This document shows positions 1 to 64,000 of a stretch of DNA of 64,000 nt, in pieces (within the stretch, counting starts at the first letter, position 1; every line of letters starts with the position of its first letter). A program made the translations under genes and the position numbers. The notes below the pieces were generated by a model. That model ran no database searches. It had not been told where the DNA came from and worked only from the letters and a program-made list of their open reading frames with translations. Origin of the DNA: Chloroflexaceae bacterium (GTDB lineage: Bacteria > Chloroflexota > Chloroflexia > Chloroflexales > Chloroflexaceae); assembly GCA_025057155.1 (NCBI GenBank), contig JANWYD010000003.1, forward strand, positions 248,001-312,000. Direction: 5' to 3'.

Positions 1-92
1 CCGCCCTCCTCCCAGCCTCCCCCCGTTGGGGGGAGGCGCCGCACTCCCTCCCCCGGCGGGGGAGGGTTGGGGAGGGGGCGGAGGTGCCGAAA
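1..92. repeat. GC-rich palindromic repeat core, cut by window edge
   Basis: A cluster of inverted C-runs and G-runs (CCTCCCCCCGTTGGGGGGAGG, shortened here to its two arms, then CCCTCCCCCGGCGGGGGAGGG). The same core recurs at about 33.89, 38.65, 45.19, 46.84 and 55.36 kb, where it forms the middle of MITE-like elements. Its left end lies outside the window. No gene is visible in this stretch. Confidence 0.6.
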
Positions 93-111
93 AACTGAGG
101 GGAGATGGCGT

Positions 112-130
112 GGGGAAACCTGGTTTCCCC
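112..130. repeat. 19-bp GGGGAAACC-N-GGTTTCCCC palindrome
   Basis: Perfect palindrome GGGGAAACCTGGTTTCCCC, one of nine copies in the window (others start at 11991, 32326, 37873, 44607, 50479, 50523, 50567 and 50605; the centre base varies). All copies are intergenic. This one lies just past the stop of the ABC solute-binding gene and could act as its transcription end hairpin, although no T-tract follows. Confidence 0.75.
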
Positions 131-157
131 ACCCTGCCGCGGCATTCGGACAGGCGC

Positions 158-1573
158 TTAGCCTTCGACCGCCTTCAGATCCTCAACCACCGGTTTGGCG
201 GCCTCAGTCAACTCCTCGTTCACTTCGCCAAACACCCTGGCCGTATCCTCGGCGTTGACGATGATCCGCTCCAGGCCCTTGCCGATGATCTGGTCGCCGT
301 TACGCACGAAGACGCGCGCAGCGTCCTGGGCGCGGGTTAGCGGCAGTTGATCCACGGCGGTCTTGAAGTTGGGGTTCTTGGCGAAGAAGGCCTGCATCTC
401 GGGCGATTGCTTGGTGCTGATGCGCACCGGCATGTAGCCCGTGTCGCGCGCCCAGATGCCCGCCTGCTCGGGATTGGTGGCGAAGGCGATGTACTTCATC
501 GCAGCGAGCTGCTTTTCAGCGGGCGTCTCGGTGGGGATGGCCAGACCCGCGCCGCCGGTGCAGCAGCCGAAGTAGGTCTCTTTAGGCAGGAAGCCCACGC
601 CAACCTCGAAGGGCGCGTTGCGCGTGATGCCGCTGAGCGCCCCGGTAGAGGCCAGCATCGCGGCTCCGACGCCGCTGATGAAGTCCTTGTTCAGATCCTG
701 CACCAGCGTGGCCCAGCCGAGCTTGTTGGCGGTGTCCTGGTAGAACTGCCCTGCCCGGAGGGTGTTCGGATCGGTCATGGTCATAGTGAAGTCAGGAAGG
801 GAGTACTGGCCGCCGTGCTGCCAGGTGACGCCCTGGAACAGCCAGGCGATGTAGCTGGCCCCGGTAGGGTGCAGGAAAGCGGCGCGAGTCAGTTTGTCGC
901 CCTCTTTGACGACCAGCTTCGGCGCCCACTCGCCGAACTCGGCCCAGGTCTCGGGGGCGCGGTCGGGCAGCCCGGCTTCGGCCCAGAGTTGCTTATTATA
1001 GTAGAACAGCGGCGTCGAGCGGGCGAAGGGGATCCAGTAGTGCTTGTTCTGGCGCACGCCTTCGTTGAGCAGCACCGGCTCGTAGTCGGCGAAATCCAGG
1101 TTAACCTGCTTTGCCAGATCGTCGAGCTGGGTGATAGCCCCCGCCAGGTAGAAGCCGAACCACCAGACATCAGAGAGCAGGATAACGTCAGGGATGGTGC
1201 GGGCCTGCAGGGCCGCCGTAAACTTCTGCGCGGTCTCCTCGTAGCTGCCCTGGAACTGGTACTCGACGCGCACTTCGTTCTGCGACTCGTTGAAACGCTT
1301 GACCATGGCCTGCTCGGCCTCGCCAAGCACGCCGCTGAATGACCCCCAGTAGGTGATATTAACGGTCGAGCCGGTCTGGCTGACGACAGTCGGAGCCGCG
1401 GTGGTTGGGGCTGGCGCGGTCGTCGGCGCGGGGGCGGTGGTCGGGGCGGGGGCCGCGGGGGCCGTCGTCGGCGCGGCAGGCGCCTGGGCGCCGCAGGCCG
1501 CCAGAGCCGTGGCGCCGCCGCCGGCAATCAGCATCCGCAGCATCTGGCGACGAGACAGCTTGCGCTGCTCCAT
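158..1573 (-). CDS. ABC transporter substrate-binding lipoprotein, sugar type
   Basis: Family 1 extracellular solute-binding protein that would catch an extracellular solute (probably a sugar or sugar derivative) and deliver it to the two permeases encoded upstream. The ATG at 1573 is chosen because AAAGGAG lies just before it; the longer reading from 1618 lacks a ribosome site. Residues 7-12 (SRRQML) look Tat-like, a hydrophobic stretch follows, and a lipobox ALAAC places the lipidated Cys at residue 27. A linker rich in Ala, Pro and Thr with repeated APTTAP units runs to about residue 65, and the rest (471 aa total, normal size) is the binding fold. No ATPase gene is nearby, so a shared ATPase encoded elsewhere is inferred. 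The substrate cannot be told from sequence. Confidence 0.9.
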   Translation of the reverse strand: MEQRKLSRRQMLRMLIAGGGATALAACGAQAPAAPTTAPAAPAPTTAPAPTTAPAPTTAAPTVVSQTGSTVNITYWGSFSGVLGEAEQAMVKRFNESQNEVRVEYQFQGSYEETAQKFTAALQARTIPDVILLSDVWWFGFYLAGAITQLDDLAKQVNLDFADYEPVLLNEGVRQNKHYWIPFARSTPLFYYNKQLWAEAGLPDRAPETWAEFGEWAPKLVVKEGDKLTRAAFLHPTGASYIAWLFQGVTWQHGGQYSLPDFTMTMTDPNTLRAGQFYQDTANKLGWATLVQDLNKDFISGVGAAMLASTGALSGITRNAPFEVGVGFLPKETYFGCCTGGAGLAIPTETPAEKQLAAMKYIAFATNPEQAGIWARDTGYMPVRISTKQSPEMQAFFAKNPNFKTAVDQLPLTRAQDAARVFVRNGDQIIGKGLERIIVNAEDTARVFGEVNEELTEAAKPVVEDLKAVEG

Positions 1574-1689
1574 GCGAGGATCTCCTTTCTCCATACTCGC
1601 GAGCATCTGTATGCACACGGGGGTCCCTCAGCCCCCGGAGGTGCCGTTCAAGACCCTTTCCGACCAGGCGGGGTCAGCACTCAGGAGGG

Positions 1690-1712
1690 TGCGCAACCCT
1701 CCGGGTTGCGCA
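1690..1712. repeat. GCGCAACCC hairpin
   Basis: Perfect 10-bp stem TGCGCAACCC, loop TCC, then GGGTTGCGCA. Similar hairpins occur at 9843-9859, 35541-35563 and about 50658-50680, with a decayed copy near 48726. It sits between the MalG-like permease and the binding protein, so it may tune expression within the operon. Confidence 0.6.
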
Positions 1713-1754
1713 TGCGATTCGATTGCCAGGTCTCATCCGGATGCCATATACGAC

Positions 1755-1787
1755 AATCGAAAATCCAAAATCTGCAATCCAAAATCG
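1755..1787. repeat. AATCCAAAATCC-type short repeat
   Basis: Run of AAAATCCAAAATC units ending 2 bp before the permease stop codon. The same sequence (or its complement GGATTTTGGATT) occurs at about 24276, 32245, 37729, 48635 and 55635, each time within about 70 bp of a gene end or start. A preceding CGCCATATAC-like stretch is shared with the 55.6 kb copy. Confidence 0.6.
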
Positions 1788-1789
1788 CA

Positions 1790-2680
1790 TTATCCCTTCA
1801 CTGCGCCAGCGGCAATGCCTTCCACGATGTAACGCTGGACGAACAGGAAGACGATTATCACCGGGATGATCAAAAACAGCGATCCGGCCATCACCACGCC
1901 CCAGTTGATGGCGCCCTCGCTCTCGCTCAGCCAGTAGATGCCAACCGGCAGGGTGCGCATATTGGCGGTGTTGGTGACGATCAGCGGCCAGAGAAAATCG
2001 TTCCACTTCGCCACTAGCGAGAGCAGGGCCATGGTCACGATGGCCGGCTGGGCCATGGGAATGACGATGCTTACCAGTATGCGGAGGTGCCCCGCGCCGT
2101 CCACCCGCGCGGCCTCGATCACCTCGTAGGGCAGGGCCAGGAAGGCCTGGCGCAGCAGGAAGGTGCCGTAGGCAATGGCCGCGCCGGGAATGATGATGCC
2201 GGCATAGGTGTTGATCCAGCCTAGCCGGGCGATGGTCAGGTAGTTAGGCACGATGGTAATCTCCACCGGCACCATCAACGCCGCCAGGAGCAGCAGAAAG
2301 ACAAGATCCTTGCGCGGAAAACGCAGAAAGGCCAGGGCGTAAGCCGAGGTGACGGCAAAGAACACCTCCAGGCCCATCCCTCCCAGGGTGGTGATGAAGC
2401 TGTTCAGGTAAAAGCGTCCGAAGGGGGCCGCGTTCCACGCCGCGGGGAAGTTCGCAAAGGTCGGTGTCTGCGGAAACCAGGTCGGCGGGCCGTAGATCTC
2501 CTCGGTGGTTTTGAAGGCCGCGATCACCGTCCAGTACACTGGCAGGCCGATCACCAGCACTGCCAGGAGCATGGCCAGGTAACCGACGGCGCGCCAGCGG
2601 CGCCCGCGCCGCCGCGCCGCCGCGCTCTCCACCGGCTGGGTGAGAACCAGTTCGTCGCTCAGGGCCATACGGTCATCCAT
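1790..2680 (-). CDS. ABC transporter permease, MalG/UgpE type
   Basis: Inner-membrane permease of the same importer as its two neighbours. It has about six membrane segments, the first near residues 30-52, and the EAA loop EAARVDGAG that docks the ATPase, about 190 residues in. At 296 aa it has the usual length for carbohydrate-uptake (CUT1) permeases. Its ATG at 2680 overlaps the end of the upstream permease by 8 nt, so the two are translationally coupled. A second ATG at residue 5 is also possible. Gene order permease-permease-binding protein is typical of CUT1 operons, but the cargo remains unknown. Confidence 0.92.
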   Translation of the reverse strand: MDDRMALSDELVLTQPVESAAARRRGRRWRAVGYLAMLLAVLVIGLPVYWTVIAAFKTTEEIYGPPTWFPQTPTFANFPAAWNAAPFGRFYLNSFITTLGGMGLEVFFAVTSAYALAFLRFPRKDLVFLLLLAALMVPVEITIVPNYLTIARLGWINTYAGIIIPGAAIAYGTFLLRQAFLALPYEVIEAARVDGAGHLRILVSIVIPMAQPAIVTMALLSLVAKWNDFLWPLIVTNTANMRTLPVGIYWLSESEGAINWGVVMAGSLFLIIPVIIVFLFVQRYIVEGIAAGAVKG

Positions 2681-3584
2681 AGGATACGCGGCGCTCCAGA
2701 TAGCGCACCTGGATCAGCGTCAGCACGAGCATGATCAGAAACAGCGTCACCGCGACGACGCCGGCCTTGCCCGCATCGTAGGTCACGAAGCCCAGCTCAT
2801 AGAGGTAGAAGACCAGGGTGGTCGTAGCGTTCACCGGCCCGCCCTCGGTCAGCACTTTGATGATGTCGAAGGCCTGAAAGGTCGCCAGCACACTGGTGAC
2901 CGAGAGAAAGAAAGCCACCGGCGACAATCCGGGCAGGGTCACGTGACGGAAGCGCGCCCACGGCCCCGCCCCGTCCACCAGGGCCGCGTCGTAGAGTTCG
3001 CGCGGGATGCCCTGCAGGCCCGCCAGGTAGATCACTACCGCGTAGCCCAGATTTTTCCAGACGTAGACGATGATCACTGCCGGCATAGCCCACCGGGTTG
3101 TTCCTAGCCAGTCGGGCGAGTTCAGGCCCATCAGACCCAGGAGCTGGTCAATCAAGCCGTAGCGCGGGTCGAAGATGTAGCTCCACACCACCGCCACCAC
3201 CGCGCCCGACATGACTACCGGCGAGAAGAGAACCGCCCGGGCGCCATTGCGAAAGCGCAGGGGCTGGTTGATCAGCAGCGCCAGAACCAGCCCAAGCGTC
3301 AGCGTCAGACCCACCGACCAGAAGGCGAACACCAGCGTGTTCAGCACGATCTCCCAGAACAACCTGCTGGTGAATACGCTTATATAATTGTCGAACCAGA
3401 CAAAGGGCTTCACCGGGCGCAGGAAGTTCCAGCGCACGAAGCTCAGATAGGCGTTGTAGATCAGCGGCCAGTAGGTGAAAACGGCAAACAGGAACAGGTT
3501 CGGGCCGATCAATAAGACAAACAATATCCATTCGCGCCACCGGCGCGCCGGGGTTGAGTTGCCACGTTGTTCGAGGCTGACCAT
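2673..3584 (-). CDS. ABC transporter permease, MalF/UgpA type
   Basis: First gene of the importer operon and partner of the MalG-like permease. The protein is 303 aa when started at the ATG at 3584 (MVSLEQRG), which puts the first membrane helix at about residues 20-42; the longer reading from 3707 adds a polar stretch not seen in the family. The EAA loop DAALVDGAG is visible about 200 residues in. No strong ribosome site precedes 3584, so the start is only moderately certain. The upstream 240 bp is AT-richer than the rest and presumably holds the operon promoter, but no clean -35/-10 pair with correct spacing was found. Confidence 0.9.
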   Translation of the reverse strand: MVSLEQRGNSTPARRWREWILFVLLIGPNLFLFAVFTYWPLIYNAYLSFVRWNFLRPVKPFVWFDNYISVFTSRLFWEIVLNTLVFAFWSVGLTLTLGLVLALLINQPLRFRNGARAVLFSPVVMSGAVVAVVWSYIFDPRYGLIDQLLGLMGLNSPDWLGTTRWAMPAVIIVYVWKNLGYAVVIYLAGLQGIPRELYDAALVDGAGPWARFRHVTLPGLSPVAFFLSVTSVLATFQAFDIIKVLTEGGPVNATTTLVFYLYELGFVTYDAGKAGVVAVTLFLIMLVLTLIQVRYLERRVSYG

Positions 3585-3826
3585 GGTAGATTCTGGATTG
3601 CTGTCAGGCGAGGGGTGTCCAGACGTGGTTTGCGTCGAGCCGATGCATGAACGGCACATCTGGACATGCGCACGCGCGGGACGGGATTCAACGCCCCCTT
3701 CGCGCACACCGCGGCGCCCGACCGGTTGCCTTTCTAAACCCGCTCGGACATATTAGCCCTGTCCTGTTAATCAATGTTGAAGTGAGCATTAATCAAAAAT
3801 CAAATAATGGTTAAAGAACGCTCCAG

Positions 3827-4417
3827 ATGCTGGTTTTCAGCCCCTGCCAAGCCACCCCGCTGGCCTTTCCACTCGCCCGGGGGCTGGTCCCGCGCCAGAA
3901 GATATGTGCTATGGTGGAGAGCCTGGCACTCTTCGGGCTGCCGATCTCGGAGCCGTTGACCGAGACTATCGAGGGGAAGGATTATACGGTACAATGGTTC
4001 GAGCGGGCGCGCTTCGAGCTTCACCCGGCGAACCGTCCGCCATTCAACGTTCTGGCTGGTCGCCTGGGGGCCGAAGTGCTCGCCTATCAGGGCGCCGCCG
4101 ACCCGCTACGGGGCGCAGCCTGGCGCCTGGCAAGCTTTGGCCTGTTCGAGGCCCCCGAAGCCGTGTGCCCCGAACGCCCGGCGACCCTGAGCTTCGAGGC
4201 CAGGCGGGTGAGCGGCTTCAGCGGCTGTAACAACCTTAGCGGCTCTTACCGGGCCACTGCCGAGACGCTTACCTTCGGCCCGCCGACCTCGACGCCGGCC
4301 GCGTGCACCGATGAGGCCCTTACCCGGCAGGAGCGCGAGATCCTCAATCGGGGTTATGAGGTTATCACCCGCGGTCGCCCGACCACGGTGGAGGTGATTG
4401 TGCAGCCAGTATCATAG
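3827..4417 (+). CDS. META-domain protein with Chloroflexi ERARFE module
   Basis: The N-terminal part (about residues 30-85) matches a module common in Chloroflexi secreted proteins: a FGLPIS motif, then YTVQWFERARFELHP, then LAGRLG. The C-terminal part (about 95-180) is a META/HslJ-like domain with W-R-L, GCNNLSGSY and a TPAACTDEAL stretch. META domains are found in envelope proteins of unclear function. Unlike its relatives, this copy has no signal peptide and starts in the middle of the first module, so the 5' end may be lost or an upstream non-standard start exists. It is divergent from the ABC operon and separated from the next gene by 29 bp. Confidence 0.7.
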   Translation: MLVFSPCQATPLAFPLARGLVPRQKICAMVESLALFGLPISEPLTETIEGKDYTVQWFERARFELHPANRPPFNVLAGRLGAEVLAYQGAADPLRGAAWRLASFGLFEAPEAVCPERPATLSFEARRVSGFSGCNNLSGSYRATAETLTFGPPTSTPAACTDEALTRQEREILNRGYEVITRGRPTTVEVIVQPVS

Positions 4418-4446
4418 GTTTCGCCTTCAACCATGAAAGTCTAAAC

Positions 4447-4857
4447 ATGCAGAAAACCTCCCGTCCCTCGGCCCCGTCGCTGCCAATGCTTGTCTTCCAG
4501 ATTATCGGCGCGATCATTGCCGGAGTCCTCTCTGGAGTATTGCTGGCATACCTGGCAAGCGCCTTGCTGCTGGCCCTGGGACTGGGCCAGCAACTGGGCA
4601 TGGGCCTGCTAACGGTGCAGGTCTTCCTGGCGATCATCGGCTTCGGGGCCGGGGCGGGTCTGGGCGCGGCCCTGGCGGGGCGCCGTACCGGCCAGACGGG
4701 AAGCCTGTGGCTGGCAATGCTCGCCGGCGCCTCTACCGGTGCGCTGGTCGTGCTGGGAATGCGCCTGCCGCGCATTGGCGGTCTGGGCGCGCTGCTATGG
4801 GTCGGGCTGAGCCTCACCCTCGCGGCGGCCATCGGCGCCTATTATCTGCGGCGGTAG
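4447..4857 (+). CDS. Small four-helix membrane protein, unknown function
   Basis: A 136-aa protein not assigned to a family. Four hydrophobic segments rich in Gly, Ala and Leu are visible (about residues 14-38, 40-62, 75-100 and 108-130), separated by short polar turns such as AGRRTGQTG, and it ends in Arg-Arg. No catalytic motif is seen. It starts 29 bp after the META-domain gene on the same strand and may be co-transcribed with it. Confidence 0.6.
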   Translation: MQKTSRPSAPSLPMLVFQIIGAIIAGVLSGVLLAYLASALLLALGLGQQLGMGLLTVQVFLAIIGFGAGAGLGAALAGRRTGQTGSLWLAMLAGASTGALVVLGMRLPRIGGLGALLWVGLSLTLAAAIGAYYLRR

Positions 4858-5029
4858 CCGCAGGGCGAAGGGCAACCTGGTTTCGCCATCCCTTTGCAAC
4901 CAGCGGCAGGGCGCTGTTACTCACCCTCTCTCGAACCCTCTCCCTCTCCACTCCTACAGCGGAGAGAAAGAGGGCAGGGGGGACGGGTGAGGAACATACC
5001 TTATATTTTCCAAAGAAAGGATCTCTGCC

Positions 5030-6094
5030 ATGTTCGCGCCGAAACCCAGTGGGCCGATCCGGGTCGCCATTGCCTGCCAGGGGGGTGGAAGCCACACCGC
5101 CTTCACCGCCGGGGTTCTCAAGCCGCTGCTACGCGCCGAGGAGGCCGGAAGGTATAAGATCGTTGGTTTGAGCGGCACCTCCGGCGGGGCGATCTGCGCC
5201 GCCCTGGCCTGGTACGGCCTGATGAAGCAAGCCCGCGGTGAATGGGATCGCGATCAGGTGATCGCCGTCCTTGACAGCTTCTGGCGCGACAACATGGCCC
5301 AATCTCTCTGGGAGCAAATCTGGAACGCCTGGACTGTGAGCCTGGTGCGGTTACATGCTTCGGGCAAACTGCCTGAACTGAAGACCAGCCCCTACCGGCC
5401 CGAGGTGGTCGTTGCCACCGAGCTGGCCAGACGCCTGGCCCCACGCCAGGAGTTCTTCGACCTGCGCCTGCTGCTCGAAAAGCACCTCAAGCTCGATGAG
5501 ATCCCCCAGCCGGTGATCGAACCGCGCCTGCTGATCGGCGCCGTGGCGGTGCTCTCCGGGCGCTTCAAGGCCTTCGACTCGATGGCCGCCGAAATCTCAA
5601 TTGACTCGATCCTCGCCTCCACCACCCTGCCGACGCTGTTCCAGGGCGTCCGCATTGGCGATGAGGTGTATTGGGACGGGCTGTTTTCGCAGAATCCACC
5701 CATCCGCGAGTTCCTGAGCAAGGTTGATGTGAGTCTCAAGCCCGATGAGATCTGGATCATTCGCATTAACCGCCAGGAGATCAGCGAGGAACCCACCAGT
5801 GTGGAGGAGATCGAGGATCGCCGTAATGCTCTGGCTGGCAATATCTCTCTAAACCACGAGATTGACGTCATTAACAAGATCAATGCCTGGCTTGCCGATA
5901 GCCTGATACGCAGCAAACTCTCCGGGCTGAAGCCGGTGGCCATTCACTCGATCTGGATGAGCGACGCGCTGAGGGAGAAACTCACCTTCGTCTCGAAACT
6001 GAACCGCGACCCCGGGTTTCTCACCGAGTTGATGAACGATGGCGAGATGCAGGGCGAGGCGTTCCTGGTGCATCGCGAAGCTGCGGGGTGGTAG
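5030..6094 (+). CDS. Patatin-like phospholipase
   Basis: Serine acyl-hydrolase of the patatin family, expected to cleave membrane or storage lipids. The oxyanion loop GGGSHTAFTAG lies at residues 18-28, the nucleophile elbow G-T-S-G-G at 49-53 (Ser51), and the catalytic Asp in YWDGLF near residue 216, so the Ser-Asp dyad is complete. At 354 aa the length is normal for bacterial patatins. There is no signal peptide, so it acts in the cytoplasm or at the inner face of the membrane. AAAGGA lies 10 nt upstream of the ATG. An octamer tandem repeat begins six bases after its stop codon. Confidence 0.88.
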   Translation: MFAPKPSGPIRVAIACQGGGSHTAFTAGVLKPLLRAEEAGRYKIVGLSGTSGGAICAALAWYGLMKQARGEWDRDQVIAVLDSFWRDNMAQSLWEQIWNAWTVSLVRLHASGKLPELKTSPYRPEVVVATELARRLAPRQEFFDLRLLLEKHLKLDEIPQPVIEPRLLIGAVAVLSGRFKAFDSMAAEISIDSILASTTLPTLFQGVRIGDEVYWDGLFSQNPPIREFLSKVDVSLKPDEIWIIRINRQEISEEPTSVEEIEDRRNALAGNISLNHEIDVINKINAWLADSLIRSKLSGLKPVAIHSIWMSDALREKLTFVSKLNRDPGFLTELMNDGEMQGEAFLVHREAAGW

Positions 6095-6099
6095 GGGAT

Positions 6100-6171
6100 G
6101 GAGGTGTGGAGGTGTGGAGGTGTGGAGGTGTGGAGGTGTGGAGGTGTGGAGGTGTGGAGGTGTGGAGGTGT
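6100..6171. repeat. Octamer tandem repeat, 9 x GGAGGTGT
   Basis: Nine uninterrupted copies of GGAGGTGT directly downstream of the patatin stop codon. The strand composition is strongly biased (only G, A and T on the plus strand). Such a tract is likely to change length by slippage; no reading frame uses it. Confidence 0.9.
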
Positions 6172-6238
6172 AGCCCTGAACAGACTCCGGGTCTCTCTGC
6201 GTCCTCTGCGGTAAAACAAGCAAGGTGCGCAGACGTGC

Positions 6239-7279
6239 TCAGCCCGACCGCTCCGGCTCGGGCCGTTCGCCATAGATCGCGTGCAGACCACGGGCGGTCT
6301 GGGCGAACAACTCGATCAGCTCCGGCGGCTCCAGCACGACGCAGCCGTCCCCGTAGCGCAGGAGGATCTGCCGCGTCTGCCAGAGGTTGGTGACCGTGGC
6401 GGTAACGGTGGCGCTGCCATCGGGATGGTAAGTGATGCTGGTATCGGGGAAATAACTGGCGACATCGCGGCGGCGGGCGATCTGTGGCGCCAGCGTGTAA
6501 CGAACGTGGTAGCGCGGGGCAGGGATGCGCTCCGGCGGCAGCACGGCGGGCAGGATCTCCACCGTCCCCGGCACGATCCGGTCCAGGCGGTAGTCAATGG
6601 CGGCGTGGATCGTTTCACCGCCGCGGGGGGTCACTTCAAGCAGGGTGGCGTCCAGGTAGCCGTGGCCTTCGGGGCGAAAAACGACGCCGTATGGCGCAAC
6701 GCGGTGGCGGCGCGGCGTATCGAGGTCAAAGGTGCTCAGGTAGTCGAAGGCCAGTTCGCGGCGCTGCTCACAGGCGCGCTTGACGAGTTCGAGCACCCGC
6801 GGGTCAATCGGCCGCGCGCCCGTGTTCAAGGGCAGGCGCAGGGCCGGGCGCTGGCGGCGCAACTGCGCCTGGCGCGCTGGCGGGAGCAGCAGTTGCACCC
6901 GTTCCAGCAGCGCCCGCACGTGAACGTGTTCAGGTAAGCCGCTGCCAGGGGGAAAACTGGCGTCGAGGAAGGCCAGGGCCTCCATGCAGGCGTCGGGCAG
7001 GTCGAGCAGGGCCAGTTCACCCAGATCGTGGAGCACGTACTGGCGCATCCGGCGGTCGTAGCGGATCTGGCAGCCATACTCCCCCTTCAACGCGTCGAAG
7101 TCGTGCTTGAGCGCTGCCGCCGCCGCTGCCGGGTAGCCCTGTTCGCCCAGCTCTTCGTTGATGCGCGCCACCAGTTCGGCGCTGCTGGCAGGGCCGCGCA
7201 GAAGCGTGCGCACCAGCAGCAAGCGCCGCCGGAAGGTCAGCCAGGAACTGCGCTTGGTGCCGCCAGTGGGGTGATTCAT
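6239..7279 (-). CDS. WYL-domain transcriptional regulator
   Basis: A 346-aa regulator. The N-terminal third (residues 10-80) fits a winged helix domain (LLRGPASSAELVARINEEL, then a DFDALK segment); the central part (about 155-230) fits a WYL ligand-sensing domain (AFDYLST, RVAPYGVVFRPEGHGYLDA), followed by a C-terminal extension with LLRYGDGCVVLEPPEL. WYL proteins often sense nucleic-acid ligands and control defence or repair genes. Its ATG overlaps the stop of the small upstream gene (ATGA at 7276-7279), so the pair is translated together. It is unrelated in position to the second WYL regulator at the CRISPR locus. Target genes are unknown. Confidence 0.82.
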   Translation of the reverse strand: MNHPTGGTKRSSWLTFRRRLLLVRTLLRGPASSAELVARINEELGEQGYPAAAAAALKHDFDALKGEYGCQIRYDRRMRQYVLHDLGELALLDLPDACMEALAFLDASFPPGSGLPEHVHVRALLERVQLLLPPARQAQLRRQRPALRLPLNTGARPIDPRVLELVKRACEQRRELAFDYLSTFDLDTPRRHRVAPYGVVFRPEGHGYLDATLLEVTPRGGETIHAAIDYRLDRIVPGTVEILPAVLPPERIPAPRYHVRYTLAPQIARRRDVASYFPDTSITYHPDGSATVTATVTNLWQTRQILLRYGDGCVVLEPPELIELFAQTARGLHAIYGERPEPERSG

Positions 7280-7512
7280 GGCCCTCGGTTGAGATCATCG
7301 CGTCGCAGACGGGTATAAGCTCCCCAAAGTATAGCATACGCCTCGAACGAACTACGCGCCAGACCGAGCGCGGGGGCCGCGCTGATGATCAGCCGTTCCA
7401 GCGCGGGCGCGTCAAGCTCCCAGCCGTAGCGCTGATTGGCCTCCTGGGCCAGGGGCAGCCAGCCCTCCAGCAACCGCTGGCGCTGTGCCACATCCTCGAT
7501 AGGCTTGCTCAC
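7276..7512 (-). CDS. Small protein coupled to WYL regulator, unknown function
   Basis: Starts at GTG 7512, chosen because GGAGAGAAC precedes it and because upstream sequence in the same frame looks non-coding. The 78-aa product (VSKPIEDVAQRQR...) is acidic and mostly helical, with LEGWLPLAQEANQRYGWEL and a C-terminal YAILWGAYTRLRRDD stretch. It matches no family I recognise. Because it overlaps the WYL gene by 4 nt and is read first, it may modulate the regulator. Confidence 0.55.
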   Translation of the reverse strand: MSKPIEDVAQRQRLLEGWLPLAQEANQRYGWELDAPALERLIISAAPALGLARSSFEAYAILWGAYTRLRRDDLNRGP

Positions 7513-7707
7513 AAATGTTCTCTCCGTCAGGACAAGGTTTCCTTGCGGGGAGAGTTTGCCTTCCCCGCGTCCTCCCATCGTCTCCGGGCAAGCAACGCTA
7601 AAACGCTCCTCCGGCGCACGTCGCAAGGGCCTTACGGTTCACGGACTTCCACCCAATCTTTCACTGTCCCCCGCTGTAAAGGACCAGGGCTCCTCATCCC
7701 GGCGAGT

Positions 7708-7872
7708 TTAAGGGCGGACAGAACACCCGAATGAACACCGTCGCTACCGCATTAGGACGGCCCCGAGCGCAGTTCTGGCCGCCTCTCTCCCGCACGCGGG
7801 AGAGGGGCAGGGGGTGAGGGTGAAACGGCGCATCCCAATGAATCACACCTGATTCGTTCTGTCCGCCCTAAG
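7708..7872. mobile_element. MITE-like element with AGGGCGGACAGAAC ends
   Basis: Inverted termini AGGGCGGACAGAAC (711-724) and its complement (7856-7869) enclose about 165 bp without a gene. The centre has a CTCTCCCGC/GCGGGAGAG hairpin and a GCATCCCAATG stretch also found in the TCTCAGGTG elements. Direct repeats CCCGGCGAG (7698-7706) and CCCGGTGAG (7874-7882) flank it, matching 8 of 9. The gap between the small gene at 7512 and the ligase end at 8109 contains nothing else recognisable. Confidence 0.6.
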
Positions 7873-8108
7873 CCCCGGTGAGGGGAGGGTGGGAGGGGGG
7901 GCCGATCCGCATAAAACTGAGACATGAACCTGACCCTTCCGGAACCATGTCTTTCCACCAGTGTACACCCAGGGCGGGGCGCAAATGCGCCTGGGAAAAT
8001 GGAGACCAGATTCCCCTACAACAGTTCTCGCATACCTCGAACCGAGGCTTGCCGATCACCAGTGACCGCCGGGACGGAATGGCCACGTCGCGCCTTCGCG
8101 CCTTTGCG

Positions 8109-9665
8109 TCAACCTTTCTGAGACATGCTCTCGTGTGTCATTTGTTCGCGCAACATATGCTTCTGCACCTTGCCCATGGCATTGCGCGGCAGACTGGCGA
8201 CGACGCGGATCGTTCGCGGGCGCTTGTAGGCCGCCAGGCGTTCTCGGCAGAAGGCTTCCAGGTCCTCCGGGGCAGGCGGAGCCGCCGGGTCGCGCGGCAC
8301 GATCGCCGCCGCCACACGCTCGCCAAACTCCGCGTCGGGCAGGCCGAAGACGGCGCACTCGGCCACTGCGGGATGCGCCAGCAGCGCCTCCTCCACCTCC
8401 CGCGGGTAGATGTTGTAGCCTCCGCTGATGATCAACTCCTTCGCCCGCCCGGTGATGGTGTAGTAGCCGTCGGCGCTGCGCCAGCCCAGGTCGCCCGTGC
8501 TGAACCAGCCGTCGGGGTGGAAAACCTCGGCGGTGGCTTCCGGGTTGCGCCAGTAGCCAGCGCAGACGTGCGGACCGCGCACCTCAATCTCGCCGATCAC
8601 CCCGTCAGGCACAGGTTGCCGCGTCTGCACATCCACCACCCGGGCCTCCTGGCCGGGGAAGGGCAGCCCTACCGCCCCGGGGCGGCGCTCGCCGTCGTAG
8701 GGGTTGGTCATGTTCATCCCCGTTTCGGTCATGCCATAGCGTTCCAGGATGCGCTGACCAAACAGTTCCTCGAAGGCGGCGAAAGTCTGGGGGTCCAGCG
8801 GGGCCGAGCCTGAAACGAAGAGCCGCACGCACTTACCGGCCCGGCGTGCCAGCTCCGGGGCGGCCCGCGCCGCGGCGATCAGCCGGGTATACATCGTCGG
8901 CACGCCGAAGAACAGGGTGTGGGCGCCGCTGGCCAGCGCCGCTAACGCTGCTTCAGGCTCGAAGCGCGGCCAGAGGGTCAGGCTTGCGCCGGTGAGCAGG
9001 GTGCCGTGCACGCCTACCCCCAGCCCGTGAATATGAAACAGCGGCAGGGCGAGCAGCAGCCGATCATCTGCCGTCCAGCGCCAGGCGGCGGTGACGGCGG
9101 CGCTGTTAGCCGTCAGGCAGCCATGGGTGAGCATGGCGCCTTTAGCGCGCCCGGTAGTGCCAGAGGTGTAGGCCAGCACGGCCAGATCTTCCGGTGCGGG
9201 CAGTGGGGGAAGAGTGGCGTGGTGCGCTTCCTCCGGGGCCGGGCCAGCAGGCAGCAGCGCCCCCTCGGGGACCAGCAGCAGGGCCGGCGTGCTTGCCTCG
9301 CCGAGCACCTGGCGGAGCAGGGCGGCGCCATTCGCATCGGTGACCACGACCCGCGGCTCGCTGTCGCTCAGAATATGGCGCAGTTCCTGCTGCCGGTACT
9401 GGGTGTTGATCAGCACCGTTGCCCCGCCCTGCAACTGCGCGCCCAGATAGGCGCCGAGGAAGGCTGCGCCCCCCGGCAGGAACAGTCCCACCCGGTCGCC
9501 CCGTTGCAATCCCGGTGCGGCGTAGCGCGCCGCCCAGTCCTGGGCCAGACGCAGCAGCGCGCCATACGTCAGTACCTGATCGTCCCAACGCGCGCAGGCC
9601 CGCCCGGGGTCGGCGCGGGCGCGCTCCACGAAAGCGGCGAGGATCGAGGCTGGCGTGCGGTCCAT
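8109..9665 (-). CDS. AMP-forming acyl-CoA synthetase (fatty acid or malonyl type)
   Basis: ANL-superfamily ligase that activates a carboxylic acid to an acyl-AMP and then an acyl-CoA. The P-loop-like YTSGTTGRAKGAMLTHG lies near residue 165, YGMTETGM near 310, the hinge region GWFSTGDLGWR and GRAKELIISGGYNIYPREVE near 390-425, and the catalytic Lys in GKVQKHML near the C terminus. At 518 aa the length is normal. The ATG at 9665 is used because AAGGAG lies 7 nt upstream; an ATG at 9680 overlaps that site. The chain length of the substrate is not evident; malonyl-CoA synthetase is one option. It stands alone, divergent from the nucleotidase gene. Confidence 0.9.
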   Translation of the reverse strand: MDRTPASILAAFVERARADPGRACARWDDQVLTYGALLRLAQDWAARYAAPGLQRGDRVGLFLPGGAAFLGAYLGAQLQGGATVLINTQYRQQELRHILSDSEPRVVVTDANGAALLRQVLGEASTPALLLVPEGALLPAGPAPEEAHHATLPPLPAPEDLAVLAYTSGTTGRAKGAMLTHGCLTANSAAVTAAWRWTADDRLLLALPLFHIHGLGVGVHGTLLTGASLTLWPRFEPEAALAALASGAHTLFFGVPTMYTRLIAAARAAPELARRAGKCVRLFVSGSAPLDPQTFAAFEELFGQRILERYGMTETGMNMTNPYDGERRPGAVGLPFPGQEARVVDVQTRQPVPDGVIGEIEVRGPHVCAGYWRNPEATAEVFHPDGWFSTGDLGWRSADGYYTITGRAKELIISGGYNIYPREVEEALLAHPAVAECAVFGLPDAEFGERVAAAIVPRDPAAPPAPEDLEAFCRERLAAYKRPRTIRVVASLPRNAMGKVQKHMLREQMTHESMSQKG

Positions 9666-9842
9666 TGGCGACTCCTTCATTGTTTGCCAATCCTGGCTTG
9701 ATAATCCCTTAACTTACTCTTGATGGTCAGACGGTACAATCCTCGCGCGGTTCTGCGAGCCTATCCAATTGAGTTCCAGAGGGGCGCAGCCCTGCCTGAT
9801 CCCGCCTTGAGTCAGGGTCGGGGAAGATCACGTTTCCCTGCT

Positions 9843-9859
9843 GCAACCCGGAGGGTTGC
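9843..9859. repeat. GCAACCC hairpin in 5' region
   Basis: GCAACCC, loop GGA, GGGTTGC, the same family as at 1690 and 35541. It lies in the 303-bp gap between the divergent ligase and nucleotidase genes, which otherwise shows no gene; the promoters of both should be here but none was clear enough to call. Confidence 0.5.
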
Positions 9860-9968
9860 GCTTCTGAAGGACATATCTGGCCGGGCTCTCAACGCATCTC
9901 GTGCGCGCGAGGGCAATCCCCGCGCCAGTCCTGCCTCGCGTGCGAAGCCATGCCTGCAAGGAGGAACG

Positions 9969-11981
9969 ATGACCACGTTGTCACGTCGGCGATTTCTCAA
10001 GGGTGCGATCGCCCTCGGGGCCGGAGCGGTGTTGTATCGCTACAGCGGTGGCTGGAAGATCATGCTGGCCGCTGGCCCCGAAGTGCGGCAACTGCGCCTG
10101 ATCCACACCAACGACCATCACTCGCGGATCGAGCCGGCCACCGGCATTACCATACGCGCCGGAAGCGCCAGCGGCGCCCGTAACCTCGGCGGCGTGTCGC
10201 GCCGGCGCACGATCTTCGACCAGATCCGCGCCGATACGAGCTGGACGTCAAATGCCACCTATCAGCAGGACAAGATCTTCGTTGACGCTGGAGATATCTT
10301 CCAGGGCACCCTGTATTTTAACGCCTGGCGCGGCGAGGCCGATCACTATTTCTACAACAACCTGGGCTACGACGCCGTTACCATTGGCAACCACGAGTTT
10401 GACCTGGGCGATCAGGCCCTGGCCGATTTCATCCGAGGAGTGGGCTATCCTAACTCGACGACCACCAGCTTCCCCATTGTCAGCGCGAACATCACCGCGA
10501 GCGGTTCCTCGCCCCTGGCGCCCCTCTTTGAGGGCGATCTCTGGAGCACCCCTGGCCGCTGGGCCCGCGCGGTCGTCCGCACCCTGCCCAGCGGCGAGCG
10601 CGTGGGGATCATCGGTCTGACCACCGCCGAGACGCCGAACATTGCCAGCCCCTCGCGCGACGTGGCCTTTGGCGCCGATTACGCCTCGATTATCCAGCCG
10701 CTGATCAACACCCTGCGCGGCGCGCCCAATAACTGTCGCACGGTGATCTGCCTGTCGCACATCGGCTACGAAGGCGACCGCGCCCTGGCCGCCGCTGTGC
10801 GCGGGCTGAACATCATCGTTGGCGGGCACTCGCATACGCCGCTGCTTCCTGAAGGAGCGAGCCTGATCCCTGGCGCCACGCCGGTGGCGGCCTATCCGCA
10901 GCTCGTGAGGGATCTCGATAACGAAAATGTAGTAATCGTGCAGGATTGGGAGTGGGGCAAGTGGATCGGCGACCTGATCATCGGCTTCGATGCCGATGGG
11001 CGGGTGAGCAGCGTTGGTTCGGCCAGCCGGGTCATTCCCGTCTGGGCCAACGACGTGCCCTCCAGCCGCTCGCCGCTGCCGGGCGAGCCGCCGACGGCCA
11101 TTGCTCCCTTCGCCGCCTTCGAGACCGCTATCACCAGCACCTTCAAGCCGCGCATTGACGCGCTCAACAACCAGATCTTCGGCGCCTCGCTGGTGGAACT
11201 GCCCAGCGCCGACGTGCGCGCCCGCGAGACCGCCCTGGGCAACCTGATTGCCGATGCCTTCCGCGAGCGCATCATCAGGGCCGGGGGCAACCCCGCGGGT
11301 GTGCCGATTGTGGCGATTATCAACGGCGGCGGTATCCGCACGAGCCTCCCGGCAGGCTCGCTCACTGTGGGGCGCCTGCGCGAGGTGATGCCCTTCGGCA
11401 ACACGCTGTGCTACGTAGACCTGACCGGCGCGCAGCTCAAGGCCGCCCTGGAGAACGGCTACTCGGCGCTGCGGCCCGGCGCGGCGCTGGGCGCCGATCG
11501 CAACCCTGTCGGCACGGGACGCTTCGCGCAGGTTTCGGGCCTCAGGGTGGTGGTGGATGTTTCCGGCGACGCGGCCCAGCCGCCGCAGCCCGCCACCTCG
11601 ACCCAGCCGGCCATCCCCGCCCGCCGAGGCACGCGCGTGCGCAGCGTGGAGGTGCAGGTGGGCGACCGCTTCGAGCCGCTCGATCCGGCACGGACCTACC
11701 GGGTGGTCACGAATAGCTTCATGTGGAATGGGGGAGACGGCTACAGCGTCTTCACCGCTGCTGGCGATCTGGCCGACCCCTCGGTGGGCGGCGGCAGGAA
11801 CCGCTTCAACACCTTCTTGATTGACGCCGACGTGGTGCAGGAGTACATCGAGGCTCAGCCGAACAAGACCGTCAACCCACGGGTGGATGGACGCCTCAGC
11901 GTGCGCTACACGGTCCGGCTGCCCGTCCTGACCAACGCCGCGGCGTTGCGGCGGACGGACTTCTCCGACGCAGCGGATTGA
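9969..11981 (+). CDS. Secreted 5'-nucleotidase / UshA-family metallophosphatase
   Basis: Extracytoplasmic nucleotidase that would release phosphate from nucleotides. The start at 9969 follows AAGGAGG and gives a Tat signal (SRRRFLKG then a hydrophobic run). The metallophosphatase domain shows HTNDHHSR (residues 44-51), DAGDIFQG, GNHEFDLG, LSHIGYEGDR and GGHSHTP, covering the two-metal ligands; the C-terminal substrate domain has NGGGIRTSLPAG, PFGNTL and WNGGDGYSVF. At 670 aa it is slightly longer than typical UshA because of a Pro/Gln-rich insert near residue 540. It is convergent with ppdK, with a strong hairpin between the two. Confidence 0.9.
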   Translation: MTTLSRRRFLKGAIALGAGAVLYRYSGGWKIMLAAGPEVRQLRLIHTNDHHSRIEPATGITIRAGSASGARNLGGVSRRRTIFDQIRADTSWTSNATYQQDKIFVDAGDIFQGTLYFNAWRGEADHYFYNNLGYDAVTIGNHEFDLGDQALADFIRGVGYPNSTTTSFPIVSANITASGSSPLAPLFEGDLWSTPGRWARAVVRTLPSGERVGIIGLTTAETPNIASPSRDVAFGADYASIIQPLINTLRGAPNNCRTVICLSHIGYEGDRALAAAVRGLNIIVGGHSHTPLLPEGASLIPGATPVAAYPQLVRDLDNENVVIVQDWEWGKWIGDLIIGFDADGRVSSVGSASRVIPVWANDVPSSRSPLPGEPPTAIAPFAAFETAITSTFKPRIDALNNQIFGASLVELPSADVRARETALGNLIADAFRERIIRAGGNPAGVPIVAIINGGGIRTSLPAGSLTVGRLREVMPFGNTLCYVDLTGAQLKAALENGYSALRPGAALGADRNPVGTGRFAQVSGLRVVVDVSGDAAQPPQPATSTQPAIPARRGTRVRSVEVQVGDRFEPLDPARTYRVVTNSFMWNGGDGYSVFTAAGDLADPSVGGGRNRFNTFLIDADVVQEYIEAQPNKTVNPRVDGRLSVRYTVRLPVLTNAAALRRTDFSDAAD

Positions 11982-11990
11982 GGTAGATAC

Positions 11991-12009
11991 GGGGAAACCT
12001 GGTTTCCCC
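11991..12009. repeat. GGGGAAACC palindrome
   Basis: GGGGAAACCTGGTTTCCCC, ten bases after the nucleotidase stop; a second short hairpin (TGAGAGGG / CCCTCTCA, 12031-12051) follows. Member of the nine-copy family. Confidence 0.75.
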
Positions 12010-12064
12010 ACCCCCTGTGAGGGTAGATAATGAGAGGGCCTGACCCTCTCACCGTCCTTAAAGG

Positions 12065-12099
12065 AGAGCCAGGGAGGGCCTGAGGCCCTCCCTGGCTCT
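12065..12099. terminator. Bidirectional terminator hairpin
   Basis: Perfect 16-bp stem AGAGCCAGGGAGGGCC / GGCCCTCCCTGGCTCT with a 3-nt loop, placed between the convergent nucleotidase and ppdK genes, 6 nt from the ppdK stop. A short TTT follows on the plus strand. Confidence 0.8.
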
Positions 12100-12105
12100 T
12101 TCCGG

Positions 12106-14736
<2,631 letters not shown>

Positions 14737-15035
14737 CGGGGATCCTCCTATTTGCTCGCGCCCATATCTGGCGCTTCAACTATACCGCCCCGATCCGCAA
14801 ATGTCAAAGGAGTCAGTGGCTGTGCAAAGCCTCGGCGCGGGCGATGCGCGAGGATGGGCGGAAGATCTTTTCAGGAATTATATGTGTGGTTTCTTTTGTG
14901 GAGAAGGATGGCTGCCAGCGCCGGCTGGAGAGGTTGGAGGTTTCCCCGTGCCACCGACCGAGGGGTGGTTCGGTAGGATGTCGCCCCTCGTAATCCGAAG
15001 CATAGGCGCACCGATGCCCACCGGGGAGTCATGCA

Positions 15036-15210
15036 TCTCAGGTGCAGGGTTTTTCGAGCGCGAAGGGGTTTTCGGCATTCCACTGCGCTTGCGATCCTCA
15101 CCCCCCTGCCTCCCTCTCCACCGTAGGTGGAGAGGGGGAGTTAGGCGTCCCAATGCCCCGGATGGCGAATGTGACCTGCGGATGTGCCGGAAAAACCCCT
15201 ACACCTGAGA
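15036..15210. mobile_element. MITE-like element, TCTCAGGTG family, copy 1
   Basis: Ends TCTCAGGTGCAGGG and CCCCTACACCTGAGA are inverted copies; the inside has a CCCTCTCCACC/GGTGGAGAGGG hairpin and no gene. Copies 2 and 3 are at 44642-44815 and 46904-47068. Flanking 12-mers GGGAGTCATGCA and AGGTGTCACGCC agree at 8 of 12 positions, which could be a decayed target duplication. The rest of the gap between ppdK and the regulator (14737-15429) is covered by this element, the hairpin below and presumed promoters. Confidence 0.7.
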
Positions 15211-15255
15211 AGGTGTCACGCCCGGTTGCCGGCACGCCCTTGGATTTCACCACGG

Positions 15256-15285
15256 TCTCGGAGGCATAGCCTCCGGGCCTTTTTT
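15256..15285 (+). terminator. Hairpin with T-run, possible terminator or attenuator
   Basis: CGGAGGC, loop ATA, GCCTCCG, followed by GGCC and TTTTTT. The shape is that of an intrinsic terminator on the plus strand. Since no plus-strand gene ends here, it may attenuate a transcript entering the regulator and cas operon, or insulate it from the MITE side. Confidence 0.5.
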
Positions 15286-15429
15286 GCGCCCTTGCCGTTA
15301 ATTCAGATAGAACCTTGCTGGTGCCGTGCCCGATACGACCGTTGCCTATGCTTTGACCTATGCGATCTCGGGAAAAAAACCGCACGATCTGCGGTCATCG
15401 CCTGCTATCCTCAGCCCAGGAGACCGATC

Positions 15430-16428
15430 ATGCCTACAACAGAAACCCGCTACGAACGGCTGGATGCCATCGAGCGGCGTCTGGCCCGTAATCCCAAGGG
15501 CCTGACCACCAGCGAATTGGCCCGCGAATTCGGGGTTGACCCCGACACGATCCGGCGCGATCTCAATCTGCTGGAGGCCCGCGGGACGGGGTTGGTCAAA
15601 CAGGGACGGCGCTATGTCATCGATCATCGGCGGGCATTGCATATGCTGAAGATTTCCAACAACGAAGCTCTGGCGCTCTACCTGGCCGCCCGTTTGCTGT
15701 CGCGGCACAGCGACGAGCATAACCCCCACGTTGTGAGCGCCCTCGACAAGCTGAGCGATGCGCTGCAAGCCAAGTCACCGCTGATCGCCGACCATATCGC
15801 GCGCGCCGCGGCGACCGTGCGTGAACGTCCAATCCGGCGCGCCTATGTCGAGGCGCTGGAGGCGCTCACCCAGGGGTGGGCGACCGGGCGCAAGGTGCGG
15901 TTGCGCTACCACTCCTATGGCAAAGATGAGACCACCGAGCGCCTGTTTGCCCCCTATTTCATTGAACCATCCGGGATCGGATATGCCTGTTATGCAATTG
16001 GCTTTGACGATCTGCGCGGCGAATTGCGAACGCTTAAAGTCGAGCGGATTCGCGAAGCGGCGCTGACCGATGAGGGGTTTACCATCCCCGCCGACTTCGA
16101 TCCTGATCGCTTGCTCAGGTCGGCCTGGGGCGTGATCTGGCGCGATGAGGGCAGCATCGAGGTGGTTCTGCGCTTCGCCCCGACGGTGGTTCGGCGTCTC
16201 AAAGAGAGTGTCTGGCACATTAGCCAGCGCCTTGAAGATTGCCCCGATGGTTCGTGCCTGTTTACTGTGCGTGTCGGAAGCACAGTGGAGATGAAGCCCT
16301 GGATCCGGCAATGGGGCGCGGACGTGGAAGTGCTCGCCCCTGCCGATCTGCGCGCGGAGCTAGCCGCGGAGGCGCGGGCATTAGCCGCGTTGTATGCCGT
16401 GTCAGCGGAGGAGGGTCACGATGGCTGA
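15430..16428 (+). CDS. HTH-WYL regulator of the CRISPR-Cas operon
   Basis: A 332-aa regulator with an N-terminal DeoR-like helix-turn-helix (residues 7-60: LTTSELAREFGVDPDTIRRDL) and a C-terminal WYL domain (RKVRLRYHSYGKDETTERLFAPYF and the TLKVERI strand). The ATG at 15430 follows AGGAGA; longer readings upstream run through the hairpin and MITE. Its stop overlaps the cas3 start by 8 nt, so it is translationally coupled to the cas operon and very probably controls it, as WYL proteins do at several CRISPR loci. Repressor or activator cannot be decided from sequence. Confidence 0.88.
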   Translation: MPTTETRYERLDAIERRLARNPKGLTTSELAREFGVDPDTIRRDLNLLEARGTGLVKQGRRYVIDHRRALHMLKISNNEALALYLAARLLSRHSDEHNPHVVSALDKLSDALQAKSPLIADHIARAAATVRERPIRRAYVEALEALTQGWATGRKVRLRYHSYGKDETTERLFAPYFIEPSGIGYACYAIGFDDLRGELRTLKVERIREAALTDEGFTIPADFDPDRLLRSAWGVIWRDEGSIEVVLRFAPTVVRRLKESVWHISQRLEDCPDGSCLFTVRVGSTVEMKPWIRQWGADVEVLAPADLRAELAAEARALAALYAVSAEEGHDG

Positions 16429-19195
16429 TCTGGACCTGCTGCAATTCTGGGGCAAGACTCCGCGCCCGGAATTGCCGGTCGAGCGCTTTCATCCGGCGAT
16501 CTTCCACATGCTCGACGTTGCCTGTGTCGCCGAGGCGCTCGCGCGCGACGGTCCGCCACGGGCGCGCGAGGCGCTCGCCCACGCCTGGCGCGGCGCGAAC
16601 ATTGAAGCTCTGCTCAAATGGCTGCCTTTTCTGGTCGCCATCCACGATCTGGGCAAGATCTCCGCCGTCTTCCAGGGGCAAGACGAAGCGCAACGCCATC
16701 GTCTGGAGCGGGCGGGGGTGCGTTTCGACAATCGGCAGGTTGAACTCTATCACGCCCAGGTCAGCGCCCTGTGGCTCCACGACCGCCTCACCGCCATAGA
16801 GCCGGGCATCGCCCATGAACTGCTCTGGATCATTCGTGATGCCATGGGCGGGCACCACGGGCGCTTCGCCGAAGCGGCCATGAGCGATATTCGCAAGCGC
16901 CTGCACCATGCGGAACGCGCCGAGCCGCGCTGGAAAGACTGGCGCAACGAGGCCTATCGCCTGCTGCGCAATCTGCTGGCGCCCAGGGATGTCCCCCTGG
17001 CGGCAATCGGCGCGCCTGCCGCCCTCCGTCCGGCGACGGTGGCGCTGACCGGCCTGATCGTCTGGTGCGACTGGATCGGCTCTAATGAACGCGACTTTCC
17101 GCTCACCCCCGCGATGCGTGTGGAGGATTATCTCAACCTGAGCCGCCAGCGCGCGCGGGACGCGCTCACGACCCATCATCTGACGCATCGGCGCGCCGCT
17201 CCGGGCTACGCCGGCTTCCAGAAACTCTTTCCCGCAACCGCGCCCCGCCCGTTGCAGGCGCTGATTGACATCCTCGCCGACGATGCCCTGGCCGAGCCGC
17301 TGCTGGCGGTAATTGAAGCCCCTACCGGCGAGGGCAAGACGGAGGCGGCGCTGGCCCTCGCGCGACGCATCGCCGCCAGACGTGGAATTGACGAGATCTT
17401 CTTCGCCTTGCCGACGATGGCCACCGGCAACCAGATGTTTTCCCGTCTGGAGACCTTCTACCGCAATCTCTACGGCGCGGATGGCGGCGTGCGTCTGATC
17501 CACGGTCAGGCCATCGTAGTCGAGGAGGATCTGCGCCGACAGGTAGCCCTCCACGCCGACGCGGATCGGTACGATGCCGGGGGACGGAGCGCCGACGCGC
17601 TCCTGGAGTGGTTCGTTGGCCCCAAACGAGCCATGCTGGCGCCGTTTGGCGTGGGTACGGTGGACCAGGTTGAACTGGCCGGTCTCAACGTTCGCCACTA
17701 TCCCCTCCGCCTGTTTGGTCTGGCCGGCAAGGTGGTGATCATTGACGAAGTGCATGCCTATGACGCCTACATGAGCGTCATCATCGAGCATACCCTGACC
17801 TGGCTCGCGACGCTGGGGTGTTCGGTCATTCTGCTGTCGGCCACCCTGCCCCGGGCGCGCCACCGGGCGCTGGCCCGGGCCTTTCTTAGCGGTCTGGGAG
17901 GCGGGCAGGCCACCGATCCCGCGCAAGATGCGCCGTATCCAGTGCTGGCGATCTATCGTCGTGCAGCCAGCGAGCAGCGTGAGTTCAACGTGTTTCGCCC
18001 CGAGCAACGCTTCACGCTGCGCGTGCGCCGCCTGGGGACGCCTGAGGAGGAAGCGCACCGTCTGGTTGAGTTGGTTCGCGGCGGCGGGGCCGTGGCCCGC
18101 ATCTGCAACCGGGTAGACGACGCGCAGGCCATCTACCGGGCCCTGGGCGCGCTCGACGCCGCCGGGGCGCGCGTGCTGCTCCATGCGCGCTTTCCGCTGC
18201 ACGAGCGGCAGGGCCGTGAACGGCGCATCGGCGATCTCCTGGGGAAAACCTCACAGCGCGCCCCTGATCAACCGATCATCGTGGTGGGCACGCAGGTACT
18301 GGAGCAGAGTCTCGACTACGACGTTGATGTGATGATCAGCGACTTCGCGCCGATTGACTTGCTCCTCCAGCGTGCCGGGCGGCTCCATCGCCATAGCCGT
18401 TCGCGCCCCGAGCGCCACCGCGAGCCGGCGCTGGAAGTGGCGCTCCCTCACGATGAGCAGGGCAACCCCGACTGGCGGCGCTGGCGGGCGATCTACGAGC
18501 CGTACATCCTCTGGCGCACGCTGGCGGCCCTCCGCGACGGCATGGCCGGTGACGAGCGTCTCGTAACCCTCCCCCGCGACTACCGGACCCTGATCGAGGC
18601 CGTCTACGGCGACGCGCCGCTCTCCGGGCCGTATGCTGGCGCGATCGCGGCCGCCGAACAGGCGTATCGCAAGACGATCAATCTGCAAACCGCCAGGGCG
18701 CGCAATCCGCTGGCGCCCGACGCGATGAGCCGCGCGCCGATCGTCGAGGACGGCGGTCGCGCGTTTATTGAAGACGAGACGGGTGAGGCGGCGAGCTGGC
18801 AACTGGCGAAGACGCGCCTGGGCGATCAAGTAACCCTTGTGCCGGTCTACGCGATTGATGGTGAGCTCTCGCTTGATGCTGGCGGCACCTTTCGCGTTCC
18901 CACCGACGCGCCGCCGACGCTTGAGCAGATGAAGGACCTGATCGCCTATGCCGTGCCGGTGAGTGACCGGGCCGTCATCGCCGCCTATCGCGATGAGCGC
19001 CGCGTCCGCGCCTTGCGCTGGCCCTGGAGCGCCATCCCGGCGCCGCTGCGCGGGCTGCACCCCCTCCCGCTGGATCCCCGGACCCACAGCGCCACGCTCA
19101 ACGGACGGCGCCTGCGGCTCGACAACGAGTTGGGACTGGTGATTGAACAGGCTGATGCTGCTACCGAAGATGGCTGGTTCGAGGAGGACGTATGA
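16421..19195 (+). CDS. cas3: Cas3 helicase-nuclease, type I-E
   Basis: Recruited by the Cascade complex to nick and unwind invading DNA. The N-terminal HD nuclease shows His29, an HDLGK motif near residue 75 and GGHHGRF near 143. The SF2 helicase has Walker A EAPTGEGKTEAAL near 300, the DEVHAYD box near 441, SATLP near 472 and the QRAGRLHRH motif VI near 650. All catalytic motifs are intact and the length of 924 aa is normal. GGAGGAGGG precedes the ATG at 16421, inside the end of the WYL gene. The last four bases overlap cse1. Confidence 0.95.
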   Translation: MADLDLLQFWGKTPRPELPVERFHPAIFHMLDVACVAEALARDGPPRAREALAHAWRGANIEALLKWLPFLVAIHDLGKISAVFQGQDEAQRHRLERAGVRFDNRQVELYHAQVSALWLHDRLTAIEPGIAHELLWIIRDAMGGHHGRFAEAAMSDIRKRLHHAERAEPRWKDWRNEAYRLLRNLLAPRDVPLAAIGAPAALRPATVALTGLIVWCDWIGSNERDFPLTPAMRVEDYLNLSRQRARDALTTHHLTHRRAAPGYAGFQKLFPATAPRPLQALIDILADDALAEPLLAVIEAPTGEGKTEAALALARRIAARRGIDEIFFALPTMATGNQMFSRLETFYRNLYGADGGVRLIHGQAIVVEEDLRRQVALHADADRYDAGGRSADALLEWFVGPKRAMLAPFGVGTVDQVELAGLNVRHYPLRLFGLAGKVVIIDEVHAYDAYMSVIIEHTLTWLATLGCSVILLSATLPRARHRALARAFLSGLGGGQATDPAQDAPYPVLAIYRRAASEQREFNVFRPEQRFTLRVRRLGTPEEEAHRLVELVRGGGAVARICNRVDDAQAIYRALGALDAAGARVLLHARFPLHERQGRERRIGDLLGKTSQRAPDQPIIVVGTQVLEQSLDYDVDVMISDFAPIDLLLQRAGRLHRHSRSRPERHREPALEVALPHDEQGNPDWRRWRAIYEPYILWRTLAALRDGMAGDERLVTLPRDYRTLIEAVYGDAPLSGPYAGAIAAAEQAYRKTINLQTARARNPLAPDAMSRAPIVEDGGRAFIEDETGEAASWQLAKTRLGDQVTLVPVYAIDGELSLDAGGTFRVPTDAPPTLEQMKDLIAYAVPVSDRAVIAAYRDERRVRALRWPWSAIPAPLRGLHPLPLDPRTHSATLNGRRLRLDNELGLVIEQADAATEDGWFEEDV

Positions 19196-20799
19196 CCCTT
19201 TCCCCGCGATTTAATCTCTGGACCGATCCGTGGATCCGCGTGATCCGCGGCGATGGGGGCGATGATGAGGTCAGCATCGGCGACTGCCTGGTCCGGGCCC
19301 ACGAACTGGCGGTGCTGAGCGATCCCTCCCCGCTGGTAGTTGGCGGGACGCAGCGCTTGCTGGCGGCGATCCTGCAGGCGATCTATCAACCAGGCGACGT
19401 CGGCGACATCGCCGCCCTGTTGGGCGCCGGGCGGTTCGATGAGGCCCGCCTGCGACAATTCGAGCGCGATTACGCCGCGCGCTTCGACCTGTTCCACCCC
19501 GAAGCCCCCTTTCTGCAGACCGGCGACGTGCCCCTCGACGGCTACCGGAAGCCGGAGAAAGGGCGACAACGGGCGTGGGGCGATCCGCAACCGGTGGCGC
19601 GGCTCTTCGCCGAAGTGCCGGTGGCGACCGAACGAACGCATTTCAACCACGTCACTGATGAGGGCCACCGCCTGTGCCCGGCGTGCTGCGCGCGCGGCCT
19701 GGTCACCGTGCCCGCGTTCGTGTCTTCTGGAGGCTCCGGCATGCACCCATCGATCAACGGCATGCCTCCCATTTACGTCCTGCCTGCCGGCGACAACCTG
19801 TTCGAGACCCTGGCCCTCTCTCTCATCAGCCGGGATTTGCAGCCGCGAACCGCCGATCCCGGGCGCGGCGACCAGGCCATCTGGACGAGCGATCCGCCCG
19901 TGGTAAACAAGGATCACGCGGTGGAGGCGGTGGGGTACCTCGAAAGTCTCACCTTTCCGGCGCGGCGCATGCGCCTGTATCCGCACACCGGCTCGACCCT
20001 CTGCACCCACTGCGGGCGGCCGGCAGCCGTTTTTGTGACCCATATGCTGTTTGAAATGGGACACTGGCTCAACAAGGAGGCAGGCATCTGGGATGACCCG
20101 TTCGTCGCCTTTCGCAACCCGCAAGGGCGCGCCAGGAGCAGCGACGCGGGCCCGCGGCCCGTGCGTCCGGAGGCGGGCAAGGCGCTCTGGCGCGAGTATG
20201 CCAATCTGTTGCTGGAAGAAGATGAGGCAGGGATACGCCCCCGCGTTGTGCGCCAGGTCTCGCTCTTAATCGAGCGGAGGACGCTTGCCGAGCGCCAGGA
20301 ACTGCGGTTCCGCTGCATTGGTGTTCGCACCGATGGCAAGGCAAAGATCTTCGAGTGGCTCGACGAGGCGCTGGAGGCGCCGCCGGCCGTGCTCACCGAT
20401 CCCGACGCCGCGGGCTACGTCCAGGCGGCGCTGGAGCAGGCGCATGAGGGAGCTTCCGTGCTCCGAAAGGTGTTCGATCGCCATTTTCGGCCCGAGCGCG
20501 GAGGGGCGCGACAGGATTTCGTCCGCTTCAACAGCGTGCGCGAACGTATGCTCGCCGATTACTGGCAGCGCATGGGCATGCATTTTCGCCGCTTCATCAA
20601 TGACCTCCGTGACCCGCGACAACGCGACAACGCCGAACGGGGCTGGGCCAGGGCAGTGATCGAGGTGGTGCGGCCGTGCTTCAACGCGGCGCTGGACCAG
20701 GTTGGCGCGCGCGCCGATGCCCTGCGGGCGCGGGTCGAAGCGGAAAGCGATTGTGAACGATGGCTGTACGCAAAGAGAAAGGAGTGGCTGTATGAGTGA
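19192..20799 (+). CDS. casA: Cascade large subunit Cse1 (Cas8e)
   Basis: Large subunit of type I-E Cascade, which recognises the PAM and recruits Cas3. The opening FNLWTDPWIRVIR is the family signature. Two CxxC pairs (CPACC near residue 161 and CTHC near 270) match the zinc site of characterised Cse1 proteins; the C-terminal four-helix bundle contains FVRFNSVRERMLADYWQ. The length of 535 aa is normal. ATGA overlap with cas3; it overlaps cse2 by 8 nt. Confidence 0.93.
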   Translation: MTLSPRFNLWTDPWIRVIRGDGGDDEVSIGDCLVRAHELAVLSDPSPLVVGGTQRLLAAILQAIYQPGDVGDIAALLGAGRFDEARLRQFERDYAARFDLFHPEAPFLQTGDVPLDGYRKPEKGRQRAWGDPQPVARLFAEVPVATERTHFNHVTDEGHRLCPACCARGLVTVPAFVSSGGSGMHPSINGMPPIYVLPAGDNLFETLALSLISRDLQPRTADPGRGDQAIWTSDPPVVNKDHAVEAVGYLESLTFPARRMRLYPHTGSTLCTHCGRPAAVFVTHMLFEMGHWLNKEAGIWDDPFVAFRNPQGRARSSDAGPRPVRPEAGKALWREYANLLLEEDEAGIRPRVVRQVSLLIERRTLAERQELRFRCIGVRTDGKAKIFEWLDEALEAPPAVLTDPDAAGYVQAALEQAHEGASVLRKVFDRHFRPERGGARQDFVRFNSVRERMLADYWQRMGMHFRRFINDLRDPRQRDNAERGWARAVIEVVRPCFNAALDQVGARADALRARVEAESDCERWLYAKRKEWLYE

Positions 20800-21301
20800 A
20801 CCAACCCCGCGGCAGCAGCAGGTGGCTGCTTTCATTGCTGCGCTTGAGCGGCTGGACAACGCCGGGCGCGCGCGGCTCAAACGCAACGCCGGACGCGCCC
20901 TCCACGAGGCGCGGGATGTCCAGCGGGTCTTCGTCCAGGCCCTGCCTCCCGCGATCGCCGGGCGTCCCGAGGAGGAGATCTACTTTCTGGTCGCCACGCT
21001 CTACCCGCTGGCGAAGGCCCGCGACGACGGCGCCAGTCTGGGCGCGACCCTGCGCGCCGTGCGGCAGCTTCGCGGGAACGAGAGCCTTGACCGGCGCTTT
21101 CAGGCGCTGCTTGACAGCGACGCGGAACAACTACGCTTCCGCGCCCGGCAGGCTGTCCGGCTGGCGGCCGCCAGCGAGCAGCGGATTGATTGGGGGCGAC
21201 TGCTGAGCGATCTGCTGGCCTGGGAACACCCTGATCGCTACGTGCAATTGCGCTGGGCGCGGGACTATTTTGTCGGCCAGCCCGCGACGGTTTCGTCATA
21301 A
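20792..21301 (+). CDS. casB: Cascade small subunit Cse2 (Cas11)
   Basis: A 169-aa helical protein that forms the belly of Cascade and stabilises the displaced strand. The ATG at 20792 (MSEPTPRQQQVAAF) follows AAAGGAG and lies within the cse1 end; an in-frame extension to 20702 is not needed. Characteristic features are the basic RARLKRNAGRAL near residue 30, the LYPLAKARD segment and the C-terminal WGRLLSDLLAWEHPDRYVQLRWARDYF, split here only by length. A 166-bp gap follows, holding a CGGAGGGGC/GCCCCTCCG hairpin. Confidence 0.93.
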   Translation: MSEPTPRQQQVAAFIAALERLDNAGRARLKRNAGRALHEARDVQRVFVQALPPAIAGRPEEEIYFLVATLYPLAKARDDGASLGATLRAVRQLRGNESLDRRFQALLDSDAEQLRFRARQAVRLAAASEQRIDWGRLLSDLLAWEHPDRYVQLRWARDYFVGQPATVSS

Positions 21302-21335
21302 CTCGACGCTGGCATTGCTCCTCTGCGGGGAAGTT

Positions 21336-21356
21336 CGGAGGGGCGCAGCCCCTCCG
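21336..21356. repeat. GGAGGGGC hairpin inside cas operon
   Basis: CGGAGGGGC, loop GCA, GCCCCTCCG. It lies in the only sizeable gap of the cas operon and could set the cas7 to cas8 mRNA ratio or protect a processed 3' end. Similar GGGAGGGC hairpins occur near 30946 and 48743. Confidence 0.55.
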
Positions 21357-21467
21357 AAAGGGATTTCTGTCCGGGAGCCGCAGGCCCCGCCTTCTGGCGA
21401 CGTGGTTGCGAACCGCCAGCGCAGAGACAGGGCATCACGTCATTTCAACCACAGAAAGGACACCATC

Positions 21468-22655
21468 ATGCTCATCGCGATCCATTTGCTCCAGAACCAC
21501 GCTCCCTCGAACCTGAACCGCGACGACAACAACGAACCTAAGGACGCCATCTTCGGCGGCGTGCGGCGGGCGCGCATCTCCAGCCAGGCCCTCAAGCGCA
21601 GCATTCGCTGGTCGGAGCATTTCCGCCAGCCGTTTGAAGATCGGGGCCTGAGCCACCTGCTGGCCATGCGCACCCAACTGTTGCCGGAACTGGTCCGTGA
21701 GCGTCTGGCCGACGTGGAACTGGCGGACGCGGAGAAGCAGGCAATCATTGAGGCGGCGGAGCGGTTGGGCAAGGGCGAACGGGCGGCGGGCGGAGCCAAC
21801 GCTGATGAGACCGGCGCCAAGGACGAGAAGAAGGGCAAGCGCGGCAGAGGCAAGACCACGGACAGCGGTGGTGAAGAGAAGGTAAAAACCGCGCAGCTCA
21901 TGTTCCTGACCACCACCGACGTGGATCGTCTCGTCGAACGGCTGAGCGCGATTGTGCGTGATAAAGGAGCGGAGGCGCTGAACAACCTGAAGGGCGACAA
22001 GCTGGTCGCGGAGATTGGCGAATTCGAACCCCACTCGGTTGACATCGCCATGTTCGGGCGCATGACCACCTCCAGCCCCTTCAAGGACGTTGAGGCAGCG
22101 GTGCAGGTGGCCCACGCCATTTCCACCCACGCGGTTGAGATGGAGTTCGACTTCTACACCGCGGTTGACGACATCTCCGGCGAGGCCGGAGCCGGCTTCA
22201 TCGGCGATACGGCCTTCAACAGCGCCACCTACTACAAGTATTTCTCAATCGACTGGGAGGGCCTGGTCAAGAACCTGCAGGGTGAGGCCGGCATCGCAGC
22301 GACGGCCGTGCAGGCCCTGCTCAAGGCGGCGATGTTCGCCATTCCGAGCGGCAAGCAGAACAGTTTCGCCGCCCACAACCCGCCCGATCTGGCCCTGGTC
22401 GAGGTGCGGACCGACAAGGTTCCCCTGAGCTACGCAAACGCCTTTGTCAAGCCGGTGCGGACAACGCCAAACCTGTCGCTGATCGAGGCATCGGCCAGGG
22501 CCTTGCAGGAGTACGTGGCCGCCATCAACGGCATGTACGGGTTGCAGGCGCAGCGCGCCTTCCTGAGCAGCGTGCCGTTTGAGCTTGAAGGCGCGACTCG
22601 CTGCAACAACCTCGGCGAGCTGGTGAACTGGCTGCCGCTTGCGGCGAAGGAGTAG
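21468..22655 (+). CDS. cas7e: Cascade backbone subunit Cas7e (Cse4/CasC)
   Basis: RAMP-fold backbone subunit present in six copies along the crRNA. The start at 21468 (MLIAIHLLQNHAPSNLNRDD) matches the family N terminus and follows AGAAAGGAC. The GGVRRARISSQALKRSIR motif (residues 31-48) is the classic Cas7e signature. Residues about 110-140 form a Lys/Gly/Glu-rich insert (DEKKGKRGRGK) replacing the usual loop, which is longer than in the E. coli protein. The C-terminal half has FAAHNPPDLALVEVR and FVKPVR. The length of 395 aa is slightly above average because of that insert. Confidence 0.94.
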   Translation: MLIAIHLLQNHAPSNLNRDDNNEPKDAIFGGVRRARISSQALKRSIRWSEHFRQPFEDRGLSHLLAMRTQLLPELVRERLADVELADAEKQAIIEAAERLGKGERAAGGANADETGAKDEKKGKRGRGKTTDSGGEEKVKTAQLMFLTTTDVDRLVERLSAIVRDKGAEALNNLKGDKLVAEIGEFEPHSVDIAMFGRMTTSSPFKDVEAAVQVAHAISTHAVEMEFDFYTAVDDISGEAGAGFIGDTAFNSATYYKYFSIDWEGLVKNLQGEAGIAATAVQALLKAAMFAIPSGKQNSFAAHNPPDLALVEVRTDKVPLSYANAFVKPVRTTPNLSLIEASARALQEYVAAINGMYGLQAQRAFLSSVPFELEGATRCNNLGELVNWLPLAAKE

Positions 22656-22659
22656 CGTC

Positions 22660-23451
22660 ATGCAAACCCTCTTTCTCCGTCTGGAAGGACCGCTGCAAGC
22701 GTGGGGATTGCGGGCGCGCTGGGGCGAACGCGACACCGCCGACGCGCCGACCAAGTCCGGCGTCATCGGCTTGCTCGGCTGCGCCCTCGGCCTGCGGCGC
22801 GATGACGCGCGCCTGCGCGACCTGAGCGACCAGGTGCGCATGGGGGTGCGCGTTGACCTGCCCGGCACGCTGCTGCGCGACTACCACACCACCGGTGGCG
22901 GGCGCTTCAGCGACGCGCCGGCTACGAGCAAGTCACGCTTCCACGATGAACCCTACATCGGCGGCGTCCTTTCCGCCGAGGTCAACAACCAGGGGCGCAT
23001 CAAGGTGAAGATCAACGCGAACACGGGCGAGCCAGAGACCGACGTGTCCACCCGCTTCTACCTCGCCGACGCCTCGTTTCGGGTGGCGCTGCAAGGCCCC
23101 GATACCCTCATCGACGAACTGGCCCGCGCCGTGCAACACCCGGTCTGGCCCCTCTTTCTGGGGCGCAAGGCGTGCGTTCCGGCCACGCCGGTCTACGATG
23201 GCGCGGGCCAGTTTGACGACCTGGAGGTGGCCCTGGCGGAGCGCACCTTCTCCCGGCGGGTCCTGCAGGCGTGGGAGCGAGGCCGCCCGAACGCTTTGCG
23301 GGCGCTGATCGAGACCGTGGCTGGCCAGGGCAATCGTCAGTACGATAACATCGGCGTTCCGGGGTGCAGGGTCTTTCGCCCGCGCTACGTGCGGGAAGTA
23401 TGGCTGCCGCTGGACGCCGATTCGGGCAGCATCAACACCCTGGAGGGATGA
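22660..23451 (+). CDS. cas5e: Cascade subunit Cas5e (CasD)
   Basis: RAMP protein that caps the 5' handle of the crRNA. The start at 22660 gives LFLRLEGPLQAWGLRARW, the conserved first strand with LEGPLQAWG. GVIGLLGCALGLRRDD follows near residue 30, and GRKACVPATPVY near 170 is the usual late motif. The length of 263 aa is typical. It starts 4 nt after the cas7 stop and ends 1 nt before cas6e. Confidence 0.93.
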   Translation: MQTLFLRLEGPLQAWGLRARWGERDTADAPTKSGVIGLLGCALGLRRDDARLRDLSDQVRMGVRVDLPGTLLRDYHTTGGGRFSDAPATSKSRFHDEPYIGGVLSAEVNNQGRIKVKINANTGEPETDVSTRFYLADASFRVALQGPDTLIDELARAVQHPVWPLFLGRKACVPATPVYDGAGQFDDLEVALAERTFSRRVLQAWERGRPNALRALIETVAGQGNRQYDNIGVPGCRVFRPRYVREVWLPLDADSGSINTLEG

Positions 23452-23452
23452 G

Positions 23453-24205
23453 ATGGCCATCTACCTCTCGCGGCTGATCCTCGATCTGCGCCATCCGGCG
23501 GTACGGCGGAGCATGGGCGATGTTCATCAATTGCACCGCGCCATCCTGGCGGCCTTTCCCCGGGCTCCGGCTGGAGCGCCAGCGCGCGAACACTTCGGCA
23601 TCCTCTACCGCGCCGAAGCGGTGGAACGCGCGCCATTGCTGGTCAGATTGCTGGTCCAGTCCACCGAACTGCCCGACTGGTCGCGCCTGCCGGGCGGGGC
23701 GTTTGGCCCGGCGCCCGACGAGCGCGGCAACCCGGCGATGCGGCGGGTAGACGAGGAATACGCCCGCATCACCAATGATATGCGGTTCATCTTTCGTCTG
23801 CGGGCCAACCCGACGAAACGGTTGCACACGCACCGTCCCGGGCGCGAGGATCGGCTGTTGGGCAAGCGAGTGGCGCTCCTGCGCGAAGACGAGCAACTCG
23901 CATGGCTGGTGCGCAAAGGAGCGCAGCACGGCTTCCGGTTGCTCAACACGGCCTTGCACCCGGAGATCCCCGCAGTTCAGGCGGCGACCCAGGCGACCGA
24001 ACGCGGGCGGCGCCGTCTGCCAGAGGGTGGTGAGGCCGCGTCGCTCACCTTTGGCGCCACCCTGTTTACCGGCTGCCTTCAGGTGACCGACGCGGAGAGC
24101 TTTCGGCGGGCGCTCATTAGCGGCATCGGCAGCGGCAAAGCGTTTGGCTTCGGGCTCCTGTCGCTTGCCGCGTATCAGGAGCGAATCGCGGGAAGCGACG
24201 GATAA
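23453..24205 (+). CDS. cas6e: crRNA-processing endonuclease Cas6e (CasE)
   Basis: Cuts the precursor transcript at the base of each repeat hairpin. The N-terminal strand YLSRLILDLRHP and the VHQLHRAI segment (His25 and His28, the region of the catalytic His) are visible, as is the C-terminal glycine-rich loop ISGIGSGKAFGFGLLSL. The length of 250 aa is slightly above the E. coli protein. The CCCCAC-GCCC-GTGGGG hairpin of the repeats downstream is a suitable substrate. A 375-bp gap separates it from cas1. Confidence 0.93.
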   Translation: MAIYLSRLILDLRHPAVRRSMGDVHQLHRAILAAFPRAPAGAPAREHFGILYRAEAVERAPLLVRLLVQSTELPDWSRLPGGAFGPAPDERGNPAMRRVDEEYARITNDMRFIFRLRANPTKRLHTHRPGREDRLLGKRVALLREDEQLAWLVRKGAQHGFRLLNTALHPEIPAVQAATQATERGRRRLPEGGEAASLTFGATLFTGCLQVTDAESFRRALISGIGSGKAFGFGLLSLAAYQERIAGSDG

Positions 24206-24275
24206 TACCAATTCCGGTTGAACAGAGTGCACTCGCATCATCGCCAGGTCGCCATGAGATGCCCGATATGGGGAT

Positions 24276-24298
24276 CTAAAATCCGCAATCCGAAATGA
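24276..24298. repeat. AAAATCCGCAATCCGAAAT repeat in cas gap
   Basis: Member of the AATCCAAAATCC family, 70 bp after the cas6e stop. The 375-bp gap 24206-24580 otherwise contains G/C-rich sequence with no open gene; the AAGGAG before cas1 lies at its end. cas1 may have its own promoter here but none is clear. Confidence 0.5.
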
Positions 24299-24580
24299 TA
24301 TAAGGGGGGGCCATCATTAACTGGCGCACCCGATCGCACCTTAACAACCGAAGCGAGGGCGAGGCCATGCCGGCCCCTCCGGCCGGCTGTCACTGGAGAG
24401 GGTTGGGGAGGCTGCACCTCCCTGCAACCCTCATTGCGCCCGGGGCGGGCCCGGGCCCTGGCGCAGCCAGCGCACGTCTGCCGCCGCGGGCGGAACCAGC
24501 GGAGGGCCGCACCCTCCACGCCTTCCCCAAACGGTCAGGCGCAAGGCCGCGCCGCGAAAACTTTATCCAAGGAGCGTACC

Positions 24581-25540
24581 ATGCCTATCCGCGATCTCCA
24601 CATTCTCCCCAAAGTACGCGACAGTTGGAGCTACCTCTACGTTGAGCACGCCGTGATCGAACAAGACGACAAAGCCATTGCCATCTTCGATAAAGAAGGC
24701 AAGACACCGGTTCCGTGCGCGGCACTCTCCCTGCTCATGCTCGGGCCAGGCACAAAAATCACCCACAGCGCCATCAAGACCCTGGCCGAAAACGGCTGCC
24801 TGGTGGCGTGGAGCGGCGAAGAAGCGGTGCGCTTCTACGCGGTCGGTATGGGCGAGACCCGGTCGTCGGCCAATCTGCTGCGGCAGGCTGCCATGCACAG
24901 CGACCCGGAGTTGCGGTTACGGGTGGTGCGGCGCATGTACGAGCTGCGTTTCCCGGAGCAACTGGATCCAGGGCTAAGCATCAAACAGATCCGCGGCAAA
25001 GAAGGCGTGCGCGTGCGGGAGACCTACGCGAAATGGAGCCGCGAGACAGGGGTAAAGTGGTCGGGACGCTTCTACAAACAGAACGACTGGCGGCGGGCCG
25101 AGCCGATCAACCGGGCATTATCGGCGGCGAACAGTTGTCTGTACGGCGTCGTCCATGCGGCAATCGTCGCGGCTGGATACTCACCGGCGTTAGGGTTCAT
25201 CCACACCGGCAAAATGCTCTCCTTCGTCTACGACGTCGCCGATCTCTACAAAGCCGAGATCGCCATTCCGGTCGCCTTCCGCTGCACCGCTGCCGGCGAG
25301 AACCGCCTGGAAAGCCGGGTCCGGCATCTCTGCCGTGACACCATCCGCGAGCAACGGCTGCTGGGGCGGATCATCGAAGATCTGGAGCGCCTCTTCGCCA
25401 GCGAGGGCCTGGACCGGCGGGAAGCGGAACTGTTTGATCGCTTCTATGCCCGGCCCGGAGGGTTATGGGATCCTGACGAGGGCGAAGTCGCCGGGGGGAT
25501 CAACTACGCAGGCGACGAGGAGGAAGACGACAACGCATGA
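24581..25540 (+). CDS. cas1: Cas1 integrase, type I-E
   Basis: Catalytic subunit of the Cas1-Cas2 spacer integrase. The ATG at 24581 ([16 protein letters not shown]) follows AAGGAG. The beta-rich N-terminal domain contains [17 protein letters not shown]; the helical catalytic domain shows [12 protein letters not shown] with its acidic partner upstream, [21 protein letters not shown] (His and Asp metal ligands), all as in E. coli Cas1. The 319-aa length is normal. It ends in an acidic tail and overlaps cas2 by 4 nt. Confidence 0.95.
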
Positions 25541-25812
25541 CGGTCATCATCCTGGAGCGCGTACCGGTGAGCGTCCGGGGCGAACTCACCCGCTGGATGT
25601 TGGAGATCCACACCGGCGTCTTCGTGGGCAGCCTCTCGGCGCTGGTGCGGGACCTGCTATGGGAGCATGTCTGCGACCAGATGCGTGAAGGCGCCGGCTT
25701 CCTGATCTACCAGACGAACAACGAGCAGGGCTTTGCGCTGCGGAGTTGCGGCCCCACAAGTCGCAAACTGGTGCAGGTCGAAGGGCTGTTCCTGGTCCGG
25801 ATCCCGTCTTGA
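25537..25812 (+). CDS. cas2: Cas2, type I-E
   Basis: Structural subunit of the spacer integrase. The short 91-aa protein begins [19 protein letters not shown], typical for the CT1978 subgroup of I-E Cas2, and has [16 protein letters not shown] and [12 protein letters not shown] overlap with cas1. Its stop lies 65 bp before the first CRISPR repeat. Confidence 0.94.
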
Positions 25813-25877
25813 TGCGCTACATGACTTCGGGACTTGTTCGGCGAACGAGATCGCAGTAGAATGCGGTGGAAGGCAGT
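25813..25877 (+). promoter_or_regulatory. CRISPR leader (short)
   Basis: Only 65 bp separate cas2 from the first repeat. Leader position is supported by the intact first repeats here and a degenerate last repeat at the far end. The stretch is not AT-rich and shows no clear -10 box, so the array may be transcribed from the cas operon or from a promoter inside cas2. Confidence 0.6.
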
Positions 25878-28800
25878 GTTGTCCCCACGCCCGTGGGGGT
25901 GAACCGGGCAGTTGCGTCGGGGGCAGTCATGCCTCACCGTTGTCCCCACGCCCGTGGGGGTGAACCGTGGCGGCGCGTGGGAGCTGCGCCACGCCAATGG
26001 TTGTCCCCACGCCCGTGGGGGTGAACCGCCGGTGCAACTCCGGCCCGATGTGACCAATACGTTGTCCCCACGCCCGTGGGGGTGAACCGCCAAATGGCAT
26101 GGCGGTTCTCCTCTTGCGTGTGTTGTCCCCACGCCCGTGGGGGTGAACCGCACGCTTGATAGCCTCTTGCGCTTGCTCGCGCGTTGTCCCCACGCCCGTG
26201 GGGGTGAACCGCTGGCCGAGCAGCGAGGCGCGGAGCTGGAGCAGTTGTCCCCACGCCCGTGGGGGTGAACCGCAGGCGCTCCTTGCCAAACTGATGGGCG
26301 ACGCGTTGTCCCCACGCCCGTGGGGGTGAACCGAGATGGCCGCCCTGCGCGCGACGGCCATTGACGTTGTCCCCACGCCCGTGGGGGTGAACCGGCCGTT
26401 CGGATGGCATTGCGCTGGCTCAACTCGTTGTCCCCACGCCCGTGGGGGTGAACCGGCATCATCGGGCAACCCGAACCGCGCCCGGGCGTTGTCCCCACGC
26501 CCGTGGGGGTGAACCGTCGGTCAGGGTCATGTCAAAGGCGGAGGCCACGTTGTCCCCACGCCCGTGGGGGTGAACCGCTCACTGGCGGCCTCGAGGGGAC
26601 ATTCCAGGGGTTGTCCCCACGCCCGTGGGGGTGAACCGTTGGAGAGCATACCGTCGAACGTCTCGCTCTGGTTGTCCCCACGCCCGTGGGGGTGAACCGC
26701 ACACCTGTTGCACGCGGTCGCCAGCGCCTACGTTGTCCCCACGCCCGTGGGGGTGAACCGCGGGGAGGGACAGCAGCGCACCTTTACACAGGGTTGTCCC
26801 CACGCCCGTGGGGGTGAACCGGTGTTCGGCGTTAACAGCACGTAGCGCGCCCAGTTGTCCCCACGCCCGTGGGGGTGAACCGACGCCCCAATCTCGGACT
26901 GAGGACAACCGTGGGTTGTCCCCACGCCCGTGGGGGTGAACCGTTGTTGGTCTGTGGCCAACGGGTATCTCCGGCGTTGTCCCCACGCCCGTGGGGGTGA
27001 ACCGGAGCCTACCGACCTTCGAAGGTGACATTCGGAGTTGTCCCCACGCCCGTGGGGGTGAACCGGGCCAGACGCGGCAAACCTTGCATATCCAGACGTT
27101 GTCCCCACGCCCGTGGGGGTGAACCGTAGTTCGCGACAGAATGCTCGCTCTGAGTGTCGTTGTCCCCACGCCCGTGGGGGTGAACCGTCGCCGGCGGCGA
27201 GGGATGCCTCGGCGCGCTCGTTGTCCCCACGCCCGTGGGGGTGAACCGAGGGGGCGAGAGGAGACGGGGATGGGGATGGGGTTGTCCCCACGCCCGTGGG
27301 GGTGAACCGCCCAGACCGCCGCCGCTCAGACGGGCGAGACGGTTGTCCCCACGCCCGTGGGGGTGAACCGAGATCTATGAGTGGCAGGTTGACCTCGCTC
27401 GGGTTGTCCCCACGCCCGTGGGGGTGAACCGCCGTTGGGGCGGCTTACATGCCGGTTTCGTCCGTTGTCCCCACGCCCGTGGGGGTGAACCGGTAGCCGG
27501 GCGATGAGACGGACGAGCGATGCCGTTGTCCCCACGCCCGTGGGGGTGAACCGCTGGCCGCCGCGGGCGCGGGCGGCGGTCAGGAGTTGTCCCCACGCCC
27601 GTGGGGGTGAACCGCCGGTCTGGACATGGAACTTGCCTCGGCCCTCGTTGTCCCCACGCCCGTGGGGGTGAACCGCCGAAACCGGCAAGCAAAACGCTGG
27701 GGCCGGTGTTGTCCCCACGCCCGTGGGGGTGAACCGTTCGTCGGCGGTCAACATGTTGGACATACCTGGTTGTCCCCACGCCCGTGGGGGTGAACCGACG
27801 GATTGCATCACTACGCCGAGAGATCTGGTGTTGTCCCCACGCCCGTGGGGGTGAACCGGCGCCTCCGTCTGGCGCGTCGGCCCTATCTCCGTTGTCCCCA
27901 CGCCCGTGGGGGTGAACCGCAATTCCGCCGGCTCAGGCCGGCGGAATTGTTGTTGTCCCCACGCCCGTGGGGGTGAACCGGATCTTGCCTCGGCCCTCGG
28001 CGAGTACATGGCGTTGTCCCCACGCCCGTGGGGGTGAACCGGTTTGCGCTGTTTTTCCTGGGCGGCGCCGCATGTTGTCCCCACGCCCGTGGGGGTGAAC
28101 CGCCCCCCTCGAAGCCGAGGGGGGGTGGAGAGAGGTTGTCCCCACGCCCGTGGGGGTGAACCGAGATCTGTGGCGCTAACCAATCCTCCTCCCTCGTCGT
28201 CCCCACGCCCGTGGGGGTGAACCGGTGCCGTGGGCCGTCGGGAGGGATGCCCCCGCGTTGTCCCCACGCCCGTGGGGGTGAACCGCGCATCCCTCACCGG
28301 AGCCATTACGTGCGGCGGTTGTCCCCACGCCCGTGGGGGTGAACCGCGATTCGGAGATCGCCGCAATACGTACCTGCTGTTGTCCCCACGCCCGTGGGGG
28401 TGAACCGGTGTTTCCCGACCAGGTCAAAACGGTGACGCGGTTGTCCCCACGCCCGTGGGGGTGAACCGGGCAGTTGCTGGCCCTTCCCCCCGCCGACCGC
28501 GTTGTCCCCACGCCCGTGGGGGTGAACCGACCAGCTCATCAAATCGCTCCGCGGCCCGAACGTTGTCCCCACGCCCGTGGGGGTGAACCGACGGGCAAAC
28601 TGGACGCATATGAGACGCGGCAGTTGTCCCCACGCCCGTGGGGGTGAACCGCCGCGACATTATTCATACGCGCGGTTACGGGGGTTGTTCCCACGCCCGT
28701 GGGGGTGAACCGATACAGTACGCGATGCGCGGGGATTACGAGTGGTTGTCCCCACGCCCGTGGGGGTGAACCGGGGTGCCAGCAGGCTTGCGTCACGTCA

Positions 28801-29260
28801 CCACAGTTGTCCCCACGCCCGTGGGGGTGAACCGCCCTCTCGGCCTCCGAACAGGATCAGTCGGCCGTTGTCCCCACGCCCGTGGGGGTGAACCGGATCC
28901 GCATATCCCCTCCTGGATGATGCGGCGGTTGTCCCCACGCCCGTGGGGGTGAACCGCTCGTTGTCCAGCCCGGCCTCTTGGAGGGCGGGTTGTCCCCACG
29001 CCCGTGGGGGTGAACCGAGGGGGGGGGAACGAGCATCCCCCCCCTGGAGTTGTCCCCACGCCCGTGGGGGTGAACCGTCTCCTCGGCTGAGGAGGCCTCA
29101 GCCGAGGAAGTTGTCCCCACGCCCGTGGGGGTGAACCGTCGGCGCGAGATTCCTTTGTGCGAGCATTGGCGTTGTCCCCACGCCCGTGGGGGTGAACCGA
29201 AAGATGTGGCGCCGCCATCCTCGAAGAACGAGTTGTCCCCACGCCCGTGGGGGTGAACTA
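25878..29260 (+). CRISPR. Type I-E CRISPR array, 56 repeats and 55 spacers
   Basis: The 29-bp repeat begins GTTGTCCCCACG and ends GTGGGGGTGAACCG, with an internal hairpin CCCCAC-GCCC-GTGGGG. Spacing is 61 bp (32-bp spacers) except one 60-bp step at 28989. Repeats are almost invariant; copy 39 (28196) has GTCG instead of GTTG, copy 47 (28684) has GTTGTTCCC, and the last copy (29232) ends AACTA instead of AACCG, marking the leader-distal end. The orientation agrees with transcription away from cas2. Long minus-strand reading frames through the array encode repeated GSPPRAWGQ and RFTPTGVGTT and are artefacts of the period. Four spacers are self-palindromic and two overlap in sequence (see findings). 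Confidence 0.99.
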
Positions 29261-29314
29261 GCGGAGGGGTGACCGGCTGGTCGCTCCTGCCGCACACGGT
29301 TGCGAAAGCTCCGC

Positions 29315-30352
29315 TTACAAATACCCCATCCCCAGCGCCAACCCGCCGAGGCCGAGGAAGAAGGCGAAGCCGCAGACATCGGTCACCGTGGTGACGAAGA
29401 TGGAGGAGGCCAGGGCCGGGTCAATTTTGAGCGCCTTGAGGGTCAGGGGCACAATCACCCCGGCGAGCGAGGCCATGATCAGGTTGCCGAGCATCGCCAG
29501 GCCGATCACCACCCCCAGGGCCGGGTTGCCCTGCCAGAGCCAGCCGACCAGCCCGACCAGCAGGCCGATTGAAACGCCGTTGCAGACCCCGATGAACAGT
29601 TCCCGCAGCAGGGTGCGGCGGGCGTTGTGGAAGCTCACCGCGCCCAGGGCCAGGGAGCGCACGATGAAGGTGAGCGTCTGCGTGCCGGCATTGCCGCCCT
29701 GTCCGGCGACCACCGGCATGAACGCGGCCAGCATGGCCGCCTGAGCGATGACCCCCTCGAACTGGCTGACCACTGCCGCGGCTAGAAATGCCGTGGCCAG
29801 GTTGATCACCAGCCAGAACACCCGGTCGCGGGCGGCGCGCGTGATCGGGCGCTCGATCTCCTCGTTGGCGGCCACGCCCGCCAGACGGTACATGTCTTCG
29901 GTGGCCTCCTCCTGAACGGTGTCGAGCAACTCGGTGGCGTCCAGGCTGCCCACCAGGCGTCCGTCCTCGTCTACCACGGGCAGAGCGAGGAAGCCCGAGT
30001 CGCCAAGGATGCGCGCCTGTTCCTCGGCGGGCATGGCGGCGGAAAGACTGACCACGTCGGTGGTCATGATGGCGTCGAGCCGCGTATCGGGCGCGGCAGT
30101 GACGATCTGCCGCAGGCTGACGACGCCGGCCAGCCGTCCGTGCTCATCGGTGACGAAGAGGTAGTAGACGCTCTCATCGCCAGGGCGCATCATGCGCAGG
30201 GCGTCAATCACCTGCTGCGCCGTGGCGTGCTTCGGGAAGCTCAGGGCCGGCTCATAGACCACCTCGCCGCCAGCGGGAAGATTGTGAAGCGTTGGGCGTA
30301 CCGGCGCCATGCGCAGCGCCATCCCTTCAGGGGCGGTGCGGATTGCGATCAT
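29315..30352 (-). CDS. mgtE: MgtE-family divalent cation transporter
   Basis: Inner-membrane Mg2+ (possibly Co2+) channel. The start at 30352 follows AGGAGG. Residues 40-150 carry a pair of CBS domains (DGESVYY-like VTDEHGRLAGVVSL, then LPVVDEDGRLVGSLD), followed by five membrane helices including FMPVVAGQGGNAGTQTLT, the signature region of the pore, and TTVTDVCGFAFFLGLG at the end. At 345 aa it lacks the full N-terminal superhelical domain of the Thermus protein. It converges on the CRISPR array. Confidence 0.9.
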   Translation of the reverse strand: MIAIRTAPEGMALRMAPVRPTLHNLPAGGEVVYEPALSFPKHATAQQVIDALRMMRPGDESVYYLFVTDEHGRLAGVVSLRQIVTAAPDTRLDAIMTTDVVSLSAAMPAEEQARILGDSGFLALPVVDEDGRLVGSLDATELLDTVQEEATEDMYRLAGVAANEEIERPITRAARDRVFWLVINLATAFLAAAVVSQFEGVIAQAAMLAAFMPVVAGQGGNAGTQTLTFIVRSLALGAVSFHNARRTLLRELFIGVCNGVSIGLLVGLVGWLWQGNPALGVVIGLAMLGNLIMASLAGVIVPLTLKALKIDPALASSIFVTTVTDVCGFAFFLGLGGLALGMGYL

Positions 30353-30988
30353 CGGTGCCTCCTGTGTAGAGTGTCGCGGAACCCGCGACGATGGACGAGG
30401 CCCGATGCGCAAAGGGGGGAATAATTACGCCCCCGGTGAGGCTGCCGGGGGCGACAAGCAAGGCGCGGCGAAAGCGCCCTGCATAGCGAGGCGCCAGGTC
30501 ATGCCGCGAACGGCTTGAGCGCACCCGACAGAGCGCATATCACGCGCCGCCTCGGGCCCTCTCGATTCGCTTGATGACTGCCTTCCATAGGTCCTGTCTG
30601 AACGCGCCAGCGGCCACGACCTTGATGGCTACGTTGCCCCGCAGGTCGAGTGACGAGCTTCAGGCGCTCGTCGCGCCGTCAGGCGCACGGAAAGAGCCAC
30701 TACCTGGCTCAGGAAAAGTATAGATCCGCTTCGCGGATTTGGCAAGTGACAGAATGCTTACACAGGGCTTCAAGATGGGATAAAGTGGAGCCACCGCAGC
30801 AACGACAGCGGCGCGCCCCCGCGCGCGCAGGTCTACCGTGCCGCTGATCGTGCGCCCGTAGAAATGTTCCGGAGAGGGCTGCGCCCTCTCAAACCCTCTC
30901 GTGTGGCTGCGCCGCACAACCACAGGATGAAGAGAAGTTTTCCTGGGAGGGCTATGCCCTCCCAGCCCCTCCCTCACCGGCCTGGTTT
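30353..30988. other. Gene-free region with hairpins
   Basis: 636 bp between mgtE and the glycosyltransferase. Seen: CGCCCCCGGTGAGG near 30430 within a CCCCCGG/CCGGGGG hairpin, GAGAGGGC/GCCCTCTC near 30872 and TGGGAGGGC/GCCCTCCCA at about 30945-30965. The last two look like 3'-end hairpins of the glycosyltransferase gene. The mgtE promoter should be here but no clear box was found. Confidence 0.5.
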
Positions 30989-32221
30989 TCACGTTGGAAG
31001 CCTCTGTCTATTATGTCGGGCCTGGCGGCGTTCCAGGGCCTCGGCATAGATCGCTTCCAGGGCGCGGATGGAGCTCTCCCAGGAGAGTTCGGCGACGGCC
31101 CGGGCGCGGGCGGCGGCGCCGAGCCGGGCGGCCAGGTCGCCGTCATCGAGGGCCAGTTCCAGTCTGGCCGCCAGGTCCTCGGCGTCGCCGCGGCGGGCGT
31201 AGAGGCCCGTGTCGGCCAGGATCTCGCGGGCCACGGGGGTGTCGAAGGCCACGGTGGGCAGCCCCATGGCCATGTAGTTGGCGATCTTGCCGTTGCCCTC
31301 GGTGAGGCTCATCTTGGGGGCCACCGCCACCTCGCCCAGCGCCAGGTAGGCGTGCAGGTCGCGATAGAGGATGCGCCCGGGCAGGGTCACGTGGCCGGCA
31401 ACCCCCAGGCTCTCGGCGTAGCGGCGGTAGCTGTGGGGGTCGGGGTGGCCCATAATCAGAAAGTGCACCTCGGGCCGGCGGGCGGCGAGGATGCGTGCGG
31501 TCTCGATGAGCAGGTTGGTGCCCTGGTAGGGGGCCAGCAGGCCGATATAGACGATGATGCGCCGCCCTTCGGGAATGCCGAGCTGGGCGCGCAGCTCGGC
31601 CCGCTGGGCGGCCCAGGCCGGCGAGCCGTCGTAGGGACGGAAGCGTTCGGTGTCTACCCCGTCAGGGATGACGTGCAGCCGTTCGGGGGCCACCGACCCG
31701 TCGCGGCGCAGCAGCGTCGCTGCGTTGCGCGTCGAGGTTGTGACCGCGTCGGCGCGGCGGTTGAGCATGCGCTCCAGGCGCGTCAGCGGCAGGAAGAGCG
31801 GGTTGCGTGCCGAGATGAACCCATGGTCGAGCATCTCGCTGGTCATGCTCCCCTGATAATCGAGAATGAGGGGCCGGTTGAGCAGGCGCTGCAGCGGCAG
31901 GGCGATGGCCGCCGCTTCGTGGGTATGGGCGTGCAGAATATCCGGTCGCACCTCCAGCGCCACCCGCAGGGCGCGCCAGGCCAGCCCCACGTCCAGGTAG
32001 AGCTTGTGACGCGACGAGCCGACCACTGCCCGCTTGATCCAGGGTACGTCCCAGGAGCGGCGAATATCGAGGTCGGGCATATCGTCGCCGTTGTGGTACG
32101 TTGCCAGCACCAGGCGGTGGCCGCGCCGTTGCAGCGTTCGCGCCTCTTCCCAGATCCGCACGTGGTTGCCGTAGTCTGAGAAGAAGCTGGTTGAGGCGAT
32201 CATCAGGATGGTGTAGGCCAT
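30989..32221 (-). CDS. Glycosyltransferase family 4
   Basis: GT-B retaining glycosyltransferase that moves a sugar from a nucleotide or lipid donor to a glycan or lipid acceptor. The N-terminal half shows HTHEAAAIALPL and a linking helix; the donor-binding half has IPDGVDTERFRP, YIGLLAPYQGTNLLIE and the conserved E-x7-E region EGNGKIANYMAMGLPTVAFD. At 410 aa it has the normal size. The N-terminal IASTSFFSDYGNHVR is typical of GT4 envelope enzymes. It is monocistronic, and its sugar specificity cannot be deduced. Confidence 0.9.
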   Translation of the reverse strand: MAYTILMIASTSFFSDYGNHVRIWEEARTLQRRGHRLVLATYHNGDDMPDLDIRRSWDVPWIKRAVVGSSRHKLYLDVGLAWRALRVALEVRPDILHAHTHEAAAIALPLQRLLNRPLILDYQGSMTSEMLDHGFISARNPLFLPLTRLERMLNRRADAVTTSTRNAATLLRRDGSVAPERLHVIPDGVDTERFRPYDGSPAWAAQRAELRAQLGIPEGRRIIVYIGLLAPYQGTNLLIETARILAARRPEVHFLIMGHPDPHSYRRYAESLGVAGHVTLPGRILYRDLHAYLALGEVAVAPKMSLTEGNGKIANYMAMGLPTVAFDTPVAREILADTGLYARRGDAEDLAARLELALDDGDLAARLGAAARARAVAELSWESSIRALEAIYAEALERRQARHNRQRLPT

Positions 32222-32244
32222 CGTGGGCGAGCCCCCGTTATACC

Positions 32245-32344
32245 ATTTTGGATTGTGGATTTTGGATTTTGGATTGCCGTATCGGACGCCGGTGCATGGG
32301 CGGTATGCAACAGGAAGAGGGGTGTGGGGAAACCCGGTTTCCCC
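32245..32344. repeat. GGATTTTGGATT repeat and GGGGAAACC palindrome
   Basis: 32245-32277 is a run of TTTTGGAT units next to the glycosyltransferase start; 32326-32344 is GGGGAAACCCGGTTTCCCC. The 366-bp gap between the divergent glycosyltransferase and pdxH genes holds these two repeats; nothing else is recognisable. Confidence 0.6.
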
Positions 32345-32587
32345 GCCTTCCTGCAGGAGTTATTCGGATAGGCGCTAAGACACAGGCGAGCAGCTATTGG
32401 CTATCGGCTATTTTCACAGCAGCCGCGGATAAAACCGCGCTATTGTAGCACGAGCCGGACTGTCGCACGGCGGGGTAATCGCAAAGCTATGGCAGAATAT
32501 AGAACGAGGGAAAAGGAGTTTTCGAGGAGCGTCGCTCCCCCTCAGATCTTCCTGTTCAACGAGTGTCACACAGAGGCGGAGGCCGCC

Positions 32588-33226
32588 ATGGATTTCCAGG
32601 AACTGCGGAAAGAGTACCAGTTGCGCGGGCTGGATGAGCGCGAGGTCAGCCCCGATCCCTTCGCGCAGTTTCAGCTCTGGTTCGACGAGGCGGTCAGTGC
32701 GGGACTGATAGAGCCGAATGCAATGACCCTGGCCACGGTGAGCCGCGACGGGCGTCCCACGGCGCGGACGGTGCTGCTCAAAGGCTTCGATGCCGAGGGG
32801 TTCGTCTTCTACACCAACTATGAAAGTCCCAAGGGCCTCGACCTCGATGCCACGGGTCTGGCGGCGCTGGTATTCTACTGGCCGGAGCTGGAACGACAAA
32901 TCCGCATCGAGGGTATGGCCGCGCGCGTGGCCGAGAGCGAATCCGACGCCTATTTCGCCAGCCGGCCCCTGGGGGCGCAGTTGGGGGCCTGGGTGTCGCC
33001 GCAGAGTCGGGTGATTGCCGGGCGCGCAGAGCTGGAGGCCCGGCTGGAGGAGGTGACCCGGCGCTTCGGCGAGGGGCCGGTGCCGCGCCCGGCCTGGTGG
33101 GGCGGCTACCGCGTGAAGCCGGAGTGCCTTGAGTTCTGGCAGGGGCGCCCCAATCGCCTCCACGACCGCATTCGCTACCGGCGTGCGCCGGAAGGGGGCT
33201 GGCTGATTGAACGTCTGGCGCCCTGA
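32588..33226 (+). CDS. pdxH: Pyridoxamine 5'-phosphate oxidase
   Basis: FMN enzyme oxidising pyridoxine or pyridoxamine 5'-phosphate to pyridoxal 5'-phosphate. The start at 32588 ([17 protein letters not shown]) gives the normal 212 aa and follows GGCGGAGG; a reading from 32489 is longer than the family. Motifs: [20 protein letters not shown] (FMN site), [27 protein letters not shown] and the C-terminal [12 protein letters not shown], all diagnostic. It acts in the cytoplasm. It is followed by the bactofilin gene with a separate promoter. Confidence 0.96.
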
Positions 33227-33230
33227 GCAT

Positions 33231-33259
33231 TTGCCTCTGGCCCCCAGGTGGTTTATAAT
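33231..33259 (+). promoter_or_regulatory. Sigma70-type promoter of the bactofilin gene
   Basis: TTGCCT (33231-33236), 17-bp spacer, TATAAT (33254-33259), 43 bp before the ATG and just after the pdxH stop. The spacing and the exact -10 make this the clearest promoter in the window. Confidence 0.8.
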
Positions 33260-33301
33260 CACTCAAGCATTTGTGGGGCAACCTGAGGAGGACGCGCAAG
33301 C

Positions 33302-33715
33302 ATGTTCGGCAGCAATAAGAGATCCCAGCCTGCTCCCCCGACGATGAATGGCAAACCTGAGACGATTATCGGAGCCAACACCCGCTTTCAGGGCACGCTG
33401 ACGTCCGATGGCAATATTCGTATTGACGGGTCGGTTGAGGGGGATATCGAGGTGCTGGGCAACCTGATCATCGGCGAGACCGGCCGGGTGATCGCGACCA
33501 TTAAGGCCCAGAATGTCCATGTCTCCGGCGCGGTCAAGGGTGAGATCACCGCCGTCGAACAACTGGAGATCTCTCCGACCGGCAAGGTGTGGGGCGATAT
33601 CACCACTGCGGCGCTGCATATCGAGCCTGGCGGTCTCTTCCGTGGCCAGAGCGCGATGACGACCAACATTGACGAGCCGCTCTTGCTCGAAGCGCCACGA
33701 CCGAGCGAAAGTTGA
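33302..33715 (+). CDS. Bactofilin
   Basis: Polymer-forming cytoskeletal protein (bactofilin family). The 137-aa product consists almost wholly of the right-handed beta-helix domain (residues 18-120) with repeated GNIRIDGSVEGDIEVLGNL-type turns of Gly and hydrophobic residues. A short charged N-terminal tail (MFGSNKRSQ) may contact membrane. Bactofilins scaffold cell-wall enzymes and shape cells. CTGAGGAGG lies before the ATG. It is followed by a repeat region and then a divisome-like gene, so a role in cell shape or division fits the context. Confidence 0.93.
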   Translation: MFGSNKRSQPAPPTMNGKPETIIGANTRFQGTLTSDGNIRIDGSVEGDIEVLGNLIIGETGRVIATIKAQNVHVSGAVKGEITAVEQLEISPTGKVWGDITTAALHIEPGGLFRGQSAMTTNIDEPLLLEAPRPSES

Positions 33716-33851
33716 AGCGGGTGCGGTCGCCGTTCCTCTGGCCTCAGGCCGAACGTTCCGTCCACTGGAAAGTGATGCCGGGAGCCGCTTTCCGCGACAG
33801 CAGGGCGGATAGAACGCCTGGCACGCTCGTTCTCGCCCGGCGGCTGATCGG

Positions 33852-33987
33852 CCCGTAACGTAGGTTTCCTGGCATTTTCGCCTCCCTCTCAGCCGCCCCC
33901 TGTTGGGGGAAGGCGCGGGATGCTCTACCCCGGCGGGGGAGGGTTGGGAAGGGGGCGGGAGCCGGCGGGAAACTTTGTCTACAGACC
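33852..33987. mobile_element. MITE-like element, GGTCTGTGAAC family, copy 1
   Basis: The right end AAACTTTGTCTACAGACC is the inverted terminus of the family; the left end (CCCGTAACGTAGGTTT) is decayed. The interior has the CCCCCTGTTGGGGG and CCCCGGCGGGGG palindromes. Other copies: 38615-38751, 46807-47118 (interrupted) and 55325-55444. It fills most of the gap between bactofilin and the next gene. Confidence 0.6.
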
Positions 33988-34013
33988 GACACCTGTGTTC
34001 CTGGCTCCCTGGC

Positions 34014-34532
34014 ATGCCTATGAAACGACGTCTGCAGCACGCGACCCGTCGCATCTTCGGTCCGCCGCCGCGGCGTCGCCCGGCTGCCCGCAAGGGGCCG
34101 CCTCCTCTCCCTTATTTGACCGGGTTGTTTCGCTTACAAGAGGTGTCGGTGCTCTCCCTGGCCCTCGGCGGGATCATGCTTCTCCTTATCGCCTTGCTGG
34201 CCGTCAATTTCGTGGGCCAGGCGTTGCAGGGCGCCCGCCTGGAGAGCCGCCGCGCCGAACTGGAGGCCGAGGTCGCGCGCATCAAAGCGGAGAATGCGGT
34301 CCTCGAGGGCGCAGTGGCGTTCACCGAGTCCGACGTGTACGCCGAGCGCATCGCCCGCGAACAGCTCGGCTACGCCCGTGAGGGCGACGTCGTAATCTTT
34401 GCCCGCGAAGCTCCCGCCTCGGCCTTGCCTTCCGAGAGCGCCGAAACGCCCGCTTCCGAAGCCGCGCCGCCGCCTATCGAGAACTGGCGGCTGTGGTGGC
34501 TGGCTCTCTTTCCGCCTCCCACCCCGCCTTGA
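34014..34532 (+). CDS. DivIC/FtsB-like septum formation protein
   Basis: A 172-aa bitopic membrane protein: basic N terminus (MPMKRRLQHATRR), one transmembrane helix at about residues 43-65, a coiled coil (LESRRAELEAEVARIKAEN) and the family's AREQLGYAREGDVVI strand after it. This is the layout of FtsB/DivIC, which link early and late division proteins. The C-terminal 40 residues are Pro/Ala-rich and end with a Trp-rich WRLWWLALFPPP, unusual for the family. ATG 34014 and ATG 34020 are both possible; upstream in-frame sequence lies in the MITE and is excluded. Confidence 0.8.
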   Translation: MPMKRRLQHATRRIFGPPPRRRPAARKGPPPLPYLTGLFRLQEVSVLSLALGGIMLLLIALLAVNFVGQALQGARLESRRAELEAEVARIKAENAVLEGAVAFTESDVYAERIAREQLGYAREGDVVIFAREAPASALPSESAETPASEAAPPPIENWRLWWLALFPPPTPP

Positions 34533-34638
34533 CACGTCCGAGAACCTGGCGCTCCTGAAATGTTCACCTCTATAACCGCGGAGGACGCGGTTGACGCTCT
34601 TCTCTGCAACCTCTGCGGTGCGCTAAAAGCCGCGAAGC

Positions 34639-35511
34639 CTATACCGCCCTGGCCCCCATGCGCTGCTGTACGGCTACGGCGCGGCGCTGGTCGAGTTCGC
34701 GCAGCAGCCGCAGCGCGGCGGCTTCCAGCTCTGCTGGCGGCTCCGCCGGAGGGCATCCCGGCCGCGGGTCTAACTCGAACACCACGTCGCCGAAGCGAAT
34801 GCCAAAGGGGACCAGATGGCCGCCCGGCAGTTCTTCGTGGAGCAACCGCCCTTCGGGACGCGCGCCAAGGGTTTCGAGGAACCAGGCCACATCGCTCGTT
34901 TCTGGCGGCTCGGAGGCGTTGCCGGCCACGCGGTCGCGCTCGAAAGAGATCAGCGCCGTCAGGTTGAACAGGTTGCTTTCAACGATCAGCCGTTGCATTT
35001 CGGCGCGGGTGGGGCGCACGCCCAGGCCCAGCCAATCGAGGATGGCCGGCAGAATGGGCAATGGCAGCGCCGAGTCGGTATCGCCGATGTCGGGGGCCAT
35101 GAGCAGCGAAGGTTCATCGAGAATGCCGCGCCGGACGCTGGCAGTGATGATTCCGGGAGGCGCGAACATGCCGCTGATCGGATCGGTGCCGGCTTCGAGC
35201 AGGGCGATGAACTTGCAGCCCAGGCTGTGGCCGACCCAGAAATGCGGCACGCCGGCCAGTTCCGGCAGTTGCGCCCGCACCACATCGCGCTCGATGAGCA
35301 GGATTTCGGCGATCTCGGCGTGGTTGAAGCCGAAGGTGAACGGCACGGCGATGATGGTGTACCCGGCGCGAAAGAGCGTGCCTAGAAAGTAGTCGTAACT
35401 CGTTGCCGGAAGCTGGCCGAAGAACTGGCCGCCGTAAAACTCGACCACCCCGATCGGGTTCGGGTGGCGCGCCACCAGGCTCCGCGAGATCCGTTCGTAG
35501 CGTGGCTCCAT
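34639..35511 (-). CDS. DUF1350 alpha/beta-hydrolase-like protein
   Basis: DUF1350 family (common in cyanobacteria, plastids and Chloroflexota), an alpha/beta-hydrolase fold of unknown substrate. Evidence: GVVEFYGGQFFGQLPATSYDYFL, the HFWVGHSLGCKFIALLE nucleophile elbow (G-H-S-L-G), IIAVPFTFGFNHAEIA and GGHLVPFG near the end. The start at 35511 follows AGGGGGA. The length of 290 aa is typical. Its function is not known; it is convergent with the divisome-like gene. Confidence 0.85.
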   Translation of the reverse strand: MEPRYERISRSLVARHPNPIGVVEFYGGQFFGQLPATSYDYFLGTLFRAGYTIIAVPFTFGFNHAEIAEILLIERDVVRAQLPELAGVPHFWVGHSLGCKFIALLEAGTDPISGMFAPPGIITASVRRGILDEPSLLMAPDIGDTDSALPLPILPAILDWLGLGVRPTRAEMQRLIVESNLFNLTALISFERDRVAGNASEPPETSDVAWFLETLGARPEGRLLHEELPGGHLVPFGIRFGDVVFELDPRPGCPPAEPPAELEAAALRLLRELDQRRAVAVQQRMGARAV

Positions 35512-35540
35512 GCTGGTTCCCCCTGCCAGATGGTCAATGT

Positions 35541-35563
35541 GGCGCAACCTGGAAGGTTGCGCC
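35541..35563. repeat. GGCGCAACCT hairpin between genes
   Basis: GGCGCAACCT, loop GGA, AGGTTGCGCC, a perfect 10-bp stem directly at the 3' end of the GerMN gene (stop at 35564). It may serve as a processed 3' end or weak terminator. Same family as 1690 and 9843. Confidence 0.6.
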
Positions 35564-37717
35564 CTATGGCTCTAATACCCCTTCAGTCTGCCCCTCGATG
35601 GCAATGCGCACGTCGCGCACAGTCGAGAACTGGCGCAACGTGCGTTCGATCTGCTGGCGGATGGCCGTCACCCGCGCCGCGCCGCCGCCGTAGGCCCGCA
35701 GCTCCGCCGAGAAGTCGGCGGTGGCCACGCCATCGCGGATCACCAGGCTGCGCAGGCGCACCCGCGCGCCCCAGTCGGGCTGGCGACCGGGGTAGCTCAG
35801 CACCTCGGCGGGGGTGGGGATGGCCGTGCTCAGCCCCAGGCCCGGCGGCGGCCCCCACAGCAGTTGCTCCAGCGTGGCGGCGCCGATCTGCAACGTTCGC
35901 GGAATGCGCCGCTGCTCGACGCGCAGTTGCTCGCCCGCCAGCCAGTAGAGTTCCACCGGGCGGACCAGCGGATCGTCCGGGCCGAGGATCGTCACCAGCC
36001 TGGCGGCGAGGAGCCGGTCCTGCCGGTCGCGGATCTGCACGATGGCGCGCTGGGTGTTGATCCGCGCCGGCTCGGCGGGCGGCCAGAGACTATCGAGGAC
36101 CAGACCCGCGCCATCGGGCGCCGCCAGGGGTGTGACCGTCCGGCTCAGGCTCTGGCCGCTTTCAAATGCCAGCCGCAGCGTGACCGGTTCGCCTGGCCGC
36201 TCCAGGCGCGCCTCGACGTGCAGCGGCAGGGTGCTCACCGCGCCGCGGGCCGGCAGGCTCAACGGCGCGCCAATCGGCCCCTGGGGGCGTAGATCGCGGC
36301 AGAGGATCAACCTGCCCCGGCGGTCGGCGCGGTAGTCGTAGGGCTGTCCGGCGGCTTCGAGGATGATGCGGAAGCCGGGGGTGAGCACCTGGGGATAGAG
36401 CTGGCCCGGCGCCGGGCAACCTAGGGAACCATCGGGCCACGTCACGTCCTCGGTAGAACGGACGCCAATGCGTTCGGGCCAGATCTCCGTGCGCGCGGCC
36501 AGATCCTCGCGGGCCAGGGCCACGGCGCGGGCCAGATCGCCGCTCAGCCCGCCGATGAGCACCGGCTGGCTGGCAATGATCCGCTCAGAGCCGTCAGCCG
36601 CGGATTCGACCACCACCTCAACCGTGCCCGGGGTGGCCGTTTCGGGTTCGCTGAAGACCAGGGTGGCGGAGAACGGCCCGGGAATACCGATGTCGGGCCG
36701 CTGCACCATCGTATAGGCGCTGGCCAGCACCTGGCCGGCGGCGGTGCGCAGGCGCACGCCGATGGCCGCCTCGAAGGCGAAGCCGCGCTCGAAGCCCTGC
36801 ACCGCCAGGGGACTCCCGACCACACTGTCACGGGCGGGCGCGGTGATGAGAGCCTGCCGCCCGTCGGCGAAGGGCAACTCGTAGACCCAGCGGTAATAGT
36901 GCCGGCCCACATTGCCCATCTCCACCTGGAAGCGCGGCGGATTGGCGGGGTTGTAGGTCAGCACCCGGCGCTCGAAGGGCTGCACCATCACGTCGCGCGG
37001 CGTACCGGCGACCGGCACGCGCACCCAGAAGGCGTCGGCGATGGGGTAGCCGGCGATATAGAGCCAGTCGAAGAGCGGCGTTTGCCGCACAAAGCGCCCA
37101 TCGCGGTAGGCGACGCCGCTCCGGGTCAGGAATTCCCAGAAGGCGCGCGGAATGCCATAGCCATTCGAGACCTGCACGATGCGCGTGGCGGGGAGATCGG
37201 CAAACTCGGGGGCCGGCGTTCGGCCCTGCGGGGTGAGGCGTTCGGCCACGGCATCGCCGAGACCGAAGCGGGGTTGGGCGCGGGTGTAGGGCCGCAGGTC
37301 GGCGTAGGTGGGAAAGGCGGCATCGGGGTCGCCGGCCACAGGGATGCCGGCCGGCGGCAGGGCGACATACTCAGCGAGGCCGATCGGCACCCGGCCATCT
37401 ATCATGTCGCGGGTCAAAAGGCCGCCGGTGACGAACCAGGGGTTGCGCGGATTGGCGGAGGGGTCGTTGATCTCCATGCGCCCCTTGTCGAAGTACTGCA
37501 CCAGGCGCGACATCTGGGCGTCGCCCTGGAACGCCTCGTTGATCCCCTCGGTAAACGGACTCGGCCCCCAGATCCAGGCATGGTCGCCCCGACCCTGCTG
37601 CACCGGATAGTCAGTGCGCTCCCACACCCGGCGAAAGGCGGGGGAGGCGAAGGCGAGGTTGGAGGTCGCAAGGGACGGCAGCAGCAGCGCCAGCACGAGC
37701 AGTGAGCGGATGATCAT
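35564..37717 (-). CDS. Secreted Chloroflexi-type protein with Gmad2 and GerMN domains
   Basis: A 717-aa exported protein. The start at 37717 gives a signal peptide (residues 1-25, ending LAFA-S). The N-terminal 270 residues have the Chloroflexi module seen in many of its envelope proteins: WERTDYPV, GRMEINDP, then VMVQPFERRVLTYNPANP. An immunoglobulin-like Gmad2 domain follows at about residues 280-375 (ITAPARDSVVGSPLAVQGF) and a C-terminal GerMN domain at about 600-710 (LEQLLWGPPPGLGLSTAIP and VATADFSAELRAYGGG). GerMN/Gmad2 pairs occur in cell-wall or spore lipoproteins; here there is no lipobox. Function unknown, probably cell-envelope binding. Confidence 0.82.
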   Translation of the reverse strand: MIIRSLLVLALLLPSLATSNLAFASPAFRRVWERTDYPVQQGRGDHAWIWGPSPFTEGINEAFQGDAQMSRLVQYFDKGRMEINDPSANPRNPWFVTGGLLTRDMIDGRVPIGLAEYVALPPAGIPVAGDPDAAFPTYADLRPYTRAQPRFGLGDAVAERLTPQGRTPAPEFADLPATRIVQVSNGYGIPRAFWEFLTRSGVAYRDGRFVRQTPLFDWLYIAGYPIADAFWVRVPVAGTPRDVMVQPFERRVLTYNPANPPRFQVEMGNVGRHYYRWVYELPFADGRQALITAPARDSVVGSPLAVQGFERGFAFEAAIGVRLRTAAGQVLASAYTMVQRPDIGIPGPFSATLVFSEPETATPGTVEVVVESAADGSERIIASQPVLIGGLSGDLARAVALAREDLAARTEIWPERIGVRSTEDVTWPDGSLGCPAPGQLYPQVLTPGFRIILEAAGQPYDYRADRRGRLILCRDLRPQGPIGAPLSLPARGAVSTLPLHVEARLERPGEPVTLRLAFESGQSLSRTVTPLAAPDGAGLVLDSLWPPAEPARINTQRAIVQIRDRQDRLLAARLVTILGPDDPLVRPVELYWLAGEQLRVEQRRIPRTLQIGAATLEQLLWGPPPGLGLSTAIPTPAEVLSYPGRQPDWGARVRLRSLVIRDGVATADFSAELRAYGGGAARVTAIRQQIERTLRQFSTVRDVRIAIEGQTEGVLEP

Positions 37718-37728
37718 CGTTGACCTCT

Positions 37729-37750
37729 TTGGATTTTGGATTTTGGATTG
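37729..37750. repeat. TTTGGATTTTGGATT repeat
   Basis: GGATTTT family copy, 12 bp upstream of the GerMN gene start, so it lies in its 5' leader. Confidence 0.6.
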
Positions 37751-37872
37751 TGTATATCCAATAAGACCTGCCGATAATCCGCGTGCACGCTGTATCAACA
37801 GAAGTTGGTAAAAGGCAAGGTTTCGCTGCGCAGCTTGCAGGGCGCCCGTGCGGGCTGGGCCAGCAGGAGGGT

Positions 37873-37891
37873 GGGGAAACCTGGTTTCCCC
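37873..37891. repeat. GGGGAAACC palindrome at methyltransferase 3' end
   Basis: GGGGAAACCTGGTTTCCCC nested in a longer GAGGGT/CGCCCTC pairing, just beyond the stop of the methyltransferase gene at 37899. Confidence 0.75.
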
Positions 37892-37898
37892 GCCCTCC

Positions 37899-38453
37899 TC
37901 ATTGTACACCGCCGGATCTCCACGGCATTCGCACCACCGCGGCGTACATCACCCGCCCCGACGAGGGTGAGCGCCGCGCGCCGACGCGGGCCGGCGCCTC
38001 GAAGCCCGTCTCCTGCGCCAGGGCCATGAAACGAGCAAAGGGCAGCGGATGCGGCGCCCAGGGGATCGGCAATGACTGCTCGTACTCCACCACCAGCAGC
38101 CGGCCACCGGGCCGGAGGTGCGCGCGCAGCCGGCGAAGCAGCCCGGCCTGGTCGCGCACGAAGTGCAGCAGGTTCGCGCAGATGATGCCGTCGAGGGGCG
38201 GCAGGTCAAGGGGGTGCAGCACATCGGCCTGCTGCGGCAGGATAGTGGCCGCCGGCGGGTCGGTATGCAGGCGCGCCCGCTGGGCGGCAATCGCTCGCGC
38301 GTCGCGGTCAAGGGCGTGGATCGTCGCCGCGGGTCCCAGCACCTCGGCCAGCGCCCAGGTAAAGTTGCCCGTCCCGGCGCCCAGGTCGGCCCACACCCCG
38401 CCCGGCTCCGGCGCCCCGCCCCGGATCAGCGCCACCATTTCCCCGTGTTCCAC
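37899..38453 (-). CDS. Class I SAM-dependent methyltransferase
   Basis: Rossmann-fold methyltransferase. Motif I is VWADLGAGTGNFTWALAEV, motif II HALDRDARAIAAQ, motif IV IICANLLHFVRDQ and post-motif RPGGRLLVVEYEQS. The GTG at 38453 is the only plausible start close to motif I (184 aa); no ATG-based start keeps a sensible N terminus except ATG 38438. The open frame continues upstream through repeat DNA and the DGR template, which is not coding for this protein. The substrate is unknown (small molecule or quinone type). It is probably not part of the DGR. Confidence 0.7.
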   Translation of the reverse strand: MEHGEMVALIRGGAPEPGGVWADLGAGTGNFTWALAEVLGPAATIHALDRDARAIAAQRARLHTDPPAATILPQQADVLHPLDLPPLDGIICANLLHFVRDQAGLLRRLRAHLRPGGRLLVVEYEQSLPIPWAPHPLPFARFMALAQETGFEAPARVGARRSPSSGRVMYAAVVRMPWRSGGVQ

Positions 38454-38614
38454 CTGCGCCCCCGTGTCGAAACGGCCCGCTCCGCGTAGGGATGGTAGCG
38501 CGAAGACCGGCGGCGCGCAACCGGGGAGCGGCTGCGCGCTCAGGCGCAGGGTTTGTCGGTCGAGAGGGGCGTTTTCCGCAAGGGAAGCCCGCGTTGGAAG
38601 GAAACGACTAATTC

Positions 38615-38751
38615 GTCTGTGAACGAAGTTTCCTTGCCTTTCCGCCCCCCACCCAACCTCCCCCCGTTGGGGGGGAGGAGCCGGGCGCCCTCCCCAGGCG
38701 GAGGAGCGTTGGGAGGGGGCAGAGTAGAGTGACAAACGTTGGTTACAGACC
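38615..38751. mobile_element. MITE-like element, GGTCTGTGAAC family, copy 2
   Basis: Left end GTCTGTGAACGAAGTTT, right end AAACGTTGGTTACAGACC (imperfect inverted repeats), with the CCCCCCGTTGGGGGG palindrome inside. It lies between the methyltransferase and the DGR template repeat. About 200 bp of plain sequence separate it from the template. Confidence 0.65.
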
Positions 38752-38955
38752 AGGAACTCGTTCCGCCGAGGGGCGCGCCGCGCCCTGATGTTCGAGACGA
38801 CCGCCACGGTCGTCCCTACTGGCCCGGGCGCGGCGCGGGACTCTTTGGCCGCGCCCGAAGGCGCGACCGGGACCGGCGCTGGCACCCTCCTCGTGCAGGC
38901 GTAACCGCCCCGCACCGCCGGAGCGGTTACGGCGCGGCATCTGGCCGGGCAAGCC

Positions 38956-39066
38956 GGGTGCGTGGCAAGCCGAAAACCCACGTTGTCGTTGTAGTTGTCG
39001 GGCGTATTGTGGTTGCGGTAGGCCGCGCGCAGGTTGATCGGTTGATCGTTCCACGAACCGCCGCGG
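38956..39066 (-). other. DGR template repeat (TR)
   Basis: A 111-bp sequence aligning without gaps to 40727-40837 in the target gene (94 of 111 identical). Read on the minus strand it is rich in AAC codons (seven Asn codons, two Tyr), the usual codon choice in template repeats because A-mutagenesis of AAC can give many residues and never a stop. Of 17 mismatches, 14 are at adenines of this copy. It lies 58 bp downstream of the avd stop and in the same orientation. It would be transcribed as RNA and copied by the reverse transcriptase. Any protein frame across it is incidental. Confidence 0.95.
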
Positions 39067-39124
39067 CGTCGCGCCGATCCACTGCGCAGATTATACCATT
39101 CGCGCGCGGAGGACGACCGCGCGC

Positions 39125-39469
39125 TCACCCCGCCGCTTCGAGCCACCCTCCCAGCAGCCGGCCCACCTCGTCGATCAGCCGGGCGCCGTGCTCATAGCGC
39201 CCCGGCTCGACTAGCTCGAACGCGCGACACAGGCGCCAGTGCAGGCGTAGTTGCTCCAGGCGAATATCGGCCTCGAGCAGGTGTCGCTGGCGCTCGGCCC
39301 GCTGGGTCTTGCCAGCGGCGATCAACTGCTCATACAGATCCAGGGCCGCGTTCTGCACCCGCAGGGCCATCACGAAGCGCTGGCTCCTGGGAAACTGCAT
39401 CGTCACCGGGATCAGCCAGGCGAGCAGGTCGGAGGTCTTCACGAAGACCGGCGCGGGTTCAAAACTCAT
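39125..39469 (-). CDS. avd: Avd-like accessory protein of the DGR
   Basis: A 114-aa all-helical protein matching the bacterial Avd family: FVKTSDLLAWLIPVTMQFPR (first helix with the PRSQRF turn), LDLYEQLIAAGKTQRAERQ, LLEADIRLEQLRLHWRLCRA, and a last helix GARLIDEVGRLLGGWLEAA. Avd forms a pentameric barrel that binds the RT and the template RNA and is needed for mutagenic homing. The basic residues (KTQRAERQR, RLHWRLCR) fit RNA binding. Its ATG overlaps the RT stop (ATGA), and the TR lies just downstream, an order seen in many DGRs. Confidence 0.88.
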   Translation of the reverse strand: MSFEPAPVFVKTSDLLAWLIPVTMQFPRSQRFVMALRVQNAALDLYEQLIAAGKTQRAERQRHLLEADIRLEQLRLHWRLCRAFELVEPGRYEHGARLIDEVGRLLGGWLEAAG

Positions 39470-40542
39470 GGTCTACCTCGCCGGGGCACGACCAGCCCGC
39501 CGAGCAACTGCTCGCGCAGCCGGTAGGTGCTGCCGTGGGCCGCGTGGGCCACCCAGCCGTTGATGCTGGCCTGCACGCGCTCCAGCGGGATCTGGCCATC
39601 GGCGAAGCGGTGGAACAGCCGGCGCATGCGCCGCTTGAAGCGGATCACATTGGGGCGCTTGAGCCGACGATGCTCCGGGTAGAGCCGGAACCCGAGGAAC
39701 GGCACGCCAGTGGCCGTCGGGTAGATCTGCGTCTTGCGGTCGTGGAGCACGAGGCGTAGGCCAACAAGAAAGTTGCTGATGGCCTCGCGCCAGGTGTGCA
39801 GCCGGGCCTTATCGTCGCTGAAGAGCAGCCAGTCGTCGGCGTAGCGCAGGTAGGCGCCGGTGCGCAGGTCCTGATTGACAAAGTTGTCGAGCTCGTGCAA
39901 ATAGACGTTGCCCCAGAACTGCGAGGTGAGGTTGCCGATCGGCAGGCCACGGGCGCGCTCGAAGGGCGTCAGGAGATCATCGCCGGGGAACCACTGCGGC
40001 GTGTACTCGCTTTCGAGCACGCCGGCGCCACTGGCGAGGATCAGGTCAATGAGCGCCATCACCTGCGGGTCGGCGATGCGGCGCGCGAGGAGACCACGGA
40101 GCACCTGGTGATCCACGCTCGGGAAAAACTGGACGATGTCGCCCTGCAGGACGTAGCGATAGCGCCGCGCGTAGTCCTGGTCGCGATCCAGGGCAGCGTG
40201 GGTGCCTTTGCCAATGCGGCAGGCGTAGGAATTGTGGATGAAACGCCGGTCGAAGATCGGCTCGATCACATTGCAGAGGGCGTGGTGCACCACGCGGTCG
40301 CGGAAGGGAGCGGCGCTAATCTTGCGCTTCTTCGGCTCGAAGATGTAGAAATGGCGGTAACCGCCGGGCCGGTATTCGCCCGCGCGCAGTTCGCGTTCCA
40401 GGGTGAAGAGATTGCGCTCCAGATGGTACTCGAAGGCGGCCACCTCGGCCTTGCTGCGCTTGCCCAGGCGCGCCCGGTGAAAAGCAACCCAGAGATTGTC
40501 AAACGAGCAGACGCGCTCGAACAGGTGTTTGTAGGTCTTCAT
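39466..40542 (-). CDS. DGR reverse transcriptase
   Basis: A 358-aa group II-like reverse transcriptase started at ATG 40542 (MKTYKHLFERVCSF); the extension to 40692 is not family-like. RT motifs: SAAPFRDRVVHHAL (motif 2a region), LQGDIVQFFPSVDHQVL (first catalytic Asp), GLPIGNLTSQFWGNVYLHEL (the G-x-x-x-SQ signature of DGR RTs), YLRYADDWLLF (YADD) and GVPFLGFRLYPEHRR. No maturase or endonuclease domain follows, which argues against a group II intron. With Avd it would make error-prone cDNA from the TR. It follows the target gene at 165 bp on the same strand. Confidence 0.95.
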   Translation of the reverse strand: MKTYKHLFERVCSFDNLWVAFHRARLGKRSKAEVAAFEYHLERNLFTLERELRAGEYRPGGYRHFYIFEPKKRKISAAPFRDRVVHHALCNVIEPIFDRRFIHNSYACRIGKGTHAALDRDQDYARRYRYVLQGDIVQFFPSVDHQVLRGLLARRIADPQVMALIDLILASGAGVLESEYTPQWFPGDDLLTPFERARGLPIGNLTSQFWGNVYLHELDNFVNQDLRTGAYLRYADDWLLFSDDKARLHTWREAISNFLVGLRLVLHDRKTQIYPTATGVPFLGFRLYPEHRRLKRPNVIRFKRRMRRLFHRFADGQIPLERVQASINGWVAHAAHGSTYRLREQLLGGLVVPRRGRP

Positions 40543-40573
40543 AAAAAACTCGCGATCCGCGCCTGCGGCGCGG

Positions 40574-40599
40574 GCAAGGGGGAACGCCTTCCCCCTTGC
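40574..40599. repeat. Hairpin in RT 5' leader
   Basis: GCAAGGGGGAA, loop CGCC, TTCCCCCTTGC, a perfect 11-bp stem 32 bp upstream of the RT start. It could limit RT translation or stabilise its mRNA. Confidence 0.55.
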
Positions 40600-40676
40600 A
40601 TCCCCCTTCCCCACGCCCCCGCTATCCGAGCCTGCGGCAGCGACACGGCCCTGCTTACGCCGCAACACAGAACACA

Positions 40677-40707
40677 GGCAGAGACGCCCCACCGGGGCGT
40701 CTCTGCC
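40677..40707. other. Perfect 14-bp hairpin right after the DGR target stop
   Basis: GGCAGAGACGCCCC, loop of 3, GGGGCGTCTCTGCC. On the coding strand it starts at the base after the TAA stop and lies 19 bp beyond the VR. DGR homing in the Bordetella phage is helped by a hairpin/cruciform a few bp downstream of the VR; this position and perfection fit that role. No T-tract follows, so a terminator is less likely though possible. Confidence 0.75.
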
Positions 40708-43700
40708 TTAATTCTTTACACGAGGAGGGTGCCGGGCAAGCCGAAAACCCACGCTGACGTTGTGGTCGTCGGGCGCAGTTTGGAGGCGGCAGGCCGCGCG
40801 CAGGACGATCGGTTGAGCGGCCCACGAACCGCCGCGGAGTGTAAAGCTTTTTTGCGCCGGAGCGGCGCCATCCTCGCGCCCGTCGTGGGGATCATACGGA
40901 TAGTCACGGTACTCCGAGCGCGTCCACTCCCAGACGTTGCCCGCCAGGTCCAGCACGCCCTCCGGCGTTGACCCGCGGGGGAAGCAGCCCACGGCCAGGG
41001 TGGTGAAGCCGTATGTCTGATCGTAGCTCGCCCGCTCCGGGTCAAGTTCAGCGTTTCCCCACGGATAGGTGCGCCGCGTGAGGCCACGCGCCGCGTACTC
41101 CCACTCGGCCTCGCTCGGCAACAGGTAGGTGTGGCCGTCGTTCAGGTGTTGGGTGAGCCAGCGGCAGAAGGCGCTCGCCTCGTACCAACTGATCCCGACC
41201 ACCGGATAGTTGGGACGGGCACTACCAAACGTCTCGTCGTCCCAGTACTCGGGCTGATCCTTGCGCGTCCGGCGCTGCCAGTCCTCCATCCCCTCGATCG
41301 CCGCGTCGTCGCGGGCCAGCCAGGCGCGGGCCGCTTCGTCCCACCAGGGTGCCTCCGGGTCGTAGCCACCCGCCTCGATGAATCGACGATACTGTGCATT
41401 GGTAACCGGGTAGCGCCCGATGGCGAAGGGCGCCAGGGTCAACGGACGGGTGTTGATCTCGTCTTCCGGCCATTTCCGCGCCCGCTTCGCGGTCTCCTTG
41501 TCGCCCTTCTGCAGGTAGTACTGCTCCAAGGCCCGCCCGGCGGCCTCGGCCTCCGCGGCGGTGCTGCCGATCACGAAGCTGCCGCCCGGCAATTCGACCA
41601 TCGCCGGCGGCAGGTCGCAGACACCGGGGCGCGGGTCGCCCAGTTCGGCCAGGATCGCGCCGATGCGCACCAGGTCGCGGGCAGGCACGCTGGTCTCGCG
41701 CAGGGTCTCAGCCATCGCCTGGGCCAGGCGCCGCTTCAGCCCGCTGAAGAGGGCGTCGCGCTGCTCCAGCCAGCCCCAGCCGAGATCGTTGGCGATCTCC
41801 TGCGCCAGGAGCAGGTCGAAGGCGCGCCGGGTCGCCGCGCGGCCGGGCGCTTCGACCAGCCGGCTGAGCAGGCGGTAGGGCACGTCGAGCGAACTGAGGG
41901 CCAGTTGCTCGACGCCGAGCAGGATCGGGCGCCGCCAGCGATCGTCGTTGCGCAGGTCGAGCACGCGGGCCAGCGGGTCGGCCCCGCCGAGCAACTCGAT
42001 GCCGGCCAGATACTCCTGGAACGTCTGGTGGGGGAAGGCGTAGGCGTCGCCGGCCTCGCTGGCCTGGATCAGCCCGGCGCGCTGATCGGTGTATTCCAGG
42101 AACTTGTCTGTGCCTGCAGAGGGGTTGGGGTGCTTGCGCCGCTTCAACTCATCATCTACCATCGTGCGCAGAATCGCGCGGCTGAGGCGGCCGACCTCGC
42201 CGGGCGCAGCGGCGCGGTGAGCCTCGTAGGCCGCCCGGCCCAGGAGCGGGCGCAGGCTCTGAACGTCGGCGTCGGGCAGGCCAATGTAGTCCATCAGCGT
42301 CCCGTACGCGCTGGCCTCTTTGCCGGCGATCTCCCACTGGCCAAGCAGAATATCGATGCAGCGCCCGTAGAGGCTGGCCCGCTCCTCGGGCAGCCGTCCG
42401 TCGTTCAGGTGCACCAGGGCCATCACCGTCATCATCAGCGGCTGGCGCCCGAAGCGTTGCAGGTCCTCGCGGATAGTGATCGCGCGGCGCAGGGCGGCGA
42501 TGCGCTCATCGCGCCACGCTTCGGTACGGCCGTGCAATTCGGCAACCGTGTGGTACCAGGCGTTGACAAAGGCCAGCATCTGGCCGAGGGTCCAGTCGGC
42601 CAGGGTGGCCGTGGGCCAGCCGGGCAACTGCCAGGCGGCGTTGCGCTCGCCTTCGTAGGCCCGCACCCGGCAGGCGACGACGATCCGGCAGGTCGGGTAC
42701 TGTTCAGCAAAGGACCATACCGCGTGCGTGACCTTGCGCCGCGAGTCGTCGCCGGCGACCTCGTCCAGCCCGTCGAGGAGCAGAACTGCGCGGCCCGCCT
42801 CGACCTCGTCGTGGACGGCGGCGGCAAGGCCGGCGTTGGCGCCCCTGGGCTGCAGATGGTCAACCAGGTAGTCCCACAGGTCGCCGGCCTCACCGTGGCG
42901 CTCGGGGGCCTCGGCAAGGCGCTTTGCCAGCGGCAGCAGCGGGGCGAAGATCGGCAGCAGGCGCCCGGATGTCCAGCCCTCCAGGTGTGCCGCCAGGTCG
43001 ATCCGCGGGTCAAGCCCGGCCCTCGCCAGGGTGTAGGCCAAATAGCGCAGGGCGGTGCTCTTGCCGCTGCCCGGCTCGCCGAGCAGCACCAGGCGCGGGC
43101 TGGCAGCGATGGCCTCGGTGACCATGGTCGGACCCAGGAAAGTCAGCTCATCGGCCTCCTTGGCGTAGCGCGCGATACGTTCGTGAGCGTCGCCAGTGAT
43201 CGGACTCGGACCCTCACGGTAGACGAAACTACGTTTCTTGCCGTCGCCGAAACTCGCGTCAGCCGCACCCTCAGCATCAACGGTCGGGTCATCAGGAAAA
43301 CGCGGCTCAACCATGGTCCGCAGGGCGCGCGGGAGCAGGTGGTCGCCAGTATGGGCCCGCAGAAAGGCTTCCGCGTCGAAGCTGGCAAGCTCAGCGCGGC
43401 TGAAGCGCTCACGCCTGCTGACCGCCGTCGTTGCCAGTTCGGTGTAGACCCGGTCGAGGTCAATCGCCAGGCTATCGGCGACGCTGCGCTGCTCGTAGAC
43501 GCCCTGGAGGGGCATGCCGCGGCAGCGGGCGGCCAGACGCTGGTAATAGGCGGCGAGCAACTCGTCATTCGTCTTGCCGTGCCGCCCGTCAATGTAGACC
43601 GTGGCGCGGGCGCCGGCGCCGATGGCGATGGCCTGGCTATTCGTAACATCGCCAACGCTGAGCGTGTCACCGGCGGGAGGGGGAGCAGCGCTGCCGAACT

Positions 43701-43812
43701 GCGCTTCGAGGGCGGCGATGGCGCTGTCGAGCGCGGCCCGCAGCGCCGGGTCAGCGGCGGCGTCGCGCTGCCGGCGCAGGATGGCAATCTGGGCGGCGGG
43801 GTCGTTGGTCAT
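40708..43812 (-). CDS. DGR target: NACHT ATPase with variable FGE/C-type-lectin domain
   Basis: A 1034-aa STAND-type protein. The start is ATG 43812; a TTG 9 nt upstream is less likely. Residues 1-45 are helical and about 50-75 hold a VGDVTNSQAIAIGAGARATV motif shared with the caspase at 44825. The NACHT ATPase has Walker A LLGEPGSGKSTALRYL near residue 243, Walker B LLLDGLDEVAGDD near 345 and the HQTFQEYLAGIELL helix near 595. From about 735 to the end is a formylglycine-generating-enzyme-like (CLec-fold) domain: MVELPGGSFVIGS, YPVTNAQYRRFIEAGGY, LPSEAEWEYAARGL, LDLAGNVWEWTRSEYRDYP and RGGSWAAQPIVLRAA. The last 37-codon segment is the variable repeat. NACHT proteins switch by ligand-driven oligomerisation, so the variable domain is the likely ligand sensor. 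Located in the cytoplasm; no signal peptide. Confidence 0.93.
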   Translation of the reverse strand: MTNDPAAQIAILRRQRDAAADPALRAALDSAIAALEAQFGSAAPPPAGDTLSVGDVTNSQAIAIGAGARATVYIDGRHGKTNDELLAAYYQRLAARCRGMPLQGVYEQRSVADSLAIDLDRVYTELATTAVSRRERFSRAELASFDAEAFLRAHTGDHLLPRALRTMVEPRFPDDPTVDAEGAADASFGDGKKRSFVYREGPSPITGDAHERIARYAKEADELTFLGPTMVTEAIAASPRLVLLGEPGSGKSTALRYLAYTLARAGLDPRIDLAAHLEGWTSGRLLPIFAPLLPLAKRLAEAPERHGEAGDLWDYLVDHLQPRGANAGLAAAVHDEVEAGRAVLLLDGLDEVAGDDSRRKVTHAVWSFAEQYPTCRIVVACRVRAYEGERNAAWQLPGWPTATLADWTLGQMLAFVNAWYHTVAELHGRTEAWRDERIAALRRAITIREDLQRFGRQPLMMTVMALVHLNDGRLPEERASLYGRCIDILLGQWEIAGKEASAYGTLMDYIGLPDADVQSLRPLLGRAAYEAHRAAAPGEVGRLSRAILRTMVDDELKRRKHPNPSAGTDKFLEYTDQRAGLIQASEAGDAYAFPHQTFQEYLAGIELLGGADPLARVLDLRNDDRWRRPILLGVEQLALSSLDVPYRLLSRLVEAPGRAATRRAFDLLLAQEIANDLGWGWLEQRDALFSGLKRRLAQAMAETLRETSVPARDLVRIGAILAELGDPRPGVCDLPPAMVELPGGSFVIGSTAAEAEAAGRALEQYYLQKGDKETAKRARKWPEDEINTRPLTLAPFAIGRYPVTNAQYRRFIEAGGYDPEAPWWDEAARAWLARDDAAIEGMEDWQRRTRKDQPEYWDDETFGSARPNYPVVGISWYEASAFCRWLTQHLNDGHTYLLPSEAEWEYAARGLTRRTYPWGNAELDPERASYDQTYGFTTLAVGCFPRGSTPEGVLDLAGNVWEWTRSEYRDYPYDPHDGREDGAAPAQKSFTLRGGSWAAQPIVLRAACRLQTAPDDHNVSVGFRLARHPPRVKN
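40727..40837 (-). other. DGR variable repeat (VR)
   Basis: The last part of the target gene, homologous to the TR. Relative to the template, residues change N to A, D to A, N to V, Y to C, N to L, H to Q, N to T, T to A, N to D, Y to H, D to V, N to S and T to R. All but the H, Y-to-H and one base of the T-to-R codon changes arise from template adenines. The invariant block GGCAAGCCGAAAACCCACG (plus strand) at the 3' side is the candidate homing initiation (IMH) region. Confidence 0.95.
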
Positions 43813-43849
43813 GCCTTGCAATCCTTACTCCTGAAGCCCCGGCATATGG

Positions 43850-44220
43850 TCAACAGGACGGTGATGACTGGTGACCAGGAATGCCAATGATGGCGGTCAT
43901 GCCAGGTGGCGCCGTGACCGGGAGATTGACGCGAGCCAGAAGGGCGACTCGGGCAGCGGTCACCCGCGTCATTGCTTGGAGCAACTCCTGATGCCAACGA
44001 TCGCCGGTTGGCAGTGCTGATCGAGATATCGCGCAATGGTTGTGAAGATATTTTCCAGGCCGTTGTAGAACGAGTGGAGGATCGAAGCAAGCGCGGTAAG
44101 CTCAACCAGATCAGGAGGCTGATGCCTGACACGCTGAAGCAGGGGCTCGTAGGCCGCGAGGAGTTGATCCAACTGGTTCAACTCAAAGCGCACTCTCGCC
44201 TGTACAGGATTAGCCGACAC
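43850..44220 (-). pseudogene. HEPN-domain protein, frameshifted
   Basis: Starts at GTG 44220 with AAGGTGG upstream and encodes VSANPVQARVRFELNQLDQLL...LHSFYNGLENIFTTIARYLDQ, a HEPN-like RNase fold. Near 44010 the frame breaks: the annotated frame ends as QPAIVGIRSCSKQ, while another frame continues LPTGDRWHQELLQAMTRV to a stop at 43850, which is the conserved second half of this HEPN family. So one base is missing or two added. Either it is a real null mutation or a sequencing error. It overlaps the partner gene by 11 nt. Confidence 0.75.
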
Positions 44221-44506
44221 GTCGCAGGCCACCTTCGTTCTGAAGAAACTGGACAAAGGGATCCGAATCGTCGAGATCCACCAGGTCGACCGGACGCTCG
44301 AGCTCAAAGAGGAGGCGTCCCAGCAGGTGGAAAAAGCGGTCCTTTGGACACCCCTGGACGGCGAGGTCAATATCGGAGCGATCAGTGAGCGTGCCCGCTG
44401 CGCCTGAGCCGAAGAGAAACACCGCCGAGCAACCGCCTGCCTTCAAAATAGCAACCGCTCGGGCGATATCCTGCTGAAGCGCTGGTGGAATTGGCTGATC
44501 AATCAT
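44210..44506 (-). CDS. MNT-type nucleotidyltransferase (antitoxin-like)
   Basis: A 98-aa minimal nucleotidyltransferase. The pattern GSGAAGTLTDRSDIDLAV (residues 35-52) is the G-S-x10-D-x-D catalytic motif, followed by LELERPVDLVDLDD with the third acidic residue. In MNT/HEPN modules it AMPylates or otherwise inactivates the HEPN toxin. The start at 44506 follows GGAGAACC-like sequence. It is coupled to the downstream HEPN gene. If the HEPN is truly dead, this gene is an orphan antitoxin. Confidence 0.85.
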   Translation of the reverse strand: MIDQPIPPALQQDIARAVAILKAGGCSAVFLFGSGAAGTLTDRSDIDLAVQGCPKDRFFHLLGRLLFELERPVDLVDLDDSDPFVQFLQNEGGLRRVG

Positions 44507-44606
44507 GGTTCTCCGTGTTCGGTTCCCTGCGCCGCCTTCCGCGTCACCCTTCAACTGAGGCGCGGAGGGCCGCGCCCTCCTGGACCCTTCCATTGGGCAG
44601 GGGTAT

Positions 44607-44624
44607 GGGGAAACCAGGTTTCCC
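44607..44624. repeat. GGGGAAACC palindrome, near MITE
   Basis: GGGGAAACCAGGTTTCCC extended by TA/TA and AGGG/CCCT pairings. It lies in the 318-bp gap between the MNT and caspase genes, which holds only this, the MITE copy and a GGAGGGCCGCGCCCTCC hairpin near 44564. Confidence 0.7.
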
Positions 44625-44641
44625 TACCCTCCCCCTCCGCT

Positions 44642-44815
44642 CTCTCAGGTGTAGGGTTTTTCGAGGGAGCAGGGGTTTTCGGCATTCCAATGCGCTTGCG
44701 ATCCTCACCCCCCTGCCCCCCTCTCCCGCGAGCGGGAGAGGGGGGAGTGGGCATCCCAATGCCCCGGATGGCGAATGCGACGCAGGGATGCGCCGGAAAA
44801 CCCTACACCTGAGAA
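44642..44815. mobile_element. MITE-like element, TCTCAGGTG family, copy 2
   Basis: Inverted ends TCTCAGGTGTAGGGTTTTTC and its complement CCGGAAAACCCTACACCTGAGA (short form), 174 bp, no gene. Perfect 11-bp direct repeats CCCCCTCCGCT flank it at 44631-44641 and 44816-44826; the right one overlaps the last bases of the caspase gene, showing that the insertion happened at its 3' end. Confidence 0.8.
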
Positions 44816-44824
44816 CCCCCTCCG

Positions 44825-46528
44825 CTACCCCTCGCTCATCTTCCGCACCGCGTCGGCGATCTGCGTGGCGATGGGCAGCACCGCCGGCAGCGCGGCGGCG
44901 AGGTTCTGCGCCGCCTGTTTCAGGCCATCGGCGCTGATCTGCACCAGCGTCTTGTTCGGTTGCGCCTTCGTCGCCTGCTCAACCGCGGCCTTCGCCGTCT
45001 CGGCGACCGCCTCGGCCTCGCTGGCGCGCTCCGCCGGGGCTTTCTGCAGTTCCGCGCTGAGCTGCTCGATAAGCTGCTGAAGCTGCGCCTTCGTCGCGGC
45101 GTCGCCGCGGGGCGATGCACCAATACTCTGCGACACGTTGCTCAGGGTGGATTTGATGTTCAGTAGTCTGGGAATTGCGTCTTCTGGTATCGCCCCCCTC
45201 CCAACCTCCCCCCGCTGGGGGGAGGAGTCCGGCGCCCTCCCCCCGCTGGGGGGAGGGCTGGGGAGGGGGGCGGCAGGGGCGGGAGATTTATGCACAAACG
45301 TCCCACTGCGCTTATCAATGTTGCCCTCGGCGTAATCACCGCCGCCGGTATCCACGTTGTGCACCGTGCTCTGCGCCCCGCGCCCGATGGCGATGCCGCT
45401 GCCCTTGATGTCGCCGGTGCTGATCCGGTCCCCCTGGGTGATGTCGGTCTTGATGATGTCGCGCCCGGCCACGTCACCGATGCTGATATTGCCATACCGG
45501 CCGCCGCCGCCGAAGTGCACCCCGCCGTGCTGGGTTTGCTGGTTCACGGTGACGTGGCCGTGCACATCGCCAATGGCCGCGCCGGTCTGGACGCTGCCGC
45601 CGATGCTCTGCTGGTGCTGGCGCAGCATGGCCTGGCTGTAGGCCGGGTTGACCGCGCGCACCGCGGTTTCCTCAGGCAGTGCGCCGGAGGCGTCGAAGGG
45701 GCCCAGGGCGGTCGCGCCGCGGTAGAGCGCCACGGCGAACGGCCCGACGCCCTTGAGGATGGTCAGTTCAGGTTCCTGCTTCTCGCCGTACATCTGGCGT
45801 ACGGCCGCGGGGATCAGGCGCGGCACGGCCTCGTCGAGGGCGAAGTAGAGATGGGTATAGAGGTCGAAGACGCTGATGTAGCCGTGGTTGCTGGGCGTCC
45901 CCTTGCCCTGGAGGCCATCGAGCAGAGCCTGGGTAAAGAGGGTGAGCGGCCCGGGGCCGATGAAGGAGTACTGGTTCTCGCGGCAGGCGCTGATGATCAC
46001 GCGGCCCTCGCCGGTGCCGAGCAGCGCGGCGGCGACCGGCGGCGGCAGGGGGGCGCCGGTGGGCGGGGCCTCGCCGGGGGCCAGCACGGGCGAGATTTCG
46101 CCCGCGTGGCAGGCGTTGACGATCAGCAGCAGGCGCTTTGCCTTGATGGCCCGTAGCTTCGCGATCAACTCGGCCTCGCGCAGGCCCGTGCCTGCTGCGA
46201 CCTTGCGCCCCTCCAGGCGGGTGTCGTGGGTGGTCAGGTAGTAGCCGTCGTCGCCGTACTCGCCGTGGCCGGCGTAGTAGATCAGCACGGTATCGCCTTC
46301 GCCGACGCGCGCCGCCAGGGCGTCGAGGGCCGCCAGGACGCCCTCGCGGGTGGCGGCGGCGCCGCTGAGCAGGGTGACCTGCTCCGGCGGGTAGCCGCAG
46401 AAGTGCGGGTCGCGCAGCACGCCGGCGACGGCGATGGCGTCGGCGGCGGTGATCGGCACATTGAGCCGCGGCGCATGGGCGTAGCTGCCAATGCCGATCA
46501 GGAGGGCGTGGGCGGTGTCAAAGGCCAT
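44825..46528 (-). CDS. Caspase-like protease with NACHT-partner motif
   Basis: A 567-aa C14 (metacaspase-like) protein from ATG 46528, with AAAGGAAC upstream. The caspase domain (residues 5-230) shows ALLIGIGSYAHAP, the catalytic His in YYAGHGEYG and the catalytic Cys in LIVNACHAGEI, both intact. Residues about 300-385 have repeated beta-strands (SIGDVAGRDII, TGDIKGSGIAIGRGAQSTV) matching the N-terminal motif of the DGR target. Residues about 400-430 are encoded by an inserted G/C palindrome (APLPSPPPSGGRAPDSSPQ, then RGEVGRG). The tail from about 440 is helical, with LQQLIEQLSAELQKAP. It likely cleaves proteins on signal, as a death effector; the inference comes from family and neighbourhood. 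Confidence 0.85.
   Translation of the reverse strand: MAFDTAHALLIGIGSYAHAPRLNVPITAADAIAVAGVLRDPHFCGYPPEQVTLLSGAAATREGVLAALDALAARVGEGDTVLIYYAGHGEYGDDGYYLTTHDTRLEGRKVAAGTGLREAELIAKLRAIKAKRLLLIVNACHAGEISPVLAPGEAPPTGAPLPPPVAAALLGTGEGRVIISACRENQYSFIGPGPLTLFTQALLDGLQGKGTPSNHGYISVFDLYTHLYFALDEAVPRLIPAAVRQMYGEKQEPELTILKGVGPFAVALYRGATALGPFDASGALPEETAVRAVNPAYSQAMLRQHQQSIGGSVQTGAAIGDVHGHVTVNQQTQHGGVHFGGGGRYGNISIGDVAGRDIIKTDITQGDRISTGDIKGSGIAIGRGAQSTVHNVDTGGGDYAEGNIDKRSGTFVHKSPAPAAPLPSPPPSGGRAPDSSPQRGEVGRGAIPEDAIPRLLNIKSTLSNVSQSIGASPRGDAATKAQLQQLIEQLSAELQKAPAERASEAEAVAETAKAAVEQATKAQPNKTLVQISADGLKQAAQNLAAALPAVLPIATQIADAVRKMSEG
45185..45277. repeat. G/C palindromic repeat inside the caspase gene
   Basis: The CCCCCCTCCCAACCTCC and CCCCCGCTGGGGGG core of the GGTCTGTGAAC MITE family, here within an open reading frame and without disrupting it. 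It encodes a Pro/Ser/Gly-rich linker. Confidence 0.8.
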
Positions 46529-46806
46529 GGGATGTTCCTTTACTGAGTCCGTTTCTGATCTGAGGGCATTATACCAAACGGCTTCACGTTCCGAAAAGTG
46601 TTCGGGGATGTTTACGGGATATATGTTCACCGCAGAGGGCGCGGAGGGTTGCATATGGCCTATCCTCTGCGCCCTCTGCGGTAAATCTGAACAGTGCAAG
46701 TTTTCTTCCGGGCCTCGCCCTCCCGGACGCTCCCGACGGGCAGGGGCCTGTCGCCTTACGGCAATGAAAGATGTTATCATGCGAAATAACACCGGTAGAG
46801 GTGAGT

Positions 46807-47118
46807 GGTCTGTGAACGAAGTTTTTCGCTAACCCCGCCCCCTCCCCAACCCTCCCCCGCTGGGGGAGGGAGCCCGGCTCCTCCCCAACGGGGGAGGCCG
46901 GGTTCTCAGGTGTAGGGCTTTCCAGCCCATCTTCGCATCGCATGCGCCATCTGGGGCATTGGGACGCCCAACGCCCCCCTCTCCCGCTTGCAGGAAAGGG
47001 GGTAGGGGTGTAAGCGCACGGGAATGCCAAAAACCCCCCTTCTCGCTTGAACAACCCTACACCTGAGAGGGAAGGCCGGGAGAGTAGCGGAAAGGCCAGG
47101 AAACGTCGTTCACAGACC
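46807..47118. mobile_element. MITE-like element, GGTCTGTGAAC family, copy 3, interrupted
   Basis: Left end GGTCTGTGAACGAAGTTT (46807-46824) and right end AAACGTCGTTCACAGACC (47101-47118) are inverted repeats agreeing at 17 of 18 positions. Another element (46904-47068) sits inside. The gap 46529-47136 is otherwise non-coding and carries AATAAC and TATACC stretches near 46570 and 46785 of no clear meaning. Confidence 0.8.
46904..47068. mobile_element. MITE-like element, TCTCAGGTG family, copy 3, nested
   Basis: Ends TCTCAGGTGTAGGG and CCCTACACCTGAGA, 165 bp. Flanked by GGGGAGGCCGGG and GGGAAGGCCGGG (11 of 12 identical), consistent with a 12-bp target duplication within the older element. Confidence 0.8.
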
Positions 47119-47136
47119 AGTGAGAGGAGGAGCCGC

Positions 47137-48633
47137 GTGTTCAACCGGTATTGGAGTATCCCCGTTGTACTGCTGATTACCGCGATCATTGCCGCCTGTG
47201 GCGGCGCGCCTGCCGCGAATGATCAGGCCAGTCTGCGAGCCACGTTGGAAGCCGAGGTGCGCGCCACCCTGGCCGCCCAGGCCCCACCCACTGAAGCGCC
47301 ACCCGCCACGGCCACTCCGCTGCCCGCCACCGCTACCCCGGCGCCGGTCGAGCCGACCCGCCCGCCCTTCGCGCCCGCCGCCGATACGCCGTCGCCGTCC
47401 GGCGCGAGCGCGGCGGCGACGGCGGCGCCCGCCGAGGACGTTCCCATCGTGTTCCGTCCCCAGGAGCAGTCCGGCGCTGGCACGACCGTCAACATCGAAC
47501 TGGTATTCGACTCCAGTGGCTCGATGGCCCAGCGCATCGGCAACGAAACCAAGATCCAGGCCGCCCGGCGGGCGATGGAACGGGTCATTGACTCGCTGCC
47601 CGACAACCCCAATCTGAACGTCGGCTTCCGCGTCTTCGGCCATGAAGGCGACAGCAGCGAGGCCCAGCGGGCGCGCTCCTGTCAGAGCACCGCCCTGCTG
47701 GTGCCGGTCCAGGGGGTCAACAAAGAGTTGCTGCGGCAGCAGCTCTCCGCCTGGGAACCGGCCGGCTGGACCCCGATCAGTCTGGCGTTGCAGCGGGCCG
47801 GCGAGGACCTGCGGGCGGGCGAAAACGTGCGCAACGTGATCATTATGGTGTCGGACGGCGAGGAGACCTGCGATGGCGATCCGTGCGCGGTGGCGGCGGC
47901 GCTGGCCGCCTCGGAGGCCGAGGTGCGGATTGACGTGGTGGGCTTCGGGCTGGAGCCAGGGGTGGCCGAGACGCTCCGCTGCATTACCGAGAACACCGGA
48001 GGGCGCTACATTGACGCGCAGAACGGCGACGCCCTGGCCCAGACGCTCCAGGAACTGATCGCCGCCTCGCTTAAGCGCAGCACCCTGCGTTTCATCGGCG
48101 TCGGCCCGGACGGCAAGCCGGAGCACGTCCACCTGTCGGGTTTCCGGGACGCGCAGGGCAACAGTATGTTCGGCGCCAGGAACCCCGAAACCGACAGGCA
48201 GATCGAAGCAACGTTCGAAGGGGAACAACTCATCGCCCTGCCCCCCGGCGAGTACCGTTTCACCGTCTCACGGGTTGACGGTCGGGACGATCAGGTCTCC
48301 ACTCACTTTTTCACCGACTATACGGCCATCATCGAAGAAGGCCGTGAAACGGTGGCGGTTATAGGCTGGGGCGGGGTTACCTTCATCAATGATGGGTTGC
48401 CGGCCAATGTCGTCGAGGACCTGCGCGTCGAAAAGGCGGTCAAGGGCGAGTGGGAAACGAGCATATTCACCGGACCGCCGCCGGGCAGGATCAAATTCTA
48501 CTTCCAGTTCGACTACCGGTACCACCTGGCGCCGGGGCGCTACCGGGTCTATGACGAGGAACGGCGGGCGGTGCTGGTGGATAATATCATCGTCGAACCG
48601 GGGAAGTCGGTGACAGTGCGCCTGCGACCGTAG
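47137..48633 (+). CDS. VWA-domain lipoprotein
   Basis: A 498-aa secreted lipoprotein. The GTG at 47137 is used because GAGAGGAGGAG lies directly upstream; a longer frame upstream reads through the MITE. Lipobox TAIIAAC gives Cys at about residue 21. A Pro/Ala/Thr linker runs to about residue 110. The von Willebrand A domain follows, with a complete MIDAS: DSSGSM, then WTPISLAL and IIMVSDGEETCDGD. The C-terminal region (about 320-498) has beta-rich repeats. It may bind partners outside the membrane. VWA lipoproteins occur next to signalling NTPases in several conflict systems, but a link here is only positional. Confidence 0.85.
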   Translation: MFNRYWSIPVVLLITAIIAACGGAPAANDQASLRATLEAEVRATLAAQAPPTEAPPATATPLPATATPAPVEPTRPPFAPAADTPSPSGASAAATAAPAEDVPIVFRPQEQSGAGTTVNIELVFDSSGSMAQRIGNETKIQAARRAMERVIDSLPDNPNLNVGFRVFGHEGDSSEAQRARSCQSTALLVPVQGVNKELLRQQLSAWEPAGWTPISLALQRAGEDLRAGENVRNVIIMVSDGEETCDGDPCAVAAALAASEAEVRIDVVGFGLEPGVAETLRCITENTGGRYIDAQNGDALAQTLQELIAASLKRSTLRFIGVGPDGKPEHVHLSGFRDAQGNSMFGARNPETDRQIEATFEGEQLIALPPGEYRFTVSRVDGRDDQVSTHFFTDYTAIIEEGRETVAVIGWGGVTFINDGLPANVVEDLRVEKAVKGEWETSIFTGPPPGRIKFYFQFDYRYHLAPGRYRVYDEERRAVLVDNIIVEPGKSVTVRLRP

Positions 48634-48634
48634 C

Positions 48635-48668
48635 GATTGCGGATTTGGGATTTCGGATTTTGGATTGG
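48635..48668. repeat. GGATTTGGGATTTCGGATT repeat
   Basis: Copy of the GGATTTT family immediately after the VWA gene stop, followed by GCAACCC (48727) and GGGAGGGCAAAGCCCTCCC (48743-48762) hairpins. The 238-bp gap to serA carries nothing else. Confidence 0.6.
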
Positions 48669-48871
48669 GCGTGGCGCACCGGTTCCTCGCCGCAGGCAGG
48701 AGCCTGGGAAAATCCGGTTCCCCCCGCAACCCGGAGGGTTCCTGGGAGGGCAAAGCCCTCCCGGACCCTCCCGGATTATAGCGTTGCTCGCAACGATCGC
48801 CACCCAACGATGGTAACGCGAGCGCAGCGAGCCACATCGTTCGGTGACCAGCGGATCAACTATTCAGCGCT

Positions 48872-50449
48872 CTACAGATTCACGCTATACGCCTGTTCGA
48901 TGCCCTCAAGGGCGCGAATCTGGGCCAGCACCTCGTCGGAGGCCGGCTCGTCGAGGGTCAGCACCATCATGGCGTGCTCGCGGGGGGCCAGGCGACCGAC
49001 ATACATGCCCGAGATGTTGACGTCGGCGGCGCCGAGGATGGTGCCAACGCGCCCGATCATGCCCGGGCGGTCGCGGTGGTAGGTGAAGAGCAGCGACCCC
49101 TGCGGGATGAAGTCCACGAAGTAGCCGTCGGCGCGGACAATGTGGGGTTCGCCGCGCAGCACCGTGCCCCAGAAGACGTGCTCGCCATCGGTGGCCTCGA
49201 CCCGAACGACCAGCAGCCCGGCATAGCTCGCGGCGTCGGGGTCGGTGCGCTCGGTGACGCGCATGCCCCGTTCGCGGGCGATCAGCGGGGCATTGACCGG
49301 GGTCACCCGTTCGATGCTGACCGCCTCCAGCAGGCCCTGGAGCACGGCCAGGCGTACCGGCTGGGTATCTACGTCGGCCAGTTCGCCGCGAAACTCCAGA
49401 TCATAGCTGCGCACCGGGCTGTGGATCAACTGGTTGATCAGCCGGCCCATCTGCCGGGCCAGTGACAGATAGGGTTGCAGCACGCTCCAGGCTTCGGGGG
49501 CGACGAAGGGGGCGTTGACGGCATACCGGGGCGTGGCGCCGCTGAGGGCCGTCACTACCCCCTCGGCCATCTCCGTGCCGGCGGAGGTCTGCGCTTCGGC
49601 AGTGCTGGCGCCGATGTGGGGTACGGTAATGATCTTCGGATGGTGGATGATCGGCGCGTCGGCGGGAGGCGGCTCCTGGCTGAAGACGTCCAGAGCTGCG
49701 CCGGCCAGGTGACCGGTGTCAATGGCGGCGAGGAGGGCCTGCTCGTCCACCACCCCGCCGCGGCTGGCGTTGATCAGATAGGCCCCGCGTTTCATCTGGG
49801 CGATGCGGGTGGCGTCAATCAGGTTCCTGGTGCTCTCCACCAGGGGCACGTGCAGCGAAACCACATCGCTGCGCTGGAGCAGTTCTTCCATGGTCACCAG
49901 TTCAACGCCGAGATGGGCCGCGCGGTCGAGCGACACCACCGGGTCGTAGGCCAGCACGTGCATAGCCATGGCCCGGGCTCGTACCGCCACCTCCGAGCCG
50001 ATGCGCCCCAGGCCCACCAGGCCCAGGGTCTTGCCGCGCACCTCCCAGCCGACGAACTTGTTGCGTTCCCACTTGCCGCTCTGCAGGGAAGCGTGCGCCT
50101 GAGGGATGGAACGGGCCAGGGCGATCAGCAAGCCGATCGTCAACTCGGCCACGGCCACATTGTTGGAGGCCGGCGCATTGACCACGACGATGCCCCGGCG
50201 CGTGGCGGCGTCAACATCAATGTTATCTACCCCGGTGCCGGCGCGCCCGATAACGCGCAGGCGCGTGCCGGCATCAATCACCTCGGCGGTCACCTTCGTT
50301 GCCGAACGCACCACCAGCGCATCATAGCCGCCGACAATCTCCAGGAGCGCGGCTTTATCGAGATCCAGGCGCACGTCAACCTCGGCGGCCTGCCGCATGA
50401 CCTCCAGACCCTCGGCGGCGATTTTTTCTGTGACGAGAATGCGATCCAT
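48872..50449 (-). CDS. serA: D-3-phosphoglycerate dehydrogenase
   Basis: First enzyme of serine biosynthesis, oxidising 3-phosphoglycerate with NAD. The 525-aa long form starts at ATG 50449 with AAGGAGAG upstream. Domains: substrate-binding part (VGGYDALVVRSATKVTAEV), NAD domain with GLVGLGRIGSEVAVRA near residue 148, the INASRGGVVDEQAL and catalytic IGASTAEAQ region, an allosteric-substrate-binding domain from about 320 and a C-terminal ACT domain near 450-525 (YHRDRPGMIGRVGTILGAADVNI), which senses serine. Upstream lie four tandem palindromes. Confidence 0.96.
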   Translation of the reverse strand: MDRILVTEKIAAEGLEVMRQAAEVDVRLDLDKAALLEIVGGYDALVVRSATKVTAEVIDAGTRLRVIGRAGTGVDNIDVDAATRRGIVVVNAPASNNVAVAELTIGLLIALARSIPQAHASLQSGKWERNKFVGWEVRGKTLGLVGLGRIGSEVAVRARAMAMHVLAYDPVVSLDRAAHLGVELVTMEELLQRSDVVSLHVPLVESTRNLIDATRIAQMKRGAYLINASRGGVVDEQALLAAIDTGHLAGAALDVFSQEPPPADAPIIHHPKIITVPHIGASTAEAQTSAGTEMAEGVVTALSGATPRYAVNAPFVAPEAWSVLQPYLSLARQMGRLINQLIHSPVRSYDLEFRGELADVDTQPVRLAVLQGLLEAVSIERVTPVNAPLIARERGMRVTERTDPDAASYAGLLVVRVEATDGEHVFWGTVLRGEPHIVRADGYFVDFIPQGSLLFTYHRDRPGMIGRVGTILGAADVNISGMYVGRLAPREHAMMVLTLDEPASDEVLAQIRALEGIEQAYSVNL

Positions 50450-50478
50450 GATCTCTCCTTGCATCTGTAGTGGAAGAT

Positions 50479-50623
50479 GGGGAAACCGGGTTTCCCCATC
50501 CCCCGCCCGTTGCGGTGCTGGCGGGGAAACCGGGTTTCCCCGCCCCCCGGCCGTTGCGGTGCTGGCGGGGAAACCGGGTTTCCCCGCGCCCCTGCTGTGC
50601 TGATGGGGAAACCGGGTTTCCCC
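50479..50623. repeat. Four tandem GGGGAAACC palindromes upstream of serA
   Basis: GGGGAAACCGGGTTTCCCC at 50479, 50523, 50567 and 50605, spaced 44, 44 and 38 bp. The spacers between copies 1-3 are near-identical (CCGTTGCGGTGCTGGC), so this arose by tandem duplication. It is the serA 5' leader. Each copy can form a 9-bp hairpin, so the array could attenuate transcription or bind a dimeric protein. Confidence 0.85.
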
Positions 50624-50721
50624 ACACCCTCGGCCCGCAGGAAAAGAAAAGCCGGTAGCGCAACCCGCCGGGTTACGCGCGTACTGTCGCATGCATCCCA
50701 TTCTACGCCGGGGCGATACAC

Positions 50722-51291
50722 TCAAGAGGCGGCCAGGAGTCGGACCTCGACCGCCTCGCAGATGGCATGGAGGATGAGGCCGTGGACCTCCTGGATGCGC
50801 GCGCCGTTGGCGGAGGGCACGATGATGGAGTGATCGGCCAGCAGGGCGGCGGCGCCGCCGTCTTTGCCGAGGAGGGCCACGCCGATGACGCCCCGTTCTC
50901 GCGCGGCGCGGAGGGCGTGGAGGATGTTGGGCGAGTTCCCGGAGGTGCTGAAGACCACCAGCACGTCGCCGGGACGGGCCAGGGCGGTGAGCTGGCGGGC
51001 GAACACCGCCTCGTAGCCATAATCATTAGCGATGCAGGTCAGCGCGCTGGCGTCGGCGTTGAGGCACACCGCGGGCAGCGGACGCCGATCGGCGCGGTAG
51101 CGGCCCACCAGTTCCTCGGCCAGGTGCAGGGCATCGGCGGCGCTTCCGCCGTTGCCACAGGTGAACAGGGTGCGCCCGGCCAGCAGCGCCTCGGCCACAT
51201 GCGCAACCACGGCGTCCACCCGGGCGGCCTGGAGCGCGAAGGCGCGCAGCACGGCGGCAAGCTCGTCGAGCTGGTCGCGGAATTGGGCCAT
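50722..51291 (-). CDS. gmhA: SIS-domain phosphoheptose isomerase-like protein
   Basis: A 189-aa single SIS-domain protein resembling sedoheptulose 7-phosphate isomerase, the first step to ADP-heptose. Motifs: TLFTCGNGGSAADALHLAEEL (phosphate loop), GDVLVVFSTSGNSPNIL and QEVHGLILHAICEAVE, with Glu and His in the usual positions. Since many Chloroflexota lack lipopolysaccharide, it may make heptose for other glycans. The start at 51291 has no strong ribosome site nearby. A GTGAGGA palindrome block (51345-51430) lies upstream. Confidence 0.85.
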   Translation of the reverse strand: MAQFRDQLDELAAVLRAFALQAARVDAVVAHVAEALLAGRTLFTCGNGGSAADALHLAEELVGRYRADRRPLPAVCLNADASALTCIANDYGYEAVFARQLTALARPGDVLVVFSTSGNSPNILHALRAARERGVIGVALLGKDGGAAALLADHSIIVPSANGARIQEVHGLILHAICEAVEVRLLAAS

Positions 51292-51344
51292 GGTGTTGTC
51301 CGTTCTTTCGTTCGCGGCGGATTTCTGCCATTTGAGCGTTGTTC

Positions 51345-51430
51345 CTCACCCACCCCCGCCTCGCTGCGCTCGGCGCCCCCTCCCTCTCCACCGCAGGCGG
51401 AGAGGGAGGGGGCCAGGGGGAGGGTGAGGA
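51345..51430. repeat. Inverted repeat of CTCACCC / GGGTGAG
   Basis: CCTCACCCACCCC at the left and GGGTGAGGA at the right enclose a CCCTCTCCACC/GGCGGAGAGGG hairpin, between the GmhA start and the CHAT-NACHT gene end. A similar block lies at 4918-4993. Confidence 0.55.
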
Positions 51431-51438
51431 CACCAGCC

Positions 51439-54400
51439 TCACCTCAACCCGCGCGTGCCTTTCAGGCGCCTGGCGATCGTCGCCGCGGCCAGGTGCCACT
51501 GCTCGCGCAGTTCCAGCGGCCAGGAGGGAGCAAGAGCCTCCAGGTCGGCGAGGGTCGCCGCGTCGCCGATCCAGGCCAGGGCCTCCACCGCCTTGCGGCG
51601 CAGATACAGCGGACCGGTTGGCCCGTCATCAGGCCGCAGCGCCACGGCGAATGCGCCGATACACAACTCCGGCACTGGCCGCCAGGCAGCGATGTCCTGG
51701 ATGATCTGCTTGACCGTAGGCCCATCGCGGCCATCGGGCAGTTCCAGCACTCGGTCGGGCGCGCCCGCACCGATCCACGCCAGGGATTGCATGGCTCTGG
51801 CCTTCACCGACTGGTTCGGGCTGGTGATGAGGATCCTCAGGAGCCAGTCAATCACATCGGGATCGGCGGCCCGCACTCGGCCCGCCAGATACGCCAGTTG
51901 CTGGGCGGCCCGGTCGGGAATGTCGGCATTGCCACGCACCAGCACTGCCAGCAGGGGGGCCACCCGGTCCGGCTCGAAGAGGGTCAGCGCGTCGGCGGCG
52001 GCCCACATGGTATCGGCCCAGTCATCGCTGATCGAGGTGTTCGCGTCATCGGACGGGCCGAGGATCACCCGCAACAGAAAGCGCGCGTCGAGGAGTTTGT
52101 TCTCGTTGTCGTCGCCGAGATCGGCCAGGGCGAAGATCGCCAGCGCCCGTTCGGGCGGCGAGGGCGACTCCAGGATGATCGCCCGCAGCTTCTCACGCCC
52201 GCCTGTCTCGCGTCCCCACAGATCCAGAATGTTCCGCAGCATGCCCTCATCACGGAGCTCCTGGAGCGATTTCGGCGGCGCCTGCGAGCCTGCCGGCCCC
52301 TTCAGCGAGACCTCGTTGCGGTAGCCGGCCGCAACGATGGGACCCTGCTGCGGTGCTCCGGCCAGCCACAGGGGCGCGAGGTTGCGCAGGGCGCGGGCGG
52401 CTGCGATGCGCACATTGGTGTACTCGTAGCGCGGGCCGCTGGCGGTCTGGCGCACTTTTTCGGTCAGGATGCGGCGCATTTCCGGGATCAGTTGCGGATC
52501 GCTCAGCCGCCCCAGGGCGGCGACAAGCTGCTCGCGCCGCTCAACGGCCGGCTCCCGTTCATTGCGCAGGCGGATGAGGCAGGCGTCGAGCACCTCGGCG
52601 CGCAGCCCGGGCGCCAGCCGCGCCTCCTGTTCGCGGGTGATCGCCTCGAGACAGCGCGCCGCGAGCAGGGCATGGGTGCCGCTCCCGGCGCGAATGGCCT
52701 CGGTAAGCCGTTCGAAGAGCGGCGTCGGATCGGCAAGCAGCCCCGCCAGGGCGTACATCACATCCTCCCACCACGCTAACCCTTCGGGACTGCTGCATAG
52801 CGTGACGATATCGGCGATGCGCTCCTCCAGGTCGCGGTGGCTTCTCAGAGCCTGCGCCGCCAGATACGCCTCCAGCATGGGATTGGCGAAACGGGTGGAG
52901 TGCTGTTCCACGCCGCTGAGCAGGCGCACCTCGCGCAGCAGCGCGTACAACTCCTCCAGACCGTAATCGCGCTCGCGGCGCACCTGCTGAAAGATGCGGA
53001 ACACCTCCGCCAGCGAGAGACGCTCGCGGTGGTTCCACCGCGCGTACCAGGCCAGTTCGGCCAGGCTCTCGCGTGCCGCATCGCCGATGCGAAAGGTTAA
53101 TGACAGGCTTTCCAGGGCCTGATCCAGGTACTCCTGCACGATCTGGTTCCGCGTGACGCGAACCTCCGGGTGGGCGGTCAGCCGCTCGTAGATCAGCGCC
53201 AGCAGGCTCGGCTCGTTTGCCAGACCGAGCAGCCGGTTGTCGCGCATACGCTGGAACACGCGCGCGGCGCTCTTCTGATCCCGCTGGCGACAGTAGCGCA
53301 TTACCTGGCGCTCGGTCAGCAGTTGGAGGATCAGCACTCGCGCCGCGGGCAGCCACGCTCCGGGGTACAGGTCAATGTTCGAGGTCAGCACGAAGCCCTG
53401 GTCGGGCCGGCGCCGCGCCAGCGCCGCCAGTTCGCGCGCCAGATCGGCGCGGGCTCGATCAGAGAGGGCGTCGAGATTGTCGAGCAAGAAAATGTACCGC
53501 GCCTGGGGCGTAGACGCCGGGGCCGAACCGAGCAGACTGGCCAGCGCGTCGCCCAGATAGGGGGTCACGTTGCGGGCCTGCTCGATGATGTACCGCTCCA
53601 GCCGGCCCAGCCCGCGGGTCTGATCATAGCCATTCAGAGTGATGTAGATGCCCAGAGGCCGGTTCGGATCGCCAATGACGGCCTCGGCCAGTTCGAAGGC
53701 GAGCCGGCGGAGCAGCGTGGTCTGGCCCGAGTAAGGGGGGCCGATCACCGCGACGAGGTTGGTTTCGGCTTGTTCCGCTCCGCGCTGGCGACGCCGGTCG
53801 CGCAGACCCAGCCTCAGGGTCTGATCAAGCGCGTCGAGGGCGCTGAGGATGGTTGGCGCATCCTCGGGACGCCGGCGCGCCAGCGTCCAGTCCTGGCCGG
53901 GGGCGAAGCTGATTACGCCGCCTTCGATGAACTCGGCCCCGCTCCAGCGGGTGAAGCTCTCATCACGAAGCACCTGCGCGGCATACTCGAGTTGCGCGTT
54001 GGGGCTGAACAGGCGCCCCTCAGGGTTGCGCATGTAGAGCACCGGCGTGGTCCAGCCTACCTGGTCGGGCCGAAAGACGCGCTGGCGGGCCACGTTGACC
54101 GCCTCGTCAATCACCCCGTTCCGCAGCAGGTGCTCGCTGAGATGGAAGGTGAAGCTGCGCGCCAGGGCGATCTCAACCAGGCGCTGCATGGCCAGCACGG
54201 CTGTGATGCCGCTCTCAATAATCAGCCGCGCGGCCAGACTGTTGATCTGGCCGCTGACCGCGCTGTTGCAGGCCACCAGCACGACCATCGCGGGCCGGCG
54301 GGAGCGCGGAAGCTGGCGCAGGAGGGCAATGAGGGCCTCGCCGGGGAACAACTGGACGCGGCGATCGCCGACTCGTTCGAGCACGAGCCGCGTGCCGTCC

Positions 54401-55149
54401 TGGGGGTGGTGCAGGGCGTGGCCGTAGTAGAGCAGCACATCATAGCCCCGGACCGGCGGCGGCTCCAGGCCGGTGTGCTCGCCGCCGCTGCGCAGCGTGG
54501 ACGGTAGCGCGCCCCGAATGAGGGCGTCACGGAGATCCTCCTCGGTAGCTCGCGGCAGCGTCTCGCAGCGAAACTGCCCGCTGGCCGTCGCGGCGCTAAA
54601 GCGGGTGTTGAAGTCGCGCTCCTCGGTCTCCCGGTCAATCGGGGCCAGGTTCCAGCGCTCCAGGTCCACCGGGGCGGAGACGACCATCAGCATGCGGATA
54701 GGGCGCTCGGCGATCGGGCGCCCCTCGTCAAAGGCCGGGCTTTTGATGTAGCGCGAAAAGGCGATGCGGGGATCAACGGCGATGGGGCGAGGGGCGACCG
54801 TGCCGCCGCTATCATCGAAGTACAACAACTCCCAGGGGATGGCGTGCACCTCGGGCGAATCAGGGTCGAGCGCCAGCCGCAGCCGCAGCGAGCGGCCGCG
54901 GGCCATGACGGCCGACCAGGCTTTCTGAAACTCCAGCGCCAGCCGGCCCGCGAAGAGCCGATTGAAGAGGTCGAGACCAAAGGCGGCCAGCCCCGGAGGC
55001 GAATTGTCGGCGGGTTGCAGCGTATCGGGCAGGGCCACCGGTCCGTCGGCGCCGACCCGCCGGCCGCCCTGGAGCTCCAGTTCCACCGTGTAGAGACCCA
55101 CGGCCCCCGCGCGCTGCACGAGCACCAGCAGATCATCGTAATCGGTCAT
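51439..55149 (-). CDS. CHAT protease-NACHT ATPase-HEAT repeat protein
   Basis: A 1236-aa single-chain fusion. The N-terminal CHAT peptidase (residues about 50-380) shows the catalytic His in YYGHALHHP near 243 and the catalytic Cys in VVLVACNSAVSG near 291. The central NACHT-type ATPase has Walker A VIGPPYSGQTTLLRRLAF near 470 (Gln in place of the usual Lys at the position before TT, so nucleotide binding may be altered) and Walker B IFLLDNLDALSD near 557. The C-terminal part from about 830 is built from alpha-helical HEAT-like repeats (DPQLIPEMRRILTEK; AIFALADLGDDNE; DRAAQQLAYLAG). CHAT domains act as proteases in defence and cell-death systems; HEAT repeats would sense the trigger. This is a receptor and effector in one protein. 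Confidence 0.88.
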   Translation of the reverse strand: MTDYDDLLVLVQRAGAVGLYTVELELQGGRRVGADGPVALPDTLQPADNSPPGLAAFGLDLFNRLFAGRLALEFQKAWSAVMARGRSLRLRLALDPDSPEVHAIPWELLYFDDSGGTVAPRPIAVDPRIAFSRYIKSPAFDEGRPIAERPIRMLMVVSAPVDLERWNLAPIDRETEERDFNTRFSAATASGQFRCETLPRATEEDLRDALIRGALPSTLRSGGEHTGLEPPPVRGYDVLLYYGHALHHPQDGTRLVLERVGDRRVQLFPGEALIALLRQLPRSRRPAMVVLVACNSAVSGQINSLAARLIIESGITAVLAMQRLVEIALARSFTFHLSEHLLRNGVIDEAVNVARQRVFRPDQVGWTTPVLYMRNPEGRLFSPNAQLEYAAQVLRDESFTRWSGAEFIEGGVISFAPGQDWTLARRRPEDAPTILSALDALDQTLRLGLRDRRRQRGAEQAETNLVAVIGPPYSGQTTLLRRLAFELAEAVIGDPNRPLGIYITLNGYDQTRGLGRLERYIIEQARNVTPYLGDALASLLGSAPASTPQARYIFLLDNLDALSDRARADLARELAALARRRPDQGFVLTSNIDLYPGAWLPAARVLILQLLTERQVMRYCRQRDQKSAARVFQRMRDNRLLGLANEPSLLALIYERLTAHPEVRVTRNQIVQEYLDQALESLSLTFRIGDAARESLAELAWYARWNHRERLSLAEVFRIFQQVRRERDYGLEELYALLREVRLLSGVEQHSTRFANPMLEAYLAAQALRSHRDLEERIADIVTLCSSPEGLAWWEDVMYALAGLLADPTPLFERLTEAIRAGSGTHALLAARCLEAITREQEARLAPGLRAEVLDACLIRLRNEREPAVERREQLVAALGRLSDPQLIPEMRRILTEKVRQTASGPRYEYTNVRIAAARALRNLAPLWLAGAPQQGPIVAAGYRNEVSLKGPAGSQAPPKSLQELRDEGMLRNILDLWGRETGGREKLRAIILESPSPPERALAIFALADLGDDNENKLLDARFLLRVILGPSDDANTSISDDWADTMWAAADALTLFEPDRVAPLLAVLVRGNADIPDRAAQQLAYLAGRVRAADPDVIDWLLRILITSPNQSVKARAMQSLAWIGAGAPDRVLELPDGRDGPTVKQIIQDIAAWRPVPELCIGAFAVALRPDDGPTGPLYLRRKAVEALAWIGDAATLADLEALAPSWPLELREQWHLAAATIARRLKGTRGLR

Positions 55150-55324
55150 AGCATCGCGAACATCACGCCCGGAGGCGGGGATGGGTCTGTGCCGCGCGCC
55201 ACCGGGGTGATAATCAGGTTTTTCTGGCAGGGCGCGGCCCTGTGCGGGTATGGCATGATGTATGGCGGAACGACTAAAGTCGTTATTACGTGGTTTCTTC
55301 TTGTGTGGAGGTGTCCTTTTATTC

Positions 55325-55444
55325 GTCTGTAAAGCAAGTTTCCTGGCGTTTTCGCCCCCCTCCCAACCTCCCCCCGCTGGGGGGAGGAGCCGGACCCCCT
55401 CCGCCAGCGGGGGAGGGGTTTAGCGAAAAACGTTGTTTACAGAC
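55325..55444. mobile_element. MITE-like element, GGTCTGTGAAC family, copy 4
   Basis: GTCTGTAAAGCAAGTTT at left and AAACGTTGTTTACAGAC at right (14 of 17 complementary), 120 bp, with CCCCCGCTGGGGG inside. The gap 55150-55672 also holds an AAAATCC repeat (55635-55669) and otherwise no gene; a GGCATGATGTATGGCGG stretch near 55249 is of no evident function. Confidence 0.75.
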
Positions 55445-55634
55445 TACTTATGATTGTCAAAAATTACATCCGGCATCGCCGAATGCTGCGGGCTAAACCC
55501 TTGCTGAATTCCTGAAAGCCCCGCAGGGGCTTCCAAGTCCTGAGCGAGTGCTTCAGCCCGCAGCGGGTGATGCCGTCGCAAGGACCAGGGCGGTACGCCG
55601 GATTCACGCGCTGTCTCTCCGGGACGCCATATAC

Positions 55635-55669
55635 AGCAATCCAAAATCCAAAATCCCAAATCCAAAATA
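55635..55669. repeat. AATCCAAAATCC repeat at SDR 3' end
   Basis: GCAATCCAAAATCCAAAATC and continuation, ending 3 bp before the SDR stop codon on the minus strand; preceded by CGCCATATACA as at 1743. Confidence 0.65.
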
Positions 55670-55672
55670 GCA

Positions 55673-56431
55673 TCACGACGCGGTCCACCCCAGGGCGATC
55701 TCATAGACCGAGCCGGTCATGCCCGACGCGGCATCGGAGCAGAGGTAGAGCGCCAGTTCGGCCACTTCCTCCGGTTCGATCAGGCGCTTGATGGCGGTAG
55801 GTGCCAGCATCACCTTCTCGATGACCTCGTCCTCGCGAATGCCGCGGGTGCGGGCCTGGTCGGCGATCTGCTTTTCGACCAGGGGGGTGCGCACGTAGGC
55901 GGGGGCGATCAGGTTGACAGTGATGCCATACGGCCCGCCTTCGAGGGCCGCCGTGCGGGTGAGGCCCAGCAGACCATGCTTGGCCGAGATATAGGCGCTC
56001 TTGAACGGCGAGGCGAACAGGCTGTGGAGCGAACCGATGTTGATGATGCGGCCCCAGCCCCGCTCCTTCATCCCCGGCCAGACATAGCGCGTGAGCAAAA
56101 AGGGCGCTGTGAGCATCACCGCGAGCATATGTTCCCAGCGGTCCTCGGGAAACTCCTCGATGGGGGCGATATGCTGGTAGCCGGCGTTGTTGACCAGCAC
56201 ATCCACGCGCCCGAAGCGGGCCAGGGTCTCATCAACCGTCCGGCGACAATCCTCGCGCCGGGCGAGGTCGGCGCCGATGAACAGCCCGCCAATACTCTCG
56301 GCCACCTGCTGCCCCTCGCTGTTCGGCAGGTCAACCACGGCAACCTGATAGCCGGCCCCGGCCATCCTCCGGGCCACGGCGCGGCCAATCCCACTGGCAG
56401 CGCCGGTAACAATGGCAACTCGCTCGGTCAT
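55673..56431 (-). CDS. Short-chain dehydrogenase, 3-hydroxybutyrate dehydrogenase type
   Basis: A 252-aa NAD(P)-dependent dehydrogenase. The start at 56431 follows AAGGAGGG. Motifs: [19 protein letters not shown] (residues 5-23), [19 protein letters not shown], the [28 protein letters not shown] active site with S, Y and K, and [19 protein letters not shown]. The sequence of the region after the active site fits D-beta-hydroxybutyrate dehydrogenase, which turns 3-hydroxybutyrate to acetoacetate, useful for polyhydroxyalkanoate turnover. The exact substrate is not proven. Confidence 0.9.
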
Positions 56432-56537
56432 CGTTGACCCTCCTTGAGGTAAGGCGATGGCGGTTTCGACGCCCCTTATTGTAGCGCATGTTGCCTGAAC
56501 AGCGGTATCACCCTGCAGCGCAAGCCGGAGGCTTGGG

Positions 56538-57275
56538 CTACGAACGGCCCTCTTGCTCCCCGTGCCGGCGGAGGGCATAGACGACCTCGCGCGCAAAGGC
56601 GGCCAGCAGGGCCGCCTCGCGGCTGTCGGGCTCGGCGCGGGTGATCAGGGCGCGCAGGCGCCGCAGCACCGCGGCCCCATCGCCGGATTTGATGAAGCCG
56701 ACGGCCTCAACGGCGGCGGCGAGGGCCTCGAAGGCAGCGGTCAGTTCGACGGCGGTGGCGGGCGAGCGCGGCGGCGGCGGGGGCAACGGCCCTGCCGCCG
56801 CCATACGCACCTCGTAGAGGGTCAGCAGCACGGCCTGGGCCAGGTTCAGCGAGGGATAGGCGGGGTCGGCGGGGAGGGTGAGCACGGCGTGGCAGCGGTC
56901 GAAGGCGGCATTGTCGAGACCGTGATCCTCAGGGCCGAAGAGCAACGCCACCGGACCGGCGCTCGCCGCGCGGGCGACCAGTTCCGCGGCAAAGGCGCGC
57001 ACATCGGCGCGCATCGGGCGTTCGGGGTGCGCCCGCTCGCTCGTGCCCACAACGAACCGCGCGTCGGCCAGGGCAGCGTCGAGATCGGCGTAGACCTCGA
57101 TGCCGGCCACCAGGTCCTCGCTGCGGTGGGCGACCGCGGTGAGGTCCCCCGGGGCGAAGGGCGGCGGCTGCACCAGACGCAGGCGCCGGAAGCCCATGTT
57201 CTTCAATGCCCGCACCACCGCGCCGATGTTCCGCGGGTCCTGCGGGCGATGGAGCACGGTGATGAAATGGTCCAT
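56538..57275 (-). CDS. TrmH/TrmJ-family RNA 2'-O-methyltransferase
   Basis: SPOUT-fold methyltransferase with [19 protein letters not shown] (motif 1, residues 11-29), [18 protein letters not shown] (motif 2) and [23 protein letters not shown] (motif 3). These give the knot and cofactor pocket. The length (245 aa) and the N-terminal position of motif 1 suggest TrmJ-like tRNA position 32 activity. A helical C-terminal tail is present. It stands at the edge of the attC-like region. Confidence 0.92.
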
Positions 57276-57299
57276 GGGGGTAGGTTCAGTCGTCTGGCG

Positions 57300-57359
57300 A
57301 GCTGGCAGTCGCGTTCAGCCGCGGTGCGGAGCGGTGTCAGATGGAAGCGCGTATTGGGC
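57300..57359. other. attC-like site 1
   Basis: Left arm GCGTTCAGCCGC, right arm with TGGAAGCGCG and end ATTGGGC, close to the integron core GTTRRRY. The left core is degenerate. Together with sites 2-4 it shares the same arms, orientation and size (60-127 bp). Confidence 0.5.
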
Positions 57360-57365
57360 TGCTCT

Positions 57366-57371
57366 GGAACC
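57366..57371 (+). promoter_or_regulatory. GGAACC box, possible ECF promoter -35
   Basis: GGAACC, typical of ECF-sigma -35 elements, about 75 bp before the sigma factor gene in an AT-rich leader. It would make the operon self-activating. The -10 part is not clear. Confidence 0.35.
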
Positions 57372-57444
57372 AACCTTTTTATGCCTTCAAGTATATCATA
57401 AGTAGAGAGTACACTTTTGACAAGCCAATCCAGAAAAGAGAACC

Positions 57445-58038
57445 ATGCAAGATTCCGAAGCAATCTCACGCTTGAAACAAGGCGATCTCAGCGGTTTAGA
57501 GTCTCTAGTGAAAAAATATCAGGTGAAAGCACTACGAACCGCCTATCTGATCGTCCAAGATTATGATCTAGCCGAGGATGTCGTTCAAGATGCTTTCTTG
57601 CGGGCATATGAGCGGATTAATCAATATGATGCGAAGCGTCCCTTCGGACCATGGTTTTTCCGCATTGTGATAAACATCGCTAAGCGCATTGCTACGCAGC
57701 GAGAACGGCATATCCATTTGGATGCTGTGAGTGCCAATGCAGAGACTGCTATTGATGAGCTGCTGGCCGACTTGAAATCTGATCCTGAAGTCATAGTGGA
57801 GCAACATGACATACACCGTACTGTTTGGGTGGCTTTAGGTAGACTTTCACCGATGCAACGGGCTGTAATTATTCAACGCTACTACCTGGATATGAGTGAG
57901 AAAGACATCGCTGCCCATTCTGGAGTTCCCCTTGGCACTCTCAAGTGGCGATTGCATACGGCTCGTGAACAATTACGTGCCTGGCTAAGTCACCTATGGC
58001 TTATCGGTGCGTGCAACCAACATAAAGAAGGAGATTGA
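57445..58038 (+). CDS. ECF-type RNA polymerase sigma factor
   Basis: A 197-aa sigma70-family factor: region 2 (LVKKYQVKALRTAYLIVQDYD then AEDVVQDAFLRAYERI) and region 4 (LGRLSPMQRAVIIQRYYLDM then SEKDIAAHSGVPLGTLKWRLH). It would direct RNA polymerase to a small regulon, and is held inactive by the membrane protein encoded next. AAAAGAGAACC lies before the ATG. The gene is visibly richer in A and T than its neighbours, which suggests transfer, in keeping with the attC-like sites around it. Confidence 0.93.
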   Translation: MQDSEAISRLKQGDLSGLESLVKKYQVKALRTAYLIVQDYDLAEDVVQDAFLRAYERINQYDAKRPFGPWFFRIVINIAKRIATQRERHIHLDAVSANAETAIDELLADLKSDPEVIVEQHDIHRTVWVALGRLSPMQRAVIIQRYYLDMSEKDIAAHSGVPLGTLKWRLHTAREQLRAWLSHLWLIGACNQHKEGD

Positions 58039-58041
58039 ACC

Positions 58042-58773
58042 ATGAAGAAACAGGAACTGCGACAAATACTGCACGAGATTGCCATGCAGGCTGTGCCATC
58101 GAATCGCGACGTGTGGCCTATGCTTCGGGAACGTCTAACTGCTCAGCCACAGCCCATGCAACGGGCGCGGTTACTTCCTGCTACTCGATTAGCGTGGCTG
58201 GGCTTTGTCGTTACAATTCTGTTTGTCTTCAGCATAACCGTCTATGCTGCCGAACCCTGGCTCAATCGCCTGTTTGAAAAGGATGAGCGATTGCAACATA
58301 TTGATTTAAATCTAAGGCGCTCGCTTAATCTGAGTCAAACGATTGAGAACGTCACTGTTACAGTAGAATGGGCTTACGCCGACGCCGACCGGGCACTAAT
58401 CGGATATACTATTCGCTCTTCCGATGGGAAACGCTTTGATCCGTACCAGGAGACGTTAACGGAGAAGGGAGATGTCACGTTGCCGCGGCAAGGTGGTTAC
58501 GGGATCACGGGCCAATCTGATATTTTACAAGTAAACCTGCCAGCAGGTGAAGGCGCTTATGTTGCGATTTTCAACAATATATCAGCATCTCGCACGCTCA
58601 TTGTGCAGTTTAAGGTATATGCACAAGAACTCGCGTTGCCTTCAAATGCTGCGCCTACAGCGGATACCACAGAAACAGCGATAGTGCTAACGCCTGTACC
58701 TGTCGGGAGAATGATCGGGCCATTCACATTTGATTTCGATGTCCCTGTGGTTTTATCAAAGCAACTCCGTTAG
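58042..58773 (+). CDS. Membrane anti-sigma-like protein, apparently short
   Basis: A 243-aa protein starting 3 nt after the sigma gene, with AAGGAG upstream. A cytoplasmic N-terminal segment (MKKQELRQILHEIAMQ), one membrane helix at about residues 50-70 and an extracytoplasmic part resembling DUF4179-type sensor domains (VTVEWAYADADRALIGYTI; GPFTFDFDVPVV). In relatives the outer domain continues after the FDFDVPV strand; here it ends there, so the C terminus is probably lost. Regulates the adjacent sigma factor by sequestration. Confidence 0.7.
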   Translation: MKKQELRQILHEIAMQAVPSNRDVWPMLRERLTAQPQPMQRARLLPATRLAWLGFVVTILFVFSITVYAAEPWLNRLFEKDERLQHIDLNLRRSLNLSQTIENVTVTVEWAYADADRALIGYTIRSSDGKRFDPYQETLTEKGDVTLPRQGGYGITGQSDILQVNLPAGEGAYVAIFNNISASRTLIVQFKVYAQELALPSNAAPTADTTETAIVLTPVPVGRMIGPFTFDFDVPVVLSKQLR

Positions 58774-58809
58774 TTGCGTCTAATGAACTGTCATAAGTCC
58801 TGGAGATTT

Positions 58810-58853
58810 CCAGCCCTTTTTGTTGCTGGGATTGTCAGCACCAGTAGGGCTGG
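58810..58853. terminator. Hairpin after the sigma/anti-sigma operon
   Basis: CCAGCCCT (58810-58817) pairs with AGGGCTGG (58846-58853), and the TTTTTG loop contains another TGCTG/CAGCA pair. It lies 37 bp past the stop and directly before attC-like site 2. Confidence 0.5.
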
Positions 58854-58923
58854 CTTACGGCTAGCGTTTCACCTGCGCCGCGAAGCGTAGCGGAGCGGCG
58901 TCAGGTGGAAGCGCGTATTAGGC
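58852..58923. other. attC-like site 2
   Basis: GCGTTTCACCTGCGCCGC pairs with GCGGCGTCAGGTGGAAGCGC (read as inverted arms with extra bases in the right arm) and ends in ATTAGGC. Same architecture as site 3. Confidence 0.55.
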
Positions 58924-58975
58924 GGCCTGACCGCGTTCAACATCCTGGGATTGCTCGGGCGCTCATTCCTCGCTC

Positions 58976-59179
58976 TTACCTCGCTATTGGCGTCTCAGCC
59001 AATCTATATCTGCCTCCTGGGTGTTCTTGTGAGATATAAGCACCTGATGTTTCTCTATAATAAAGACGCCAGTCGCCTTCTATATGTTTTTCCAGCCATT
59101 TCTCGGCTCTCCGAACGCGCTTTGCTCTCAACTCAGCAAGGTTGGTCAGGTCTCGCAATACACCAACAGGATCCTGCAT
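58976..59179 (-). CDS. Small basic protein, doubtful
   Basis: A 67-aa reading frame, MQDPVGVLRDLTNLAELRAK..., Arg- and Glu-rich, ATG one base after the stop of the gene upstream, so a coupled pair is possible. No family recognised. It could equally be a chance frame within the cassette. Confidence 0.3.
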   Translation of the reverse strand: MQDPVGVLRDLTNLAELRAKRVRRAEKWLEKHIEGDWRLYYRETSGAYISQEHPGGRYRLAETPIAR

Positions 59180-59180
59180 T

Positions 59181-59378
59181 TCACGTCACAATGTGCCAAA
59201 TGAGCCAGCACTGGACGGCCTCGGCGTTCTTGCCTTGCCGGATCAGTTCCTGCACCCTGGCCAGGGCTGCATCGGGGACGTCGATCTTGAGTTGCTTAAG
59301 CGCCAGATCCAACTTCCGCTCCAATTGCCTGACCTTGTCTTCCAGTTGTTCCAGGCGTCCTCGGGCGAATTCATTCAT
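59181..59378 (-). CDS. Small coiled-coil protein, unknown function
   Basis: A 65-aa protein from ATG 59378 with AGGAGG upstream (MNEFARGRLEQLEDKVRQL). A Glu/Leu-rich coiled coil covers residues 8-30; the part VPDAALARVQELIRQGKNAEAVQ resembles the L7/L12-like C-terminal fold but is cut short and ends CWLIWHIVT. Possibly a truncated gene in a cassette. Confidence 0.5.
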   Translation of the reverse strand: MNEFARGRLEQLEDKVRQLERKLDLALKQLKIDVPDAALARVQELIRQGKNAEAVQCWLIWHIVT

Positions 59379-59460
59379 GGTTGCCTCCTGGCGAGGATTT
59401 GCAAAACATACGCCGGGCCTATGACCCTCGATGTGATGGCGTTGGATATTTGCTCTGCCT

Positions 59461-59530
59461 GTCCAACGGTCGCGTTCAGCCGCGTTGCGGAGCGCAGCGG
59501 AGCAACGTCGGCTGGAAGCGCGGGTCGGGC
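59461..59530. other. attC-like site 3
   Basis: Left core GTCCAAC (fits RYYYAAC), left arm GCGTTCAGCCGCGTTGC, right arm GCAACGTCGGCTGGAAGCGC, right core GTCGGGC (near GTTRRRY). Extra bases occur only in the right arm, the type of asymmetry known for attC. The 343-bp gap 59379-59721 contains this site and AT-rich sequence without a gene. Confidence 0.65.
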
Positions 59531-59721
59531 CCGTTGCTGTTGCCGTCAATCATGGCTCGTGTTAAGGGGCGAATTGTCAGAAACCTCTACCTTTGCGCCT
59601 GGAGTTGGCAAAATCTCAAAGAGTCGATTTCCAGTGTCAATGAGTGCTTGTAAGTTATCACACTCGAAAACTTTATTCAGAATACCATGAGGCGTCCGGT
59701 GAAGCGCCTTGTTCGGCCTGC

Positions 59722-60774
59722 CTATTCTCTGAGCCCGTGTTCCCTGATGGTTGCAGCTGTCTTCTCACACCAGGCCAGCAGGTCAGAGATCTCTTCATCT
59801 GATAGTTGGCGGGTGATGGGACACTTGAGTTCACGTCCCGCCGGTCGGAAGAGACCGGTACGCTCGGCTTCACTCCAGAGAGACTTCACGATATCCTCCG
59901 GCACTGCTGCCTTGGCTGACATACCTCCCACGCGCCTGAGAGCCGTGTAGATGGACTGCCTGTATACAGACCCGGGCGGGTAGCCAAAGCAGACTGCCAC
60001 GTGATGTCCGTTGACGTCCACGTTGAGCGAGAAGCCTTTTGTGCCCCAGTGGATTGGCATGGCCCGTTCTTGGGCGAAATCGAATATCTTCTTGAAAACC
60101 AGTTTGCCATGCTCGTCCAATGAGTGCATGAATTCCTCCGGTCCGACTACGGGCAACGAGCCGGATGCCACGCGATCGGGTTTGGTCGGCTCTTGACCGA
60201 CCACGATCTCCTGCGTGAGTAGCTGCGTGCCGCTGGTGGATTGAAAGAAGGAGAATTCGACACATGTCACGCGCAAGCCCTTGGATCTCAGAAACGATGC
60301 CGTCTGGCGAATCTCACTGGTGACTTGTTGACCAACAATGACGATCCGCTGATCTTTGTTGAAGGCCACCGCCTCATCTGGGGCCAGTTCGAAATACTCC
60401 CGATGGTACTCGGCAAGGCTCAAGGACTCATCATTGAAGTATGACTGCAATATCCCCTCAAGTTCGTCTGTGTTGAACTGCGCCGCACAGGATGCATATT
60501 CCAGGGCCTGAGCAAGCGTGTCCCGCGGTGTCCGGTCTCTTTTCAACTCCACCACCACGACGTTCCCAGGCCGATCCAGAGCCAGAAGGTCAATGGTGGT
60601 CCCGAGGTGTGTACTGACCTGACGGCCGATGATGAGAAGTCTGCCGTCCTCGACAATCCCGTCGGGGTTCTCGGCGAGCCAATCTTCCAGGATGGCCTCC
60701 TGGTGCTGGGCGTGAAAGGGCCTCCGAACGTACTCCCGAAATTTGCCGTTCTGCCCTATCTCGAAAACTCGCAT
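59722..60774 (-). CDS. PD-(D/E)XK nuclease-domain protein (NucS/DUF91-like)
   Basis: A 350-aa protein. Residues 1-135 form a restriction-endonuclease-like domain, with HQEAILEDWLAENPDGI (acidic), TTIDLLALDRPGNVVVVELKRDR carrying the D-(x)-ExK catalytic pattern (read as D, then V-E-L-K) and DTLAQALEYASCAAQF. This is the layout of NucS/DUF91 nucleases. Residues about 200-350 form a separate domain with WGTKGFSLNVDVNGHHVAV, unlike the mismatch nuclease NucS. It may be a defence nuclease. It lies alone between attC-like sites on the minus strand; its codon use is more AT-rich than core genes. Confidence 0.75.
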   Translation of the reverse strand: MRVFEIGQNGKFREYVRRPFHAQHQEAILEDWLAENPDGIVEDGRLLIIGRQVSTHLGTTIDLLALDRPGNVVVVELKRDRTPRDTLAQALEYASCAAQFNTDELEGILQSYFNDESLSLAEYHREYFELAPDEAVAFNKDQRIVIVGQQVTSEIRQTASFLRSKGLRVTCVEFSFFQSTSGTQLLTQEIVVGQEPTKPDRVASGSLPVVGPEEFMHSLDEHGKLVFKKIFDFAQERAMPIHWGTKGFSLNVDVNGHHVAVCFGYPPGSVYRQSIYTALRRVGGMSAKAAVPEDIVKSLWSEAERTGLFRPAGRELKCPITRQLSDEEISDLLAWCEKTAATIREHGLRE

Positions 60775-60852
60775 GATGTAAGTCTCACGTGCCGAACGGC
60801 AAGGACTTCTTCAGGTTGTGAAGCCCGGATTGGCAGACGTACCCGTCGGGAC

Positions 60853-60872
60853 GCAGCGCGCTGCGTCCTTAC
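60853..60872. terminator. Perfect 20-bp palindrome between cassette genes
   Basis: GGACGCAGCGCGCTGCGTCC, with outer ACGTAC copies. It lies between the nuclease gene and the DUF433 gene and overlaps the 3' end of the latter; a terminator or protein-binding dyad. Confidence 0.5.
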
Positions 60873-61207
60873 GTACAGCCGCTGTTGAGAAATGGCGTAG
60901 GACCGCTATAGCAGTCCTCTTCCGTGAAATAGGTCTGTGCCAGGGCTTCAAAGTCGGCGCAGTTATGGGTGAATAACGTTTTCTGCCGGCCGACCGCGTA
61001 GGCCAGTAGGCTGTAGTAGCCAAGGGCATTAAGGACCTGGGCAAGGGTGAGGTGGGGTAAGCGGCCAGGAATGCTCTCAGGGGAAACCCCTTGCCTCCAC
61101 AGTTCGACAATTGCGCGGATCGGCGTCCGCGTGCCAAAGATAATCGGCTCACCGCTTAAGATGCGAGCATCCGTATCGATATAGCGATGTGCGGTTAGCT
61201 CCGCCAT
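60869..61207 (-). CDS. DUF433-DUF5615 chimera (toxin-antitoxin remnant)
   Basis: A 112-aa protein. Residues 5-66 are a DUF433 antitoxin-like domain (YIDTDARILSGEPIIFGTR, TPIRAIVELWRQG, LTLAQVLNALGYY). Residues 67-95 (LLAYAVGRQKTLFTHNCADFEALA) match the end of a PIN-like DUF5615 toxin rather than DUF433, after which the sequence ends in an unrelated tail (CYSGPTPFLNSGCT). DUF433 and DUF5615 normally form two adjacent genes, so an internal deletion probably fused them. Confidence 0.65.
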   Translation of the reverse strand: MAELTAHRYIDTDARILSGEPIIFGTRTPIRAIVELWRQGVSPESIPGRLPHLTLAQVLNALGYYSLLAYAVGRQKTLFTHNCADFEALAQTYFTEEDCYSGPTPFLNSGCT

Positions 61208-61294
61208 CGCACCGTCCTCATTTGGCGATAGTAGTCAGTCGTATTCTTAACGGTTGTATTGTACTACAGTTCAAGAGACGGGATCAGAAGTGTC

Positions 61295-61421
61295 GCTCAA
61301 CGTGTTGCGCTTCAGGTGCGCCGCGCCTCTAAATCGGTATCATTGTCAAGCCGAAATTCACTTTCAAAATGGCCGCGATCTCGGGCCGCGAAGCGGCATC
61401 AACTGCAAGCGCCGGTTGAGC
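61295..61421. other. attC-like site 4, exact cores
   Basis: Left core GCTCAAC and right core GTTGAGC are exact complements and fit RYYYAAC / GTTRRRY. Left arm GCGCTTCAGGTGCGCCGC pairs with right arm GCGGCATCAACTGCAAGCGC apart from extra bases. The 127-bp length is normal for attC. The 379-bp gap 61208-61586 holds this site and no gene. Confidence 0.7.
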
Positions 61422-61586
61422 CCAAAGCCATTGATTGACTGGCTAGAGGTTCACTCAGATCCACTTCATCGAGAATGCCATACGTATGACGGTTCGAGCG
61501 TCGCACTGCGCACCTTCTTGCGCCGCTTCGGTGGCGTTCATAAGGACTGCCTGGCCTGCTAGCTACAGATGAGCCGTCTGAATAAC

Positions 61587-62885
61587 CTACTTATAAACCT
61601 TGAATTGGAATAAAAACGGTTCTTGCCCCGACAGCCCAACTATCGCCCGGCCGAGCGGCAAGCTGGTAATATCCCAGTCCTCGATTACATTGGCCTCACG
61701 CACCTGTTCTACCAGGCCACGCGACTGCACCTTGGACAAATAGCTCTCGCGTTTGCGATTCTTGCCGAACAGGCCTTGGATATATTCCCTTGTGGCTGTG
61801 TCGTTGACTCGAAAAGCAACTGTGGTCATAAAGCCGGAGAGGATACTGCGTGCCAGCGCCTCGCCGTAGGCATGGAAGACCTGCTCTACATTTTGCACAC
61901 CAATAATAAACTTTGCCCCCAAACTGCGACCAAAGTTCACGCCATCATCAACATGCTGTAGATTTGGCACCAGACGAAATTCATCAATGATGAACCAGAC
62001 ATTCCCTTCGCTCTTCTCTCGACAGAGCGCCTCTTTGATGGCCAGATCAAGCAGAAGCCGGTAGATGGGAGTCAGCATATTCCCAATACCAAGATCATAT
62101 TCAACAAAGATTGCTCGACCGCCCTTCTGACGGATGGCGTCGCGCACAGAAAGTTTTCCTGGTTTGCGGAAATTTCCGATAAAGATCTCACGCACCGTTT
62201 GCTGGAGTTCCGAGATCACACCTTGAGTTTGTGGCGAGCGATCATCTGCAATGTAGCTAACGATCGCCTTCAGATCATCATGTGACTGAAGCATTGCGCG
62301 AAGATCAGCGGAAGGTGATTGATCAAGAAAGCCGCGCAGGAGCGCATTATTCATGCCTTCGCGGTTGTTGGACCGTGCGAAGTGAAGCAGGATGGCGGTA
62401 AACAAATCGCGAGCGGCATTCGGGAAAAAGGGCTGGTTTGATCGTTGCGTTTTCTCGAAGAACAGCGTACGCGCAATTTCGATGATATTAGCTTCAACTG
62501 CCTCGCCCTGACCAACCTCGTGAAAGATGTTCCAATAGTCAGGTCCGGTCGGCCCTGTTGCCTTGGTGTCATTGCTAATAACTATATCCCCCTGACGGTA
62601 GAACTCCTGGTGGAAGTCTCCCTTGGTGTCGAAGATAAGCATGACATCTTGGTCAGTCATGCCCCGGCGCAATTGGGCGATGAGTTGAAAGATTCCATTA
62701 GTCTTCCCCGTGCCGATGCCACCCAGGAAGAGCAAGTGCCGGCTGAGCTGGTTATCGTATAAAGGCACAGTCACATCCTGGCCTGCCGCGTCAACACCGA
62801 GCAAGCAGCAGCGGGCGCCAGCGCCACGGAGAACGGGTGGCGCCCGCCTGAGTTCGTGACCTTCAAAGACCTCGATATTTTTCAT
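61587..62885 (-). CDS. TraD/VirD4-like type IV coupling ATPase
   Basis: A 432-aa cytoplasmic ATPase of the TraD/TraG group. Walker A FLGGIGTGKTNGIFQLIAQL near residue 52, DVMLIFDTKGDFHQEFY, and Walker B NVWFIIDEFRLVPNLQ near 300 are intact; SLGAKFIIGVQNVEQVFHAYGE and VAFRVNDTATREYI are the conserved late motifs. There is no N-terminal membrane anchor, so it is a soluble variant. It would pump DNA or proteins to a secretion channel. With the two genes downstream it points to a conjugative or integrative element beyond the window edge. Confidence 0.85.
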   Translation of the reverse strand: MKNIEVFEGHELRRAPPVLRGAGARCCLLGVDAAGQDVTVPLYDNQLSRHLLFLGGIGTGKTNGIFQLIAQLRRGMTDQDVMLIFDTKGDFHQEFYRQGDIVISNDTKATGPTGPDYWNIFHEVGQGEAVEANIIEIARTLFFEKTQRSNQPFFPNAARDLFTAILLHFARSNNREGMNNALLRGFLDQSPSADLRAMLQSHDDLKAIVSYIADDRSPQTQGVISELQQTVREIFIGNFRKPGKLSVRDAIRQKGGRAIFVEYDLGIGNMLTPIYRLLLDLAIKEALCREKSEGNVWFIIDEFRLVPNLQHVDDGVNFGRSLGAKFIIGVQNVEQVFHAYGEALARSILSGFMTTVAFRVNDTATREYIQGLFGKNRKRESYLSKVQSRGLVEQVREANVIEDWDITSLPLGRAIVGLSGQEPFLFQFKVYK

Positions 62886-62899
62886 AGTATTATGGTAAG

Positions 62900-63418
62900 T
62901 TACCAGCCTATCCCAGGGGAAAGGTCGTACTCCTCACCTTGATCCGGAGCAGTTTCAGCAGCGTTTGCTTGCCGCGCTCCCGAGTCAAGCTGGGCCGACT
63001 GTTGACCGGCCGATATATCGGTTCCTTTCATCTTGCGTAGTTCTTCTCTCAGCTCGGCAAGCTTCTGTTCATCCTGTTGCTCGATTTGCCGGATCTGCTC
63101 ATCGGTCAACACGACCGGCTCTGCCGGCTGCTGATTGGCAGTTTCAGCAGGAGCATCCCTTGGGCCGGCGATATTCCCCTGAACTTGACCTTGGCCTGTA
63201 GTTTGCCCGGAGTCCGCTGTGGCCTGCACCCCTCCCTGTGTGATGAACGGCGTCTGCGTTGCCGAGGTACCGGGGACTCGTATATCCCGTTCCGGATTCG
63301 GGCACACGCGATGCTCGTTTTCCAAGCTGGCTTCGCGATACAGTTGAGTCTCTACCCTATCCTTATGGCTTAGCTTTTTGCCAGCTTCCGGGGGCACAAA
63401 ACCTCTTTGTTCAGCCAT
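62900..63418 (-). CDS. Low-complexity protein, unknown function
   Basis: A 172-aa protein, Gln-, Ala- and Glu-rich, starting 14 bp upstream of the ATPase gene end and 24 bp after the next gene. It has a helical segment (LTDEQIRQIEQQDEQKLAELREELRKMKG) and long Gln/Ala/Thr linkers. No family recognised. In mobile elements such proteins often are structural or partner proteins of the transfer apparatus. Confidence 0.6.
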   Translation of the reverse strand: MAEQRGFVPPEAGKKLSHKDRVETQLYREASLENEHRVCPNPERDIRVPGTSATQTPFITQGGVQATADSGQTTGQGQVQGNIAGPRDAPAETANQQPAEPVVLTDEQIRQIEQQDEQKLAELREELRKMKGTDISAGQQSAQLDSGARQANAAETAPDQGEEYDLSPGIGW

Positions 63419-63441
63419 CCCTGTCCTCCTTTGCAGCTCGC

Positions 63442-64000
63442 TCAGTGGCCATACCCGTAGCCGTAGTCTTGATCCTTACCCTGCTCCTTCGCTGCTGTTG
63501 CGGGGGCCTCGCTTGCGGCTTCCTGAGCACCCTCGGCTTTTGGTGTTGCATCTTGCGATGTTGGCGAAGTTGCGGGGGCCTCGCTTGCGGCTTCCTGAGC
63601 ACCCTCTTCAGATTGCTGGCTAGAAATACCACTCGTCTCCTTACCGGCAGTCTTGCTAAACTCTGCTGTTTGCCCCCCTATTTCACTCGCCATCTTATAT
63701 TCAGCGCTATCATTCATTGCATCTGCGGTCAAAGTCGTGCCTTGTTCCACGAAACTTCCTGTTTGAAGCGCTTCTTGGGATTGCCCCTCCTGCTGTCTGT
63801 ACCTCTGCATGCCGTTATAGTGATTAATCATAACTTCGCGAGCCCGCTCGCGATAGTTCTCTGCGCCGGGTGGTTCGGCTACGTAGCGCTTCCCCAATTC
63901 AATATCGTTTGCCATTTCGGCTTCCATCTGATTGCGATGATGCTCGTAGGCGAAGGACTTATCTTGGAACTGATTGGCAAATAACTCTTCAGTGCGCTGT
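63442..64000 (-). CDS. Low-complexity protein, 5' end outside window
   Basis: The frame is open to the window edge (LFANQFQDKSFAYEHHRNQ precedes MEAEMANDIELGKRY), so the start lies outside. The visible 185 aa include YRERAREVMINHYNGMQRY and a Ser/Thr/Ala-rich tail with two copies of EGAQEAASEAPAT encoded by 38-bp direct repeats at 63497-63534 and 63569-63606 (72-bp period). It ends KDQDYGYGYGH. Unknown function. Confidence 0.6.
   Translation of the reverse strand, partial: QRTEELFANQFQDKSFAYEHHRNQMEAEMANDIELGKRYVAEPPGAENYRERAREVMINHYNGMQRYRQQEGQSQEALQTGSFVEQGTTLTADAMNDSAEYKMASEIGGQTAEFSKTAGKETSGISSQQSEEGAQEAASEAPATSPTSQDATPKAEGAQEAASEAPATAAKEQGKDQDYGYGYGH

Follow-up and report, generated by a model that had tools for sequence, protein, structure and literature searches.

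A diversity-generating retroelement with a NACHT-FGE target and a nearby caspase gene sharing a short motif in a Chloroflexaceae bacterium

A 64,000-nt stretch of DNA from a Chloroflexaceae bacterium (contig JANWYD010000003.1; hereafter, the window) raised the question of whether a large NACHT protein is diversified by a retroelement encoded beside it and, if so, what such a protein would do for the cell. A preliminary description of this DNA had claimed a complete diversity-generating retroelement (DGR) with its parts in the order target-RT-avd-TR. We found the target, reverse transcriptase (RT), Avd, and template repeat (TR) in exactly this order on the minus strand, in a complete locus at positions 38,777-43,812 of the window, and the reading as a DGR was supported.

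Anatomy of the locus and its two repeats

The features of the DGR were as follows.

40708..43812, minus strand: DGR target, 1034 aa, a NACHT STAND NTPase with a C-terminal FGE/C-type-lectin-fold domain
40837-40727, minus strand: variable repeat (VR) at the 3' end of the target gene; ungapped 111-bp alignment with the TR
40677..40707, minus strand: hairpin with a perfect 14-bp stem, just past the target stop; from sequence and fold
39466..40542, minus strand: DGR RT, 358 aa; RVT_1 match, GLPIGNLTSQ and YADD motifs
39125..39469, minus strand: Avd accessory protein, 114 aa; matches to NF033474, PF22296 (bAvd), and Bordetella Avd (4dwl)
39066-38956, minus strand: TR, 111 bp; ungapped match to the VR
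38777..38970, minus strand: structured RNA tail of ~195 nt directly 3' of the TR; covariation in relatives

The RT and Avd genes were intact and overlapped by 4 nt. Both RT motifs cited in the preliminary description were found, and the best PDB match of the RT was the RT of 8ub7 (E 1.5e-51), a structure in which the partner chain is Avd. The Avd protein matched NF033474 above the cut-off (E 4.5e-27), which bore out its family assignment. Relative to a locus from the same genus (L059), dN/dS was about 0.11 for the RT and about 0.16 for Avd, indicating that both genes are under purifying selection. The target open reading frame could also be opened at a TTG codon at position 43821. In the case of the hairpin, a terminator and an IMH-type cruciform are both plausible; it was absent at the matching place in close relatives and was set aside as a family feature.

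The genome is a 5.1-Mb draft, the single genome representing its species. Reaction-centre genes were present, which identified the organism as a phototroph, and its kin are the filamentous Oscillochloris and Ca. Chloroploca. A DNA search with the TR returned one TR and one VR, an RT search returned one DGR RT, and neither search yielded a second VR or DGR. Two additional RT matches were rejected. One, on another contig (C35), adjoined a cas1-like gene and was not a second DGR; the other, a weak match at positions 37274-37645 (26% identity, E 0.002), fell within a germane-domain gene and was attributed to chance.

Phages often carry DGRs, and the RT had phage relatives at 37-39% identity. We considered whether a prophage- or phage-borne DGR had come to lie beside a host gene by chance. 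However, cellular relatives of the RT were far closer (77-83% identity), and the neighbouring genes that were examined were not phage genes. A prophage origin was highly improbable and was rejected because no phage record contained an RT that reached 60% identity.

The gapless 111-bp alignment of TR and VR contained 17 differences, 14 of which were at TR adenines, reproducing the earlier count exactly. The 14 adenine differences comprised six A-to-G, five A-to-C, and three A-to-T changes, and every one affected the first or second position of a codon in the target frame. The TR has 26 adenines among its 111 positions, which gives a hypergeometric probability of 2e-8 for at least 14 of 17 differences falling at A. 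When the VR was read as the template instead, only 1 of the 17 differences was at an A. As for the three non-A differences, C38962 was beyond the conserved 3' end of the repeat and C39009 was private to the window's VR. The third, T38993, is probably a C-to-T change in the window's own TR, judging from the C found in the TRs of two relatives (L012 and L061). Because the non-A share (3/17) was somewhat above that in relatives, homing at this locus may be slow or past.

Relatives of the DGR and the RNA tail of the template repeat

An RT match at E below 1e-40 was found in 27 of 150 related genomes, and the named carriers included Oscillochloris sp. ZM17-4, Ca. Chloroploca species, and a Herpetosiphonaceae MAG. 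The RT-Avd-TR order was nearly constant where all three were found, and some loci had two targets. For the family-wide analysis, the copy just downstream of avd was used as the TR, and differences were counted without a base filter. Adenine-directed divergence was evident throughout: 351 of 367 TR/VR differences (95.6%; 30 pairs from 25 loci) were at adenines. In the closest clade, the TRs were alike and each VR departed from its own TR chiefly at adenines. The preliminary description had listed two findings that would speak against a DGR, namely VR changes spread over all bases in relatives and absence of the RT/Avd pair from all relatives with the target gene. The adenine bias in the relatives favoured a DGR, and the RT/Avd/TR unit occurred with NACHT-FGE targets across the family.

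The sequence directly 3' of the TR was also conserved as a structure. In the aligned relatives, RNAalifold yielded a structure of 30 pairs, 18 of which had double changes that retained pairing. In this structure, 88.5% of cells were paired, compared to 36-49% in slid controls, and the covariation score was matched by none of 500 shuffles. With a covariance model trained on 12 loci, the element was found 3' of the TR in further loci outside the training set, along with a few weak matches near the threshold. A search of Rfam with the tail gave no meaningful match. In the Bordetella phage BPP-1 DGR, the spacer downstream of the TR is folded and serves both to recruit bRT-Avd and to prime cDNA (PMC12875486). 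The tail is likely to be the counterpart of this spacer, and by analogy it may recruit the RT-Avd complex of the window. Since the RT lies upstream, the tail comes last in the operon.

Is the DGR still at work? One alternative is that it is genuine but now inactive or nearly so, with the TR/VR differences recording past homing and the target left as a frozen sensor. The three non-A differences, one of which resembles TR drift since the last homing event, are consistent with this idea, as are two observations on related genes. First, the TR of the same-genus locus L059 was cut short, 50 bp in, by a GCCGATA repeat, a break that could reflect either decay or an assembly fault. Second, the window's genome encoded an orphan NACHT-FGE protein that had a DGR-like end and lacked a DGR of its own. 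On the other hand, the RT and Avd genes were intact and under purifying selection, the RNA tail was kept, and the great majority of differences were still at A. An inactive DGR seemed unlikely.

The NACHT-FGE target and the motifs that it shares with a caspase

The C-terminal part of the target matched the FGE-sulfatase domain (E 4e-49), and its sequence relatives included the Treponema variable protein TvpA (2y3c). The NACHT score of the target was 0.5 bit below the Pfam cut-off. Nevertheless, NACHT was matched by all 13 aligned relatives of the target, and the window's protein had a Walker A motif and the sequence LLLDGLDE. The predicted model of the target matched the NLRP3 NACHT domain and FGE-fold structures. 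These results upheld the earlier claim of a NACHT target. The AlphaFold2 model was good for the NACHT domain and poor for the variable FGE end, where the variable residues were not placeable on the fold. Outside the VR, the target had only 40% identity to that of L059, with a dN/dS of about 0.6.

The next gene of interest encoded a caspase and was located 1 kb upstream of the target gene on the same strand. The corresponding features were as follows.

44825..46528, minus strand: caspase (C14) protease, probable effector; PF00656 match (E 6e-15), NF047832 match below its cut-off
45293..45607, minus strand: array of four motifs (M1 to M4) in the caspase tail; conserved in the caspases of relatives
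43597..43671, minus strand: motif M3 in the target N-terminus (aa 48-72); also present in the caspase tail

The caspase contained His and Cys motifs (YYAGHGE and NACHAGE). A decayed MNT/HepT pair was located between the caspase gene and the target gene.

Motifs from the caspase array were sought in 2732 open reading frames (ORFs) of DGR loci, a set selected without reference to the motifs. Matches at E 0.05 or better were found in 13 of the ORFs: the window's caspase, which had gone into the model, 8 DGR-associated NACHT-FGE proteins, and 4 small ORFs. One small ORF, in locus L061 (221 aa, with M1 and M4), adjoined a DGR target. The M3 match of the window's target had an E value of 0.0016 among the 2732 ORFs, and shuffled N-termini gave 1 match in 2300 at E 0.01 or better.

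NACHT receptors other than the window's target, many of them DGR targets, carried one or two motifs apiece. Single motifs near the NACHT N-terminus were M3 in the window's target and M4 and M1 in the targets of Ca. Chloroploca mongolica (L094). Both Oscillochloris targets of L060 had M2 with M1, and M2 was found in L083 and L078. In the window's own genome, M2 was present in another NACHT-FGE protein and M3 in an NTPase at a contig end. A NACHT-FGE protein with M4 was encoded by a gene overlapping the caspase gene in Ca. Chloroploca asiatica (L147), and L148 had the two genes in the same order; this caspase-NACHT order was the exception in a tblastx synteny analysis that was otherwise noisy. 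No motif was found in the target of L059 or in the targets of several other relatives.

Taken as a pair, the M3 sequences of the target and the caspase matched modestly (7 of 1000 shuffles reached the same score), so the case for a shared motif rests on the family pattern. The M3-bearing segment of the target follows an N-terminal helical hairpin and precedes the NACHT domain in the model; it was predicted to be disordered, as expected for a short docking motif. AlphaFold2 was uninformative on the caspase array (mean pLDDT 50). No Pfam EAD was matched in the target, its relatives, or the caspase.

These results bear on whether the receptor, although diversified, works independently of the caspase, with the likeness between the Gly-rich motifs being chance or generic low complexity and the effector being encoded elsewhere. 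The weak pairwise M3 match, the low-complexity composition of the motifs, the low-confidence model of the array, and the intervening MNT/HepT genes all fit such an arrangement. It does not fit the finding that distinct, position-specific motifs occurred N-terminally in NACHT proteins, far above the level in shuffles and background ORFs, or that caspase and NACHT-FGE genes were adjacent or overlapping in Chloroploca-type genomes. We regard a caspase-independent receptor as a minority possibility that deserves some weight.

A further alternative concerns the purpose of the receptor. C-type-lectin (CLec) folds bind many ligands, and DGR targets elsewhere work at surfaces. Instead of defending against viruses, the protein could serve self/non-self or surface recognition within a filament or mat. 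Some relatives' targets had N-terminal hydrophobic stretches resembling signal or membrane segments, which is consistent with a surface role. However, a domain search of the window's target gave no match to a surface-anchor domain, and the NACHT architecture and caspase partner suggest an intracellular alarm. We judged a self/non-self or surface role to be quite unlikely, even a little more so than the loss of DGR activity.

A proposed mechanism and its relation to known systems

The reading that we prefer, and consider probable, is that the locus is a complete and probably working DGR that diversifies an NLR-like sensor, which would recruit the upstream caspase via M3 to bring about the death of infected cells. 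The TR would be transcribed together with its structured 3' tail, and the RT-Avd complex would copy it with errors at adenines. The resulting cDNA would overwrite the VR, in which the NACHT gene ends, and leave the TR unchanged. In this way, up to about 25 positions of the FGE/C-type-lectin-fold sensor domain could be re-randomised. The product would most likely be an intracellular NLR-like sensor of molecules from phages or other invaders. Binding of an invader ligand by the FGE end would cause the NACHT domain to oligomerise and expose M3, and the N-terminal M3 would then recruit the caspase through homotypic contact with the matching motif in its tail. The infected cell would die and the filament would be protected. 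We also propose, tentatively and with the balance slightly against it, that the caspase is a common hub whose four docking motifs serve different STAND/NACHT receptors, hypermutable and fixed, of one cell.

The preliminary description had based its interest in the locus on a NACHT target. The target is real, but novelty could not be claimed on that ground: DGR-diversified STAND/NACHT-FGE proteins in multicellular bacteria were already published (Kaur 2020, 2021; Dore 2024; PMC7159879, PMC8195603, PMC10907252), and one of these papers (PMC10907252) names filamentous Chloroflexi and links such DGRs to a filamentous or multicellular lifestyle. The DGR-diversified NACHT receptor described here is a further example of the published kind and not a new class. 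Like the members of clade 5D (Dore et al. 2024, PMC10907252) and the STAND NTPase-FGS systems (Kaur et al. 2021, PMC8195603), it has a NACHT domain and a C-terminal FGE/CLec domain with the VR, an RT and Avd beside the target, a peptidase and adapter nearby, and a host from a filamentous-phototroph group. The combination of a STAND NTPase with a C-terminal CLec domain holding the VR, which is a feature of clade 5D targets, was present in the window's target. Unlike those systems, the window's system has a single target, no Pfam EAD, an adapter that is a short motif matching one of four in a caspase array, and a TR that comes last and is followed by a covarying RNA tail.

The coupling of NTPases to effectors by small shared domains is the EAD principle (PMC8195603). 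As in EAD-coupled systems (Kaur et al. 2020, 2021), one small adapter, M3, is found on both the NTPase and a nearby effector; M3 would work like an EAD pair, although it is outside the described EAD families. Amyloid-like motif coupling is known from BASS NLR-effector pairs (PMC7889193), which also have a short motif rich in Gly, Val, and Ile, both close to the N-terminus of the NLR and in the C-terminal portion of an effector encoded nearby. The BASS effector, however, is a Bell-domain protein, whereas the window's effector is a caspase with four different motifs in one protein. With the BPP-1 DGR (mtd, avd, TR, brt), the locus shares an RT, Avd, adenine-directed TR/VR divergence, and a C-type-lectin-fold VR domain, and, among solved structures, the RT-Avd complex 8ub7 is the nearest to the window's RT. 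It differs from BPP-1 in its order (target-RT-Avd-TR, as opposed to a TR before the RT) and in diversifying a cellular NACHT protein, where BPP-1 has a tail fibre protein. Neither a caspase that carries several different docking motifs in an array nor the covarying TR tail of the window's clade was found in the open literature searched, which is weak evidence, and the multi-motif caspase hub may be previously undescribed.

NACHT sensors diversified by DGRs are strong candidates for bacterial receptors that are varied before they encounter their targets. The locus described here is a compact and testable unit in which a sensor and its DGR are found together with a structured template RNA and with a caspase, the probable effector, whose tail has a matching docking motif. 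The shared M3 is a new clue to how this receptor may be wired to its effector, and the four-motif array leads to a concrete prediction of the sites at which receptors would dock.

Further features of the window

Two further features were seen in the window, in which the caspase gene lies upstream of the NACHT target gene of the diversity-generating retroelement (DGR).

43816-44593, minus strand: MNT nucleotidyltransferase gene, then a HepT-like HEPN gene, between the caspase and NACHT genes
38643-38709, 45191-45257 and 46836-46902: three copies of a dispersed, G/C-rich 67-nt repeat

The HepT-like HEPN gene carried a frameshift and was truncated; the two genes form a decayed type VII toxin-antitoxin pair. 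The copies of the 67-nt repeat were 70-75% alike, and an in-frame copy was found within the caspase tail, flanked by the array of short motifs (M1-M4) and the C-terminal helical region.

Loci in other genomes

L093 7709-9320 (oriented): DGR locus with a deviating layout
L059 7189-7300 (oriented): interrupted template repeat (TR), same-genus relative
L061 13021-13683, plus strand: 221-aa protein with motifs M1 and M4, Herpetosiphonaceae MAG

L093 was the sole DGR locus of the set in which Avd preceded the reverse transcriptase (RT), on the opposite strand; its TR was immediately 3' of the RT. In L059, the TR ended after 50 bp, interrupted by GCCGATA tandem repeats, yet the RT, Avd and variable repeat were retained, which indicated either a DGR in decay or an assembly fault. 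The 221-aa protein of L061 adjoined the second DGR target of that MAG and is possibly an adapter or effector of the locus.

Genes elsewhere in the window's own genome

L112 3210-5715, contig C35: RT and cas1-like gene
L108 3466-6507, contig C8, minus strand: a further NACHT-FGE protein, bearing motif M2

The genome's only RT besides that of the DGR was located immediately ahead of the gene reading like cas1 and is probably a CRISPR-associated RT. The second NACHT-FGE protein was extended by repeat sequence, and its variable end (VRCNARSRSRPDNAYLSWGLR) was DGR-like. The genome contained no DGR of this protein's own kind, and the protein is probably a former DGR target that is now orphaned.
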